Source of the DNA: an uncultured Nocardioidaceae bacterium
GTDB lineage: Bacteria; Actinomycetota; Actinomycetes; Propionibacteriales; Nocardioidaceae
Assembly: GCA_902805865.1 (NCBI GenBank)
Contig: CADCUK010000108.1
Location: forward strand, 43,719-92,027
DNA length: 48,309 bases
Direction: 5' to 3'
Numbering within the stretch: position 1 is the stretch's first letter; each line of letters begins with the position of its first letter. The notes under the pieces were generated by a model that saw only the letters and a list, made by a program, of their open reading frames with translations, was not told the origin of the DNA and ran no database searches. The translations under genes were made by a program, and so were the position numbers. Positions 1 through 48,309 of the stretch are shown here, one piece after another.

Positions 1-482
1 GAGTCGCCGGGCTGCAGCGTGCCCTTGGCCAGGTGCTCCTGGTGCAGCTCCCCGAGCAGGGCGTCGATGGCGTGCGCGTGACCCTCGCCGGCGTACTGCG
101 CGACGACGTAGCCCTCGGGGTCGACCAGCACGAGCGTCGGCCACGCCCGGGCCGTGTAGGCCTGCCACGTCACCAGCTCCGGGTCGTCGAGGACCGGGTG
201 CTCGACGGCGTACCGCTCGACGGCGGCGACCAGCGCGTCCGGGTCGGCCTCGTGGACGAACTTCGGGGAGTGCACGCCCACGACGACGAGCTCACCGGCG
301 TACTTCTCCTCGACCGGCCGCAGCTCGTCGAGCACGTGGAGACAGTTGATGCAGCAGAAGGCCCAGAAGTCGAGCAGCAGGAAGCGGCCGCGGAAGTCGG
401 TGACCGAGAACGACTCGCCCCCGGTGTTCAACCAGCCGCGACCGTGCAGCTCCGGCGCGCGGACGCGAGGCAACGACGACAT
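1..482 (-). CDS. NHLRC2-like thioredoxin-domain protein (C-terminus beyond window)
   Basis: Partial gene; about 160 N-terminal residues are present and the rest lies left of the window. The visible part is a TlpA/thioredoxin-like domain with the motif WAFCCINCLHVL near residues 41-52, so the redox pair is the CINC of a CCINC motif instead of CGPC. This is the signature of the NHL-repeat thioredoxins (NHLRC2-like), whose missing part would be an NHL beta-propeller. Further family-like segments are VVGVHSPKFVHEADPDAL and ARAWPTLVLVDPEGYV. The start is taken as the ATG at 482 because homologues usually begin a few residues before the RAPEL segment; an in-frame ATG at 500 would add six residues (MADTCP). 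It is the last visible gene of the minus-strand operon that begins with the sirtuin. Exact biochemical role is unknown. Confidence 0.8.
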   Translation of the reverse strand, partial: MSSLPRVRAPELHGRGWLNTGGESFSVTDFRGRFLLLDFWAFCCINCLHVLDELRPVEEKYAGELVVVGVHSPKFVHEADPDALVAAVERYAVEHPVLDDPELVTWQAYTARAWPTLVLVDPEGYVVAQYAGEGHAHAIDALLGELHQEHLAKGTLQPGD

Positions 483-513
483 GGGACAAGTGTCGGCCAT
501 GGCCGTTCGGCGG

Positions 514-1437
514 TCAGCCGCGCCCGGCGTCCCGCAGCACCCGCTGGACCATCGCGAGTCGGGCAGCGCAGCGCGCAGGCATCGTCGTCCAGTAGTAGGG
601 GAACGTCATCACCGCGATGGCCAGGGCCCAGCCGCGGGCGACCAGCCACGTCCGGTCGTCGACGTCCAGCGTGCTGCGGAAGGCGTCGCGGGCGCCCTCG
701 TCGAAGAGCTCCCAGGCCACTGCCAGGTCCACGGTCGGGTCGCCGACCGAGAGACCGCCGAAGTCCAGCACCGCAGTCAGCCGGCCGTCCTGCACGAGCA
801 GGTTCTCCGCGAGGAGGTCGCCGTGCAGCCAGTGGACGGACAGGGACGCACCTCGAGCCGCAGCCACGGCTCCGTCCCAGGTCGCCAGCACGGCGTCGAC
901 ATCGAGTCGCAGCCCCGTCAACGACCGGCACTGCTCGGCGAAGGACTTGATGTCCGCGTCGATCCCGACCAAGGACTCGGCGCGGTACCACCGGAGGGCC
1001 GGGTCGTGCGTCGCCTCCGCCGGGACCTCGAGGTCCCGCAGGCTCCGGACGACCGCAGCGACGTCACGGGCCAACCGCTCCTGCGACAGCGACGCAGCCC
1101 CGGCGACGGGGTGCTCACCGTCGAGCCGGCGCACCACCGACCAGTGCTCCGGGTAGCTGCCACTGGGATGTCCCGACGCCACCACCTCTGGGACGGCGAC
1201 CGGCAGCGACCGTCCCAGGTGCGGCAGCCAGCGCGCTTCCTTGAGGATGGTCTCGCTTCCGCCCGGCTGCCTGGGCACGCGGACCAGCAGCTCTTCTCCG
1301 AGGAGGAAGAGGGCGTTGCTCGACCCCGTGGACGGCAACCTGCGGACATCGCCTGCGAGCTGGGGCAGCTGGTCCGCGACGAGCTGGGCCACGAGGTCCT
1401 CGTCGATGCGGAGCTCGTCCGCGTGCAGTGGCGTCAC
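514..1437 (-). CDS. Aminoglycoside phosphotransferase (APH)-family kinase
   Basis: 307 residues, GTG start. The fold is that of APH/choline kinase-like small-molecule kinases: an N-lobe with a glycine/serine-rich loop (STGSSNALF, about residues 36-44), the catalytic-loop motif HGDLLAEN (H205, D207, N212) and the metal-binding DFG at 225-227 (VLDFGGLS). The substrate cannot be told from sequence; most chromosomal members phosphorylate sugars, amines or macrolides and are not proven resistance enzymes. It starts 7 bases after the DUF1905 gene and ends 31 bases before the thioredoxin gene, so it is probably cotranscribed with both. Confidence 0.8.
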   Translation of the reverse strand: MTPLHADELRIDEDLVAQLVADQLPQLAGDVRRLPSTGSSNALFLLGEELLVRVPRQPGGSETILKEARWLPHLGRSLPVAVPEVVASGHPSGSYPEHWSVVRRLDGEHPVAGAASLSQERLARDVAAVVRSLRDLEVPAEATHDPALRWYRAESLVGIDADIKSFAEQCRSLTGLRLDVDAVLATWDGAVAAARGASLSVHWLHGDLLAENLLVQDGRLTAVLDFGGLSVGDPTVDLAVAWELFDEGARDAFRSTLDVDDRTWLVARGWALAIAVMTFPYYWTTMPARCAARLAMVQRVLRDAGRG

Positions 1438-1444
1438 CGCGAGG

Positions 1445-1741
1445 TCAGTCCAGGACCCGGATCGTGAACGTCGCCATGTCCTCGATGTCGAGCTGCTCGG
1501 CCCGGCGTACCGCCTTCTTGACGGGCAGGACGTAGGAGTCGAGCGGCCTGGAGGGGAACAGGCTGGTCCGCCAGGTGCTGCTGCCGACGGTCACCTCGAC
1601 GCGCACCGAGCCGAAGCCGCGCGGCGGTGTGCTCACGAGGTCGTCCACCTGCCGCGAGAGGTCGGACGGCAGCGCGACCAGGGCCCAGGAGTCGGGCCGC
1701 TCCTCCTGCCAGGCGAACAGCGTCCCCTCGAACGACAGCAC
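1445..1741 (-). CDS. DUF1905 domain protein
   Basis: 98 residues, GTG start at 1741, one base after the aroQ stop codon. The chain matches the small beta-rich DUF1905 family: an N-terminal FEGTLFAWQ strand, WALVALPSDLS, the GFGSVRVEVTVG turn, then W-TSLFPSR and YVLPVKKAVRRAEQL. Length is usual for a single-domain member. The biochemical function of the family is not established; members are often fused to or neighbours of YdeI/OmpD-associated domains. Tight spacing on both sides puts it in the sirtuin-aroQ operon. Confidence 0.8.
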   Translation of the reverse strand: MLSFEGTLFAWQEERPDSWALVALPSDLSRQVDDLVSTPPRGFGSVRVEVTVGSSTWRTSLFPSRPLDSYVLPVKKAVRRAEQLDIEDMATFTIRVLD

Positions 1742-1742
1742 G

Positions 1743-2189
1743 TCACCGGCCTTCGAGCAGTGCCGCCACCCGAAGGATCGCCTGGGCGTAGCCGTCGACG
1801 CCCTGGCCGATGATCGCGTCGTCGGCCACCAGCGAGACGAACGACTGGTGCCGGAACTCCTCGCGCGCGTGGATGTCGGAGATGTGGACCTCGACGACCG
1901 GTGCCTCCACGACCGCCAGGGCGTCCATGATCGCGATCGAGGTGTGGGTGTAGGCGCCGAAGTTGCCGACGACCGCGGCGCCGGCCTCGAACGCCTCGTG
2001 GATCCAGTCGATGAGCACGCCCTCGTGGTTGGACTGCCGGAACACCAGCTCGAGCCCGGCCTCGCGCGCGGCCTCGGCGCAGAGCGACTCGACGTCGACG
2101 AGCGTCGCGGTCCCGTAGACAGACGGGTCCCGTCGGCCGAGCAGGTTGAGGTTCGGCCCGTTCAGCACGTGCACTTGGCGGAGGGTCAC
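1743..2189 (-). CDS. aroQ: 3-dehydroquinate dehydratase, type II
   Basis: 148 residues. Type II dehydroquinase, which converts 3-dehydroquinate to 3-dehydroshikimate in the shikimate pathway and works as a cytosolic dodecamer. Diagnostic motifs: LNGPNLNLLGRRDPSVYG (residues 9-26, with catalytic Tyr25), FRQSNHEG, NFGAYTHTS and the histidine-containing VEVHISDIHAREEFRH. The GTG at 2189 is chosen because it overlaps the sirtuin TGA in a GTGA junction and gives the normal family N-terminus; reading further upstream would only translate the sirtuin gene in another frame. The gene is away from any aroK, aroB or aroC homologue in this window. Confidence 0.93.
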   Translation of the reverse strand: MTLRQVHVLNGPNLNLLGRRDPSVYGTATLVDVESLCAEAAREAGLELVFRQSNHEGVLIDWIHEAFEAGAAVVGNFGAYTHTSIAIMDALAVVEAPVVEVHISDIHAREEFRHQSFVSLVADDAIIGQGVDGYAQAILRVAALLEGR

Positions 2190-3040
2190 CCGTCCGTCAT
2201 ACCACTGAGGAACTCGCTGGTGCCGTGCTCGAGCTTGTACGTCGCGAGCTCGTCGCCCCTGGTGCGGCCACGGTTGACGATCACGACCGGTGTGCCGTGC
2301 TTGGCGGCGTGCCGGACGAAGCGGAACCCGGACATCACCGTGAGCGACGAGCCGAGCACCAGCAGCGCCTCGGCGGCGTCGACCATCTCGTAGCAACGGG
2401 CGACGCGGTCCTTGGGGACGTTCTCGCCGAAGAACACCACGTCGGGCTTGAGCACGCCGCCGCAGCAGCTGCACGACGGCACGACGAAGTCAGCGGTGTC
2501 GTCGAGCTCGACGTCGCCGTCCGGGCGCGCGGGCGCGGTGGCGTGCCGGGCCAGCCAGTCAGGGTTCAGCTCCGCCATCTCGTGCTGCAGCACGGCCCTG
2601 GACATCCGGTCGCGGCAGCCGAGGCACACCACCTCGGCGATGCGGCCGTGCAGCGCGACCAGTCGCTGCGACCCGGCCTGCTCGTGCAGCCCGTCGACGT
2701 TCTGCGTGACCACCCCGCTGCAGCGGCCGCTCCCCTCGAGCCGGGAGAGCGCGTGGTGACCCGGGTTCGGCACCGCGTCGTGCATCCGCGACCAGCCGAG
2801 GAACGACCGCGCCCAGTACCGCTGCTGCGGACGCGGGCCCGAGACGAACTCCTGGTAGGTCATCGGTGTCACCGGTGTCCGGGTCCGCATGGCCGCGCCG
2901 GGCCCGCGGTAGTCGGGGATCCCCGAGTCGGTGCTCATCCCCGCGCCGGTCAACGCCGTGAAGCAGCGGGTCCGCAGCAAGCCGACCGCCTGCGACCACG
3001 CCTCGACGTCCCGGTCGGAGGAGGCGGCGATCAGGCTCAC
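2186..3040 (-). CDS. Sir2-family NAD-dependent protein deacylase
   Basis: 284 residues. Sirtuin that removes acyl groups from lysines using NAD. Visible motifs: [15 protein letters not shown] for NAD binding, [12 protein letters not shown], catalytic His in VALHGR, a zinc-knuckle pair CLGC and CSCC, FFGENVP and VLGSSLTV. The start is placed at GTG 3040: a TACATT box (3053 to 3048 on the minus strand) lies 7 bases upstream, the spacing expected for a leaderless message; an in-frame GTG at 3046 would lie only one base from that box. It is first in an operon with aroQ, DUF1905, an APH kinase and a thioredoxin. Substrate specificity (deacetylase or desuccinylase) is not determined. Confidence 0.9.
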
Positions 3041-3047
3041 GCCCACG

Positions 3048-3053
3048 AATGTA
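3048..3053 (-). promoter_or_regulatory. Predicted -10 box of the sirtuin operon (leaderless)
   Basis: TACATT on the minus strand, 7 bases before the GTG at 3040. It forms a back-to-back pair with the agmatinase promoter 12 bases away. No convincing -35 box was seen. By-eye prediction. Confidence 0.5.
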
Positions 3054-3065
3054 CGTCGGCGCGCA

Positions 3066-3071
3066 TAACCT
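3066..3071 (+). promoter_or_regulatory. Predicted -10 box of the agmatinase gene (leaderless)
   Basis: TAACCT, 6 bases before the ATG at 3078, so transcription would begin at or next to the start codon. There is no Shine-Dalgarno sequence in front of the ATG. Confidence 0.5.
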
Positions 3072-3077
3072 CACGCC

Positions 3078-4025
3078 ATGGCAAACAACCCCGTCGGACC
3101 CGTCGACGCCACCCAGGTCCCGCGGTACGCGGGCGAGACCACGTTCGCCCGGCTCCCCCGGCTGGCCGACGTCTCGGACGCCGACATCGCGGTGTGGGGC
3201 GTGCCGTTCGACGGCGGGGTGTCCTACCGTCCCGGCGCCCGGTTCGGGCCCAACCACGTGCGCCAGTCGTCGCGGCTGCTCCGCCCCTACAACCCAGCCC
3301 AGGAGGTCGAGCCGTTCCTGCGTGCCCAGGTGGCCGACGCGGGGGACCTCGGGGTGAACCCGTTCTCGATCGACGAGGCGATCGCGGCCGTCGAGGCAGG
3401 CGCCCGGCAGCTCAGCGCCACGTCGCGGTCGTTGCTGACGATCGGCGGCGACCACACGATCGCGCTCCCGCTGCTGCGCGTGCAGCACGAGCGGCACGGC
3501 CCGCTGGCGGTGCTCCACTTCGACGCCCACCTCGACACGTGGGACACCTACTTCGGGGCGCCGTACACCCACGGCACGCCGTTCCGCCGAGCGGCGGAGG
3601 AGGGGCTGATCGACGCCGAGCACTCCGTGCACGTGGGGCTGCGCGGACCGCTGTACTCGCGGCTCGACCTCGACGAGTCCGAGCAGATGGGCTTCGCAGC
3701 CGTGCACTGCCGCGACTTCGTCCGCAGCCCGATCGACGACATCATCGAACGGGTCCGCGCCCGGCTGGGCAACCGCCCCGTTTACGTCAGCGTCGACATC
3801 GACGTGCTCGACCCGGCCTTCGCCCCTGGCACCGGTACGCCGGAGGCCGGCGGACTGTCGAGCGCCCAGCTGCTCGAGGTGCTCAGGGGGTTGGCCGGGC
3901 TCGACGTCGTCGGTGCCGACATCGTCGAGGTCGCGCCGGCGTACGACCATGCCGAGATCACCGGCATCGCCGCCGCCCACACGGCCTACGAGCTCCTGTC
4001 GCTGCTGCCCGGCCGCCCCCGCTAG
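3078..4025 (+). CDS. speB: Agmatinase/arginase-family ureohydrolase
   Basis: 315 residues, the usual length for agmatinase. Binuclear manganese ureohydrolase: metal ligands are in GGDHTI (about residues 119-124), [10 protein letters not shown] (about 145-154) and [19 protein letters not shown] (about 237-255). The PEAGGL stretch after the last motif is typical of agmatinase rather than arginase, favouring agmatine to putrescine plus urea, but guanidinobutyrase or other guanidine hydrolases share these motifs. Monocistronic, convergent with the AIM24 gene 6 bases downstream, and divergent from the sirtuin with a probable leaderless start. Confidence 0.85.
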
Positions 4026-4031
4026 CCCCGG

Positions 4032-4757
4032 TCAGCCGCCGAGCAGTCCGCCGAGCCCCTGGGGCTTCGACTGCTGCTGGTTCGCACCGCCCTGGACCAC
4101 CGACTCGCTCGGCTGGACCAGCACGTAGCCCTGGCCGCCGAACGCCATCTGCAGCATCTCCCCGGTGCCGCCGCGGACCAGCGACTTCAGCCCACCGGTG
4201 TCCACGCGGACGTCCATGCTCACGCCGGCCGTCCACAGCACGACCGCCTGGGCGTCGGCAAAGGTCGGCGCGCTGGCGACGTCGAGCGCGACCGGGTCGC
4301 CCTTGGTGGTGACGGCGACGTAGCCGGTGCCGCGCAGCGACACGTTGTAGAGGCCGCCGGTCATCGCGGCGCCGCGCGCCTGGATCCGGTGGATGTCCCA
4401 CTCGATGGAGGACGAGAACGCGAGCACGTTGGCGCCGTTGACCGAGATCATGTCGTTCTCGAGGTAGATGACCTGGATCTCCGAGGCCAGGTCGGCGATG
4501 AACAGCTCGCCGTTGCCGGTGCACTGCATGATGTCGACGCCCTCGCCGGTCATCGCCTGCTTGAACATCTTGCCGAGGCCGCCGGAGCCCTTGTTCTCGA
4601 AGCGCACGTCGCCCTGGTAGGCGACCATCGAGCCGGTCTTGGCCCAGACCGGGCCGTAGTTCATCTGGACCTTGAGCATCTTCTTGTTCTGCAGCGAGAA
4701 CGGGTCCTGGGAAGTGCTCTCCTTGAAGTCATTGAAGAGCGAGCCGTGAATGGGCAA
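4032..4757 (-). CDS. AIM24 family protein
   Basis: 241 residues. The chain matches the AIM24 (TRAP-like beta-prism) family: MVAYQGDVRFENKGSGG, KMFKQAMTGEG, GNGELFIADLASEIQVIYL, the conserved LRGTGYVAVTTKG and FGGQGYVLVQPSE, then a Gln/Gly-rich tail. Function in bacteria is not established. The start is a TTG at 4757, chosen because AGGAGAT sits 4 bases upstream and because the product begins with the family-like N-terminus. Divergent from the proline-rich protein at 4868. Confidence 0.85.
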   Translation of the reverse strand: MPIHGSLFNDFKESTSQDPFSLQNKKMLKVQMNYGPVWAKTGSMVAYQGDVRFENKGSGGLGKMFKQAMTGEGVDIMQCTGNGELFIADLASEIQVIYLENDMISVNGANVLAFSSSIEWDIHRIQARGAAMTGGLYNVSLRGTGYVAVTTKGDPVALDVASAPTFADAQAVVLWTAGVSMDVRVDTGGLKSLVRGGTGEMLQMAFGGQGYVLVQPSESVVQGGANQQQSKPQGLGGLLGG

Positions 4758-4794
4758 GGTGATCTCCTGGGATCTGGTGCGTTCGGGCAGCAGC

Positions 4795-4800
4795 AGCCTA
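4795..4800 (-). promoter_or_regulatory. Predicted -10 box of the AIM24 gene
   Basis: TAGGCT on the minus strand, 37 bases before the TTG start, leaving a leader of roughly 30 bases that carries the AGGAGAT ribosome binding site. Confidence 0.4.
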
Positions 4801-4867
4801 GGAGCGCGAGACGGGTCCAGATAGGGACTCTCGGCACATATTCGGTAGTCATACAGGAGGGATCGAC

Positions 4868-5308
4868 ATGGGTTTCCTGGACAAGGCGAAGGCTGCGGCC
4901 AACGACCTGGCGGCCAAGGCGGACACCGCGCTGGCGAATTCCGGCATGGGAGGACCCGGCGGCGCGACCGGTGGGCAGCCCGACAAGCTCTTCCGCGACC
5001 TCGGCGTGCTCGCCTACCTCGAGGCCACCGAGCGGCAGGCGCCCGAGGGGGAGCGCGAACGCATCATGGGCACCCTCCGCGAGGTCGAGCAGCGTGGAGG
5101 CATCCCGACGTTCGCCCTGCAGACCGCAGCGCCACCGCCGGGCAGCGTGCCGCCGCCTCCAGGAGCCGCCGCCCAGCAGGCGCAGCAGACACCGCCGCCG
5201 CCGACGATGGCCGCACCTCCTCCGGGTGCGCCGGTGCCTCAGGCGCCGGTGACACCGAGCGCGCCCCCGCCGCCGCCCCCGTCCTGGGCTCAGTCCGACG
5301 AGAGCTGA
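4868..5308 (+). CDS. Small protein with helical N-terminus and proline-rich tail
   Basis: 146 residues. I do not recognise a named family. Residues 1-25 form an alanine/lysine amphipathic stretch (FLDKAKAAANDLAAKADTAL), residues 38-80 look like a compact helical region (LFRDLGVLAYLEATERQ) and residues 87-146 are Pro/Ala/Gln rich with polyproline runs. No signal peptide or membrane segment. A strong ribosome binding site (AGGAGGGA) precedes the ATG. The last 19 bases overlap the convergent FUSC gene. Its opposite orientation and shared intergenic region with AIM24 suggest joint presence, not a proven link. Confidence 0.75.
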   Translation: MGFLDKAKAAANDLAAKADTALANSGMGGPGGATGGQPDKLFRDLGVLAYLEATERQAPEGERERIMGTLREVEQRGGIPTFALQTAAPPPGSVPPPPGAAAQQAQQTPPPPTMAAPPPGAPVPQAPVTPSAPPPPPPSWAQSDES

Positions 5309-6420
5309 CCGCCTGAGTCCGCCCGGGTGGTCCGCTGCAGGGACTCGGCGGTCTCGTGCAGCGACTGGGCCGCGCGCTCGAGGTCGACGACGATCGCCGC
5401 CGCGGTGAAGCGGTCCTCCTGGTGATCCCTCCAGGCCGCCCGGGTGGCGGCCCGGAGGTCCTCGATGTTGCGGGACAGCGTGGCGAAGGCCTTGGCCCAC
5501 TCCTCGTCCTCGGGCCGCGCCCTGAGGACAGCCGCCATCGCCTCCAGACCGCCGGCCGTGGCGGGACGCAGCGAAGGGCCGAGGGCGACCTCGTGGGCAT
5601 CGGCGGACTCCCGGTGGACGACGAGCTCGACGAGCTCCTCCACCAGCACTGCGAGGCGCCCGAGCGTGAGGGCGTGCTGTCGCTGCCGTTCTGCGGCCTC
5701 CCGCCACCGACGCTCGCGCCAGTTCGCCCGCCGCGCCTCGGTCACCTGCTGCGCCAGCCGGTGCATCTCGGCGAGGTACGGGGCCAGGTGCCACCGGCGG
5801 GCCTGCCACTCACCGGCGTTCGGCAGGTCGGGCTGCAGCAGTCCGTCGGCCAGGTCGTCCAGCTGGTCGGCGAGGATGCTGCGGAGCCGACGGAGGGTCA
5901 GGGAGTTGGCGGTGAGCGGCAGCGGCGGGAAGGCGCCGTTCACGACCACTCCGGCGGCAGCTCCGACCGTGGTCAGGCCGAGGTACGCCGCGACGTAGTA
6001 GGAGGGGTGGTCGCCGCCGATGATCAGCACGAAGAGCGCGGAGATCGGCACGTAGCTGGCCATCTCCCCGAGGCGGGGCCAGCTGCCCACCAGCGTGCCG
6101 ACACCGACGACGATCGCGAGCGCGGCCACCTGCGGGATCTGGAGCGCCTGCGTCGTGGCCGCGATCACCGCACCGGCGCCGATGGCCATGACCGCCTGCG
6201 AGGCGTTGCGCAGCGAGCTCGCGAAGGTGCTGGTCACCGCGACGACCGCACCCAGGGGCGCGTAGTAGGGGTAGTCGTCGGCGAAGCCGCCCAGCGGCAG
6301 CACGACCAGCCACGCCAGGGCCGCTGCCAGTGCGGCCTTGGTGGCCAGCGCGAGCTGCGGACGCGCGTTGAGAGTGGCCCGCCAACCCGTGGGGTCGCCG
6401 TCCACTCCCCGCGTTCTCAT
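5290..6420 (-). CDS. FUSC-family membrane protein (aromatic acid exporter-like)
   Basis: 376 residues. The N-terminal half carries about six hydrophobic segments (about residues 25-170: [93 protein letters not shown]), followed by a long cytosolic helical region rich in Arg, Glu and Leu. This architecture fits the FUSC/aromatic acid exporter family; substrate is unknown. Its ATG overlaps the yajQ stop in an ATGA junction, so the two are translationally coupled. Confidence 0.78.
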
Positions 6421-6908
6421 CGGTAGTTCGTGAACTGCACCGCGAAGTCGTAGTCCTGCGCCTTCACCAGGGCGATGACGGCCTGCAGGTCGTCGCGCTT
6501 CTTCGAGCTGACCCGCAGCTCGTCACCCTGCACCTGGACCTTGACCCCCTTGGGGCCCTCGTCCCGGATCAGCTTGCCGACCTTCTTGGCGTCCTCCTGG
6601 GTGATGCCCTCCTTGAGGGCAACGCTGATCTTGGTCTCCTTGCCGGACTGGCGCGGCTCGCCGGCGTCGAGGATCTTCAGGCTCTGGTCGCGCTTGATCA
6701 GCTTCTCCTTGAAGACCTCGAGCACCGCCTTCGCGCGCTCCTCGGCGTTCGCGGAGATCTCGATGCCCTGGTCGCCGGACCACTTGATCTCGGCGCCGGT
6801 GCCCTTGAAGTCGTAGCGCTGGGCGAGCTCACGGGCCGCCTGGCTGAGCGCGTTGTCGACCTCCTGGCGGTCGATCTTGCTGACGATGTCGAACGACGAG
6901 TCGGCCAT
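6417..6908 (-). CDS. YajQ-family nucleotide-binding protein
   Basis: 163 residues, full length for the YajQ/UPF0234 family. Characteristic segments: [19 protein letters not shown] at the N-terminus, RYDFKGT, the [10 protein letters not shown] stretch, [20 protein letters not shown], and the C-terminal [12 protein letters not shown]. Homologues bind cyclic di-GMP in some proteobacteria; whether that holds here is unknown. A GGGAGGG ribosome binding site lies 8 bases upstream of the ATG. First gene of a two-gene unit with the FUSC protein. Confidence 0.93.
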
Positions 6909-7026
6909 GGACGGGGTCCCTCCCGGATTCAGGTGTACGGCGGTGCTGCGCTATCCTTTCGTCTCGCTGCGTCCGGCTCAACTCGGACCCTGACATCTCT
7001 GGGTCCTCTGCTGAGGTCGTGGCAAC

Positions 7027-7110
7027 GGCAGGTTGCCCGAGCGGCCAATGGGAGCGGACTGTAAATCCGTCGCGAAAGCTTCGCAGGTTCGAATCCTGCA
7101 CCTGCCACCA
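7027..7110 (+). tRNA. tRNA-Tyr (anticodon GTA), CCA encoded
   Basis: Class II tRNA with a long variable arm. Acceptor strands GGCAGGT (7027-7033) and ACCTGCC (7100-7106) pair perfectly; the anticodon loop reads CTGTAAA, giving GUA; the T arm is GCAGG-TTCGAAT-CCTGC; discriminator A at 7107 is followed by encoded CCA. The gene is intact and no integrase lies next to it. Confidence 0.95.
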
Positions 7111-7115
7111 GCGGA

Positions 7116-7142
7116 AACGCCCCGGCCGAGTGCCGGGGCGTT
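7116..7142 (+). terminator. Stem-loop terminator after tRNA-Tyr
   Basis: Perfect 11-base-pair stem AACGCCCCGGC / GCCGGGGCGTT with loop CGAGT, 6 bases after the CCA end. No long T-run follows, which is common in high-GC actinobacteria. Confidence 0.75.
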
Positions 7143-7195
7143 GCCTTTCCGCCAGGGGAGCTGCAGGTGCTCCTGCGCCGTCGTCCGCGTGCACC

Positions 7196-8794
7196 TCAGA
7201 GGATCGCGACCGGGTCCTCGACGGCGGTGCGAGCAGTCGTCCGAGTCGCCGGCACCACCACGCGCACGGTCCGCTCCCCGGGACGCAGCCCGGTGAGCAC
7301 GGTGCTCGCCGTGCCGCCGACGAGCGGCACCGACTCCCGCGTCCGACCGACGCGGATCCAGAGCTCCTCCGGGAGGACCGCACCTGGAGCCGCGAGCACG
7401 TCCGCGCGCACGCGCAGCCGCTCGACGCCGGGACGGAGGCGGACGTCGAGATCCGGTGTGGCCTTCACGACGCTGGTGCCAGTGCTCTCGGTCTCCAGCG
7501 GCACGTAGCCCGGCCGCTCCCAACGCACCCGTGCGGAGATGCGCGCGCCGAGGTCGTCGGCGCCGAGCTCGTACGACGGCCCGGTCGCGGCAGGGACGAC
7601 TCGCCCGTCGCGCAACCACTCGACCGTCGGGGAACCTTCCGGGCTCGTGGCTCCGGTCGTCACCTCGAGCACCTCTCCCAACCGCGGGACTCCCGACACC
7701 ACCGGTGCGGTGGCAGGGGTGAGTGTCGCCTCGACCACCGGCGCGGTGGCCGGTGACGTCGCGAAGACCTCGGTGAACCCGCTCCTCGAGGCGGTGACGC
7801 GCACCGAGAGAGCGCTTCCCACCAGGGCCGCGTCGGGGGTGAGCTGCTCCCCGGCTGCGCCCTTGATCGGTACGCCGTCGGCGAGCCACTGGTACGACAG
7901 AGCGGCAGGCCTGGGGTCCCACGAGCCCGGGTCGGCGATGAGCGTGCCGTCGACGACGGGGTCCCCGGTGATGGCGGGGGCGGCCGTGCTGGTCAGCCTG
8001 CCGGGCACCACCCGCCGGGTCCGTGGGGAGAGCGCCGTGGCGGTCGGGTAGCCGAGCTTCGACGCGGTGACCCGGACCCGCACCCGTTGGCCCACCTGCT
8101 GCTCGCCGATCGTGAAGGTGGCCTTCGTCGCTCCGGGGAGGTCCACGCCGCCGGCCCGCCACTGGTACCGCACCTCGGCGGTGGGCGCCCAGGTGCCGGC
8201 CGTCGCGGTCAGCGTCGAGCCGACCTTGGCCGTGCCGCTGAGCGTCGGCCGGCTCACGTTGCTGAGGGAGGCGTCGTTGAAGTGGATGAAGCCGCTGGGC
8301 CAGCCGCGCGATCCGCGCGTCACCTTGGCCCAGGAGAAGTCCCCGCCCCAGCTGTCCTGGCTGATGATGATCGTGTCGGCGTCGACGACCCGCTCGACGT
8401 AGGCGACGTGCCCGGCGGAGCCGGCCGGGTAGACACCAGCTTTCCACCACGCGATCGAGCCGACCGTCGGGACGTGGTCGGTGATCGAGGCCATCGAGGT
8501 GCCCCAGTAGGTCGCGTTCCCGCTGCCCTCCCAGGGGCGGACGTCGGGGAGCCCGTTCTGGATCATCCGGAACGCCGCGTAGTTGGTGCAGTTGTGGCCG
8601 GCGTACATGCGCCAGTACATCGCGCCGCTCGCCCGCCCGTAGCCGGCGTCGGACATGCCGGCCTGGGCGCAGCCGGTGTACCCCCTGCACAGCGTCGTCA
8701 CCTCGGCCGCCGCGGGCGGCGGGGCGACCAGCTGTGTGATCGTCACCAACGCCAGCAGGAGGGCCGAGAGGGTCGTTCGCAAGAGGCTGCTCAC
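7196..8794 (-). CDS. Secreted CHAP-domain protein with Ig-like repeats
   Basis: 532 residues. Signal peptide: charged start, hydrophobic core LLLALVTITQLV and a likely cut after PPPAAA (about residue 30). A CHAP amidase/peptidase domain follows, with the catalytic pair Cys69 (HNCTNYAAF) and His129 (SAGHVAYVE). Residues about 180-440 are three or more immunoglobulin-like modules of the kind that start P-SGTAKVGSTLTATAGTW and contain YQW or VEWLRDG, and a C-terminal beta domain ends the chain. Likely a secreted cell-wall hydrolase or adhesin-like enzyme. GTG start 6 bases after a TAGCCT box. Confidence 0.85.
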   Translation of the reverse strand: MSSLLRTTLSALLLALVTITQLVAPPPAAAEVTTLCRGYTGCAQAGMSDAGYGRASGAMYWRMYAGHNCTNYAAFRMIQNGLPDVRPWEGSGNATYWGTSMASITDHVPTVGSIAWWKAGVYPAGSAGHVAYVERVVDADTIIISQDSWGGDFSWAKVTRGSRGWPSGFIHFNDASLSNVSRPTLSGTAKVGSTLTATAGTWAPTAEVRYQWRAGGVDLPGATKATFTIGEQQVGQRVRVRVTASKLGYPTATALSPRTRRVVPGRLTSTAAPAITGDPVVDGTLIADPGSWDPRPAALSYQWLADGVPIKGAAGEQLTPDAALVGSALSVRVTASRSGFTEVFATSPATAPVVEATLTPATAPVVSGVPRLGEVLEVTTGATSPEGSPTVEWLRDGRVVPAATGPSYELGADDLGARISARVRWERPGYVPLETESTGTSVVKATPDLDVRLRPGVERLRVRADVLAAPGAVLPEELWIRVGRTRESVPLVGGTASTVLTGLRPGERTVRVVVPATRTTARTAVEDPVAIL

Positions 8795-8800
8795 CCGGCG

Positions 8801-8806
8801 AGGCTA
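8801..8806 (-). promoter_or_regulatory. Predicted -10 box of the CHAP gene (leaderless)
   Basis: TAGCCT on the minus strand, 6 bases before the GTG at 8794, with no Shine-Dalgarno in between. Confidence 0.5.
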
Positions 8807-8873
8807 GGCGTGGACCTGCGACCGACGAGGCGGAATGCCGGAATTGGCGTCGTCGCCGGTGGGGGACCCACCT

Positions 8874-8903
8874 TTGACTCACTCAAGACGACTGCGGGAT
8901 AGT
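8874..8903 (+). promoter_or_regulatory. Promoter and probable autoregulatory Fur operator of fur-katG
   Basis: TTGACT (8874-8879) and GATAGT (8898-8903) are separated by 18 bases and lie 6 bases before the fur GTG, so the message should be leaderless, as reported for mycobacterial furA. The -35 region holds the inverted repeat TTGA-CTCAC-TCAA (8874-8886), relatively AT-rich against its surroundings, a plausible binding site for the FurA/CatR product. Confidence 0.6.
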
Positions 8904-8909
8904 CGACAG

Positions 8910-11662
<2,753 letters not shown>

Positions 11663-11670
11663 CCTCCGCC

Positions 11671-11976
11671 GTGACCGACACGGTGGTCGACGCACCCGAG
11701 CGGCACAGGTACGAGTTCGTCCGGGACGGCGAGGTGCTCGGCTTCGCCGCCTACCAGCGGACCGACCGGCTCGTCGTGTTCACGCACACCGAGGTCGACC
11801 CGTCGCTCGAGGGGCAGGGGGTCGGCAGCAAGCTGGTCCGGTTCGCCCTCGACGACGTACGGACGTCGGGGCTGCGGGTCCTGCCCATCTGCCCGTTCGT
11901 GCACCGGTGGATGGCCAACCACTCGGAGTATGCGGACCTGGACTACCGCAGCCCCGCGAGCAACGTGACGGACTGA
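11671..11976 (+). CDS. Small GNAT-family N-acetyltransferase (COG2388 type)
   Basis: 101 residues. Minimal acetyltransferase fold: GEVLGFAAYQRTDRLVVFTHTEVDPSLEGQGVGSKLV contains the acetyl-CoA pyrophosphate loop (EGQGVGS), followed by the conserved LPICPFVHRWMANH segment of the YjdJ/COG2388 group. Substrate unknown. GTG 11671 is preferred because GGAGGTGA sits 8 bases upstream; a GTG at 11659, overlapping the katG stop, is in frame and would add four residues. Follows katG and precedes the MFS gene by one base. Confidence 0.85.
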   Translation: MTDTVVDAPERHRYEFVRDGEVLGFAAYQRTDRLVVFTHTEVDPSLEGQGVGSKLVRFALDDVRTSGLRVLPICPFVHRWMANHSEYADLDYRSPASNVTD

Positions 11977-11977
11977 G

Positions 11978-13525
11978 ATGGCGTCGTCAGCCGGGCCCGG
12001 GCTCGGCTACGGCGACGCCGCAGGACGGTGGGTGCTGGCCGCGACCGTCCTGGGGTCGTCGGTGGCGTTCCTCGACGCGACCGTGGTCAACATCGCGTTG
12101 CCGGCGATCGGGGCCGACCTCGACGCCGGGGTCGCCGGACTGACCTGGGCGATCAACGCGTACACGTTGACGCTGGCCGCGTTCGTGCTGGTCGGCGGCT
12201 CGCTCGGCGACCGCTACGGCCGGCGGCGGGTGTTCGTCGTCGGCGTGGCGTGGTTCGGCGTCGCCTCGCTGGCCTGCGCCGTCGCGCCGGACATGGAGTC
12301 CTTCATCGCCGCCCGCGCCCTCCAGGGCGTCGGCGGGGCGCTGCTCACTCCTGGCGCGCTGGCGATCCTCCAGACGTCGTTCCGCGCCGAGGACCGCTCA
12401 CGCGCGATCGGTGCGTGGTCGGGGCTGGCCGGAGTCGCGGGCGCGATCGGTCCGCTGCTCGGCGGCTGGCTGCTCGGCGTCGGGTCGTGGCGGTGGATCT
12501 TCCTCATCAACGTGCCCGTCGTGCTGGTCGTCCTGGCGATCACCGTCCGGCACGTCCCCGAGTCCCGGGACGCCTCGGCGCGAGGGCGGGTGGACCTCGC
12601 CGGTGCCGGGCTGGCGGCGGCGATGCTGGCTGCGGCGACCCTCGCCCTGACCGCCTGGGCCGAGGAGGGGGCCGGCTCGATCGCGGTCCAGCTCGGGCTG
12701 CTGGTGGCCGTTCTCGCCCTCGCCGGGTTCCTCCTCCGTGAGCGGACCGCGACGGACCCGATGATGCCGCTCGGCGTCTGGGCGATGCCCCGCTTCGCCG
12801 GCGTCAACGTGGTCACCTTCCTCGTGTACGCCGGTCTCGGCGGGGTCTTCTTCTGGCTCGTGGTCACCCTGCAGGTCGTGTCGGGGTGGGGACCCCTCGA
12901 GGCCGGCCTGTCGCTGCTGCCGATCACGCTCCTGATGGTGGCGTTCTCTCCCCGCGCCGGCGCGCTCAGCGACCGGCTCGGTCCCCGGCTGCCGATGACG
13001 GTCGGGCCCCTCGTGGCAGCGGTCGGGGTCGCCTGGCTCTCCCGGATCAGCACGGACGCGTCCTACGTGCCCGACGTGCTGCTTCCGGTGGCGCTGCTCG
13101 GTGCTGGGCTGACGTTGACGGTCACGCCGCTGACCACCACCGTCCTGGCAGCCGTGACCGACGAGCACGTCGGCCTGGCGAGCGGCGTCAACAACGCCGT
13201 GGCCCGGACCGGTGGCCTGCTCGTGATCGCCGTGCTCCCGGTCGTCACCGGCCTGGAGCGGGGAGGGTTCGAGGACGCCGGCGCACTGGAGCCGGCGTTC
13301 GAGGTGGCGATGCTCGTCGGCGCGGCCCTGCTCGCGCTGGCCGGGGCGCTCGGCGGGCTGATGGGCTCGGCCGCTGTGCGCGCCCCGCAGCCCATGCCCT
13401 CCGCGGAGCAGGTGGGCTGCGCCCGACGCCACTGCGCGGTCGACGTGCCGCCGGTGGCGGTGGAGCCGGTGCCGGCGGGAGCGTCAGGCGACGGCGGCCG
13501 ACCGGCCGGTGATCCAGCGGCGTGA
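11978..13525 (+). CDS. MFS transporter, DHA2 (14-helix) drug exporter type
   Basis: 515 residues with 14 predicted membrane helices. The N-terminus AFLDATVVNIALPAIGADL is the DHA2 family motif, and the loop-2 motif GGSLGDRYGRRRVF and the motif C-like GAIGPLLGGWLLGVGSWRWIF are present. Such proteins expel drugs or other amphipathic compounds using the proton gradient; substrate is unknown. The C-terminal 60 residues are a soluble Pro/Ala-rich tail. It starts one base after the GNAT stop and overlaps the convergent hypothetical gene by 42 bases. Confidence 0.88.
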   Translation: MASSAGPGLGYGDAAGRWVLAATVLGSSVAFLDATVVNIALPAIGADLDAGVAGLTWAINAYTLTLAAFVLVGGSLGDRYGRRRVFVVGVAWFGVASLACAVAPDMESFIAARALQGVGGALLTPGALAILQTSFRAEDRSRAIGAWSGLAGVAGAIGPLLGGWLLGVGSWRWIFLINVPVVLVVLAITVRHVPESRDASARGRVDLAGAGLAAAMLAAATLALTAWAEEGAGSIAVQLGLLVAVLALAGFLLRERTATDPMMPLGVWAMPRFAGVNVVTFLVYAGLGGVFFWLVVTLQVVSGWGPLEAGLSLLPITLLMVAFSPRAGALSDRLGPRLPMTVGPLVAAVGVAWLSRISTDASYVPDVLLPVALLGAGLTLTVTPLTTTVLAAVTDEHVGLASGVNNAVARTGGLLVIAVLPVVTGLERGGFEDAGALEPAFEVAMLVGAALLALAGALGGLMGSAAVRAPQPMPSAEQVGCARRHCAVDVPPVAVEPVPAGASGDGGRPAGDPAA

Positions 13526-14041
13526 CCGGCGTACGGGCGGCACCGGCAGCGCTGCCGACGCCGCGTGGCCGAGCCCGGTGCTCGGCGTCGGGCGACCCGT
13601 CGCAGGCCGGTGCACGATGACCGCCTGGGTCGCCGCGTGCGTGGACCGGAGGACCGCCGGCTCGGGCCGCTCCTCGGCGATCAGGTGCACGGTGCAGTAG
13701 TGACCCCGCAGGCTGAGGCGCGTGGCGCCCTGGAGCTCGACGTGACGCTTGTCGACGCGGATCGTCTGCGCCCGCCAGAAGCCGTAGGCGACGTGCTTGG
13801 TCCAGACCCGGGCGAGAGCGAGAGCCGCCTCGGAGGCGTCGATCCCGGTGGCGAAGCCGACCATCGCGATGACGAGCCGGTCGGCGTCGTCGGTGCGGCC
13901 GACCTCGACGGTGTGGAACATGCCGGTGGCCAGGAGAGCGGCGCGCAGCTCGATCCCCATCGCCTCCGTCGCGGCGGCGTCGGGCGCCGGGGCGTTGTCC
14001 TGGACGGCCCGCCGGATCGTGTAGTACTCGGCGATCTGCAT
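13484..14041 (-). CDS. Hypothetical protein
   Basis: 185 residues. I do not recognise a family. An alpha/beta region (about residues 1-150) with EYYTIRRAVQDNAPAPDA, ATGMFHTVEVGRTDDADRLVIAMVGF, ARVWTKHVAYGFWRAQTIRVDK and HYCTVHLIAEERPEP is followed by a basic, proline-containing tail without clear structure. No signal peptide or membrane segment. The ATG at 14041 has AAGGGAG upstream and decides the start against longer readings. The 3' end overlaps the MFS gene by 42 bases, tail to tail. Confidence 0.65.
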   Translation of the reverse strand: MQIAEYYTIRRAVQDNAPAPDAAATEAMGIELRAALLATGMFHTVEVGRTDDADRLVIAMVGFATGIDASEAALALARVWTKHVAYGFWRAQTIRVDKRHVELQGATRLSLRGHYCTVHLIAEERPEPAVLRSTHAATQAVIVHRPATGRPTPSTGLGHAASAALPVPPVRRSRRWITGRSAAVA

Positions 14042-14055
14042 CGCACTCTCCCTTC

Positions 14056-14085
14056 TCTGCTGGACTTGCTGTCTGCTGGTCTTGC
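14056..14085. repeat. Two imperfect 14-base direct repeats
   Basis: TCTGCTGGACTTGC (14056-14069) and TCTGCTGGTCTTGC (14072-14085), one mismatch, in the leader of the hypothetical gene at 13484-14041. May be a protein binding site or chance. Confidence 0.35.
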
Positions 14086-14195
14086 CTGCGGCTGTCTTCT
14101 CGGCGCCGAAGGTCCCCCGTTGAGCCGGCCGGGACCTGCTGAGGACCACTGCCGTGAAGCCGAGGACCAACGTCCCAGGCGTCCGCGCGGCCTGG

Positions 14196-14201
14196 CAGGA
14201 T
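14196..14201 (+). promoter_or_regulatory. Predicted -10 box of acyl-CoA dehydrogenase gene (leaderless)
   Basis: CAGGAT, 6 bases before the GTG at 14208. It favours this GTG over an in-frame GTG 54 bases upstream. Confidence 0.4.
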
Positions 14202-14207
14202 CGGGCC

Positions 14208-15413
14208 GTGGACTTCGACCTCACCCCGCAGGCGCAGGAGACGTGCGACCGGATGTGGGACTTCATGCGAGAGCACGTGTTCCCCGCCGAGCCGGAGTGG
14301 GCGGCGTACCTGCGCGAGCACGGTGAGCACGAGCACCCGCCGGTGATGGAGGAGCTCAAGGCCGAGGCGCGCAGGCGCGGGCTGTGGAACCTCTTCCTGC
14401 CGCAGCACTCGGGGCTGTCCAACGTCGACTACGCCGCGGTCGCGGAGATCACCGGCTGGTCACCGGTCATCGCGCCGGAGGCGATCAACTGCCAGGCGCC
14501 GGACACCGGCAACATGGAGACGCTGCACCTCTTCGGCACCGACGAGCAGAAGAAGCGGTGGCTCGAGCCGCTGCTGGCCGGCGAGATCCGCTCCGCGTTC
14601 GCGATGACCGAGCCCGAGGTCGCGTCGTCGGACGCCACGAACATCCAGACGAGCATCACCCGCGACGGCGACGAGTACGTCGTCAACGGCCGCAAGTGGT
14701 GGATCACCGGCACCGCCGACGAGCGGTGCCAGGTCTTCATCGTGATGGGGAAGACCGACCCCGACGCCGAGACTTACCGCCAGCAGTCGATGATCCTCGT
14801 CCCGCGCGACACACCTGGTGTGCAGGTCGTGCGGCACCTGCCGATCTTCGGCTACCAGGACCAGCACGGCCACTCCGAGATCGTCTTCGACGACGTGCGC
14901 GTGCCGGCCGCGAACATGCTGGCCGGCGAGGGCGACGGCTTCATGATCGCTCAAGCCCGGCTCGGTCCCGGCCGGATCCACCACGCGATGCGCGCGATCG
15001 GGATGGCCGAGCGCGCGATGGCGCTGATGGTCGACCGCGCCCAGTCGCGGGTCGCGTTCGGCCGGCCGCTGGCCGACCAGGGGGTGGTGCGCGAGCTCAT
15101 CGCCCAGTCCCGCATCGAGATCGACCAGGCCAGGCTCTACGTCTACCGCACCGCCTGGCTCATCGACCGCCACGGCGCCAAGGGCGCTCGGACCGAGATC
15201 GCCGGCATCAAGGTCGCAGCGCCGGCGATGGCCGCCAAGGTCGTCGACCGGGCGATCGAGGTCTTCGGCGCGATGGGCGTCAGCGACGACACCCCGCTCG
15301 CCTACTTCTATGCCTGGGCCCGGATCCTGAGGATCGTCGACGGCCCGGACGCCGTGCACCGCAGGACGATCGCCCGCGAGGAGCTCAAGCGGGAGCGCCC
15401 GTACGTCGGTTGA
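14208..15413 (+). CDS. Acyl-CoA dehydrogenase (ACAD10/11-like)
   Basis: 401 residues. Three-domain FAD-dependent acyl-CoA dehydrogenase that would introduce a 2,3 double bond into an acyl-CoA. Motifs: FAMTEPEVASSDATNIQ and VNGRKWWITGTAD around the flavin, and the C-terminal helices RVAFGRPLADQGVVRELIAQSRIEID and AIEVFGAMGVSDDTPLAYFYAWARILRIVDGPDAVH. The ARILRIVDGP-VH ending is typical of the ACAD10/11-like group. Substrate unknown. The start is the GTG at 14208 (VDFDLTPQAQE). Ends with a 29-base overlap with the convergent sucrase/ferredoxin-like gene. Confidence 0.9.
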   Translation: MDFDLTPQAQETCDRMWDFMREHVFPAEPEWAAYLREHGEHEHPPVMEELKAEARRRGLWNLFLPQHSGLSNVDYAAVAEITGWSPVIAPEAINCQAPDTGNMETLHLFGTDEQKKRWLEPLLAGEIRSAFAMTEPEVASSDATNIQTSITRDGDEYVVNGRKWWITGTADERCQVFIVMGKTDPDAETYRQQSMILVPRDTPGVQVVRHLPIFGYQDQHGHSEIVFDDVRVPAANMLAGEGDGFMIAQARLGPGRIHHAMRAIGMAERAMALMVDRAQSRVAFGRPLADQGVVRELIAQSRIEIDQARLYVYRTAWLIDRHGAKGARTEIAGIKVAAPAMAAKVVDRAIEVFGAMGVSDDTPLAYFYAWARILRIVDGPDAVHRRTIAREELKRERPYVG

Positions 15414-16311
15414 GCTGGTCGATCCCGAGCAGCGTGTGCACCGGCGCCGGGGACGGGGTCGCCGCCCTGCAGGTCAGCCTGGCCGGCTCGCCCCGCTCGG
15501 TGCGCAGCTGCACCCGCCACTGCTCGCCGGCGACCTCGAACACCACGGTGGTGGCCGCGCCCTCGCGGCTGCGCGAGACCAGTCGCGGGGCGTCGACCGC
15601 GTCGAGGTCCAGCCGGCGCCGGAGGTGGATCTCGGCGGCCTGCACGGGGAACGCGAACGACGACCGGCCGCGCAGGTGCTCGAGATCGAGCCGGCGCTCC
15701 CGGTGGGTGCGCACGAACTCCTCCGCCTCCGCCGGCAGGAGGCGGCCGTAGTAGAGGCCGTGAGGGAGCACCACGACGTTGGGGGAGAACCGGTCGCCGC
15801 CGACGTGCGAGACCTCCCAGCTCTCCTCGGGGGCGACTGCCGCCAGCGCCGCGGCCAGGGGACGGCCGAGCTCGGCGCAGCACGCGTCGTGGCGTCCGTG
15901 GGTGCAGGTGAGGAACAGCGGCTCGAGGTGCGGCTCGAGCCCGATGGCACCGCCGTCCGTGAGGGGCGTCAGGTCGAGGTCGAGCAGCTCACGCGCGTCG
16001 GCGAGCACGGCCCGCTCCAGCCGAGCGCTCGGCACGTGCGCGGTGAACAGCGACACCTCGCCCGGTCGCGACCGGCGGCCCGGACGGCGGATCAGCAGCG
16101 GCCGGACGCCACGGCCCTCGAGCTCGACGAGGCGGGCGGCGACCTCGGGGTCGAGCCGCCCCTCGCGCAGGGCGTGGACGCCCCACGGTCCCTGGCTCTC
16201 GAGCAGCAGGAACGTGCGCACGGTGGAGGCCGTCCCCTCCAACGGCTCGGTGGCCGCGAGGCTGGCCACCGAGCACCGGAAGTCTGGTGCGGCCTTGTCC
16301 GTAGCCGTCAC
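15385..16311 (-). CDS. Sucrase/ferredoxin-like (Suc_Fer) protein
   Basis: 308 residues of the Suc_Fer/Apd1 family, thioredoxin-fold ferredoxins proposed to bind a [2Fe-2S] cluster. Conserved elements: Cys13, the cluster region TCTHGRHDACCAELG (C136, H138, H141, C144, C145) and SHVGGDRFSPNVVVLPHGLYYG (H169). In yeast Apd1 the second ligand pair is, as I recall, a His-x3-His; here the second position is Asp173, so the cluster may be bound differently. The ATG overlaps the JmjC stop (ATGA), so the two are translationally coupled and probably act together, perhaps as electron carrier and oxygenase. Confidence 0.85.
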   Translation of the reverse strand: MTATDKAAPDFRCSVASLAATEPLEGTASTVRTFLLLESQGPWGVHALREGRLDPEVAARLVELEGRGVRPLLIRRPGRRSRPGEVSLFTAHVPSARLERAVLADARELLDLDLTPLTDGGAIGLEPHLEPLFLTCTHGRHDACCAELGRPLAAALAAVAPEESWEVSHVGGDRFSPNVVVLPHGLYYGRLLPAEAEEFVRTHRERRLDLEHLRGRSSFAFPVQAAEIHLRRRLDLDAVDAPRLVSRSREGAATTVVFEVAGEQWRVQLRTERGEPARLTCRAATPSPAPVHTLLGIDQLNRRTGAPA

Positions 16312-17447
16312 GGCACGATCCGCAGCAGTCCCTCGCGCACCAGGCGACGTGCCACCACGAGTCTGCTCTGCGGGTCCAGCCAGGGCTCCAGCTCTCCGAC
16401 GGTGAACGTGGCCCGGTCCCGGACGACCTCCATGACGCCGGTGAGCCGCAGCGGCACCTTCAGCTCGCGGTCACCGAGGAGCACCCGCAGCTTCTCCGGT
16501 CCGGGGTCGAGGACGCAGGCGGCGGTGGGCCGGCGCTCGAGCCGGCTGTCGTCGGTGAGGTGGTCGAGGCCGACCAGGTCGACGAGTCCACCGCGGAGGT
16601 AGGGGACGCGGTCGGTGAGGAACTCGTCCACGCGGGCCTTGGCCAGGGTCTCGGGGTCGGTGGCGGCCAGCGACTCCGCCAGCGCTGCGAGCTCGTCGGA
16701 GAGCCGCTCGGCGAGCCTGCTCGGGTCGTCGAGGTAGCCGGCCGGCAGCGCGACGTCGTACCGCTCGTCGGCGAGCGCCTGCTCCGTGGCCCGACTGAGG
16801 AGCTCGCGGGCGGTGACCTGGTTGATGCCGATCGTCACGTGCAGGGAGGTCTGCTCCTGGCTGCGAGCCGAGTGCAGGGTGCCGGTCGGCAGGTACATCG
16901 AGAGTCCCGGCTCCAGGAGCACCTCCCGCACCTGCGGGTCGTCCGGCCCTCCTTCGACGATCTCCCACAGCTTGTGGCCGTGCGTCTGGAAGACGAACAC
17001 GTCGTGGCTGTCGCTGTGCCGGGCGAACCCCTGGGAGCCGGGAGGGGTGAGGTAGGCGTTGGCCTGGCACGGGTGGCCGAGGGCCAGCTCGAGGTCTCGG
17101 ACCAGGTCGGTGAGCGGCTGCCAGTAGCGGTGCAGCCCCTGCAGCACGACGGTCGCGCCCGCGTCGAAGTGCGCGAGCACCTTGCGGGCGTCGACCAGGC
17201 CGCTGAGTGGTGCGCCGGCCAGCGAGGCGGACCGGGTGAAGTCCGCCGCCGCCAGGACGGTGCCGTCCTTGACGACACGGAGGGCCGGGGTGCGGAGTGC
17301 GGTCGAGGTCAGCAGGTGGTCGACGTCGTCCAGGGACAGCAGCGCGGTCAGCGCATCGGGGGCGGCGTGGTGCAGGTGCGTGCGGGACGCCCAGACCTTG
17401 TCGCAGAAGGTCTGGGCGTCGCCGCTCAGCAGGGTGAGTGCGTCCAA
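16308..17447 (-). CDS. JmjC/cupin-4-type 2-oxoglutarate Fe(II) oxygenase
   Basis: 379 residues. Resembles the ribosomal-oxygenase/RoxA (YcfD-like) JmjC family that hydroxylates protein side chains. Iron triad: His144 and Asp146 in FARHSDSHDVFVFQTHGHKLW, and a distal His192 in LPTGTLHSARS. A C-terminal winged-helix-like region (FTVGELEPWLDPQSRLVVARRLVREGLL) fits the same family. The start is taken as TTG 17447 because MDALTLLSGDAQTF matches the family N-terminus; an in-frame GTG at 17576 would add 43 Thr/Ala/Pro residues that are only the out-of-frame reading of the upstream peptide gene. It follows that gene by 7 bases. The peptide is a plausible substrate. Confidence 0.8.
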   Translation of the reverse strand: MDALTLLSGDAQTFCDKVWASRTHLHHAAPDALTALLSLDDVDHLLTSTALRTPALRVVKDGTVLAAADFTRSASLAGAPLSGLVDARKVLAHFDAGATVVLQGLHRYWQPLTDLVRDLELALGHPCQANAYLTPPGSQGFARHSDSHDVFVFQTHGHKLWEIVEGGPDDPQVREVLLEPGLSMYLPTGTLHSARSQEQTSLHVTIGINQVTARELLSRATEQALADERYDVALPAGYLDDPSRLAERLSDELAALAESLAATDPETLAKARVDEFLTDRVPYLRGGLVDLVGLDHLTDDSRLERRPTAACVLDPGPEKLRVLLGDRELKVPLRLTGVMEVVRDRATFTVGELEPWLDPQSRLVVARRLVREGLLRIVP

Positions 17448-17454
17448 GGACAGG

Positions 17455-17676
17455 TCAGGCGTCGGTGCCGTCGGCGTCGCCGCCGTCGCTGCTGTCGCCG
17501 TCCGAGGAGTCGGTCGAGTCCCCGTCCGAGGAGTCGCTGTCCGAGGAGTCGCTGTCGGCGCCGTCGGCGTCACCACCGTCGGTGCCGTCCGCGTCGGCGG
17601 GCCCGGGCTTGCTGGAGGCGGGGGTCACCGTCTCGATGTCGTCGTCGCCCACTGGTTCCTGCGGCGTGGTGGTCAT
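17455..17676 (-). CDS. Ser/Asp-rich 73-residue peptide, candidate RiPP-type precursor
   Basis: 73 residues. Residues 1-27 form a leader-like part (MTTTPQEPVGDDDIETVTPA), residues 28-73 are almost only Asp, Ser, Gly, Ala and Thr with repeats such as SDSSDSDSSDGDSTDSSDGD. Net charge is extremely negative; no signal peptide, Cys or aromatic residue. The ATG at 17676 is chosen because AGAGGAG lies 5 bases upstream; an in-frame GTG at 17724 is less likely. Located between a methyltransferase and a JmjC oxygenase on the same strand, with a 7-base gap to the latter. Side-chain hydroxylation of its Asp residues is an inference. It could instead be a metal-binding or disordered acidic protein. Confidence 0.6.
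   Translation of the reverse strand: MTTTPQEPVGDDDIETVTPASSKPGPADADGTDGGDADGADSDSSDSDSSDGDSTDSSDGDSSDGGDADGTDA
17501..17551. repeat. Three copies of a 12-base repeat inside the acidic peptide gene
   Basis: TCCGAGGAGTCG occurs at 17501-17512, 17525-17536 and 17540-17551. On the coding strand it reads CGACTCCTCGGA, giving Asp-Ser-Ser-Asp. The repeats suggest that the core region grew or shrinks by slippage. Confidence 0.8.
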
Positions 17677-17724
17677 GACGCTCCTCTCGCTGGCGGCGCG
17701 GGGTTGCGCCGGTTCCATGGGCAC

Positions 17725-18375
17725 CTACCCTGTCGCATCCTGGGTCAAGCGGGCCAGGTGCACGAGTGCGCCGTCCTCGTAGGACCGGCTCTCCACCACG
17801 CGCAGCCCGAGGTGCGGCCAGTCGGTGACGTAGCGAGCGACCGGCTCGGACTGCTCCGGACCGACCTGGAGCACGGCCGCCCCGGCAGGCGCGAGGTGCC
17901 GACCGATCACGTCGAGGCAGGACCGGACCAGGTCGAGGCCGTCGCGCCCGCCGTCGATGGCCGACAGCGGGTCGTCAGGGTGGTCGTCGGTCCGGGCGCT
18001 CACCACCCATGGTGGGTCGGCGATGACAAGCACGAACTTTTCGTCCGGCTCGATCGCCGCCTCGAGGTCGCCGTGACGGACCTCGACCGACCGGTTGCCC
18101 GCGCGTGCCGCGTTGATCTCTGCGAGCTCGCACTGTCGTGCGCCGGCGTCGACCTGCACCAGGTGCCGCGAGCTGCCCGAGACCGCGAGCAGCCCGATGT
18201 GGCCGACCCCGGCACACAGCTCCAGGACGTCACCCGCCGGCAGACCTCCGAGGAGGGCGGCGGCCCAGCGCGACTGGTGCTCGGTCCAGGGACGCGGCTC
18301 CAGCACGTCGTCGTCGTACTCGATCTCGAGGTGGCCGAAAACCGTGCGTCGGCTCTGCGTCCTCTTCTCGGTCAC
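17725..18375 (-). CDS. Class I SAM-dependent methyltransferase (HemK/PrmA-like motif)
   Basis: 216 residues. Rossmann methyltransferase with the SAM loop VLELCAGVGHIGLLA (about residues 47-61), acidic residue VQVDAGARQCELAEIN and the active-site DPPW in LVIADPPWVV, the NPPY-type motif used by enzymes that methylate glutamine, adenine or similar nitrogens. The substrate is not clear. The GTG at 18375 is chosen because a TAGGTT box lies 7 bases upstream; extending further would read through the divergent gene. It ends 48 bases before the acidic peptide gene on the same strand, so cotranscription and action on that peptide are possible but unproven. Confidence 0.8.
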   Translation of the reverse strand: MTEKRTQSRRTVFGHLEIEYDDDVLEPRPWTEHQSRWAAALLGGLPAGDVLELCAGVGHIGLLAVSGSSRHLVQVDAGARQCELAEINAARAGNRSVEVRHGDLEAAIEPDEKFVLVIADPPWVVSARTDDHPDDPLSAIDGGRDGLDLVRSCLDVIGRHLAPAGAAVLQVGPEQSEPVARYVTDWPHLGLRVVESRSYEDGALVHLARLTQDATG

Positions 18376-18382
18376 CGGGGCA

Positions 18383-18388
18383 AACCTA
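18383..18388 (-). promoter_or_regulatory. Predicted -10 box of the methyltransferase-peptide operon (leaderless)
   Basis: TAGGTT on the minus strand, 7 bases before the GTG at 18375. Back-to-back with the acyl-CoA dehydrogenase promoter. Confidence 0.5.
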
Positions 18389-18406
18389 CGCGGTCGCCCC
18401 CAGCCG

Positions 18407-18412
18407 TAGGCT
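18407..18412 (+). promoter_or_regulatory. Predicted -10 box of the paired acyl-CoA dehydrogenase genes (leaderless)
   Basis: TAGGCT, 7 bases before the ATG at 18420. Together with the opposite box at 18383-18388 it forms a symmetrical CCTACG / CGTAGG arrangement. Confidence 0.5.
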
Positions 18413-18419
18413 CCCCGGC

Positions 18420-19610
18420 ATGAGCGACGAGACCCAGCACCGCCGGGATCTCGAGCGGAGGGTGTCGGTCCTGCTGGCCGACCATCCGCCCGGGAGCACC
18501 GACCGCCTCGACTTCCTCCGCGCGCAGTTCGACGCGGGGCTGGCGTGGGTGCACTTCCCCCAGGGGCTCGGGGGGCTCGGGCTCGCGCGGGAGCACCAGG
18601 CGTACGTCGACGCGCTGCTGCAGGCCGCCGGGGCGCCCGACAACGACCCGTGGCGGATCGGCATCGGGCTGGGCATGGCAGCTCCGACGATCCTGGCCTT
18701 CGGGACCGAGGAGCAGCACCAGCGCTTCCTCCGGCCACTGTGGACGGGCGAGGAGGTCTGGTGCCAGCTGTTCTCCGAGCCGGGCGCCGGCTCGGACCTC
18801 GCCGCCCTTGCGACCCGAGCGTTCCCGGACGGCGACGAGTGGGTCGTGACCGGCCAGAAGGTGTGGACGTCCAGCGCGCACCTCGCCCGGTTCGCGATCC
18901 TCGTCGCCCGCACCGACCCGACCGTGCCGAAGCACGCCGGGCTGACCTACTTCGTCTGCGACATGAGCGATCCAGGTGTCGAGGTGCGTCCGCTCCGGCA
19001 GATCACCGGCGAGGCGGAGTTCAACGAGGTCTTCCTCTCCGACGTCCGCATCCCCGACTCCTACCGCATCGGCGCCGTGGGCCAGGGGTGGAAGGTCGCC
19101 AACGCCACGCTGAACAACGAGCGGGTGGCCATCGGCGGCGGTGCTCCTCGGGAGGGCGGCATGATCGGCGTCGTCGCGGACGCCTGGCGCAACCACCCGG
19201 AACGCCGTACGCCGGAGCTGCATGCGCGGCTGATGTCGTTGTGGGTGGAGGCGGAGGTCGCCCGGATGACCGGTCAGCGGCTGCGCCAGAAGCTCGCCGT
19301 CGGGGCGCCCGGCCCCGAGGGAGCGGCCATGAAGGTGACGTTCGCGCGCATCGCCCAGGAGCTCAGCGGGCTCGAGCTCGAGCTCCTCGGTGAGGACGGG
19401 CTGCGCTTCCAGGACTGGACGATGACCAGGCCGGAGCGGGTGCAGTTCACCGGGCGCGACGCCGGCTACCGCTACCTGCGTGCCAAGGGGAACTCGATCG
19501 AGGGCGGCACCTCGGAGATCCTGCGCAACATCGTCGCCGAGCGGGTGCTCGGGCTCCCGGCGGAGGCCCGCACCGACAAGGACGTCCCGTGGAAGGACCT
19601 GGAGCGATGA
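18420..19610 (+). CDS. Acyl-CoA dehydrogenase, alpha partner of a FadE pair
   Basis: 396 residues. Complete FAD-dependent acyl-CoA dehydrogenase: CQLFSEPGAGSDLAALATRA and VVTGQKVWTSSAHLARFAILVARTD at the flavin site, and the C-terminal GNSIEGGTSEILRNIVAERVLGLP. The GGTSEI ending belongs to the normal active subunits. It is coupled by an ATGA overlap to a second, more divergent dehydrogenase, the layout of actinobacterial steroid and side-chain enzymes that assemble as alpha2beta2 heterotetramers (FadE17-FadE18 or FadE26-FadE27 type). Substrate assignment is inference. Confidence 0.9.
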   Translation: MSDETQHRRDLERRVSVLLADHPPGSTDRLDFLRAQFDAGLAWVHFPQGLGGLGLAREHQAYVDALLQAAGAPDNDPWRIGIGLGMAAPTILAFGTEEQHQRFLRPLWTGEEVWCQLFSEPGAGSDLAALATRAFPDGDEWVVTGQKVWTSSAHLARFAILVARTDPTVPKHAGLTYFVCDMSDPGVEVRPLRQITGEAEFNEVFLSDVRIPDSYRIGAVGQGWKVANATLNNERVAIGGGAPREGGMIGVVADAWRNHPERRTPELHARLMSLWVEAEVARMTGQRLRQKLAVGAPGPEGAAMKVTFARIAQELSGLELELLGEDGLRFQDWTMTRPERVQFTGRDAGYRYLRAKGNSIEGGTSEILRNIVAERVLGLPAEARTDKDVPWKDLER

Positions 19611-20764
19611 CCGCCGTCCCCAACGTCGCCGACAACGTGACCACCGGCCTGGCGCCGGCGTCCGACCTGGTGCTGCTGAGCACCGAGGACGAGCAGGCGC
19701 TCCGCGACAGCGTGCGCGCACTCCTCGCCTCCCGGTGCACCCCTGACCGGGTCATGGCGATCTTCGACGGCGACGACTCGCTGCGGCAGCCGCTGTGGAC
19801 CGCGCTCGCGGTCGACCTCGGCCTCGCAGGGCTGCTGGTCCCCGAGGAGGCCGGCGGCGCCGGTGGCTCCGCACGGGACGCCGCGGTGGTCCTCACCGAG
19901 CTCGGCCGGGTCGTCGCCCCCGTGCCGTTCCTCAGCCACTCGGTCGTCGCCGCGACGGCACTGCTCCCGTCCGGCGATCGCGAGCTGGTGGCCGAGCTGG
20001 CATCAGGCGCCGTGACCGTCGCGCTGCTCACGCCGCTGACCGCGTCGGCCGGCTCCTTCTCCGCTGCGGTGGTCGGCGAGGACATCGGGATCTCCGGTCG
20101 GGTCCCCGTGGTCGCCGGGGCCCTCGAGGCGCAGCTGCTGCTGGTGCCCGTGCGCGTCGCGGACGGGGTGGAGCTGCACGCCGTCGAGGCGGACGCGCTG
20201 GGAGTCACCGTCGCTCCGGTGGTGTCGCTCGACATGACGCGGCAGGTCGCCGACGTGGCGCTGACCGGAGTGGCTTCCCGGGTCGTCGTCGGCGCGGACG
20301 CCGGCGACTCCGCCGTACGACGGGCGCTGCTGGTGGGCGCCGCCCTCCTGGCGTCGGAGCAGGTCGGCGTGGCCGAGCGCTGCCTCGAGGACACCGTCGC
20401 CTACCTCAAGCAGCGACGTCAGTTCGGCCGTGTCCTGGCGGGCTACCAGGCGCTGAAGCACCGGCTGGCCGACCTCTACATAGAGGTCGAGTCGGCACGC
20501 GCTGCCGCGCAGTACGCCGCTGCGGCGGCGGCGACCGACGACCCCGACCTGCCCGTCGCGGTGGAGGTCGCGCAGGCGTACTGCTCGGCGGTCGCGGTGC
20601 ACGCCGCGGAGGAGTGCGTCCAGCTGCACGGCGGGCTCGGGATGACCTGGGAGCACCCGGCGCACCTGTACCTCAAGCGCGCCAAGGCGGACCAGCTGGC
20701 GTTCGGCTCGAGCGGCGAGCACCTGGCCCGGCTGGCGGAACTGGTGGGACTGCCACCCGCCTGA
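19607..20764 (+). CDS. Acyl-CoA dehydrogenase, beta partner of a FadE pair
   Basis: 385 residues. Acyl-CoA dehydrogenase fold with a degenerate middle domain: the usual TEP-GSD flavin motif is missing (SGAVTVALLTPLTASAG stands in its place), while the C-terminal KQRRQFGRVLAGYQALKHRLADLYIEVESA and QLHGGLGMTWEHPAHLYLKRAKADQLAFG are well kept. This fits the non-catalytic or half-site beta subunit of heterotetrameric FadE complexes. Start ATG 19607 overlaps the partner's stop. Confidence 0.88.
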   Translation: MTAVPNVADNVTTGLAPASDLVLLSTEDEQALRDSVRALLASRCTPDRVMAIFDGDDSLRQPLWTALAVDLGLAGLLVPEEAGGAGGSARDAAVVLTELGRVVAPVPFLSHSVVAATALLPSGDRELVAELASGAVTVALLTPLTASAGSFSAAVVGEDIGISGRVPVVAGALEAQLLLVPVRVADGVELHAVEADALGVTVAPVVSLDMTRQVADVALTGVASRVVVGADAGDSAVRRALLVGAALLASEQVGVAERCLEDTVAYLKQRRQFGRVLAGYQALKHRLADLYIEVESARAAAQYAAAAAATDDPDLPVAVEVAQAYCSAVAVHAAEECVQLHGGLGMTWEHPAHLYLKRAKADQLAFGSSGEHLARLAELVGLPPA

Positions 20765-20790
20765 GAATGACTCGACGTCGCCCACTGACC

Positions 20791-20903
20791 TCGACCCGGC
20801 GCGTCCTGCCCTGGCCAAAGGCTCGACCCGGCGCGTCCTGACCGAAGCAGCAGTCAGGACGCGCCGACTCGGCCGTACCGGGCAGCCAGGACGCGCCGGG
20901 TCG
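20791..20903. repeat. Four-copy intergenic repeat, two direct and two inverted
   Basis: TCGACCCGGCGCGTCCTG at 20791-20808 and 20823-20840, and its inverted form at 20855-20867 (CAGGACGCGCCGA) and 20887-20903 (CAGGACGCGCCGGGTCG). Copies 2 and 3 fold into a strong hairpin. The interval 20765-20932 holds no gene; it ends with the OYE promoter. Confidence 0.8.
20829..20866. terminator. Strong hairpin, possible terminator after the FadE pair
   Basis: Perfect 14-base-pair stem CGGCGCGTCCTGAC (20829-20842) / GTCAGGACGCGCCG (20853-20866) with a 10-base loop. No T-run follows. It may end the FadE transcript or be part of a dispersed repetitive palindrome family. Confidence 0.5.
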
Positions 20904-20910
20904 CGGAAAC

Positions 20911-20926
20911 TAGAACGTGTTACTGT
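20911..20926 (+). promoter_or_regulatory. KstR-like operator overlapping the OYE operon -10 box
   Basis: TAGAACGTGTTACT (20911-20924) fits the KstR consensus TnnAACnnGTTnnA except for the last base. The probable -10 box TACTGT (20921-20926) overlaps its right half and lies 6 bases before the GTG at 20933, so the message is leaderless and a repressor bound here would block RNA polymerase. KstR is the TetR-family repressor of actinobacterial cholesterol catabolism. Confidence 0.6.
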
Positions 20927-20932
20927 TTTTGG

Positions 20933-22144
20933 GTGACCGTGCCGGCCGTGTTCGACCCCGTCGTCCTCGGGCCCCGGACACTGCGGAACCGGGTCGTCAA
21001 GGCTGCGACGTTCGAGGGGATGACGCCCGGAGCACTGGTCTCCCAGGCGCTGGTCGACTTCCACACCGGGATCGCCCGCGGCGGCGTCGGGATGACCACG
21101 GTCGCCTACGTCGCGGTCGCGCCGGAGGGCCGCACCCACCGGGACCAGGTCTACCTCCGTGAGGCCGCGCTTCCGGGGCTGCGCCGGCTGACCGACGCCG
21201 TGCACGCCGAGGGAGCAGCGGTCGCGGCCCAGATCGGCCACGCAGGTCCCGTCGCCAACGGCCGCTCCAACGGGGTGCACGCGATCGCCCCGTCGGCGAT
21301 GCCGAGCCCGTTGAGCATGCAGATGGTCCGCAGGGCGAGCGAGGGCGACCTGGCCCGGGTGCTCCGCGACTACGTCTCCGGTGCGCGGCTCGCCGTCCGC
21401 GCGGGGTTCGACGCCCTCGAGCTGCACCTCGGCCACGGCTACCTGCTCAGCTCGTTCCTGAGCCCGAACACCAACCGCCGCAAGGACCGGTACGGCGGCA
21501 GCCTGGACAACCGGGCTGCCTTCCCGAGGCGGGTCCTCCGGGCCGTCCGCGACGAGGTCGGCGACGAGGTCGCGGTCTACGCCAAGCTCGGCATGACCGA
21601 CGGCATCCGCGGCGGGCTGCAGGTCGAGGAGTCGCTCGACTTCGCGTCGATGGTCGAGGGCGACGGCGTCCTCGACGCGATCCAGCTCTCCGCGGGCTCG
21701 AGCCTGATGAACCCGATGTACCTGTTCCGCGGCCCCGTGCCCCTCCAGGAGTTCGCCGCCCAGATGCCGGCTCCGGTGCGGCTCGGGCTCCGGACCCCGT
21801 TCGGCAAGGGCTTCCTCAAGGAGTACCCCTACGAGGAGGCGTTCCTCCTCCCCAAGGCGCGGCTGTTCCGCGAGCGGCTCGCGATGCCGCTGATGCTCCT
21901 CGGTGGGATCAGCACGCTGGAGACCATGGAGCTGGCGATGGCCGAGGGTTTCGACCTGGTCGCGCTCGGCCGGCCGCTGCTCCGCGAGCCGGACCTCATG
22001 AACCGGCTGCGCAGCCGCGAGGCGACCGGTGCGACGTGCACCCACTGCAACCGCTGCATGCCCAGCATCTACACCGGCACGCGGTGCGTCCTCGACCATC
22101 CCGAGCCGCTCGAGCTCGGACCGCTGAATGGAGTGTTGGCATGA
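20933..22144 (+). CDS. NADH:flavin oxidoreductase, old yellow enzyme family
   Basis: 403 residues. FMN-binding TIM barrel of the OYE family: [41 protein letters not shown] and the phosphate loop [18 protein letters not shown]-terminal cysteine cluster [17 protein letters not shown] resembles the iron-sulfur ligands of 2,4-dienoyl-CoA reductases and the bile-acid enzymes BaiCD/BaiH, but the FAD/NAD domain of those enzymes is absent, so the chain stops after the barrel. First gene of a coupled three-gene operon with a KstR-like site. Probably reduces an enone or dienoyl-CoA; substrate inferred only. Confidence 0.88.
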
Positions 22145-22980
22145 TCCTGGACCGCTTCCGCCTCGACGGCCGCGTCGCCGTCGTCACCGGGGCCGGCCGC
22201 GGCATCGGCGCCGGTACGGCGATCGCGCTGGCCGAGGCCGGGGCCGACGTGCTGATCTCCTCACGCACCGAGGCGCAGCTCACCGAGGTGGCCCAGCGGA
22301 TCACCGCCCTCGGGCGCAGGGCCGTGGTGGTGCCCGCCGACCTCTCCGACCTCGACCAGGTCGCGGCGTTGGCGACCCGCGCGGCCGACGAGCTGGGCCG
22401 GCTCGACGTGGTCGTGAACAACGTCGGCGGCACGATCCCGAACGCGTTCCTCGACACCACGCCGGAGTACCTCGAGGAGGCGTTCCGGTTCAACGTCTCC
22501 ACCGCGCACGCCCTCAGCCGGGCCGCCGTACCCCTCATGCTGCGGGACGCGGACGGCCCGAACGGCGAGGCCGGCTCGATCGTCAACATCTCCTCGGTGA
22601 TGGGGCGGCTCGCAGGCCGGGGCTACCTCGCCTACGGCACCGCAAAAGCCGCCCTGGCGCACTGGACCCGCTTGGCGGCGCGGGACCTCGACCCGCACGT
22701 GCGGGTGAACGGCATCGCGGTCGGCTCGGTGATGACGTCGGCACTGGAGTTCGTCGCGGGTCATGAGGAGACCCGCAACGCGATGGAGGAGGTCACGCCG
22801 CTGCGCCGGATCGGCGACGTCGAGGACATCGCGGCGACCGTGGTCTACCTGGCCAGCCAGGCCGGCAGCTACGTGACCGGCAAGGTGCTCGAGGTCGACG
22901 GCGGCCTCGACCAGCCCAACCTCGACCTCGGCCTGCCCGACCTGGACCCCACCACGACCACCACGGAGGAACAGTCATGA
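22141..22980 (+). CDS. Short-chain dehydrogenase/reductase
   Basis: 279 residues. Classical SDR: cofactor loop TGAGRGIG (residues 16-23), NNVGG, catalytic Ser in [11 protein letters not shown] and Tyr165-x3-Lys169 (YGTAKAAL). The C-terminus [14 protein letters not shown] is followed by an Asp/Thr-rich tail. The start overlaps the OYE stop (ATGA) and the stop overlaps the next gene, so the three proteins are made together. Likely oxidises or reduces a hydroxyl on the same pathway intermediate. Confidence 0.92.
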
Positions 22981-24047
22981 GCTACCGCATCGTCGAGTGG
23001 TCCACCGGCACCGTCGGCAAGCACGCCATCGCGGGCATCCTCGCCCGGCCGGACCTCGAGCTCGTCGGCGTGTGGGTCTCGAGCGAGGCCAAGCACGGCA
23101 AGGACGTCGGTGAGCTGTGCGGAACGGAGCCGCTCGGGCTCGAAGCCACCATGCACAAGGCCGACCTGCTGGCCCTGCAGCCGGACTGCATCGTGCACAC
23201 CGCGATGACCGACGCCGACCCGTTCGCGGCCGTCGACATCTTCGAGGAGCTCCTCGCCGCCGGCATCAACGTCGTCTCGAGCGGGCCGGTCTTCCTGCAG
23301 TACCCGCACGGGATCATCCCCGACGACATGGTCGAGCGGCTGCAGAAGGCCGGGCAGCAGGGGAACGCGTCGCTCCACGTCAACGGCATCGACCCCGGCT
23401 TCGCCAACGACGTCCTGCCGCTGGTCATGACCAGCCTGTCGCAGCGCGTCGACGAGGTGCGCTGCTCGGAGATCGCCGACTACTCGACCTACTACCAGCC
23501 GTTCGTGAACCAGCAGCTGTTCGGCTTCGGCAAGCCCGTCGACGACGTGCCGGCGCTCTTCGCCGGCGGGATCCTGCCGCTGGCCTGGGGATCGGTGGTG
23601 CGCATCATCGCCGCCGGGCTGGGGGTGACCCTCGACGAGCCGCTCGAGGAGACCGTCGAGTTCGCGGAAGCCGAGCGTGACTACGACACCGTCAGCGGAG
23701 CCGTCCCGAAGGGGACGCGTTGCGGGGTCCGGTTCCAGGTCATCGGGAACGTCGACGGCACCCCCCGCGTGGTCCTCGAGCACGTCACCCGCACCCACCC
23801 CGAGCAGCGGCCGGACTGGCCGCAGCCCCCTACCGGCGACGGCTGCTACCGCGTCGAGATCAAGGGCGAGCCGATGATGAAGGTCGACTTCACCCACACC
23901 GGCGAGAACGGCGACCACAACGTCTCCGGGATGATCACCACCGCGATGCGGCTGGTGAACTGCGTCGAAGCCGTCGTCCGGGCCGACCCCGGTCTCGTGA
24001 CTGCGCTCGACCTGCCGCTGGTCAGCGGTCGGGGGCTGGTGTCCTGA
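22977..24047 (+). CDS. DapB-like NAD(P)H-dependent dehydrogenase (2,4-diaminopentanoate dehydrogenase-like)
   Basis: 356 residues. N-terminal Rossmann domain of the dihydrodipicolinate-reductase type: [29 protein letters not shown], then a longer C-terminal domain with [19 protein letters not shown]. This extended form is the family annotated as NAD(P)H-dependent amine dehydrogenase or diaminopentanoate dehydrogenase; it is common in mycobacteria and nocardioids beside lipid and steroid genes. It is not a lysine-pathway DapB. ATGA overlap with the SDR gene; the last 26 bases overlap the convergent PPOX gene. Confidence 0.82.
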
Positions 24048-24714
24048 CCGCCGCGTCGATCGTCCGCGCACGCGTCCGGTGCACCGACTCCGGCACCTCG
24101 ACACCGACGGGTACGTCGGGAGACGGCACCGGCTCGCCGGCGACCACGGACAGCGGCACGATGCCCGCCCACACCGACCTCGGCTCGTGGTCGTCCGGGT
24201 CCACCTCGGGCGGTCCGGCCGCGACCTTCACGCTCACCCGGTCCAGCGGCACCCGCAGGACGAGCGTCGCCGCCAGCTCCTTGACAGTGGGCTCGCGGAC
24301 CTCGGCGGTGCGCCCGGGGAAGAGGTGCTCGGACAGCACCGTCAGGGCCGCAGCCTTGTCGGGCCCGGTCACCTCCGTCGCCGTACCGTGCACGACTGCC
24401 GAGCGGTAGCGCATCGAGGAGTCGAACGTCGTACGAGCGAAGACGAGCCCGTCGACGTGGGTGACGGAAACGCAGACGGCGTCGCCGGAACCGATCCGCA
24501 ACAGCCCCGAGCCGGTGGAGCCGTGCAGCAGCAGGGTGTCCCCGTCCCGGGCGCACGCGAAGGGCAGCACGAGCGGCATCCCGTCGCGGACGACGCCCAC
24601 GTCGGCCACCAGCGCCTCGTCGAGGATCGCGTCCAGGGCGGCTCGGTCGGTCACCTGGCGGTCGGCCTCGCGTCGGATCCGGGTGGCGTCGTCAACGGGC
24701 AGCTCCTGGGACAT
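24022..24714 (-). CDS. Pyridoxamine 5'-phosphate oxidase-fold protein
   Basis: 230 residues. Split-barrel flavin/F420-binding fold of the Pyridox_ox_2/NimA-like group (COG3467): RQVTDRAALDAILDEALVADVGVVRDGMPLVLPFACARDGDTLLLHGSTGSG, then SVTHVDGLVFARTTFDSSMRYRSAVVHG. Could reduce a small molecule or bind haem or flavin; the substrate is unknown. The ATG at 24714 is chosen because a CAGGGT box lies 6 bases upstream; a longer reading would cross the divergent promoter. Confidence 0.82.
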   Translation of the reverse strand: MSQELPVDDATRIRREADRQVTDRAALDAILDEALVADVGVVRDGMPLVLPFACARDGDTLLLHGSTGSGLLRIGSGDAVCVSVTHVDGLVFARTTFDSSMRYRSAVVHGTATEVTGPDKAAALTVLSEHLFPGRTAEVREPTVKELAATLVLRVPLDRVSVKVAAGPPEVDPDDHEPRSVWAGIVPLSVVAGEPVPSPDVPVGVEVPESVHRTRARTIDAAVRTPAPDR

Positions 24715-24720
24715 GAGCCC

Positions 24721-24726
24721 ACCCTG
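24721..24726 (-). promoter_or_regulatory. Predicted -10 box of the PPOX gene (leaderless)
   Basis: CAGGGT on the minus strand, 6 bases before the ATG at 24714. Confidence 0.4.
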
Positions 24727-24746
24727 GCACGGCCGGGGCGACCAGG

Positions 24747-24752
24747 CAGGAT
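24747..24752 (+). promoter_or_regulatory. Predicted -10 box of the MBL hydrolase gene (leaderless)
   Basis: CAGGAT, 6 bases before the GTG at 24759; divergent partner of the PPOX promoter. Confidence 0.4.
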
Positions 24753-24758
24753 GAGCCC

Positions 24759-25805
24759 GTGAGCGAGCCCCCGAAGTGGTCGGACCCCGGTGTCGAGCAG
24801 GTCGCACCCGGCGTGCACCGGATCCCGCTGCCGCTCCCGATGGACGGGCTGCGAGCGGTCAACGTCTACGTGCTCGAGACCGACGAGGGGCTCACGTGCA
24901 TCGACGCGGGGTGGGCGATCGAGTCCTCGCGGGAGCTGCTCGGCCGGTCGCTGAAGGAGATCGGCCACCGTGTCGAGGACATCACCCGGTTCCTCGTCAC
25001 CCACGTGCACCGCGACCACTACACGCAGGCCGTGACGGTCCGCAAGGAGCTCGGCCGGGCCACCGTCGACCTCGGCATCGGCGAGAAGCCCACGCTCGAC
25101 CTCTTCAACAGCGGCGAGCTGGACACCGACCCCACCATCGAACGGCTGCGCACCGCCGGTGCCTTTGACGTCTCCGAGAAGTGGCGCGACATGTTCGAGG
25201 GAAGCGACCCTGACCTGGACATGTGGGGCTACCCGGACCGGTGGCTCGACGGCGAGCACACCATCGAGGTCGGCGACCGCACCCTGCGTGCCGTGCCGAC
25301 GCCGGGGCACACCGCCGGCCACTTCGTCTTTGCCGACGAGGCCGCCGGCCTGCTGTTCGCCGGCGACCACGTCCTGCCGACGATCACGCCGTCGGTCGGG
25401 TTCGAGCTCGTCTACGTCGACGACCCCCTCGGGGACTTCCTCGGCTCGCTGGAGACCGTCCGGGCGATGCCCGACCTGCGACTGCTGCCGGCCCACGGCC
25501 CGGTCACCGAGAGCTCGCACGCCCGGGTCGACGAGCTGCTGGCCCACCACGACCACCGACTCGAGCTCTGCCGCACGGCGGTCGCCGCGGGCGCGGCCAC
25601 GGCGTACGACGTCGCGAGGCAGCTGCCCTGGACCCGGCACGAGCGGCGGATCGACGACCTCGACGTGTTCAACGCCGCGCTGGCCTCGATGGAGACGATG
25701 GTGCACCTCGACCTGCTCGTTCGACGGGGTGCGCTCCTCCGGGAGCTGCACGAGGGAGTCGCCACCTATGTCACACCGGGGGCCCCGCCGGTGTCTGAAG
25801 GGTGA
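24759..25805 (+). CDS. Metallo-beta-lactamase-fold hydrolase
   Basis: 348 residues. Metal-binding motif THVHRDH (His82, His84, Asp86, His87), second His184 in TPGHTAGH, and Asp203 in FAGDHVLP. The C-terminal extension (about residues 255-348) resembles the helical domain of the glyoxalase II/lactonase-like subgroup with a winged-helix end (AATAYDVARQLPWTRHERRIDDLDVFNAALASMETMVHL). Probably a thioesterase or lactonase for an acyl-CoA-like compound; exact substrate unknown. GTG start without ribosome binding site. The promoter of the next unit begins inside its 3' end. Confidence 0.85.
   Translation: MSEPPKWSDPGVEQVAPGVHRIPLPLPMDGLRAVNVYVLETDEGLTCIDAGWAIESSRELLGRSLKEIGHRVEDITRFLVTHVHRDHYTQAVTVRKELGRATVDLGIGEKPTLDLFNSGELDTDPTIERLRTAGAFDVSEKWRDMFEGSDPDLDMWGYPDRWLDGEHTIEVGDRTLRAVPTPGHTAGHFVFADEAAGLLFAGDHVLPTITPSVGFELVYVDDPLGDFLGSLETVRAMPDLRLLPAHGPVTESSHARVDELLAHHDHRLELCRTAVAAGAATAYDVARQLPWTRHERRIDDLDVFNAALASMETMVHLDLLVRRGALLRELHEGVATYVTPGAPPVSEG
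25769..25795 (+). promoter_or_regulatory. ECF41-type promoter of the AhpD-like/sigma pair
   Basis: TGTCACA (25769-25775), 16 bases, then TGTC (25792-25795). ECF41 promoters are described as TGTCACA with a CGTC -10 box at this distance; here the -10 has one mismatch. It lies in the 3' end of the MBL gene and about 53 bases before the ATG at 25848. Confidence 0.65.
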
Positions 25806-25807
25806 AC

Positions 25808-25826
25808 GGCTCCCACGAGGGGAGCC
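25808..25826. other. Hairpin between MBL stop and AhpD-like start
   Basis: GGCTCCC / GGGAGCC, 7 base pairs with loop ACGAG, directly after the MBL stop. It could be a weak terminator or part of the 5' leader of the ECF41-driven message. Confidence 0.4.
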
Positions 25827-25847
25827 CGCCCCCGGAGGACGAGCCCG

Positions 25848-26429
25848 ATGAATCCCACCGACGACCTGGCCCGGCGGAGCGCGGCGCGCGTGCCGCTCGA
25901 CGTCCCGGACGACCTCTTCAGCCGCGCGATGGTGTGGTACTCCAAGCGCACGTACGGAGCGGTGCTCGACACCGGCCTGGCGCTGCTGCACAACCGTCCG
26001 GTGCTCAGGGCGCTGGTCGCGTTCGAGCGGCGCGTCGAGAAGTGGTCCGCGCTGGACCCGGACCTCAAGGTCCTTGCCGAGATGGCGAGCGCGAGCATGA
26101 TCGGCTGCTCGTGGTGCATGGACTTCGGCTGGTTCCAGGCGCACAGCCGAGGGCTCGAGGTGGGCAAGCTCGAGGAGGTTCCCCGCTGGCGGGAGTCCGA
26201 CGTCTTCACCCCGCTGGAGCGCCGGGTCATGGAGTACGCCGAGGCAGCGACCGCGACACCGCCGACCGTGACCGACGAGCTCGCAGCCGAGCTGCGCGCC
26301 GCCCTCGGCAACGCCGCCTTCGTGGAGCTGACGACGATGGTGGCGCTGGAGAACCAGCGCTCGAGGCTCAACAGTGCCCTCGGGCTGACCAGCCAGGGAT
26401 TCAAGGAGCACTGTGAGCTCAACCGCTGA
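25848..26429 (+). CDS. Carboxymuconolactone decarboxylase/AhpD-like protein
   Basis: 193 residues. All-helical AhpD-like fold with the redox pair Cys87-x2-Cys90 (MIGCSWCMDFG), as in peroxidase partners of the CMD family. Length is longer than AhpD because of a preceding 40-residue helical region. GGAGGA lies 8 bases before the ATG. The 3' end overlaps the sigma gene by 17 bases. CMD proteins are the classical neighbour and target of ECF41 sigma factors, so its expression is probably controlled by the sigma factor encoded next to it. Confidence 0.88.
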   Translation: MNPTDDLARRSAARVPLDVPDDLFSRAMVWYSKRTYGAVLDTGLALLHNRPVLRALVAFERRVEKWSALDPDLKVLAEMASASMIGCSWCMDFGWFQAHSRGLEVGKLEEVPRWRESDVFTPLERRVMEYAEAATATPPTVTDELAAELRAALGNAAFVELTTMVALENQRSRLNSALGLTSQGFKEHCELNR

Positions 26430-27291
26430 GGAGCTGTTCGAGCAGCACCGCTCGCTGCTGTTCACGGTCGCCTACGAGATGCTCGGCAGCGTCGCGGACG
26501 CCGACGACGTGGTCCAGGAGTCGTGGCTGCGCTGGGCCGACGTCGACCACGACGGCGTGCTCGACCCCCGGGCCTACCTGGTCCGGGTGGTGACCCGGCA
26601 GTCGCTCAACCGGCTCCGGACCCTGAACCGGCGACGCGAGAGCTACGTCGGCCCCTGGCTGCCGGAGCCGCTGCTCACCGCGCCGGACGTCGCCGACGAC
26701 GTCGAGCTCGCCGAGTCGGTGTCGCTGGCGATGCTCGTCGTCCTCGACACGCTGTCGCCGCTCGAGCGGGTGGTGTTCGTGCTGCGCGAGGTCTTCGGCT
26801 TCGACCACGCCGAGGTCGCGGAGGCCACCGGCCGGTCGGTGGACGCCGTACGCCAGCTCGCGAGCCGGGCTCGCAAGCACGTGCAGGAGAGACGCCCCGA
26901 GCGCCGGACGGACGCCGACGCGGAGCAGGTCGCGGCGTCGTTCTTCGCGGCCGCTGCCGGCGGCGACCTGCAGGACCTGATGGACCTCCTCGCCCCGGAC
27001 GTGGTGCTCCTCTCGGACGGTGGCGGCAAGGCGAAGGCTGCGCTGCGCCCGATCACCGGGGCCGACAAGGTCGCACGCTTCCTGATCGGCATCCGTCCCG
27101 AGGACGAGGACTTCGGGGTCGAGTGGAAGCCGGTCAACGGCACGCCGTCGGCGCTCGTGCACCTCGGCGGACGGCTCGACACCGTCGCGACCGGGATCAT
27201 CGAGGACGGCCGGGTGGTGCGGCTCTACCTCGTCCGCAACCCGGACAAGCTCGCGGGGCTGCGAGGCGAGCGGACGATCACCCGGGTGTAG
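26413..27291 (+). CDS. ECF41 (SigJ-type) RNA polymerase sigma factor with SnoaL-like C-terminal domain
   Basis: 292 residues. Sigma region 2 (about 8-75, YEMLGSVADADDVVQESWLRW), linker motif WLPEPL (about 82-87), region 4 (about 105-155, DTLSPLERVVFVLREVFGFDHAEVAEATGRSVDAVRQLASRARKHV) and a C-terminal NTF2/SnoaL-like domain (about 168-285) with the NPDKL motif at 276-280. WLPEPL and NPDKL are the two signatures of ECF41, where the C-terminal domain replaces an anti-sigma factor. GTG start overlaps the CMD gene. Likely autoregulated from the promoter at 25769. Confidence 0.93.
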   Translation: MSSTAEELFEQHRSLLFTVAYEMLGSVADADDVVQESWLRWADVDHDGVLDPRAYLVRVVTRQSLNRLRTLNRRRESYVGPWLPEPLLTAPDVADDVELAESVSLAMLVVLDTLSPLERVVFVLREVFGFDHAEVAEATGRSVDAVRQLASRARKHVQERRPERRTDADAEQVAASFFAAAAGGDLQDLMDLLAPDVVLLSDGGGKAKAALRPITGADKVARFLIGIRPEDEDFGVEWKPVNGTPSALVHLGGRLDTVATGIIEDGRVVRLYLVRNPDKLAGLRGERTITRV

Positions 27292-27294
27292 ATT
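27289..27294 (+). promoter_or_regulatory. Predicted -10 box of the thiBPQ riboswitch transcript
   Basis: TAGATT; its TAG is the stop codon of the sigma gene. Transcription would begin about 27301, just before the riboswitch P1 stem. No -35 box was recognised. Confidence 0.45.
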
Positions 27295-27304
27295 CTGAGG
27301 AGAA

Positions 27305-27392
27305 CGACAGGGGAGCGCCGCCCGGCGCTGAGAGTGCGGAAACGGCCGCAGACCCTCGAACCTGATCCGGTTAGGACCGGCGAAGGAAGTCG
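27305..27392 (+). ncRNA. TPP riboswitch (THI element)
   Basis: Conserved core segments are present in order: ACAGGGGAGC, GCTGAGAGTGCGG, GACCCTCGAACCTGATCCGG, TTAGGACCGGCGAAGGAA. P1 closes with CGAC (27305-27308) and GTCG (27389-27392). Thiamine diphosphate binding should repress the downstream thiamine transporter genes. Confidence 0.95.
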
Positions 27393-27400
27393 AGCTCTTT

Positions 27401-27450
27401 CCGCACCCGCGCGTGGCGTGGGTGCGGGACCCTCCCAGACCCATCGGGAG
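27401..27450 (+). promoter_or_regulatory. Expression platform: hairpin plus ribosome-binding-site sequestering stem
   Basis: CCGCACCCGC / GTGGGTGCGG (27401-27410, 27418-27427) forms a stem with one G-T pair. A second stem CTCCC (27432-27436) / GGGAG (27446-27450) covers the thiB ribosome binding site 7 bases before the ATG. No T-run is seen, so control is more likely at translation than by termination. Confidence 0.6.
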
Positions 27451-27457
27451 ACCACGT

Positions 27458-28519
27458 ATGCCCAGCAAGACCTGGATCGTCGCCGCCGCGCTCGTCCCGC
27501 CGCTTCTCGTCGCCTGCTCCGCGGGCGGCGGCTCGAGCCCCAGCGACAACGACAGCTCGACCGTCACGCTCGTCACCCACGACTCGTGGTCGATGCCGAA
27601 GAAGGTGATGGCGCAGTTCGAGCGCGAGAGCGGCTACGAGCTCGAGGTGCTGCGGAGCGGTGATGCGGGGCAGGTGACGAACAAGCTCGTGCTCACCGCC
27701 GAGAACCCGATCGGCGACGCGGTCTACGGCATCGACAACACCTTCGCCTCGCGCGCGATGGATGCCGGGGTCCTCGCCGACCACGAGCCGACGGACCTGC
27801 CCGACTCCGCATCGGCGTACGTCCTTCCCGACGACCAGTCGGGCAGCACGCTCACTCCGGTCGACTGGTCCGACGTCTGCGTCAACGTCGACCTGGAGTG
27901 GTTCGATGCCGAGGGCATCGAGCCGCCCCGCACGCTGGACGACCTCACCGACCCCACGTACAAGGACCTGTTCGTCACCCCCGGCGCCTCCACGTCCTCG
28001 CCCGGGTTCGCGTTCCTGCTCGCCACCATCGGCCGCTACGGCGAGGACGGGTGGCTCGCCTACTGGGAGCGGCTGGTCGCCAACGGCGCCCGGGTGGTGA
28101 GCGGCTGGTCGGACGCCTACGAGGTCGACTTCACCGCGGCCGGAGGCGAGGGCGACCGGCCGATCGTGCTGTCGTACGCATCCTCGCCCCCGTTCACGAT
28201 CCCCGAGGGGAAGCAGCGGCCCACGACGGCCGCCCTGCTCGACACCTGCTTCCGCCAGGTCGAGTACGCCGGTGTGCTGGCCGGCTCGGACAACCCACAA
28301 GGTGCCGCCGAGCTCGTCGACTTCATGACGTCGAGGACGTTCCAGGACGCGCTCGCGGAGAACATGTACGTCTTCCCTGTCGACGACGAGGCCACGCTGC
28401 CGCCGCTGTGGAAGCGGTGGGCCGAGCCGGCTCCCGCCCCGATCGACCTGCCCGCTGCCGACGTCGCCCAGAACCGGGACGACTGGCTGCGGGCATGGAG
28501 CGACGTGACCGCCCGGTGA
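27458..28519 (+). CDS. thiB: Thiamine ABC transporter substrate-binding lipoprotein
   Basis: 353 residues. Lipoprotein signal with lipobox LVAC (Cys20), then a Ser/Asp linker and a periplasmic-type binding domain: TVTLVTHDSWSMPKKVMAQFERESGYELEVL at the start and GDAVYGIDNTFASRAMDAGVL are typical of ThiB/TbpA-like proteins. Delivers thiamine, thiamine monophosphate or diphosphate to the ThiP permease. First gene of thiBPQ under a TPP riboswitch, which supports the assignment. ATG chosen 7 bases after GGGAG. Confidence 0.92.
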   Translation: MPSKTWIVAAALVPPLLVACSAGGGSSPSDNDSSTVTLVTHDSWSMPKKVMAQFERESGYELEVLRSGDAGQVTNKLVLTAENPIGDAVYGIDNTFASRAMDAGVLADHEPTDLPDSASAYVLPDDQSGSTLTPVDWSDVCVNVDLEWFDAEGIEPPRTLDDLTDPTYKDLFVTPGASTSSPGFAFLLATIGRYGEDGWLAYWERLVANGARVVSGWSDAYEVDFTAAGGEGDRPIVLSYASSPPFTIPEGKQRPTTAALLDTCFRQVEYAGVLAGSDNPQGAAELVDFMTSRTFQDALAENMYVFPVDDEATLPPLWKRWAEPAPAPIDLPAADVAQNRDDWLRAWSDVTAR

Positions 28520-28526
28520 CCCACCG

Positions 28527-30185
28527 ATGACCGGGCGCCGCTACGTCGTCCTCGCGGTGCTGGCCGGGGCCGTGCCGCTGGCCGTCCTCGGGGTCTTCTT
28601 CGTCGTGCCGGTGCTCGGCATGGTGGGGCTGGGCTTCTTCCCCGACGGCCGGCTCGACCTGACCGGTGCCGCCGAGACGCTGGTGCGGCCGCGGGTCCTC
28701 GGCGCGCTGTGGTTCACGTTGTGGTCCTCGGTCGCGGCGACCGCGCTGACGCTGCTGCTCGGGCTGCCGACCGCCCACCTCCTGTACCGGGTGCAGCTGC
28801 CCGGACGGCACCTCCTGCGCGGCCTCGTGACGATGCCGTTCGTGCTGCCGACCGTGGTCGTCGGCGTCGCCTTCCGCACGCTGCTCGCCCCGTCGGGGCC
28901 GCTGGGGTTCCTCGGGCTCGACGGGACGCCGGTGGCGATCGTCGCCGCGCTCGTGTTCTTCAACATCTCCGTGGTGGTCCGCACCGTCGGCCCCTGGTGG
29001 GAGGGGCTCGACCGGAGGCGGGAAGAGGCCGCGGCCGCCCTCGGGGCGACGCCGGTGCAGGTGCTGCGCACCGTGACCCTGCCCGCGCTCCGCCCGGCGA
29101 TCACCGGCGCGGCCAGCGTGGTGTTCCTCTTCTCGGCGACCGCGTTCGGCGTCGTGCTCACGCTGGGCGGGGTCCGCTACTCCACCGTCGAGACCGAGAT
29201 CTACCTGCTCACGACGCAGTTCCTGGACCTGCCGGCGGCCGCTGCGCTCTCGATCCTGCAGGTCGTCGTGGTAGTCGGGCTGCTCGTGCTGGCCGGCCGG
29301 ACCAGGCCCAGCGAGGACGGGGGCACCGACCGCGTGGACCGGGTCGACCGGCGTACGGCGGTGCGGCGGCTGCGGCGCGGTGACCTGCCCGCCGGGGTCG
29401 TGACGGTGCTCGTGCTGGCGCTGGTGTGCACACCGGTCCTCTCGCTCGTCGTGCGCTCCCTCCGCGTCGACGACCGGTGGTCGCTGCGGAACTACGCGGC
29501 GCTCGGCGGCACCGGTGGCTCCGACGCCCTGCTCGTGCCGGTGACCACCGCTCTGGCCAACTCGTTGCGCGTCGCGGTCGACGCCACGGTGCTCGCGCTC
29601 GTCCTCGGGCTGGTCGTGTCGGTCCTGGTGACCCGGCCGGCGCGGTCCCCGGGTCGGCGGCGGCTTCTCGGACTCTTCGACGGTGTCTTCATGCTCCCGC
29701 TGGGGGTGTCCGCGGTGACGGTGGGCTTCGGCTTCCTGGTGACGCTCGACCAGCCTCCGGTCGACTTCCGCGGCAGCCCCTGGCTGGTCCCCGTGGCGCA
29801 GGCGATGGTGGCGCTGCCGCTCGTCGTGCGCACCGTGACGCCTGCGCTGCGAGGCATCGACCCGCGCCAGCGCGAGGCGGCGGCTGCGCTCGGCGCCGGG
29901 CCGCTGCGGGTGCTGACCTCGGTGGAGCTGCCCGTCGCGTGGCGGCCGGTGCTCGCGGCGACAGGGTTCGCCTTTGCGGTGTCGCTGGGGGAGTTCGGGG
30001 CGACCAGCTTCCTGGCCCGGCCCGACCGGCCGACGTTGCCGGTCGTGGTCTTCGAGCTGATCGGGCGCCCCGGCGGGGAGAGCTTCGGGATGGCCCTCGC
30101 GGCCTCGGTCGTGCTGGCAGCGATCACCGCGACGGTCATGGTCGCGGTGGAGCGGCTCCGGGTCGGCACCGTGGGAGCGTTCTGA
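28527..30185 (+). CDS. thiP: Thiamine ABC transporter permease (two fused permease domains)
   Basis: 552 residues with about 12 membrane helices. Two binding-protein-dependent permease domains each carry an EAA loop: REEAAAALGATPVQVLRTVTLPALRPAI (about 166-193) and QREAAAALGAGPLRVLTSVELPVAWRPV (about 450-477). The fused arrangement is that of ThiP. Starts 7 bases after thiB and is followed by thiQ after one base. Confidence 0.92.
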   Translation: MTGRRYVVLAVLAGAVPLAVLGVFFVVPVLGMVGLGFFPDGRLDLTGAAETLVRPRVLGALWFTLWSSVAATALTLLLGLPTAHLLYRVQLPGRHLLRGLVTMPFVLPTVVVGVAFRTLLAPSGPLGFLGLDGTPVAIVAALVFFNISVVVRTVGPWWEGLDRRREEAAAALGATPVQVLRTVTLPALRPAITGAASVVFLFSATAFGVVLTLGGVRYSTVETEIYLLTTQFLDLPAAAALSILQVVVVVGLLVLAGRTRPSEDGGTDRVDRVDRRTAVRRLRRGDLPAGVVTVLVLALVCTPVLSLVVRSLRVDDRWSLRNYAALGGTGGSDALLVPVTTALANSLRVAVDATVLALVLGLVVSVLVTRPARSPGRRRLLGLFDGVFMLPLGVSAVTVGFGFLVTLDQPPVDFRGSPWLVPVAQAMVALPLVVRTVTPALRGIDPRQREAAAALGAGPLRVLTSVELPVAWRPVLAATGFAFAVSLGEFGATSFLARPDRPTLPVVVFELIGRPGGESFGMALAASVVLAAITATVMVAVERLRVGTVGAF

Positions 30186-30186
30186 C

Positions 30187-31176
30187 GTGCTGACCGTCGA
30201 GCACCTCACCGTCACCTTCGGGAGGACCACTGCCGTCGCCGACGTGTCCCTTCAGCTGCCGCGGGGCGAGGTGCTGGCGGTGCTCGGTCCCTCGGGCTGC
30301 GGCAAGTCCACCCTGCTCCGGGCCGTCGCCGGCCTCGAGCGCCCCGACGCGGGCCGGGTGCTGTTCGACGACGTCGACGTCACCGGGCTGCCCACCCATC
30401 GCCGGGACTTCGCGCTGATGTTCCAGGACGGCCAGCTGTTCCCGCACCTGCCGGTGGCCGGCAACGTCGGCTACCCGCTCAGGATGCGCCGGACGCCTCG
30501 TGCCGACCGCGATGCGAGGGTGGCCGAGCTGCTCGAGCTCGTCGGGCTGCCCGGTCACGGCGACCGCTCGCCCGACACCCTCTCCGGTGGTGAGCGGCAG
30601 CGGGTGGCGCTTGCGCGCGCCCTCGCCGTACGCCCGCGGCTGCTGCTCCTCGACGAGCCGCTCTCGGCGCTGGACCGCAACCTGCGGGAGCGCCTCGCGG
30701 CCGACCTGCACGACATCCTGCGGGCCGAGAGCACCACGGCACTGCTGGTCACCCACGACCACGACGAGGCGTTCGCGGTCGCGGACCGGATGGCGCTGAT
30801 GCGCGACGGTCGGCTCGTGCAGTCGGGCACGGTCGAGGAGGTCTGGCGCCACCCGGCCGACGCCGACACGGCCCGCTTCCTCGGGTACGCCGCGGTGGTC
30901 ACCGGCTCCGCCGCGGCGGTGCTCCTGGGGGGTGCACCGGCGGAGGACGGGAGTCCGGCCCTGGCCCTCCGCCGCTCCGCGCTCCAGCTGGACCCGTCCG
31001 GCCCATTGACCGGGACGGTGCGGTCGGCCCGCGTCGGTGCCGAGCTGACCCGCCTCGTGGTCGACGTCGCAGGAGTCGGCACGGTCGACGCGGTCGCGGG
31101 GCTCGCCGTACCGGTCGCGGCGGGGGAGCAGGTGCGGCTGAGGCTCGACGGATCCAGGGTCGCCCGGCTCGGGTGA
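30187..31176 (+). CDS. thiQ: Thiamine ABC transporter ATP-binding protein
   Basis: 329 residues. Walker [10 protein letters not shown] (34-42), Q-loop [11 protein letters not shown], signature LSGGERQRV, Walker [13 protein letters not shown] and H-loop [10 protein letters not shown]-terminal TOBE-like beta domain (about 235-329) makes it longer than the E. coli ThiQ, which ends after the ATPase domain. GTG start one base after thiP. Confidence 0.92.
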
Positions 31177-31241
31177 CGGCTCCGTGACGCCACTCACCGT
31201 CCAGCGCGGCTAATCGACGGGAGCGAGACCGGAATGGTCCC

Positions 31242-31247
31242 TAGACT
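31242..31247 (+). promoter_or_regulatory. Predicted -10 box of the PAP2 gene (leaderless)
   Basis: TAGACT, 8 bases before the ATG at 31256, with no ribosome binding site. The 79-base gap after thiQ therefore contains a separate promoter. Confidence 0.45.
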
Positions 31248-31255
31248 GGGGCGTT

Positions 31256-32320
31256 ATGAAGCGGCGACCCTACGGACTCATCGTCGGGGTCGCCGTCGGG
31301 ATGGGTGTGACGGCGGTCGTGGCCTCCCAGCTGCTCGGCGAGCGGCTCCTCGACCCGGACGGCTTCCTCGGCCCAGCCTGGGTGCGGCTGCCCGCGATGG
31401 TGCTCGGGGCGTTCCTCATCGACATCGTCCCGCGGTCGCTCTGGCACTCCCGCAAGCGGATCCGCAGCTTCATGCAGGAGGCCCGCAGGCTGACCCGCGA
31501 GCACTGGACCCGGCAGCGGATCGCGCTGGTGGTGATCGGGCTGACCAGCTTCTACATCACCTACGTCAGCTACCGGAACCTCAAGAACTACCTCCCGCGG
31601 ATGTACTCCACGATGGAGGACCCGCTGCTGCACAAGCTGGACCTGTGGCTGTTCTTCGGCCACGAGCCCGCCACCGTGCTGCACAGCATCTTCGGTGAGA
31701 CGTGGGCCGCCCACTTCTTCGCGTTCATCTACCTGCTCTACCTGCCGCTCGCGCCGCTGACCCTGGTGGTGTGGCTGGTCTGGTCCCGGCACATCAGCTA
31801 CGGCTACTGGTACGCCACCGCGAACTGCCTCAACTGGGCCTTCGGCACGATCAGCTACTACCTGATCCCGACGATGGGACCGGCGTTCTGGTACCCGTGG
31901 CTCTACACAGGGCTCGAGGTCACCGGGGTGACCGACCTCCAGGACTCCCTGTGGAGCTCGCGCCAGGAGGTCAGGTTCCCCCTGAACCCGTTCAGCGGCT
32001 CCATCCAGAGCGTCGCGGGGTTCGCCTCGCTGCACACCGCGCTCACGCTCATCATCGCGATGGTCGCCCACTACACGGTGCGGCACGCGCTGATCCGGTG
32101 GTCGGCATGGGTCTTCTTCGGGCTCACGGTGATCTCGACGCTGTACTTCGGCTGGCACTACGTCGCCGACGACGTCGGCGGGGTGGTGATCGCCGTGCTC
32201 GCGGTGTGGCTGGGCGGCATCGCCACCGGGCAGAAATTCCAACGCGGCGGGCTGGCGGCCCGCGCCCCGGAGGAGCGAGACGAAGCGGTCGAGGCCGAGC
32301 TCGAGAAAGCCTCGCTGTAA
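31256..32320 (+). CDS. PAP2-family membrane phosphatase/inositolphosphotransferase-like
   Basis: 354 residues, about six membrane segments. The C-terminal PAP2 signature is in SVAGFASLHTALTL (His about 266) and YFGWHYVADDVGG (His about 302), the pair that forms and attacks the phosphohistidine intermediate. The GPAFWYPW region and overall layout resemble the Aur1/Ipt1-like PAP2 subfamily of actinobacteria, which acts on lipid phosphates or inositol lipids; the substrate is not established. Confidence 0.85.
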   Translation: MKRRPYGLIVGVAVGMGVTAVVASQLLGERLLDPDGFLGPAWVRLPAMVLGAFLIDIVPRSLWHSRKRIRSFMQEARRLTREHWTRQRIALVVIGLTSFYITYVSYRNLKNYLPRMYSTMEDPLLHKLDLWLFFGHEPATVLHSIFGETWAAHFFAFIYLLYLPLAPLTLVVWLVWSRHISYGYWYATANCLNWAFGTISYYLIPTMGPAFWYPWLYTGLEVTGVTDLQDSLWSSRQEVRFPLNPFSGSIQSVAGFASLHTALTLIIAMVAHYTVRHALIRWSAWVFFGLTVISTLYFGWHYVADDVGGVVIAVLAVWLGGIATGQKFQRGGLAARAPEERDEAVEAELEKASL

Positions 32321-32378
32321 CCGGACACGAGCGGTCCGAGCGGCGCGTCGCACCCCTTTCCGCTCCGGCTCGTTGATG

Positions 32379-32384
32379 TATGCT
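32379..32384 (+). promoter_or_regulatory. Predicted -10 box of the noncoding RNA region
   Basis: TATGCT about 7 bases before the GGCACAGG start of the structured stretch. No good -35 box. Confidence 0.35.
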
Positions 32385-32394
32385 GATGGGCACA

Positions 32395-32488
32395 GGAGAT
32401 CCGGGGGGATCTCCGCTGAGCAAGGCGGTCAGCTCGAGCAGCTGACTCGGAAGCGCAGCACTCGGGGCTTCGTATCCCTCCCCGGGTC
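32395..32488 (+). ncRNA. Unassigned structured RNA candidate upstream of the 6C-like RNA
   Basis: Series of hairpins: GGAGATCC / GGATCTCC around a GGGG loop (32395-32414), CCGC / GCGG with loop TGAGCAAG (32413-32428), GTCAGCT / AGCTGAC with loop CGAGC (32429-32447), and GGGG / CCCC (32464-32482). Several parts resemble tRNA arms (GAGCAAGGCGGTCAGCTC, GCTTCGTATCCC), but no acceptor stem pairs the ends, so it is not a tRNA. I recognise no family. Confidence 0.35.
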
Positions 32489-32497
32489 CGCATGACC

Positions 32498-32592
32498 GAA
32501 CCCCTTGCTCGGGTTCTGCTCCAACCTCCCAATGGGGCAGACCCCGAGGCCCCGTCCGAACCTCCCAATCGGACGGGGCCTCTCCTCTTTTT
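32498..32592 (+). ncRNA. 6C-type small RNA with C-rich loops
   Basis: Three stems: GAACCC / GGGTTC (32498-32516), TCTGCTCC / GGGGCAGA (32515-32541) and GAGGCCCCGTCCG / CGGACGGGGCCTC (32546-32582). The second and third stems carry the identical 11-base loop AACCTCCCAAT. Paired CCUCCC loops followed by a terminator are the signature of the actinobacterial 6C RNA (B11 in M. tuberculosis), which base-pairs with G-rich ribosome binding sites of target mRNAs. Family from memory, not searched. Confidence 0.7.
32546..32592 (+). terminator. Rho-independent terminator of the 6C-like RNA
   Basis: 13-base-pair GC stem with an 11-base loop, followed by TCCTCTTTTT; the T-run is at 32588-32592. The best canonical terminator in the window. 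Confidence 0.85.
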
Positions 32593-32796
32593 CACGCCCC
32601 TCCCGCCGACGACTCGCCGGGAGTTACATGGGTGTAGTTCGTCAAGTCGACACGCCGCTCGAAGGTCACAAACCTGTTACAGATGTTCCGCATGTGACGA
32701 GGGCGCACTAGCGTGACGATCCGTCGGCCCCGAGGGACTCCTCGTGCCGGCTCTCCCAGACCTCGGGGAAGGGGCTGGGAACGGCGAAAGGGAGTT
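32593..32796. other. Leader of the NlpC/P60 gene, no gene seen
   Basis: 204 bases without a convincing open reading frame. Contains the GTCAC-n6-GTTAC repeat at 32665-32680, a GTTAC at 32623-32627, a possible TAGCGT -10 box at 32709-32714, and a long leader with the ribosome binding site AAAGGGAG just before the ATG at 32797. Confidence 0.5.
32665..32680 (+). promoter_or_regulatory. MtrA-like direct repeat upstream of the cell-wall hydrolase
   Basis: GTCAC (32665-32669), 6 bases, GTTAC (32676-32680). MtrA response regulators bind two such half-sites in tandem upstream of rpf and NlpC/P60 genes in actinobacteria. Prediction by eye. Confidence 0.4.
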
Positions 32797-34191
32797 ATGC
32801 GACGCACCCGTCCGCGTCCGGCCGGCGGTCGCCGTCGGCTGACGGCCTCCGCGGTCGCGGCGGTCACGGTCCTGGGGCTCGCCGCGCTCACTCCGCCGAC
32901 GGCCACCGCCGACCGACCGGACAGGCCGGAGGTGCCCACCCGGACCGACGTCGAGCAGGCGCAGTCCGAGGCGCAGCAGGCTGCCAACCGGGTCGCCGAG
33001 ATCCAGGCGGACCTCGCGCTGGCCAACGCCGAGCTCGAGGCCTCCGCCGTGCACGCGGCCCAGGCGTTCGAGGCGTACAACGGCGCGCGGTGGGCGGCCG
33101 AGCAGGCGGCCGAGCAGGTCGACCAGGCCGTCGAGGACGCCCGGCGTGCCGACCTCGAGCTCGCCGACCAGCGCGACGAGCTGGCGGTCCTCGTGGCCGC
33201 CACCTACCAGGACGGCAGCCAGCTCTCCACCGTCGACGCGGTGCTCGGCGCGGACGGACCGGCCGGGGTGATGGACCAGCTCCTCGCCTACGAGAGCGCG
33301 TCGAGCTCGATGGACGCCCAGCTGCAGCGGTTCACCGCGACCGCCGAACTCGCCGAGGTGTTCCAGGCGGAGGCCGAGGAGGCGCGGCTGGAGAAGCTCC
33401 GGCTGCTCGACGAGGCAGAGGTCGCCAAGGACGCGGCAGCGGCCGCAGCGGAGGCCGCGCAGGCGCTCGCTGCCTCCGTCGCTGCTCGCAAGGCCGAGCT
33501 CATCGACGAGCTCGCCCGACTCCAGGGGGTCTCGGTCGCGCTCGCCGAGCGGCGGCAGTCCGCGCTGGAGGAGATCGAGCGCCAGCAGGCCGCCGAGGAG
33601 GCGGCCCGGCTGGCGGCCCAGGAAGCAGCCGAGGAGGCCGAGCGCGAGGAGCAGCCGCAGGAGGGGACTGCTCCCGAGGCTCAGCCGGAGCCCGCCCCCG
33701 AGCCCGAGCCGGAGCCCGAGCCGGAGCCCGAGCCGGAGCCGGAGACCGAGGAGCCGGTCGAGCAGCCGGAGCCCGAGCCCGCACCCGTGGTGCCCGCGCC
33801 GACCGTCACCACTCCGCCGGCCCCGTCGGGAGGAGCCGCGGCGGCGATCGCGTTCGCGCGGTCCCAGCTCGGCGACCCGTACGTCTGGGGAGCGGCAGGT
33901 CCGGACTCGTGGGACTGCTCGGGTCTGACGATGGCTGCCTGGGCCGCCGGTGGCACCTCGCTGCCGCACTACTCCGTGGCGCAGTACGACGCGACCACGC
34001 CGATCAGCGCCGCCTCGCTCCGTCCCGGCGACCTCCTCTTCTGGGGGTCGAGCAGCAGCCCGTCGTCGATCTTCCACGTCGGCCTGTACGTCGGGGACGG
34101 GATGATGATCCACGCACCACGGACCGGGCGCCCGGTGACGCTCGAGTCGATGTACTACTGGGTGCCGCCCAACTTCTTCGGCCGGGTCTGA
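32797..34191 (+). CDS. Secreted NlpC/P60 peptidoglycan endopeptidase (RipA-like)
   Basis: 464 residues. Twin-arginine-like basic start and hydrophobic signal (about 1-40), a long coiled coil (about 50-290), a low-complexity Glu-Pro segment (about 300-330) and a C-terminal NlpC/P60 domain with Cys374 (WDCSGLT), His427 (FHVGLYVGD) and a further HAPRTG segment. This layout is that of actinobacterial RipA/RipC-type daughter-cell separation enzymes that cut the peptide stem of peptidoglycan; the coiled coil restrains or targets the enzyme. ATG 32797 has AAAGGGAG upstream. Probably under MtrA control. Confidence 0.9.
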   Translation: MRRTRPRPAGGRRRLTASAVAAVTVLGLAALTPPTATADRPDRPEVPTRTDVEQAQSEAQQAANRVAEIQADLALANAELEASAVHAAQAFEAYNGARWAAEQAAEQVDQAVEDARRADLELADQRDELAVLVAATYQDGSQLSTVDAVLGADGPAGVMDQLLAYESASSSMDAQLQRFTATAELAEVFQAEAEEARLEKLRLLDEAEVAKDAAAAAAEAAQALAASVAARKAELIDELARLQGVSVALAERRQSALEEIERQQAAEEAARLAAQEAAEEAEREEQPQEGTAPEAQPEPAPEPEPEPEPEPEPEPETEEPVEQPEPEPAPVVPAPTVTTPPAPSGGAAAAIAFARSQLGDPYVWGAAGPDSWDCSGLTMAAWAAGGTSLPHYSVAQYDATTPISAASLRPGDLLFWGSSSSPSSIFHVGLYVGDGMMIHAPRTGRPVTLESMYYWVPPNFFGRV

Positions 34192-34209
34192 CCTGCAACG
34201 ATGGGGGCC

Positions 34210-36147
34210 ATGCCCACCGAGCTTGATGCCCCCATCGACGTCGCTGCCCTGACCACGCTCCTCGACGGCCGCTACAAGGCGGTCCGCGACCTGGCCCGGG
34301 AGAACCTCGCGCTCCGGCCGGACGTCCTCGAGAAGGCGGAGACCCTGTCCACCGAGGACTACCGCGAGCTGGTCAAGGACATCGTCGTCGAGCTCGCCTC
34401 CACCGGGCAGACGGGCTGGGGCTTCCCCAAGGAGTACGGCGGCGGCGGCGACATCGGTGCCTCCGTGGCCGCCTTCGAGACCTCGTCGTTCGGGGACCTG
34501 TCGGTCGTGGTGAAGCTCGGGGTCCAGTTCGGGCTCTTCGGCGGTGCGATCCTCCACCTCGGCACCCAGCGGCACCACGACGAGTACCTCAAGCGGGTCG
34601 TCACCGGGGAGCTGTTCGGCGCGTTCGCGATGACCGAGTCCGGCCACGGCTCCAACGTGCAGGCGCTCAGGACGACCGCGACGTACGACGGCGACACCGA
34701 CGAGTTCGTGGTGAACACCCCCGACGACTCCGCGCGCAAGGACTACATCGGCAACGCCGCGATGCACGCGAGCCACGCGGCGGTGTTCGCGCAGCTCGTC
34801 GTCGGCGGCGAGCGACGGGGGGTCCATGCCCTGGTCGTGCCGCTCCGGGACGACGACGGCAAGGTCCTGCCGGGCGTCCGCATCGAGGACTGCGGCCGCA
34901 AGATCGGTCTGAACGGCGTCGACAACGGGCGGATCTGGTTCGACGAGGTGCGGGTGCCGCGCGACGCGCTGCTCGACAGGTACGCCGACGTCACCGACGA
35001 CGGCACCTACTTCTCGGAGATCGAGAACCCTGACCGCCGGTTCTTCACGATGCTCGGCACCCTGGTCCAGGGCCGGGTGTGCGTGGGTGGTGCGGCGATC
35101 AACGCCAGCAAGGTGGCGCTCGCGATCGCCGTGCACTACGCGGTGAAGCGTCGGCAGTTCGGTCCGCCGGGGACCGACGAGGAGAACCTGCTGCTCGACT
35201 ACGGCCAGCACCAGCGCCGGCTGCTGCCGCTGCTCGCGCGGACCTACGCGCTGCACTTCGCCCAGGAGCGCGTCGCCGCCGACCTGCACCGGGTCTTCTC
35301 CGACCCCGACAGCGCGTCGGAACGGCGGCGCCGGGCTCTCGAGTCGCGGGCCGCTGCGACCAAGGCACTGGGCACCTGGCACGCGTCGCGGACCATCCAG
35401 GAGTGCCGCGAGGCCTGCGGGGGTGCGGGGTACATGTCCGCGAACCGGTTCGACGCCCTGCGTGCCGACACCGACGTGTTCACGACGTTCGAGGGTGACA
35501 ACACGATCCTCCTGCAGCTGGTCGCCAAGGGGCGGCTGACCGACCTGCGCGACGACTTCGGCGCCCTGGACCAGCTCGGGACCGCTCGGTACGTCGCCGG
35601 GATCGCGCTCGGGACGGTCGTCGAGAAGACCTCGATGCGCCAGATGATCGAGCGGCTTCGCGACGCCGTACCGGGGTCGGGCGGGGGTGGCGACGACGCG
35701 GGGCTGCTGGACCCGGAGTACCACCTCTCGATGCTGCGCTGGCGCGAGGACCACATGACCTCGAGCGTCGCCCGGCGGATCCAGGCCGGCGTGAGCGCCG
35801 GCGGTGACGCGGTCGAGGTGTTCAGCCGGGCGCAGGACCACGTGATCGCCTCGGCCTGGGCGCACGCCGAGCGGCTGGTCTTCGAGGCGTTCCTGACAAA
35901 GCTGCAGAACATGCCGGACGGGTCGAACCGACGCGTGCTGAACATGGTCTGCGACCTGTTCGCGCTGTCGGCCATCGAGGCGGACCGCGCGTGGTTCCTC
36001 GAGCACGGGCGGCTGTCGACCGGACGGTCGAAGGCGATCACCGCGATGGTCAACGAGCTGTGCCGCCGGCTGCGTCCGCACGCCGTCGACCTGGTCGACG
36101 CGTTCGGTGTCCCGGCGGAGATGCTGCGGAGCGACGACCTGTTCTGA
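34210..36147 (+). CDS. Acyl-CoA oxidase-like acyl-CoA dehydrogenase
   Basis: 645 residues, the length of acyl-CoA oxidases rather than the 380-400 of plain dehydrogenases. Flavin motif FAMTESGHGSNVQALRTTA, the oxidase-type RRQFGPPGTDEENLLLDYGQHQRRLLPLLA, and ECREACGGAGYMSANRFDALRADTDVFTTFEGDN with the catalytic Glu in the last segment. An extra C-terminal helical domain (about 450-645) is typical of ACOX. Uses oxygen or an electron acceptor to desaturate acyl-CoA; which one is not visible. ATG 34210 chosen; an ATG at 34201 is in frame. Confidence 0.88.
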   Translation: MPTELDAPIDVAALTTLLDGRYKAVRDLARENLALRPDVLEKAETLSTEDYRELVKDIVVELASTGQTGWGFPKEYGGGGDIGASVAAFETSSFGDLSVVVKLGVQFGLFGGAILHLGTQRHHDEYLKRVVTGELFGAFAMTESGHGSNVQALRTTATYDGDTDEFVVNTPDDSARKDYIGNAAMHASHAAVFAQLVVGGERRGVHALVVPLRDDDGKVLPGVRIEDCGRKIGLNGVDNGRIWFDEVRVPRDALLDRYADVTDDGTYFSEIENPDRRFFTMLGTLVQGRVCVGGAAINASKVALAIAVHYAVKRRQFGPPGTDEENLLLDYGQHQRRLLPLLARTYALHFAQERVAADLHRVFSDPDSASERRRRALESRAAATKALGTWHASRTIQECREACGGAGYMSANRFDALRADTDVFTTFEGDNTILLQLVAKGRLTDLRDDFGALDQLGTARYVAGIALGTVVEKTSMRQMIERLRDAVPGSGGGGDDAGLLDPEYHLSMLRWREDHMTSSVARRIQAGVSAGGDAVEVFSRAQDHVIASAWAHAERLVFEAFLTKLQNMPDGSNRRVLNMVCDLFALSAIEADRAWFLEHGRLSTGRSKAITAMVNELCRRLRPHAVDLVDAFGVPAEMLRSDDLF

Positions 36148-36157
36148 GCCCGGAGGG

Positions 36158-36655
36158 TCAGTGCTTGTGCTCGCCGGGGTTCTTGAACCGCTCGAAGGAG
36201 TTGCGGACCTCCTGCTCGGCCTCGACCCGGCCGACCCACTCGGCGCCCTCGACGGACTTGCCGGGCTCGAGGTCCTTGTAGACCTCGAAGAAGTGCGCGA
36301 TCTCGAGACGGTCGAACTTGGACACGTGGTCGATGTCGCGCAGGTGCTCGAGGCGGGGGTCGGTGGACGGCACGCACAGGACCTTGTCGTCGCCGCCGGC
36401 CTCGTCGGTCATCCGGAACATGCCGATCGCGCGGCAGTGGATGAGGCAGCCGGGAAAGGTCGGCTCCTGCAGGATCACCATGGCGTCCAGGGGGTCGCCG
36501 TCGAGGCCGAGGGTGTTCTCGATGTAGCCGTAGTCGGCGGGGTACTGCGTCGAGGTGAACAGCGTCCGGTCAAGCCGGATCCGACCACTCTCGTGGTCGA
36601 CCTCGTACTTGTTCCGCTGCCCCTTGGGGATCTCCACCAGGACGTCGAACTCCAC
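36158..36655 (-). CDS. ppa: Inorganic pyrophosphatase, family I
   Basis: 165 residues, standard length. Hydrolyses pyrophosphate to drive biosynthesis. Motifs: [41 protein letters not shown] with the acidic metal cluster (GDPLD), and [31 protein letters not shown] 36655 is chosen because GGAGG lies 5 bases before the following spacer and the product starts [12 protein letters not shown] as in other actinobacteria. Divergent from dacB. Confidence 0.96.
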
Positions 36656-36709
36656 AGCATCCTCCACTCGCCGAGCACTGATCTCTGACTGCCACCACGG
36701 ACCGTCGGC

Positions 36710-36715
36710 TAGTCT
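36710..36715 (+). promoter_or_regulatory. Predicted -10 box of dacB
   Basis: TAGTCT, 41 bases before the ATG at 36757, leaving a leader with GAAGGGG as ribosome binding site. Confidence 0.4.
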
Positions 36716-36756
36716 CCCGCAGAATCGGCTCACCTCCCAACCGAAGGGGTCCACGG

Positions 36757-38223
36757 ATGGTTGAAGGTGACCGACGCCACGCCCGGCCCTCCGGCTGGGG
36801 TCGGATCCTCGTCCGAGCAGCGGTGGTCCTGGTCGTGCTCGCGCTGGTCGTGGGCGCGGGCTGGCAGCTGGGACTGGCCGACCGGTGGGACCTCGCCGAC
36901 CGGCTCGGTCTCGAGGAGGAGGACCCCAGGCGCAACCCCGCAGCGGTCGAGCCGCCGCCGGGTCTCGACCTGCCCGAGCCGCCCGACGCCCGTCCCGTCG
37001 CCGATCCACTGCGGAAGGCGGCACCCGACGCCGCAGCGGTACGCCGTGCCGTGGGCCGGCTCCTCGACGACCGACGGCTCGGGCGGCGGGTCGGGCTCGC
37101 CGTCGGCGGCCTCGACGGCCGGTCGGTGGTGGCGGAGGGGCCGGCCGTGGTCACCCCGGCGTCGACCCTCAAGCTGCTGACCTGCCTGGCGGCCTTGGAG
37201 GCGCTGGGCCCCGAGCACCGGTTCACCACCGAGGTGGTCGGTGCCGGACGCGACATCACGCTCGTCGGCGGCGGCGACCCGCTCCTCTCGCGGCGGCCGG
37301 TGAGGCCGGACGAGTACCCGGCCCAGGCCGACATCGCCACCCTCGCCGCCGACACCGCGGCCAAGCTCCGGCGCGACGGGTTCGGGCTGGTGCGGCTGCG
37401 CTACGACGACACGTTGTTCAGCGGGCCCGCGGGGAGCCCGGACTGGGAGCCGGACTACCTGCCCGACGACGTGGTCAGCCCGATCACCTCGTTGTGGGTC
37501 GACCAGGGCCGGATCGCGAGCGGCGACAGCGAGCGGTCGACCGACCCGGCGCGCGACGCCGCCGACGCCTTTGCCGCCGCCCTGCGCCGGGAAGGGATCA
37601 ACGTCGTCGGGCAGCCGACCCAGGGTGCGCCGCCCGCGGACGCCGAGGAGCTGGCCGCGGTCCGTGGCGCGGAGCTGGTCGAGGTCGTCCGGCACGTGCT
37701 CGAGGTCAGCGACAACGAGGCGGCCGAGGTGCTGGCTCGCCACGTGGCGCTGGCCGAGGGGCTGCCCGGCTCCTTCGACGGGGCAGGGCGCGCGGTGACC
37801 TCGGTCGTCGAGCGGCTCGGCATCCCGGTGCAGGGGGCGCTTGTGCTCGACGGCAGCGGCCTCGCCCGGGGGAACCGGCTCGACGTCCGCACGCTGCTGG
37901 AGACGCTGGCGGTGGGGGCTGGACCTGCCGCGCCCGAGCTCGGCGGGCTGGCCGAGGGGCTCCCGGTGGCCGGGTTCAACGGATCGCTGGGCTACCGCTT
38001 CGCGACCGACGCCGACGAGGCACTCGGCTGGGTGCGGGCCAAGACCGGGACCCTGGTCGCAGGCGGCGTGCACGCGCTTGCTGGGATCGTGACGGCCCGT
38101 GACGGCACCCCGATGCTGTTCGCCGTGGTGGCGGACCGGGTCAAGGAGCAGAACACGCTGTTCGTCCGCGACCGGCTCGACCAGGTGGCAGCCGCACTCG
38201 CCGGCTGCGCGTGTGCCGGCTGA
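36757..38223 (+). CDS. dacB: D-alanyl-D-alanine carboxypeptidase/endopeptidase (PBP4 type)
   Basis: 488 residues. One N-terminal membrane anchor (about 19-38) and an extracellular peptidase S13 domain. Active-site motifs: Ser136-x2-Lys139 (PASTLKLL), Ser318-Asp-Asn320 (VSDNEAAEV) and Lys429-Thr-Gly (AKTGTLV). The domain between the first two motifs is the inserted region typical of PBP4. Trims or opens peptidoglycan crosslinks. Upstream of tilS-hpt-ftsH in the core actinobacterial order. Confidence 0.93.
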
Positions 38224-38233
38224 TCAGCCCCCA

Positions 38234-38274
38234 AGCCTACGCAGGGCCGACCGTTGAACTGCCGTGCGTAGGCT
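38234..38274. promoter_or_regulatory. 10-base-pair inverted repeat carrying the promoter of the metalloprotease gene
   Basis: AGCCTACGCA (38234-38243) and TGCGTAGGCT (38265-38274) are perfect inverted copies 21 bases apart. The right arm contains the -10 box TAGGCT (38269-38274), 6 bases before the ATG at 38281, so a dimeric regulator could control this leaderless promoter. A hairpin at the dacB end is an alternative. Confidence 0.5.
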
Positions 38275-38280
38275 CGGGGG

Positions 38281-39351
38281 ATGAGCGGGCAGATGATCGA
38301 CTGGGACCTCGCAGTGACGGCTGCGACGAAGCTGGCCGGTCAGGGGCCGACCGTCAGCAAGGACGAGGCCGACCAGGTCGTCGACGAGCTCCGCGCCGGA
38401 GCGGAGCGGTCCACCCCGCTGGTGCGCGAGTTCACCGGGCTGACCGCCCAGGCCGGCACCGCCCCCGTCCTCGTCGTCGACCGGCAGGGCTGGATCCAGG
38501 CGAACGCCGATGCCTTCGCACAGATCATCGGCCCGGTCGTCGACAAGCTCCAGGAGAAGCGCGGCACGCCCGGCCCGCTCACCGAGGCCATCGGCTCACG
38601 GATCACCGGCCTCGAGGTCGGCACCCTGCTCGGCTTCCTCGGCGGCAAGGTGCTCGGCCAGTTCGACCCGTTCTACTCACCCACCGACACCGACGACGGT
38701 GCCGTGCTGGGCCGGCTCCTGCTGGTGGCGCCGAACATCGTGCAGGCCGAGCGCGAGCTCGGCGCGGACCCCAGTGACTTCCGGCTGTGGGTCTGCCTCC
38801 ACGAGGAGACCCACCGGGTGCAGTTCACCGCGGTGCCGTGGATGCGCGACCACCTGCAGGCGCAGATCGACACCCTCGTCGACGGCGTGGACGTCGACCC
38901 GCAGAAGATGGCCACGGCGCTCCTCGACGCGGTACGCCGAGCCGGGGACCTGGTCGCCGGCCGAGGCGACGGCAGCCTCATCGACCTGTTCGCCACCCCC
39001 GAGCAGCGTGAGGTGATCGACCGGGTGACCGGGGTGATGTCGCTCCTCGAGGGGCACGCCGACGTCGTCATGGACGGCGTGGGGCCGGAGGTGATCCCCA
39101 CCGTCGACGAGATCCGCAAGCGCTTCAACCAGCGGCGCAAGGGAGCCGGGTCCCTGGACCGCCTCGCGCGACGGCTCCTCGGCCTCGACGCCAAGATGGC
39201 GCAGTACCGCGACGGCGCGCACTTCGTGCGCACGGTCATCGGCGAGGTCGGCATGGAGGGGTTCAACAAGGTCTGGGTCGAGCCCGACCACCTGCCGTCG
39301 AAGGCCGAGATCGGCGACCCGAGGGCCTGGGTCCGCCGCGTCCACGGCTGA
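38281..39351 (+). CDS. Zinc-dependent metalloprotease (DUF2342 family)
   Basis: 356 residues. Actinobacterial family with the zinc motif HEETH (His174, Glu175, His178) inside LWVCLHEETHRVQF, preceded by the FDPFYSP and LLLVAPNIVQAERELGAD segments. Once annotated as an F420-biosynthesis-associated protein on genome context only; no biochemical role is proven. No signal peptide, so probably cytosolic. First gene of the tilS-hpt unit in this strain, with tilS starting 16 bases downstream. Confidence 0.88.
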   Translation: MSGQMIDWDLAVTAATKLAGQGPTVSKDEADQVVDELRAGAERSTPLVREFTGLTAQAGTAPVLVVDRQGWIQANADAFAQIIGPVVDKLQEKRGTPGPLTEAIGSRITGLEVGTLLGFLGGKVLGQFDPFYSPTDTDDGAVLGRLLLVAPNIVQAERELGADPSDFRLWVCLHEETHRVQFTAVPWMRDHLQAQIDTLVDGVDVDPQKMATALLDAVRRAGDLVAGRGDGSLIDLFATPEQREVIDRVTGVMSLLEGHADVVMDGVGPEVIPTVDEIRKRFNQRRKGAGSLDRLARRLLGLDAKMAQYRDGAHFVRTVIGEVGMEGFNKVWVEPDHLPSKAEIGDPRAWVRRVHG

Positions 39352-39367
39352 CCTCGCAGGCACGGCG

Positions 39368-40384
39368 ATGGCGGGACCGGACCCGGCAGTCGCAGCCGTT
39401 CGGCTGGCGGTGCGTGGGTGCCTCGGCGACCCCCGAGCCCAGGAGGGCCCGGTCGTGGTCGCCTGCTCAGGAGGAGCCGACTCGCTCGCGCTGGTCGCCG
39501 CCGCCGTCTTCGAGTGCCGGCACAGCGGCCGGCCGGTCGTCGGCGCCACCGTCGACCACGGGCTGCAGGAGGGCTCGGCCGAGCACGCCGACACGGTGGT
39601 CGCGCAGATGGTCGTGATCGGCGTCACCGAGACGCTGACGGCTCGGGTCCAGGTCGAGCCGATGGGCCAGGGCGTCGAGGCAGCGGCCCGCGAGGCGAGG
39701 TACGCGGTCCTGGAGGAGGTCGCCCGCCGGGTCGGCAGCTCCGTGGTGCTCCTGGGCCACACCCTCGACGACCAGGCGGAGACCGTGCTCCTCGGGCTGA
39801 CGCGCGGCTCCGGCGGCCGGTCGATCGCCGGGATGCGCCGGGTCGTCGCCGGCCCCGACGTGTCGTTCTTCCGGCCCCTGCTCGACGTCACCCGCGAGCA
39901 GACCGAGCGGGCCTGCCGTGCGCAGGGTCTGGAGCCGTGGTCCGACCCGCACAACGAGGACCCGCGCTTCACCCGCCCGCGGGTGCGGCACCGGGTCCTG
40001 CCGGTGCTGGAGGAGGAGCTCGGTCCCGGGGTGGCGGTGACCCTGGCCCGCACCGCGGACCTGCTCCGCGAGGACATGGAGCTGCTGGACCGGCTGGCGG
40101 CAACGGCGTACCGGGAGGCGCTGCGCGTCGCCGCCCCTGACCTGGTGGAGCTGGGGGTCCCCGAGCTGGCCGGGCTGGACCCGGCCCTCCGCGGTCGGGT
40201 GCTCCGGCGGGCCGCGCTGGAGGCCGGGTGCCCGGGCGACGAGCTGTTCCGCGTCCACGTCCGGGCGATCGAGGAGCTCGTCACCGCCTGGCGCGGCCAG
40301 CGGATGGTGCAGCTGCCCGGTCACCGTGCCGCGGTCCGCTCGGGGGACACCCTGACGATCGCCCCGACCCCTGTGGCACGCTGA
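39368..40384 (+). CDS. tilS: tRNA(Ile)-lysidine synthetase
   Basis: 338 residues. ATP-PPi loop SGGADS (34-39), then VDHGLQ and [20 protein letters not shown], which are TilS-specific. It modifies C34 of tRNA-Ile(CAU) so that it reads AUA. The C-terminal domain is short, as in other actinobacteria. Coupled to hpt 4 bases downstream. Confidence 0.95.
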
Positions 40385-40388
40385 TCCG

Positions 40389-40940
<552 letters not shown>

Positions 40941-40981
40941 CCGCCGTTGCGCAGTCTCCTGTCGGCGTTGCCGCCTGCGTG

Positions 40982-40987
40982 TAACGT
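40982..40987 (+). promoter_or_regulatory. Possible -10 box of ftsH
   Basis: TAACGT, which would leave a leader of about 97 bases to the ATG at 41091. No -35 box at normal distance was recognised. Confidence 0.35.
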
Positions 40988-41064
40988 CGGATTGCCGGAG
41001 TCGTCGGGACACCGGTGGGTCGGGTCACGCGTCAGCCAGCTGAGCAGGGCCCGCTGAATCGGTA

Positions 41065-41090
41065 GGAGGAGGGGGCGCGAGCCCCGTCAA
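41065..41090 (+). promoter_or_regulatory. ftsH ribosome binding site followed by a spacer hairpin
   Basis: GGAGGAGG (41065-41072) lies 18 bases before the ATG, too far for normal use, but GGGGC / GCCCC with a GCGA loop (41072-41085) folds in between and would bring it to roughly normal distance. Confidence 0.45.
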
Positions 41091-43100
41091 ATGGACGTGA
41101 AGCGCATCTTCCGCGGTCCCTGGTTCTGGATCGTCATCGCCGTGGTCGGCGTGCTCGTCGCCCTGCAGTACCTCGGACCGGACGGCGGCTACGAGGAGAT
41201 CGACACCTCCGTGATGGCCGAGAACATCACCAGTGGCGACGTCAAGAACATCACGTTCATCGACGGCGACCAGGAGATCCGCGCCGAGCTCGACGACGGC
41301 ACGAAGGTGCTCGCCTACTGGGTCGACGGCCAGCAGAACGACCTGATCGTGGCCACCGACGAGGCCGTCCGCGCCGGCGACATCGAGGAGTACAACTCCG
41401 AGAACCCCCAGCCCAGCCTCATCGGCTCGCTGCTCCCGACGATCATCATGTTCGCGCTGATCATCCTGCTGTTCCTGTTCCTCATGAACCAGGTGCAGGG
41501 CGGCGGTGGCCGGGTCATGCAGTTCGGCAAGTCCAAGGCCAAGCTGATCAGCAAGGACATGCCGAAGACGACGTTCGCCGACGTCGCCGGCGCGCAGGAG
41601 GCCATCGAGGAGCTCGGCGAGATCAAGGAGTTCCTCCAGGAGCCCGCCAAGTTCCAGGCCGTCGGCGCCAAGATCCCCAAGGGCGTCCTGCTCTACGGTC
41701 CTCCCGGCACCGGCAAGACGCTGCTCGCCCGCGCCGTCGCGGGTGAGGCGGGCGTCCCGTTCTACTCGATCTCCGGCTCCGACTTCGTCGAGATGTTCGT
41801 CGGCGTGGGTGCCTCGCGCGTCCGCGACCTGTTCGAGCAGGCCAAGGAGAACGCCCCGGCGATCGTCTTCATCGACGAGATCGACGCCGTCGGGCGTCAC
41901 CGCGGAGCCGGCATGGGCGGCGGTCACGACGAGCGCGAGCAGACCCTCAACCAGCTGCTCGTCGAGATGGACGGCTTCGACGTCCGCGGCGGGGTCATCC
42001 TCATCGCCGCGACCAACCGTCCCGACATCCTCGACCCCGCCCTGCTGCGTCCTGGCCGCTTCGACCGGCAGATCGCGGTGGACGCCCCCGACCTCGACGG
42101 CCGGCACAAGATCCTCCAGGTCCACTCCCGCGGGAAGCCGATGGCACCCGGCATCGACCTGTTGTCCACCGCCCGGCGGACCCCCGGCTTCACCGGTGCG
42201 GACCTCGCGAACGTGCTGAACGAGGCGGCGCTGCTCACCGCGCGGCAGAACCGCAAGCTCATCGACGCCGAGGCGCTCGACGAGGCGATCGACCGCGTCA
42301 TCGCAGGTCCGCAGCGCCGCACCAGGCTGATGAGCGAGAAGGAGAAGCTCATCACCGCCTACCACGAGGGCGGACACGCGCTCGTGGCCGCGGCCCTGCC
42401 CGGCACCGACCCGGTCCACAAGATCACGATCCTCCCGCGCGGCCGGGCCCTCGGCTACACGATGGTGCTGCCCGACGAGGACAAGTACTCCCAGACCCGG
42501 TCCGAGATGCTCGACAAGCTCGCGTACATGCTGGGCGGCCGGGCAGCGGAGGAGATGGTCTTCCACGACCCCACCACCGGCGCCGGCAACGACATCGAGA
42601 AGGCGACGTCGCTCGCCCGGGCGATGGTGACGCAGTACGGCATGACTGAGCGCCTCGGCGCGATCAAGCTCGGCGAGGCGAACGGCGAGCCCTTCATGGG
42701 CCGCGACTTCGGCCACACCAAGAACTACTCCGAGGACGTCGCAGCCGTCGTCGACGAGGAGACCAAGAAGTTCCTGGCCACGGCCCACCAGGAGGCGTTC
42801 GACATCCTCGAGGAGAACCGGGACGTCCTCGACGACCTGGTGCTGCGGCTGCTCGAGAAGGAGACCCTCGACAAGGAGCAGATCGCCGAGATCTTCCGAC
42901 CGCTGCGCCGTCGGCCGGTGCGGCCCGCATGGACCGGCTCGCCGGCCCGTGAGCCCTCGCGCATCCCGCCCGTCGACCTCCCGAAGTCGGCATCCAACGG
43001 CACCGCGCCGGTGGAGCCGAGCGGCACCACGATCATCACGCCCCCCTCCTCGGGTGGTGACATCCACGGCACCCCGCCGGCGGGTGGAGGGCCCGCGTGA
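41091..43100 (+). CDS. ftsH: ATP-dependent zinc metalloprotease FtsH
   Basis: 669 residues. Two membrane helices (about 9-25 and 115-135), a AAA domain with Walker A GPPGTGKT (from Gly203), Walker B and second region of homology ([35 protein letters not shown]), and an M41 peptidase domain with the zinc motif His425-Glu-x2-His429 (HEGGH). Membrane-bound quality-control protease. The C-terminal tail is Pro/Ser-rich. The stop overlaps the folE GTG. Confidence 0.97.
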
Positions 43101-43711
43101 GCCTGGAGCCCGTGCGTGATCCGTCGTACGACGACGTCGCGCCGTTCGACCACGCCCGCGCGGAGGCCGCTGTGCGCGAGCTCCTCATCGCCATCGGCGA
43201 GGACCCGGACCGCGACGGGCTGAGGAACACCCCGGGCCGCGTGGCCCGTTCCTACGAGGAGCTGGTCCGCGGCATCCGGCAGCGGCCGGAGGACGTGCTC
43301 ACCACGACCTTCGAGATCGGCCACCAGGAGATGGTGCTGGTCCGCGACATCGAGCTGTGGTCGATGTGCGAGCACCACCTGGTGCCGTTCACCGGCGTCG
43401 CCCACGTGGGCTACATCCCCAACGACGACGGCCGGATCACCGGGCTGTCCAAGCTAGCCCGCCTTGTCGACGTCTACTCCCGGCGCCCTCAGGTGCAGGA
43501 GCGGCTGACGACGCAGATCGCGGACTCGCTGATGGAGATCCTCGACGCCCGGGGCGTGATCGTGGTCATCGAGGCCGAGCACCTCTGCATGACGATGCGG
43601 GGCGTGCGCAAGCCCGGCGCCAAGACGATCACCTCCGCGATCCGCGGCATCATGCACAACGCGGCCACCCGCTCGGAGGCGATGAGCCTCATCATGCACG
43701 GGACGCGCTGA
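43097..43711 (+). CDS. folE: GTP cyclohydrolase I
   Basis: 204 residues. First step of folate synthesis: GTP to 7,8-dihydroneopterin triphosphate. Zinc ligands Cys91 and His94 ([10 protein letters not shown]) and Cys164 (EHLCMTMRG), plus [21 protein letters not shown]-like oligomer segment ([13 protein letters not shown]). GTG start overlaps the ftsH stop. Its 3' end overlaps the convergent FkbM gene by 20 bases, and folP follows only after that gene. Confidence 0.96.
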
Positions 43712-44573
43712 AGGCCTCCTGCCGCACGAGCACGGCGTCGAACTCGAGGACCCGCAGCGTCGGCCGGTGCATCGACACCGGGAACAGCCCGGCGATGTCG
43801 AACCCCGCCGCGCGGTACTCGCCGATCTGCTCCTCCAGCTGCGGCATGCCTTCGTAGATCGGCAGGCAGGAGACCTCCGACTGCATGGCGAGCAGCTCCT
43901 TGACCCGGTCACCGCCGCCGCGGAACGCCAGCAGGTCGTAGCCCTGGGTGTCGAGCTTGAGGTAGAGCCGCGGCTCGTCGATGCCGGTCAGGACCTCGTC
44001 CAGCACGCCGTCGAGGCGGCGGATGGTGATCTCCTCCTTCACCGACTTCTCCAGCTTGTGCGACCACTCCTTGCCGAACTCGCTGGCCGGCAGCAGCGAG
44101 CTGAGGCTCGCTCCGGGCGTCGCGTTGATCTCGGCGGTGGTGTCCTCGTCGCCCAGGGCGTACTCGTGCACGTGCCAGTCGTGGTCCTGGGCAGCCCGCG
44201 CACGGAGCTTGGTGGCGAACTCCTCGAGCGGCTCGAACGACGCGATCCGGCCCTGGTAGCCGGCGCGTCGCAGCGTCCGGCCGAACTGCCCGACGTTGGC
44301 GCCGACGTCCAGCACGCAGTTGATCCGCAGCTCCCGCAGGATCGCGGAGACCTGCTCCTCGAGCATGAAGTCCCCGAGGTGACGCTGCACCGTCGAGATG
44401 TTCTTGCGGGTCCGTCGGGGGTGGTAGACGAGCGTCCCCACCCTGCTCCTCGGCACCAGCGCACGGCTCACGACGTCGCTGGTGCGCTTGCGGACGAGCC
44501 ATGCGCCGGGCCCGATCTCCTCCACACCGAGCCCCAGCCGAGGCGCCAGACGGGCCAGCTTCGCGGGGAACAT
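43692..44573 (-). CDS. FkbM-family methyltransferase
   Basis: 293 residues. SAM-binding [20 protein letters not shown], then [28 protein letters not shown] and the family signature [11 protein letters not shown] and [17 protein letters not shown]. FkbM enzymes O-methylate polyketides, sugars or glycolipids; the substrate is unknown. The ATG at 44573 has a TACATT box 7 bases upstream, so it is expressed independently. It is inserted antisense between folE and folP, which it separates. Confidence 0.87.
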
Positions 44574-44580
44574 GCGCGTC

Positions 44581-44586
44581 AATGTA
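44581..44586 (-). promoter_or_regulatory. Predicted -10 box of the FkbM gene (leaderless)
   Basis: TACATT on the minus strand, 7 bases before the ATG at 44573. Confidence 0.45.
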
Positions 44587-44639
44587 CGGCAGCACCAGTC
44601 GCCCGGGCACGGGCACTCGCCGCGCACCGTTCGTCCACG

Positions 44640-44645
44640 TAGGGT
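44640..44645 (+). promoter_or_regulatory. Predicted -10 box of folP (leaderless)
   Basis: TAGGGT, 7 bases before the ATG at 44653. It gives folP-folK its own promoter independent of ftsH-folE. Confidence 0.5.
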
Positions 44646-44652
44646 CCGCTTC

Positions 44653-45522
44653 ATGGCAGCCGAGCCCCCTCCGTACGTCGTCGGGCTGCCCCGTCTCGAC
44701 CGCTGCTTGGTGATGGGGGTCGTCAACGTGACTCCCGACTCGTTCTCCGACGGTGGGCAGTTCCTCGACCCCGCCAGGGCTGTCGAGCACGGGCTGGCGC
44801 TGGCCGCCTCCGGCGCCGACCTCGTGGACGTCGGCGGCGAGTCCACCCGCCCCGGCGCCGTACGCCCCGACGTCACCGACGAGCTCGCCCGGGTGCTCCC
44901 GGTCGTCAATGGGCTGGCGGCCGGAGGCTTCGCCGTCTCGGTGGACACCATGCGTGCCGACGTGGCCGAGGCGGCGGTCGACGCGGGGGCGGTGCTCGTC
45001 AACGATGTCTCCGGCGGCCGTGCCGACCCGCGCATGCTCGCGGCGGTGGCTGCCCTGGGCGTCCCCTACGTGCTGATGCACTGGCGTGCGCACTCGGTGG
45101 AGATGCACCGTCACACCGAGTACGACGACGTGGTCGCCGACGTGACCGCGGAGCTGCGCGCCCAGCTCGAGGTCGCCGAGGCAGCCGGCGTGGACCTGTC
45201 CCGCGTCGCGGTGGACCCGGGGATCGGCTTCTCGAAGACCACCGACCAGAACTGGGAGCTGCTCGCCGGGCTCGAGCGGCTGGTCGGGCCGGACACAGGG
45301 TTGGGGCGACCGGTGCTGGTGGCCACCAGCCGCAAACGCTTCCTCGGCGAGCTCCTGGTCGAGGGTGGTGAGCTGCGACCACCGATCGACCGGGACGACG
45401 CGACCACGGCGACGACCGCGCTGGCCGCAACCATGGGCGCCTGGTGCGTGCGGGTGCACGACGTCCGCGCGTCGGCCGACGCCGTGCGGGTGGCAGCCCG
45501 ATGGACTCGGGGACCCGCATGA
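44653..45522 (+). CDS. folP: Dihydropteroate synthase
   Basis: 289 residues, TIM barrel. Pterin and pABA binding motifs: GVVNVTPDSFSDGG (22-35), VDVGGESTRPGA (about 58-69), VSVDTMRADVAEAA, LVNDVSGG, and VAVDPGIGFSKT, VATSRKRFLGELL. Joins pABA to the pterin diphosphate; it is the target of sulfonamides. ATG 44653 is decided by the leaderless promoter and the usual N-terminus. ATGA overlap with the following gene. Confidence 0.95.
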   Translation: MAAEPPPYVVGLPRLDRCLVMGVVNVTPDSFSDGGQFLDPARAVEHGLALAASGADLVDVGGESTRPGAVRPDVTDELARVLPVVNGLAAGGFAVSVDTMRADVAEAAVDAGAVLVNDVSGGRADPRMLAAVAALGVPYVLMHWRAHSVEMHRHTEYDDVVADVTAELRAQLEVAEAAGVDLSRVAVDPGIGFSKTTDQNWELLAGLERLVGPDTGLGRPVLVATSRKRFLGELLVEGGELRPPIDRDDATTATTALAATMGAWCVRVHDVRASADAVRVAARWTRGPA

Positions 45523-45920
45523 CCCAGGACGAGGTGCTCGCCGCCGACGAGGCGCTCGACGCGGCCGTCGAGGTCGGCGACCTGGACCGGCTCCGCGAGC
45601 TGTGCTGCTCGGGCCGCGAGCTCGTCTGCGTGCACCCCGGCGTGGAGCCCATCCACGGCACCAGCGGGGTGCTGCGCAGCTGGGCGCTGATCATGGCCAA
45701 CGCGGAGTACATCCAGTTCTTCCTCACCGACGTCACCGTGAGCGTGGCCGGCGACGTCGCCGCGGTCACCTGCACCGAGAACATCCTCACCGCCGGTCAG
45801 GCGCAGACCGCGACCTTCCACGGCGGGAAGGCGCGGGCGCTGAACGTGTTCGCCCGAGAAGGGACCGGTTGGCGGCTGTGGCTACACCAGGCATCGCCGG
45901 TAGGGTCGGGACCCTTATGA
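45519..45920 (+). CDS. NTF2/SnoaL-like domain protein
   Basis: 133 residues. Cone-shaped SnoaL-like fold (nuclear transport factor 2 family): LAADEALDAAVEVGDLDRLRELCCSGRELVCVHPGVEPIHGTSGVLRSWALIM and TVSVAGDVAAVTCTENILTAG. The conserved CVHPG and HGTSGVLRSW segments suit small-molecule isomerases or scaffolds; function unknown. ATG 45519 overlaps the folP stop and its own stop overlaps folB, so it is an obligate member of the folate operon. Confidence 0.8.
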   Translation: MTQDEVLAADEALDAAVEVGDLDRLRELCCSGRELVCVHPGVEPIHGTSGVLRSWALIMANAEYIQFFLTDVTVSVAGDVAAVTCTENILTAGQAQTATFHGGKARALNVFAREGTGWRLWLHQASPVGSGPL

Positions 45921-46303
45921 ACGAGGACGAAACGATCCTGACCACCGACCGGCTCGCCGTGCACGGCATCGAGGCGGTCGGCCACCACGGGGTCTTCGAC
46001 TTCGAGCGTCGGGACGGCCAGGTCTTCCGGGTGGACCTGGTCCTGGGGCTGGACACCAGGCCGGCCGCCGTCAGCGACGACCTCGCTGACACGGTGGACT
46101 ACGGATCCCTCGTGGACCGGGTCAAGACCGCGATCGAGACCGACCCCGTGGACCTGATCGAGAAGCTGGCCCAACGCATCGCCGACCTGTGCCTGGCCGA
46201 CGAGCGGGTCAGCCAGGCCCAGGTCACCGTCCACAAGCCTGAAGCACCCATCGCTGCGACGTTCTCGGACGTCGCCCTGACGATCACCCGGAGCCGAGGA
46301 TGA
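45917..46303 (+). CDS. folB: Dihydroneopterin aldolase
   Basis: 128 residues. FolB tunnel-fold: AVHGIEAVGHHGVFDFERRDGQVFRVDLVL, DTVDYGSLVDRVKTAIE, DLIEKLAQRIADLCL and the C-terminal VTVHKPEAPIAATFSDVALTI. Converts dihydroneopterin to hydroxymethyl-dihydropterin. ATGA overlap on both sides. Confidence 0.94.
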   Translation: MNEDETILTTDRLAVHGIEAVGHHGVFDFERRDGQVFRVDLVLGLDTRPAAVSDDLADTVDYGSLVDRVKTAIETDPVDLIEKLAQRIADLCLADERVSQAQVTVHKPEAPIAATFSDVALTITRSRG

Positions 46304-46869
46304 CTGAGACCCCGAACCCCTACATCGTGGACGCAGACACCCTGACGGGGGAGATGCGGCCGATCCGGCGCTGCGTGATCTCGATGGGCTCCAACCTCGG
46401 TGACCGGCTGCAGAAGCTGCAGGGCGGCCTCGACTCGCTCGCCGACACCCCGGAGGTGTGGGTGACCGAGGTGTCCCCGGTCTACGAGACCGAGCCGGTG
46501 GACTCGCCGGCCGGCGCCGAGCCGTTCCTCAACGTCGTCGTGCTCGTCGACACCACCTTGCCCGCGCACATGCTGCTCGACCGGGCGCTGGCGATCGAGT
46601 CGGCCTTCGGCCGGCAGCGCAGCGACGTGCACAACGCGCCACGCTCCCTCGACGTGGACCTGATCGTCGTGGGGGACCGCCGCGCGGACGACGACGCGCT
46701 CAAGCTGCCGCACCCGCGTGCCCACGAGCGGGCCTTCGTGCTGGCGCCGTGGGCCGACGTCGAGCCGGAGGCCGAGATCCCCGGTGTGGGCTCCGTCGGC
46801 GACCTCCTCGACAAGGTGGGGCGGGCCGGCATCCTGCGACGCGACGACATCAAGCTCGAGATGCACTGA
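46300..46869 (+). CDS. folK: 2-amino-4-hydroxy-6-hydroxymethyldihydropteridine pyrophosphokinase
   Basis: 189 residues. HPPK: SMGSNLGDRLQKLQGG, VYETEPVDSPAGAEPFLNVVV, IESAFGRQRSDVHNAPRSLDVDLIVVGD, and HPRAHERAFVLAPWADVEPEAEIP. Makes the diphosphate used by FolP. N-terminus carries about 25 extra residues before the core fold, common in actinobacteria. ATGA overlap with folB. Confidence 0.95.
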   Translation: MTETPNPYIVDADTLTGEMRPIRRCVISMGSNLGDRLQKLQGGLDSLADTPEVWVTEVSPVYETEPVDSPAGAEPFLNVVVLVDTTLPAHMLLDRALAIESAFGRQRSDVHNAPRSLDVDLIVVGDRRADDDALKLPHPRAHERAFVLAPWADVEPEAEIPGVGSVGDLLDKVGRAGILRRDDIKLEMH

Positions 46870-46870
46870 C

Positions 46871-47344
46871 TTGGAGCCAGCTCCTCCCGAGGGCCGGCTC
46901 CGCACGACCGGACCCGGGCTGATCGCCGGCTGGGCGCTCGCCGGCCTCGTCCTCGGCCGGCTCCTCCGGCCGCTGCTCACCGAGCTGGACCGCACGGCCC
47001 CCCAGGTCGGGTGGCTGCAGGCCGGCGCGCTCTTCCTGCTCGCCGGGATCCTCGCCGCCGTGGCTCGAGCCACCCATCGCGCCGTACAGCTGAGCCGCGA
47101 GCGGCTGCAGCCGCACGAGGCCGTGAACCGGCTGGTGCTGGCCAAGGCGTGTGCGCTGGTCGGCTCGTTGGCTGCCGGCGGCTACCTCGGCTACGCACTG
47201 AGCTGGGTCGGCGCCTCGGCCGAGCTCGGGGGAGAACGGATCGTGATGAGCCTCGTCGCGGCCGTCGGGGCGGTGCTGACCGTGGTGGGATCACTGCTCC
47301 TCGAGCGCGCGTGTCGGGTCACCGGCGGCGATGAGGAGTCCTAG
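46871..47344 (+). CDS. DUF3180 membrane protein
   Basis: 157 residues. Four hydrophobic segments (GLIAGWALAGLVLGRLL, VGWLQAGALFLLAGILAAVA, ACALVGSLAAGGYLGYALSWV, IVMSLVAAVGAVLTVVGSLLL) and the AVNRLVLAKACALVGSL core of DUF3180. This family regularly follows folK in actinobacteria; function unknown. The start is a TTG at 46871, one base after the folK stop. Confidence 0.82.
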   Translation: MEPAPPEGRLRTTGPGLIAGWALAGLVLGRLLRPLLTELDRTAPQVGWLQAGALFLLAGILAAVARATHRAVQLSRERLQPHEAVNRLVLAKACALVGSLAAGGYLGYALSWVGASAELGGERIVMSLVAAVGAVLTVVGSLLLERACRVTGGDEES

Positions 47345-47347
47345 GCT
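47342..47347 (+). promoter_or_regulatory. Predicted -10 box of the coiled-coil gene (leaderless)
   Basis: TAGGCT, overlapping the DUF3180 stop, 7 bases before the ATG at 47355. It decides for this start over the ATG at 47331. Confidence 0.45.
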
Positions 47348-47354
47348 TCGTCAC

Positions 47355-47966
47355 ATGGTGCACACGAGTCCCTCCCGTCGCAGGCAGCGCAGCGTTCGCG
47401 TCACGGTCGCGATCGGCCTACTGGCGCTGGGCACGGCTGCTGTGGTCGTGGCGCTGTCCCTCGCGACCGTCACGGCGTTGAGCACCGCGTCGGTGTTCTC
47501 GCTCGTCTGCGGCTGGGCCGCGGCGCGCATCGTCTACTCCGAGCTGATCGAGAGCCGGCGGGTCCACGCCCGCGACCGATCGGCCCAGGCACAGTCCTTC
47601 GTCGCCCTGTTCACCGAGCGCTCCGAGGAGCACGCCTCGTTCGCCTCGGCGATGAGCGACCGCGTGACCGCCCGCGAGCGCGAGGTCCGCGAGCTCGAGA
47701 GCACCCTGCGGCTCTCCGAGGCCCGCGCCACCAACGCCGAGGACCGGGTGCGCCGCGAGTCCCGCCGGGCCAACCAGGCGCAGGAGCGGGTCTCCGAGCT
47801 CGAGGTCGCCCTGGCCATCCGGACCGCGGAGGAGGCCGACGAGCTCGCCAGCTGGGTCCCCGGCGGCTACGACGACATGGACACCGTGGTCGACCTGCTC
47901 CGCTGGGAGGACCGCTCCCAGGCCCAGGCGACCCTCGACGAGGCACCGGTCAAGAAGCACGCCTGA
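47355..47966 (+). CDS. Membrane-anchored coiled-coil protein
   Basis: 203 residues. Two membrane helices near the N-terminus (about 16-37 and 40-58: VAIGLLALGTAAVVVALSLATV, ALSTASVFSLVCGWAAARIV) and then a long charged coiled coil (about 65-160, AREREVRELESTLRLSEARATNAEDRVRRESRRANQAQERV) and an acidic end. No family recognised; resembles small envelope or polar-growth scaffold proteins only in layout. Leaderless start. Confidence 0.68.
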   Translation: MVHTSPSRRRQRSVRVTVAIGLLALGTAAVVVALSLATVTALSTASVFSLVCGWAAARIVYSELIESRRVHARDRSAQAQSFVALFTERSEEHASFASAMSDRVTAREREVRELESTLRLSEARATNAEDRVRRESRRANQAQERVSELEVALAIRTAEEADELASWVPGGYDDMDTVVDLLRWEDRSQAQATLDEAPVKKHA

Positions 47967-47975
47967 TCTTCGTTC

Positions 47976-48309
47976 GTGGCTGCACCACTTCTCCGCCGTA
48001 GGCGGTCGGCCGTCTCTGCTGTCTCGGTCGTCGTCGAGGTCACCGACAGCAACGCGCCCTTCCTCGACGAGTGCGTCGCGAACCTCCTCGAGCAGGAGCG
48101 ACACCCCGACGAGGTGCTCCTGAGCGTCTTGGGCGCCGGCGCCGACACCCGCGCCGCGGTCGACTCCGCTCTGGCGGCGGAGCTGCCCTTCCGGATCCGC
48201 ACGGTCGCCGGGGACGTGGACACCGGTGTGGCGCAGGCGGGTGGCGACTACCTTGTGGTCGTCGAGGCGGGGGACGCCCTCGCCCCTCGCGCGATCTCGG
48301 CGCTCGCCG
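47976..48309 (+). CDS. Glycosyltransferase family 2-like protein (3' end beyond window)
   Basis: Partial gene, about 111 N-terminal residues visible. After a short basic start the chain has the GT-A nucleotide-binding pattern: VSVVVEVTDSNAPFLDECVANLLEQ, DEVLLSVLGAGAD, FRIRTVAG and GGDYLVVVEAGDALAPRAISAL, where VVVEAGD stands in the DxD position. Similar domains begin bifunctional glycerophosphotransferase or teichoic-acid enzymes in nocardioids. GTG 47976 is the first in-frame start after the upstream stop; the start is not firm. Confidence 0.6.
   Translation, partial: MAAPLLRRRRSAVSAVSVVVEVTDSNAPFLDECVANLLEQERHPDEVLLSVLGAGADTRAAVDSALAAELPFRIRTVAGDVDTGVAQAGGDYLVVVEAGDALAPRAISALA

Follow-up and report, generated by a model that had tools for sequence, protein, structure and literature searches.

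A widespread actinobacterial family of Asp-repeat peptides, probably modified by an adjoining JmjC oxygenase

A peptide, JmjC oxygenase and Suc_Fer gene cassette

In the window, which is the whole 48,309-nucleotide stretch of Nocardioidaceae DNA analyzed here, genes for a methyltransferase, a small acidic peptide, a JmjC oxygenase and a Suc_Fer-like protein follow one another in this order on the minus strand. The JmjC gene starts 7 bases past the stop codon of the peptide gene, and the Suc_Fer ORF overlaps the JmjC stop by 4 bases. The arrangement of the peptide, JmjC and Suc_Fer genes given in the initial annotation was thus confirmed in strand, gap and overlap. The features are as follows:

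17455..17676, minus strand: precursor peptide gene (73 aa, ATG start), called from its ORF and from conservation in relatives
17596..17676, minus strand: leader of the precursor, containing V-G-D-D-D-I-E-T; the leader/core border is our choice
17458..17595, minus strand: Asp-repeat core of the precursor, read from the sequence and from the spacing law in relatives
17681..17685, minus strand: RBS-like AGGAG, four bases before the peptide ATG, read from the sequence
16308..17447, minus strand: JmjC (PF08007) 2-oxoglutarate/Fe(II) oxygenase, NO66/MINA-like (379 aa, TTG start)
15385..16311, minus strand: Suc_Fer-like protein, putatively thioredoxin-like [2Fe-2S] (308 aa, GTG start)
17725..18375, minus strand: HemK/PrmC-like methyltransferase (family scores below cut-offs), a neighbor outside the cassette

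The window peptide comprises a leader reading MTTTPQEPVGDDDIETV..., an Asp-repeat core and a C-terminal ...GGDADGTDA, and Asp recurs in its core mostly every 2 or 3 residues, in DxDxx and Dxx units in which x is A, G, S or T. No Pfam, NCBIfam or PHROG match was found at the limits used for the few representative peptides searched. The oxygenase carries a JmjC_2 domain with the HxD...H triad and the predicted fold shared by the NO66/MINA/YcfD family (PF08007), and its iron triad is intact (H144/D146/H203), as the initial annotation had stated. The source assembly is incomplete (3.09 Mb in 215 contigs, 82% complete); the JmjC query and the peptide query each matched one place in it.

The repeat peptide is paired with the JmjC oxygenase

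The oxygenase was searched for in 149 family, 196 order and 396 phylum genomes, which are overlapping samples, and was matched in 79 family and 94 order genomes (both at E 1e-10) and in 56 phylum genomes (E 1e-20). Together with 39 further loci from a contig search and the regions fetched around additional matches, 185 loci were obtained, which were reduced to 151 by removing copies at 97% identity over at least 150 aa and to 146 by setting aside five without readable upstream DNA (L008, L067, L143, L145 and L165). A repeat peptide lies directly upstream of the JmjC gene in 135 of these 146 non-redundant loci, 120 being found by a fixed rule and 15 by eye. Loss of the acidic ORF beside the oxygenase in relatives had been named beforehand as the observation that would speak against a link between the two; instead, the ORF is conserved.

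The fixed rule was class-blind, calling for a start codon, an acidic motif within 4-30 residues and, after it, a D/G/A/S/T-rich tail poor in basic residues. It was satisfied at 120/146 loci (109/146 for a strict version), at 0/146 opposite-strand places and in 1/2723 control windows elsewhere in the same loci, with the controls scored by the rule alone, without reading by eye. The peptides added by eye stand mostly in loci with Suc_Fer (L148, L174, L179, L181, L182, L166, L177, L168, L103, L114, L104, L106 and L108), the others lacking a detected Suc_Fer (L118 and L178); that of L148 was read in its shorter copy L121, and the least convincing of the 15 are those of L114 and L178. The 11 loci without a counted peptide encode enzymes 27-40% identical to the window JmjC, none with a detected Suc_Fer, and 8 of these enzymes take outlying or paralogue-like positions on the JmjC tree. 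However, L099 and L176, whose acidic upstream ORFs were left uncounted, fall among loci with GPADGG-type cores (see below) and L164 among those with D-rich cores, indicating that the pairing has exceptions.

A peptide profile (A3), built from 23 peptides of JmjC loci, was run over the same 149 family genomes. It gave 52 matches in 51 genomes, each on the strand of a JmjC gene and directly upstream of it. A window-type JmjC, defined as a match of at least 172 bits, is present in 57/149 genomes, and the 92 that lack it gave no profile match (table 51/6/0/92). Since the profile derives from JmjC-linked peptides, this absence applies to orphans of the same kind; of the 92 genomes, 70 have no JmjC match at all, and in 22 the match is weaker or partial. 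Six genomes have a window-type JmjC without a profile match. In four of them (G028, G074, G086 and G091) a divergent-type peptide is visible by reading (L080, L020, L026 and L028), in G100 (L008) the peptide's end alone is left at a contig edge, and in G039 the JmjC match is also at a contig edge. These data indicate that the peptide and the JmjC oxygenase form a two-gene unit, usually with Suc_Fer, in which, as in RiPPs, a genetically encoded precursor adjoins a putative modifying enzyme.

A conserved leader precedes a variable core with regular Asp spacing

The leaders share the consensus L-x-[DE]-[DE]-[DE]-[IM]-x-T. In 109 D-rich leaders anchored on this motif, L or V occupies position -2 in 97%, D or E positions 0, +1 and +2 in 100%, 90% and 98%, I or M position +3 in 92% and T position +5 in 91%. 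The 11 rule-found leaders of the GPADGG type are similar (D at 0 in 10/11, M or I at +3 in 10/11, T at +5 in 8/11). A few of the 120 rule peptides have a mis-set motif and were kept in these leader columns and in the spacing counts. In the leader codons of 84 peptides the third position varies most (entropies 0.81, 0.71 and 1.18), and core serines are coded by both TCN and AGC, the pattern that selection acting on the peptide should give.

Asp makes up 37.9% of residues in 108 D-rich cores, which are 28-111 aa long with varied fillings. Of 2129 steps from one Asp to the next, 95.7% are of 2 or 3 residues, compared to 38.8% in shuffled cores, and adjacent Asp accounts for 1.3% of steps against 38.2% after shuffling. 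The share of 2-or-3 steps is 96.8% in near relatives (81 cores) and 92.7% in distant ones (27 cores), with 36 and 55 different DxDxx fillings, respectively, so that this spacing law does not reflect a single copied repeat. Precursors beside the Streptomyces clavuligerus-type JmjC, which is 34% identical to the window enzyme, carry ...IADNDPSDPPIAIADPDPFDPVI or ...ISDNDPSDPVVVISDNDPSDPVI, that is, DxDxxD twice with other fillings. Different from the D-rich cores, the GPADGG-type cores consist of repeats such as EGPADGG...HDGGADG, in which Asp is much sparser and otherwise spaced. A conserved leader is followed by a variable core in both types, as in RiPP precursors.

The residues common to 115 cores (5 of the 120 rule peptides were left out of this comparison) are D and G, and when three S. 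clavuligerus-type cores, with borders of our choice, are added, D alone is common to all 118. Asp is therefore favored as the modified residue by elimination, an argument that presumes one chemistry across subfamilies as well as our core borders. Of what the initial annotation had proposed, the acidic peptide stands as the partner of the JmjC oxygenase, its role as substrate appears probable, and Asp as the site is favored in this indirect way.

Alternatively, the JmjC enzyme might modify the peptide elsewhere, at Ser, Thr or Gly, or by desaturation, backbone oxidation or cross-linking, with Asp serving for recognition or metal binding. JmjC and related 2OG enzymes are chemically varied. Moreover, of the roughly 2100 core Asp residues, 775 are directly preceded by Thr, and the Suc_Fer protein could mean an additional redox step. 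Nevertheless, Thr is absent from the L101 core, in which A, D and G alone are repeated, and Gly is absent from the S. clavuligerus-type cores, leaving Asp as the shared residue. We therefore consider modification at another residue or by another oxidation unlikely, and Asp hydroxylation is the reading followed below.

The peptide type follows the JmjC tree

Mapping the peptide types onto the JmjC tree required 9 changes, compared to a mean of 35.3 after shuffling, the tree being a quick LG+G4 one with SH-aLRT support only and several long branches. The peptide type follows the enzyme tree.

The best structural matches of the JmjC protein are ribosomal oxygenases, and an acidic peptide could conceivably be a decoy of basic ribosomal proteins. 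The enzyme could accordingly be a ribosomal oxygenase like NO66 or MINA, with the acidic peptide regulating, decoying or inhibiting it by mimicry of a partner instead of being its substrate. Such a role seems improbable to us: the window-type enzyme is patchily distributed (57/149 family genomes), which would not suit a conserved ribosomal target, and the core varies greatly in sequence and repeat number while the leader stays, as for a RiPP precursor. In addition, remote JmjC homologues have a LanM gene nearby in Pseudanabaena and adjoin YcaO/TfuA genes in Streptomyces vietnamensis; the wider enzyme family is thus also found in other RiPP-like clusters, where its specificity may differ.

In the predicted model, the C-terminal part of the oxygenase (about residues 302-379) consists of strands (302-305, 312-315, 319-323 and 328-332) and then helices (333-344, 350-353 and 359-371). 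RiPP recognition elements (RREs) are defined by strands followed by helices (beta-beta-beta, alpha-alpha-alpha), an order that this part may represent; no RRE family was found among the Pfam or NCBIfam matches.

The Suc_Fer partner and the gene neighborhood

The Suc_Fer protein scores 67.9 bits against PF06999 (curated cut-off 34.9), and its predicted model (pLDDT 92.7) weakly matches the thioredoxin-like [2Fe-2S] ferredoxin 1m2d (E 0.023). C136, C145, H169 and D173 are among the residues invariant in 38 sequences and are candidate ligands of an iron-sulfur cluster. By tblastn and a motif scan, which for L118 and L119 covered 1500 bases downstream only, Suc_Fer was detected in 129/146 loci, all 129 of which have the peptide; among the 17 others, 6 have the peptide (L118, L119, L147, L169, L171 and L178) and 11 do not. 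An obligatory Suc_Fer was therefore rejected. Across 149 phylum genomes, PF06999 was found in 33, at 39 places, 20 of which adjoin a JmjC match by comparison of coordinates.

The methyltransferase, which the initial annotation had counted in the set, proved not to belong to it: a tblastn homologue (E <= 1e-8) was found in 4/70 loci, namely the window's own, sampled twice (L001 and L070), and that of one congener, also sampled twice (L004 and L031, the latter from Nocardioides caldifontis). Most of the loci taken from the genome searches have about 1.5 kb of flank, and among the 39 from the contig search, with up to 6 kb, one (L031) is positive. A phage origin was likewise rejected, there being no match among 50,697 phage records.

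Among same-strand ORFs of at least 100 aa in 71 long loci, JmjC recurs in 71, Suc_Fer in 63 and the next cluster, upstream and resembling a LuxR-type ATPase regulator on reading, in 13. ABC-type ATPases occur in 10/71, at scattered places on both strands. The other recurring ORF clusters are mostly opposite-strand ORFs overlapping JmjC, Suc_Fer or neighboring genes. Neither proteases nor exporters are among the widely recurring ORFs of this length in the 71 loci. With no same-strand gene besides JmjC and Suc_Fer in more than 13/71 loci, removal of the leader and release of the product are left unexplained by the cassette, which is the chief gap in the pathway proposed below; a remote protease could act on the leader.

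The lack of a widely recurrent protease or exporter would also suit a peptide that is an unmodified acidic buffer of calcium or iron and whose gene just shares a transcript with those of the oxygenase and Suc_Fer, and DxDxxD spacing resembles that of metal ligands. We regard this as very improbable, since a plain buffer would not need a conserved leader, each of the 52 profile matches in the 149 genomes is found beside the oxygenase gene, and the peptide type tracks the enzyme tree.

A proposed pathway for Asp-repeat peptides

We propose, with moderate confidence, a RiPP-like cassette in which a leader-guided JmjC oxygenase hydroxylates core Asp residues with Suc_Fer as a redox helper, yielding a polyanionic product. 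The precursor would be recognized by the oxygenase, probably through its C-terminal part, which is winged-helix-like in the model. The enzyme would then hydroxylate a large number of Asp residues in the core, with C-beta as the most likely position. Suc_Fer would most likely keep the JmjC iron reduced or supply electrons. The product would be a polyanionic peptide rich in (hydroxy)aspartate, for which metal binding is the likeliest use. The assignment of Asp hydroxylation draws on the elimination and the spacing law described above, on FIH, which acts on ankyrin repeats with Asp among its hydroxylated targets (PMC4543633), and on the RiPP enzyme BipG (PMC12707348).

Relation to known systems

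The cassette enzyme differs from other JmjC proteins of PF08007, such as NO66, MINA53 and YcfD, by its paired Asp-repeat peptide and, usually, Suc_Fer. BipG is a JmjC ornithine hydroxylase of biphenomycin biosynthesis; like the proposed activity of the cassette enzyme, its hydroxylation is directed at a residue within a ribosomally made precursor. Whereas the Bip clusters add an MNIO, an arginase and a B12 radical SAM enzyme acting on a Phe/Arg core, the cassette has Suc_Fer only and an Asp repeat (PMC12707348); Phe occurs in 1/115 of our cores, and the FRF-type core motif of biphenomycin clusters was not encountered in them. JmjC proteins of PF08007 fused to RRE-like domains have been reported, with closest bacterial homologues about 30% identical and in RiPP-like contexts; the available part of that report mentions neither precursors, nor an Asp-repeat family, nor Suc_Fer (PMC12710340). 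In the nitrilobacillin pathway, the RiPP precursor is stereoselectively hydroxylated at the beta position of Asp by PesHI, an unrelated enzyme of the MNIO class; a single residue (Asp21) is the target, and a nitrile is then formed (PMC13060819). FIH differs in being a regulatory protein of animals that is not known to have a precursor or leader dedicated to it (PMC4543633). The thioredoxin-like [2Fe-2S] proteins Apd1 and Aim32 share the Suc_Fer domain with the cassette protein, and the CX8C spacing of the Aim32 motif CX8C...HX3H (PMC8482512) is that of C136 and C145. Different from that motif, the cassette protein has HX3D (H169, D173), invariant in the 38 sequences.

JmjC enzymes in RiPP pathways are thus already known, and a possibly related paper (Xia et al. 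2025) reportedly concerns macrocyclization by an alpha-ketoglutarate dioxygenase in RiPPs. Asp-repeat precursors with their own JmjC and Suc_Fer proteins are apparently undescribed: in line with the initial annotation, which knew of no system with such a gene set, none was found among the literature matches listed, a search that subscription papers mostly lay outside.

Implications

Together, our data suggest that Asp-repeat peptides are a widespread family in actinobacteria and that the JmjC oxygenase probably modifies them. If right, the ribosomal-oxygenase branch of JmjC proteins would be linked to repeat precursors that form a large family, one without a Pfam, NCBIfam or PHROG match where tested, and a simple two-gene system would be at hand for repeated JmjC action along one chain. 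This would also hint at a common root of the peptide-modifying and ribosome-modifying members of JmjC_2, and add to ribosomal natural products a logic in which chemistry is set by repeat number. More tentatively, and with considerable doubt, we can imagine a phylum-wide RiPP class in which ribosomal-oxygenase-like JmjC enzymes work along Asp repeats with a pitch of 2-3 residues to give poly-(beta-hydroxy)aspartyl peptides, tunable Fe/Ca-binding polymers with a capacity set by repeat number. Hydroxyaspartate is a ligand in siderophores, and such peptides, if they exist, would be its gene-encoded counterpart.

Precursor types and gene neighbours at JmjC loci

In locus L147 (genome G557), the peptide encoded upstream of the JmjC gene keeps the leader of the precursor family, and its core, built of ADGTDQGV..GGTYGPRDA repeats, is an intermediate core type; no Suc_Fer gene was detected at this locus by tblastn and motif scan. 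An additional precursor type is represented by the small ORFs upstream of the JmjC match in L192, L196, L198 and L199 (family f6 genomes), whose cores are rich in Asp and Asn and often in Trp, and the JmjC proteins of these loci share 43-48% identity with the S. clavuligerus JmjC. A short ORF (MVEENQILDDDFKIEIEDVREPDSYAAEVLIIHLY), located approximately 3 kb into L116, upstream of and adjoining the gene for a 30%-identical JmjC protein, is possibly an unrelated precursor.

Among the 71 long loci, 13 carry a putative LuxR-type ATPase regulator-like ORF upstream of the JmjC gene, on the same strand for 12 of the 13 ORFs; in L044, this ORF starts 3.3 kb upstream.

JmjC genes were also found in other RiPP-like settings. 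A class II lanthipeptide synthetase (LanM) gene lies near the JmjC/cupin gene on the Pseudanabaena galeata plasmid NZ_CP112877.1 (L187), and the JmjC/cupin gene on the Streptomyces vietnamensis plasmid pSVL1 (L188) adjoins YcaO and TfuA genes together with methyltransferase and carbamoyltransferase genes, a grouping that is probably another RiPP cluster.

On the S. clavuligerus plasmid NZ_CP065235.1 (L186:3769-5164), the ORF preceding the JmjC ("cupin") gene encodes 48 aa and contains two DxDxxD units. The JmjC gene is followed by an S9 peptidase gene, which is encoded on the opposite strand, and by a gene for an ABC transporter. This locus offers a good test system in a cultured organism.
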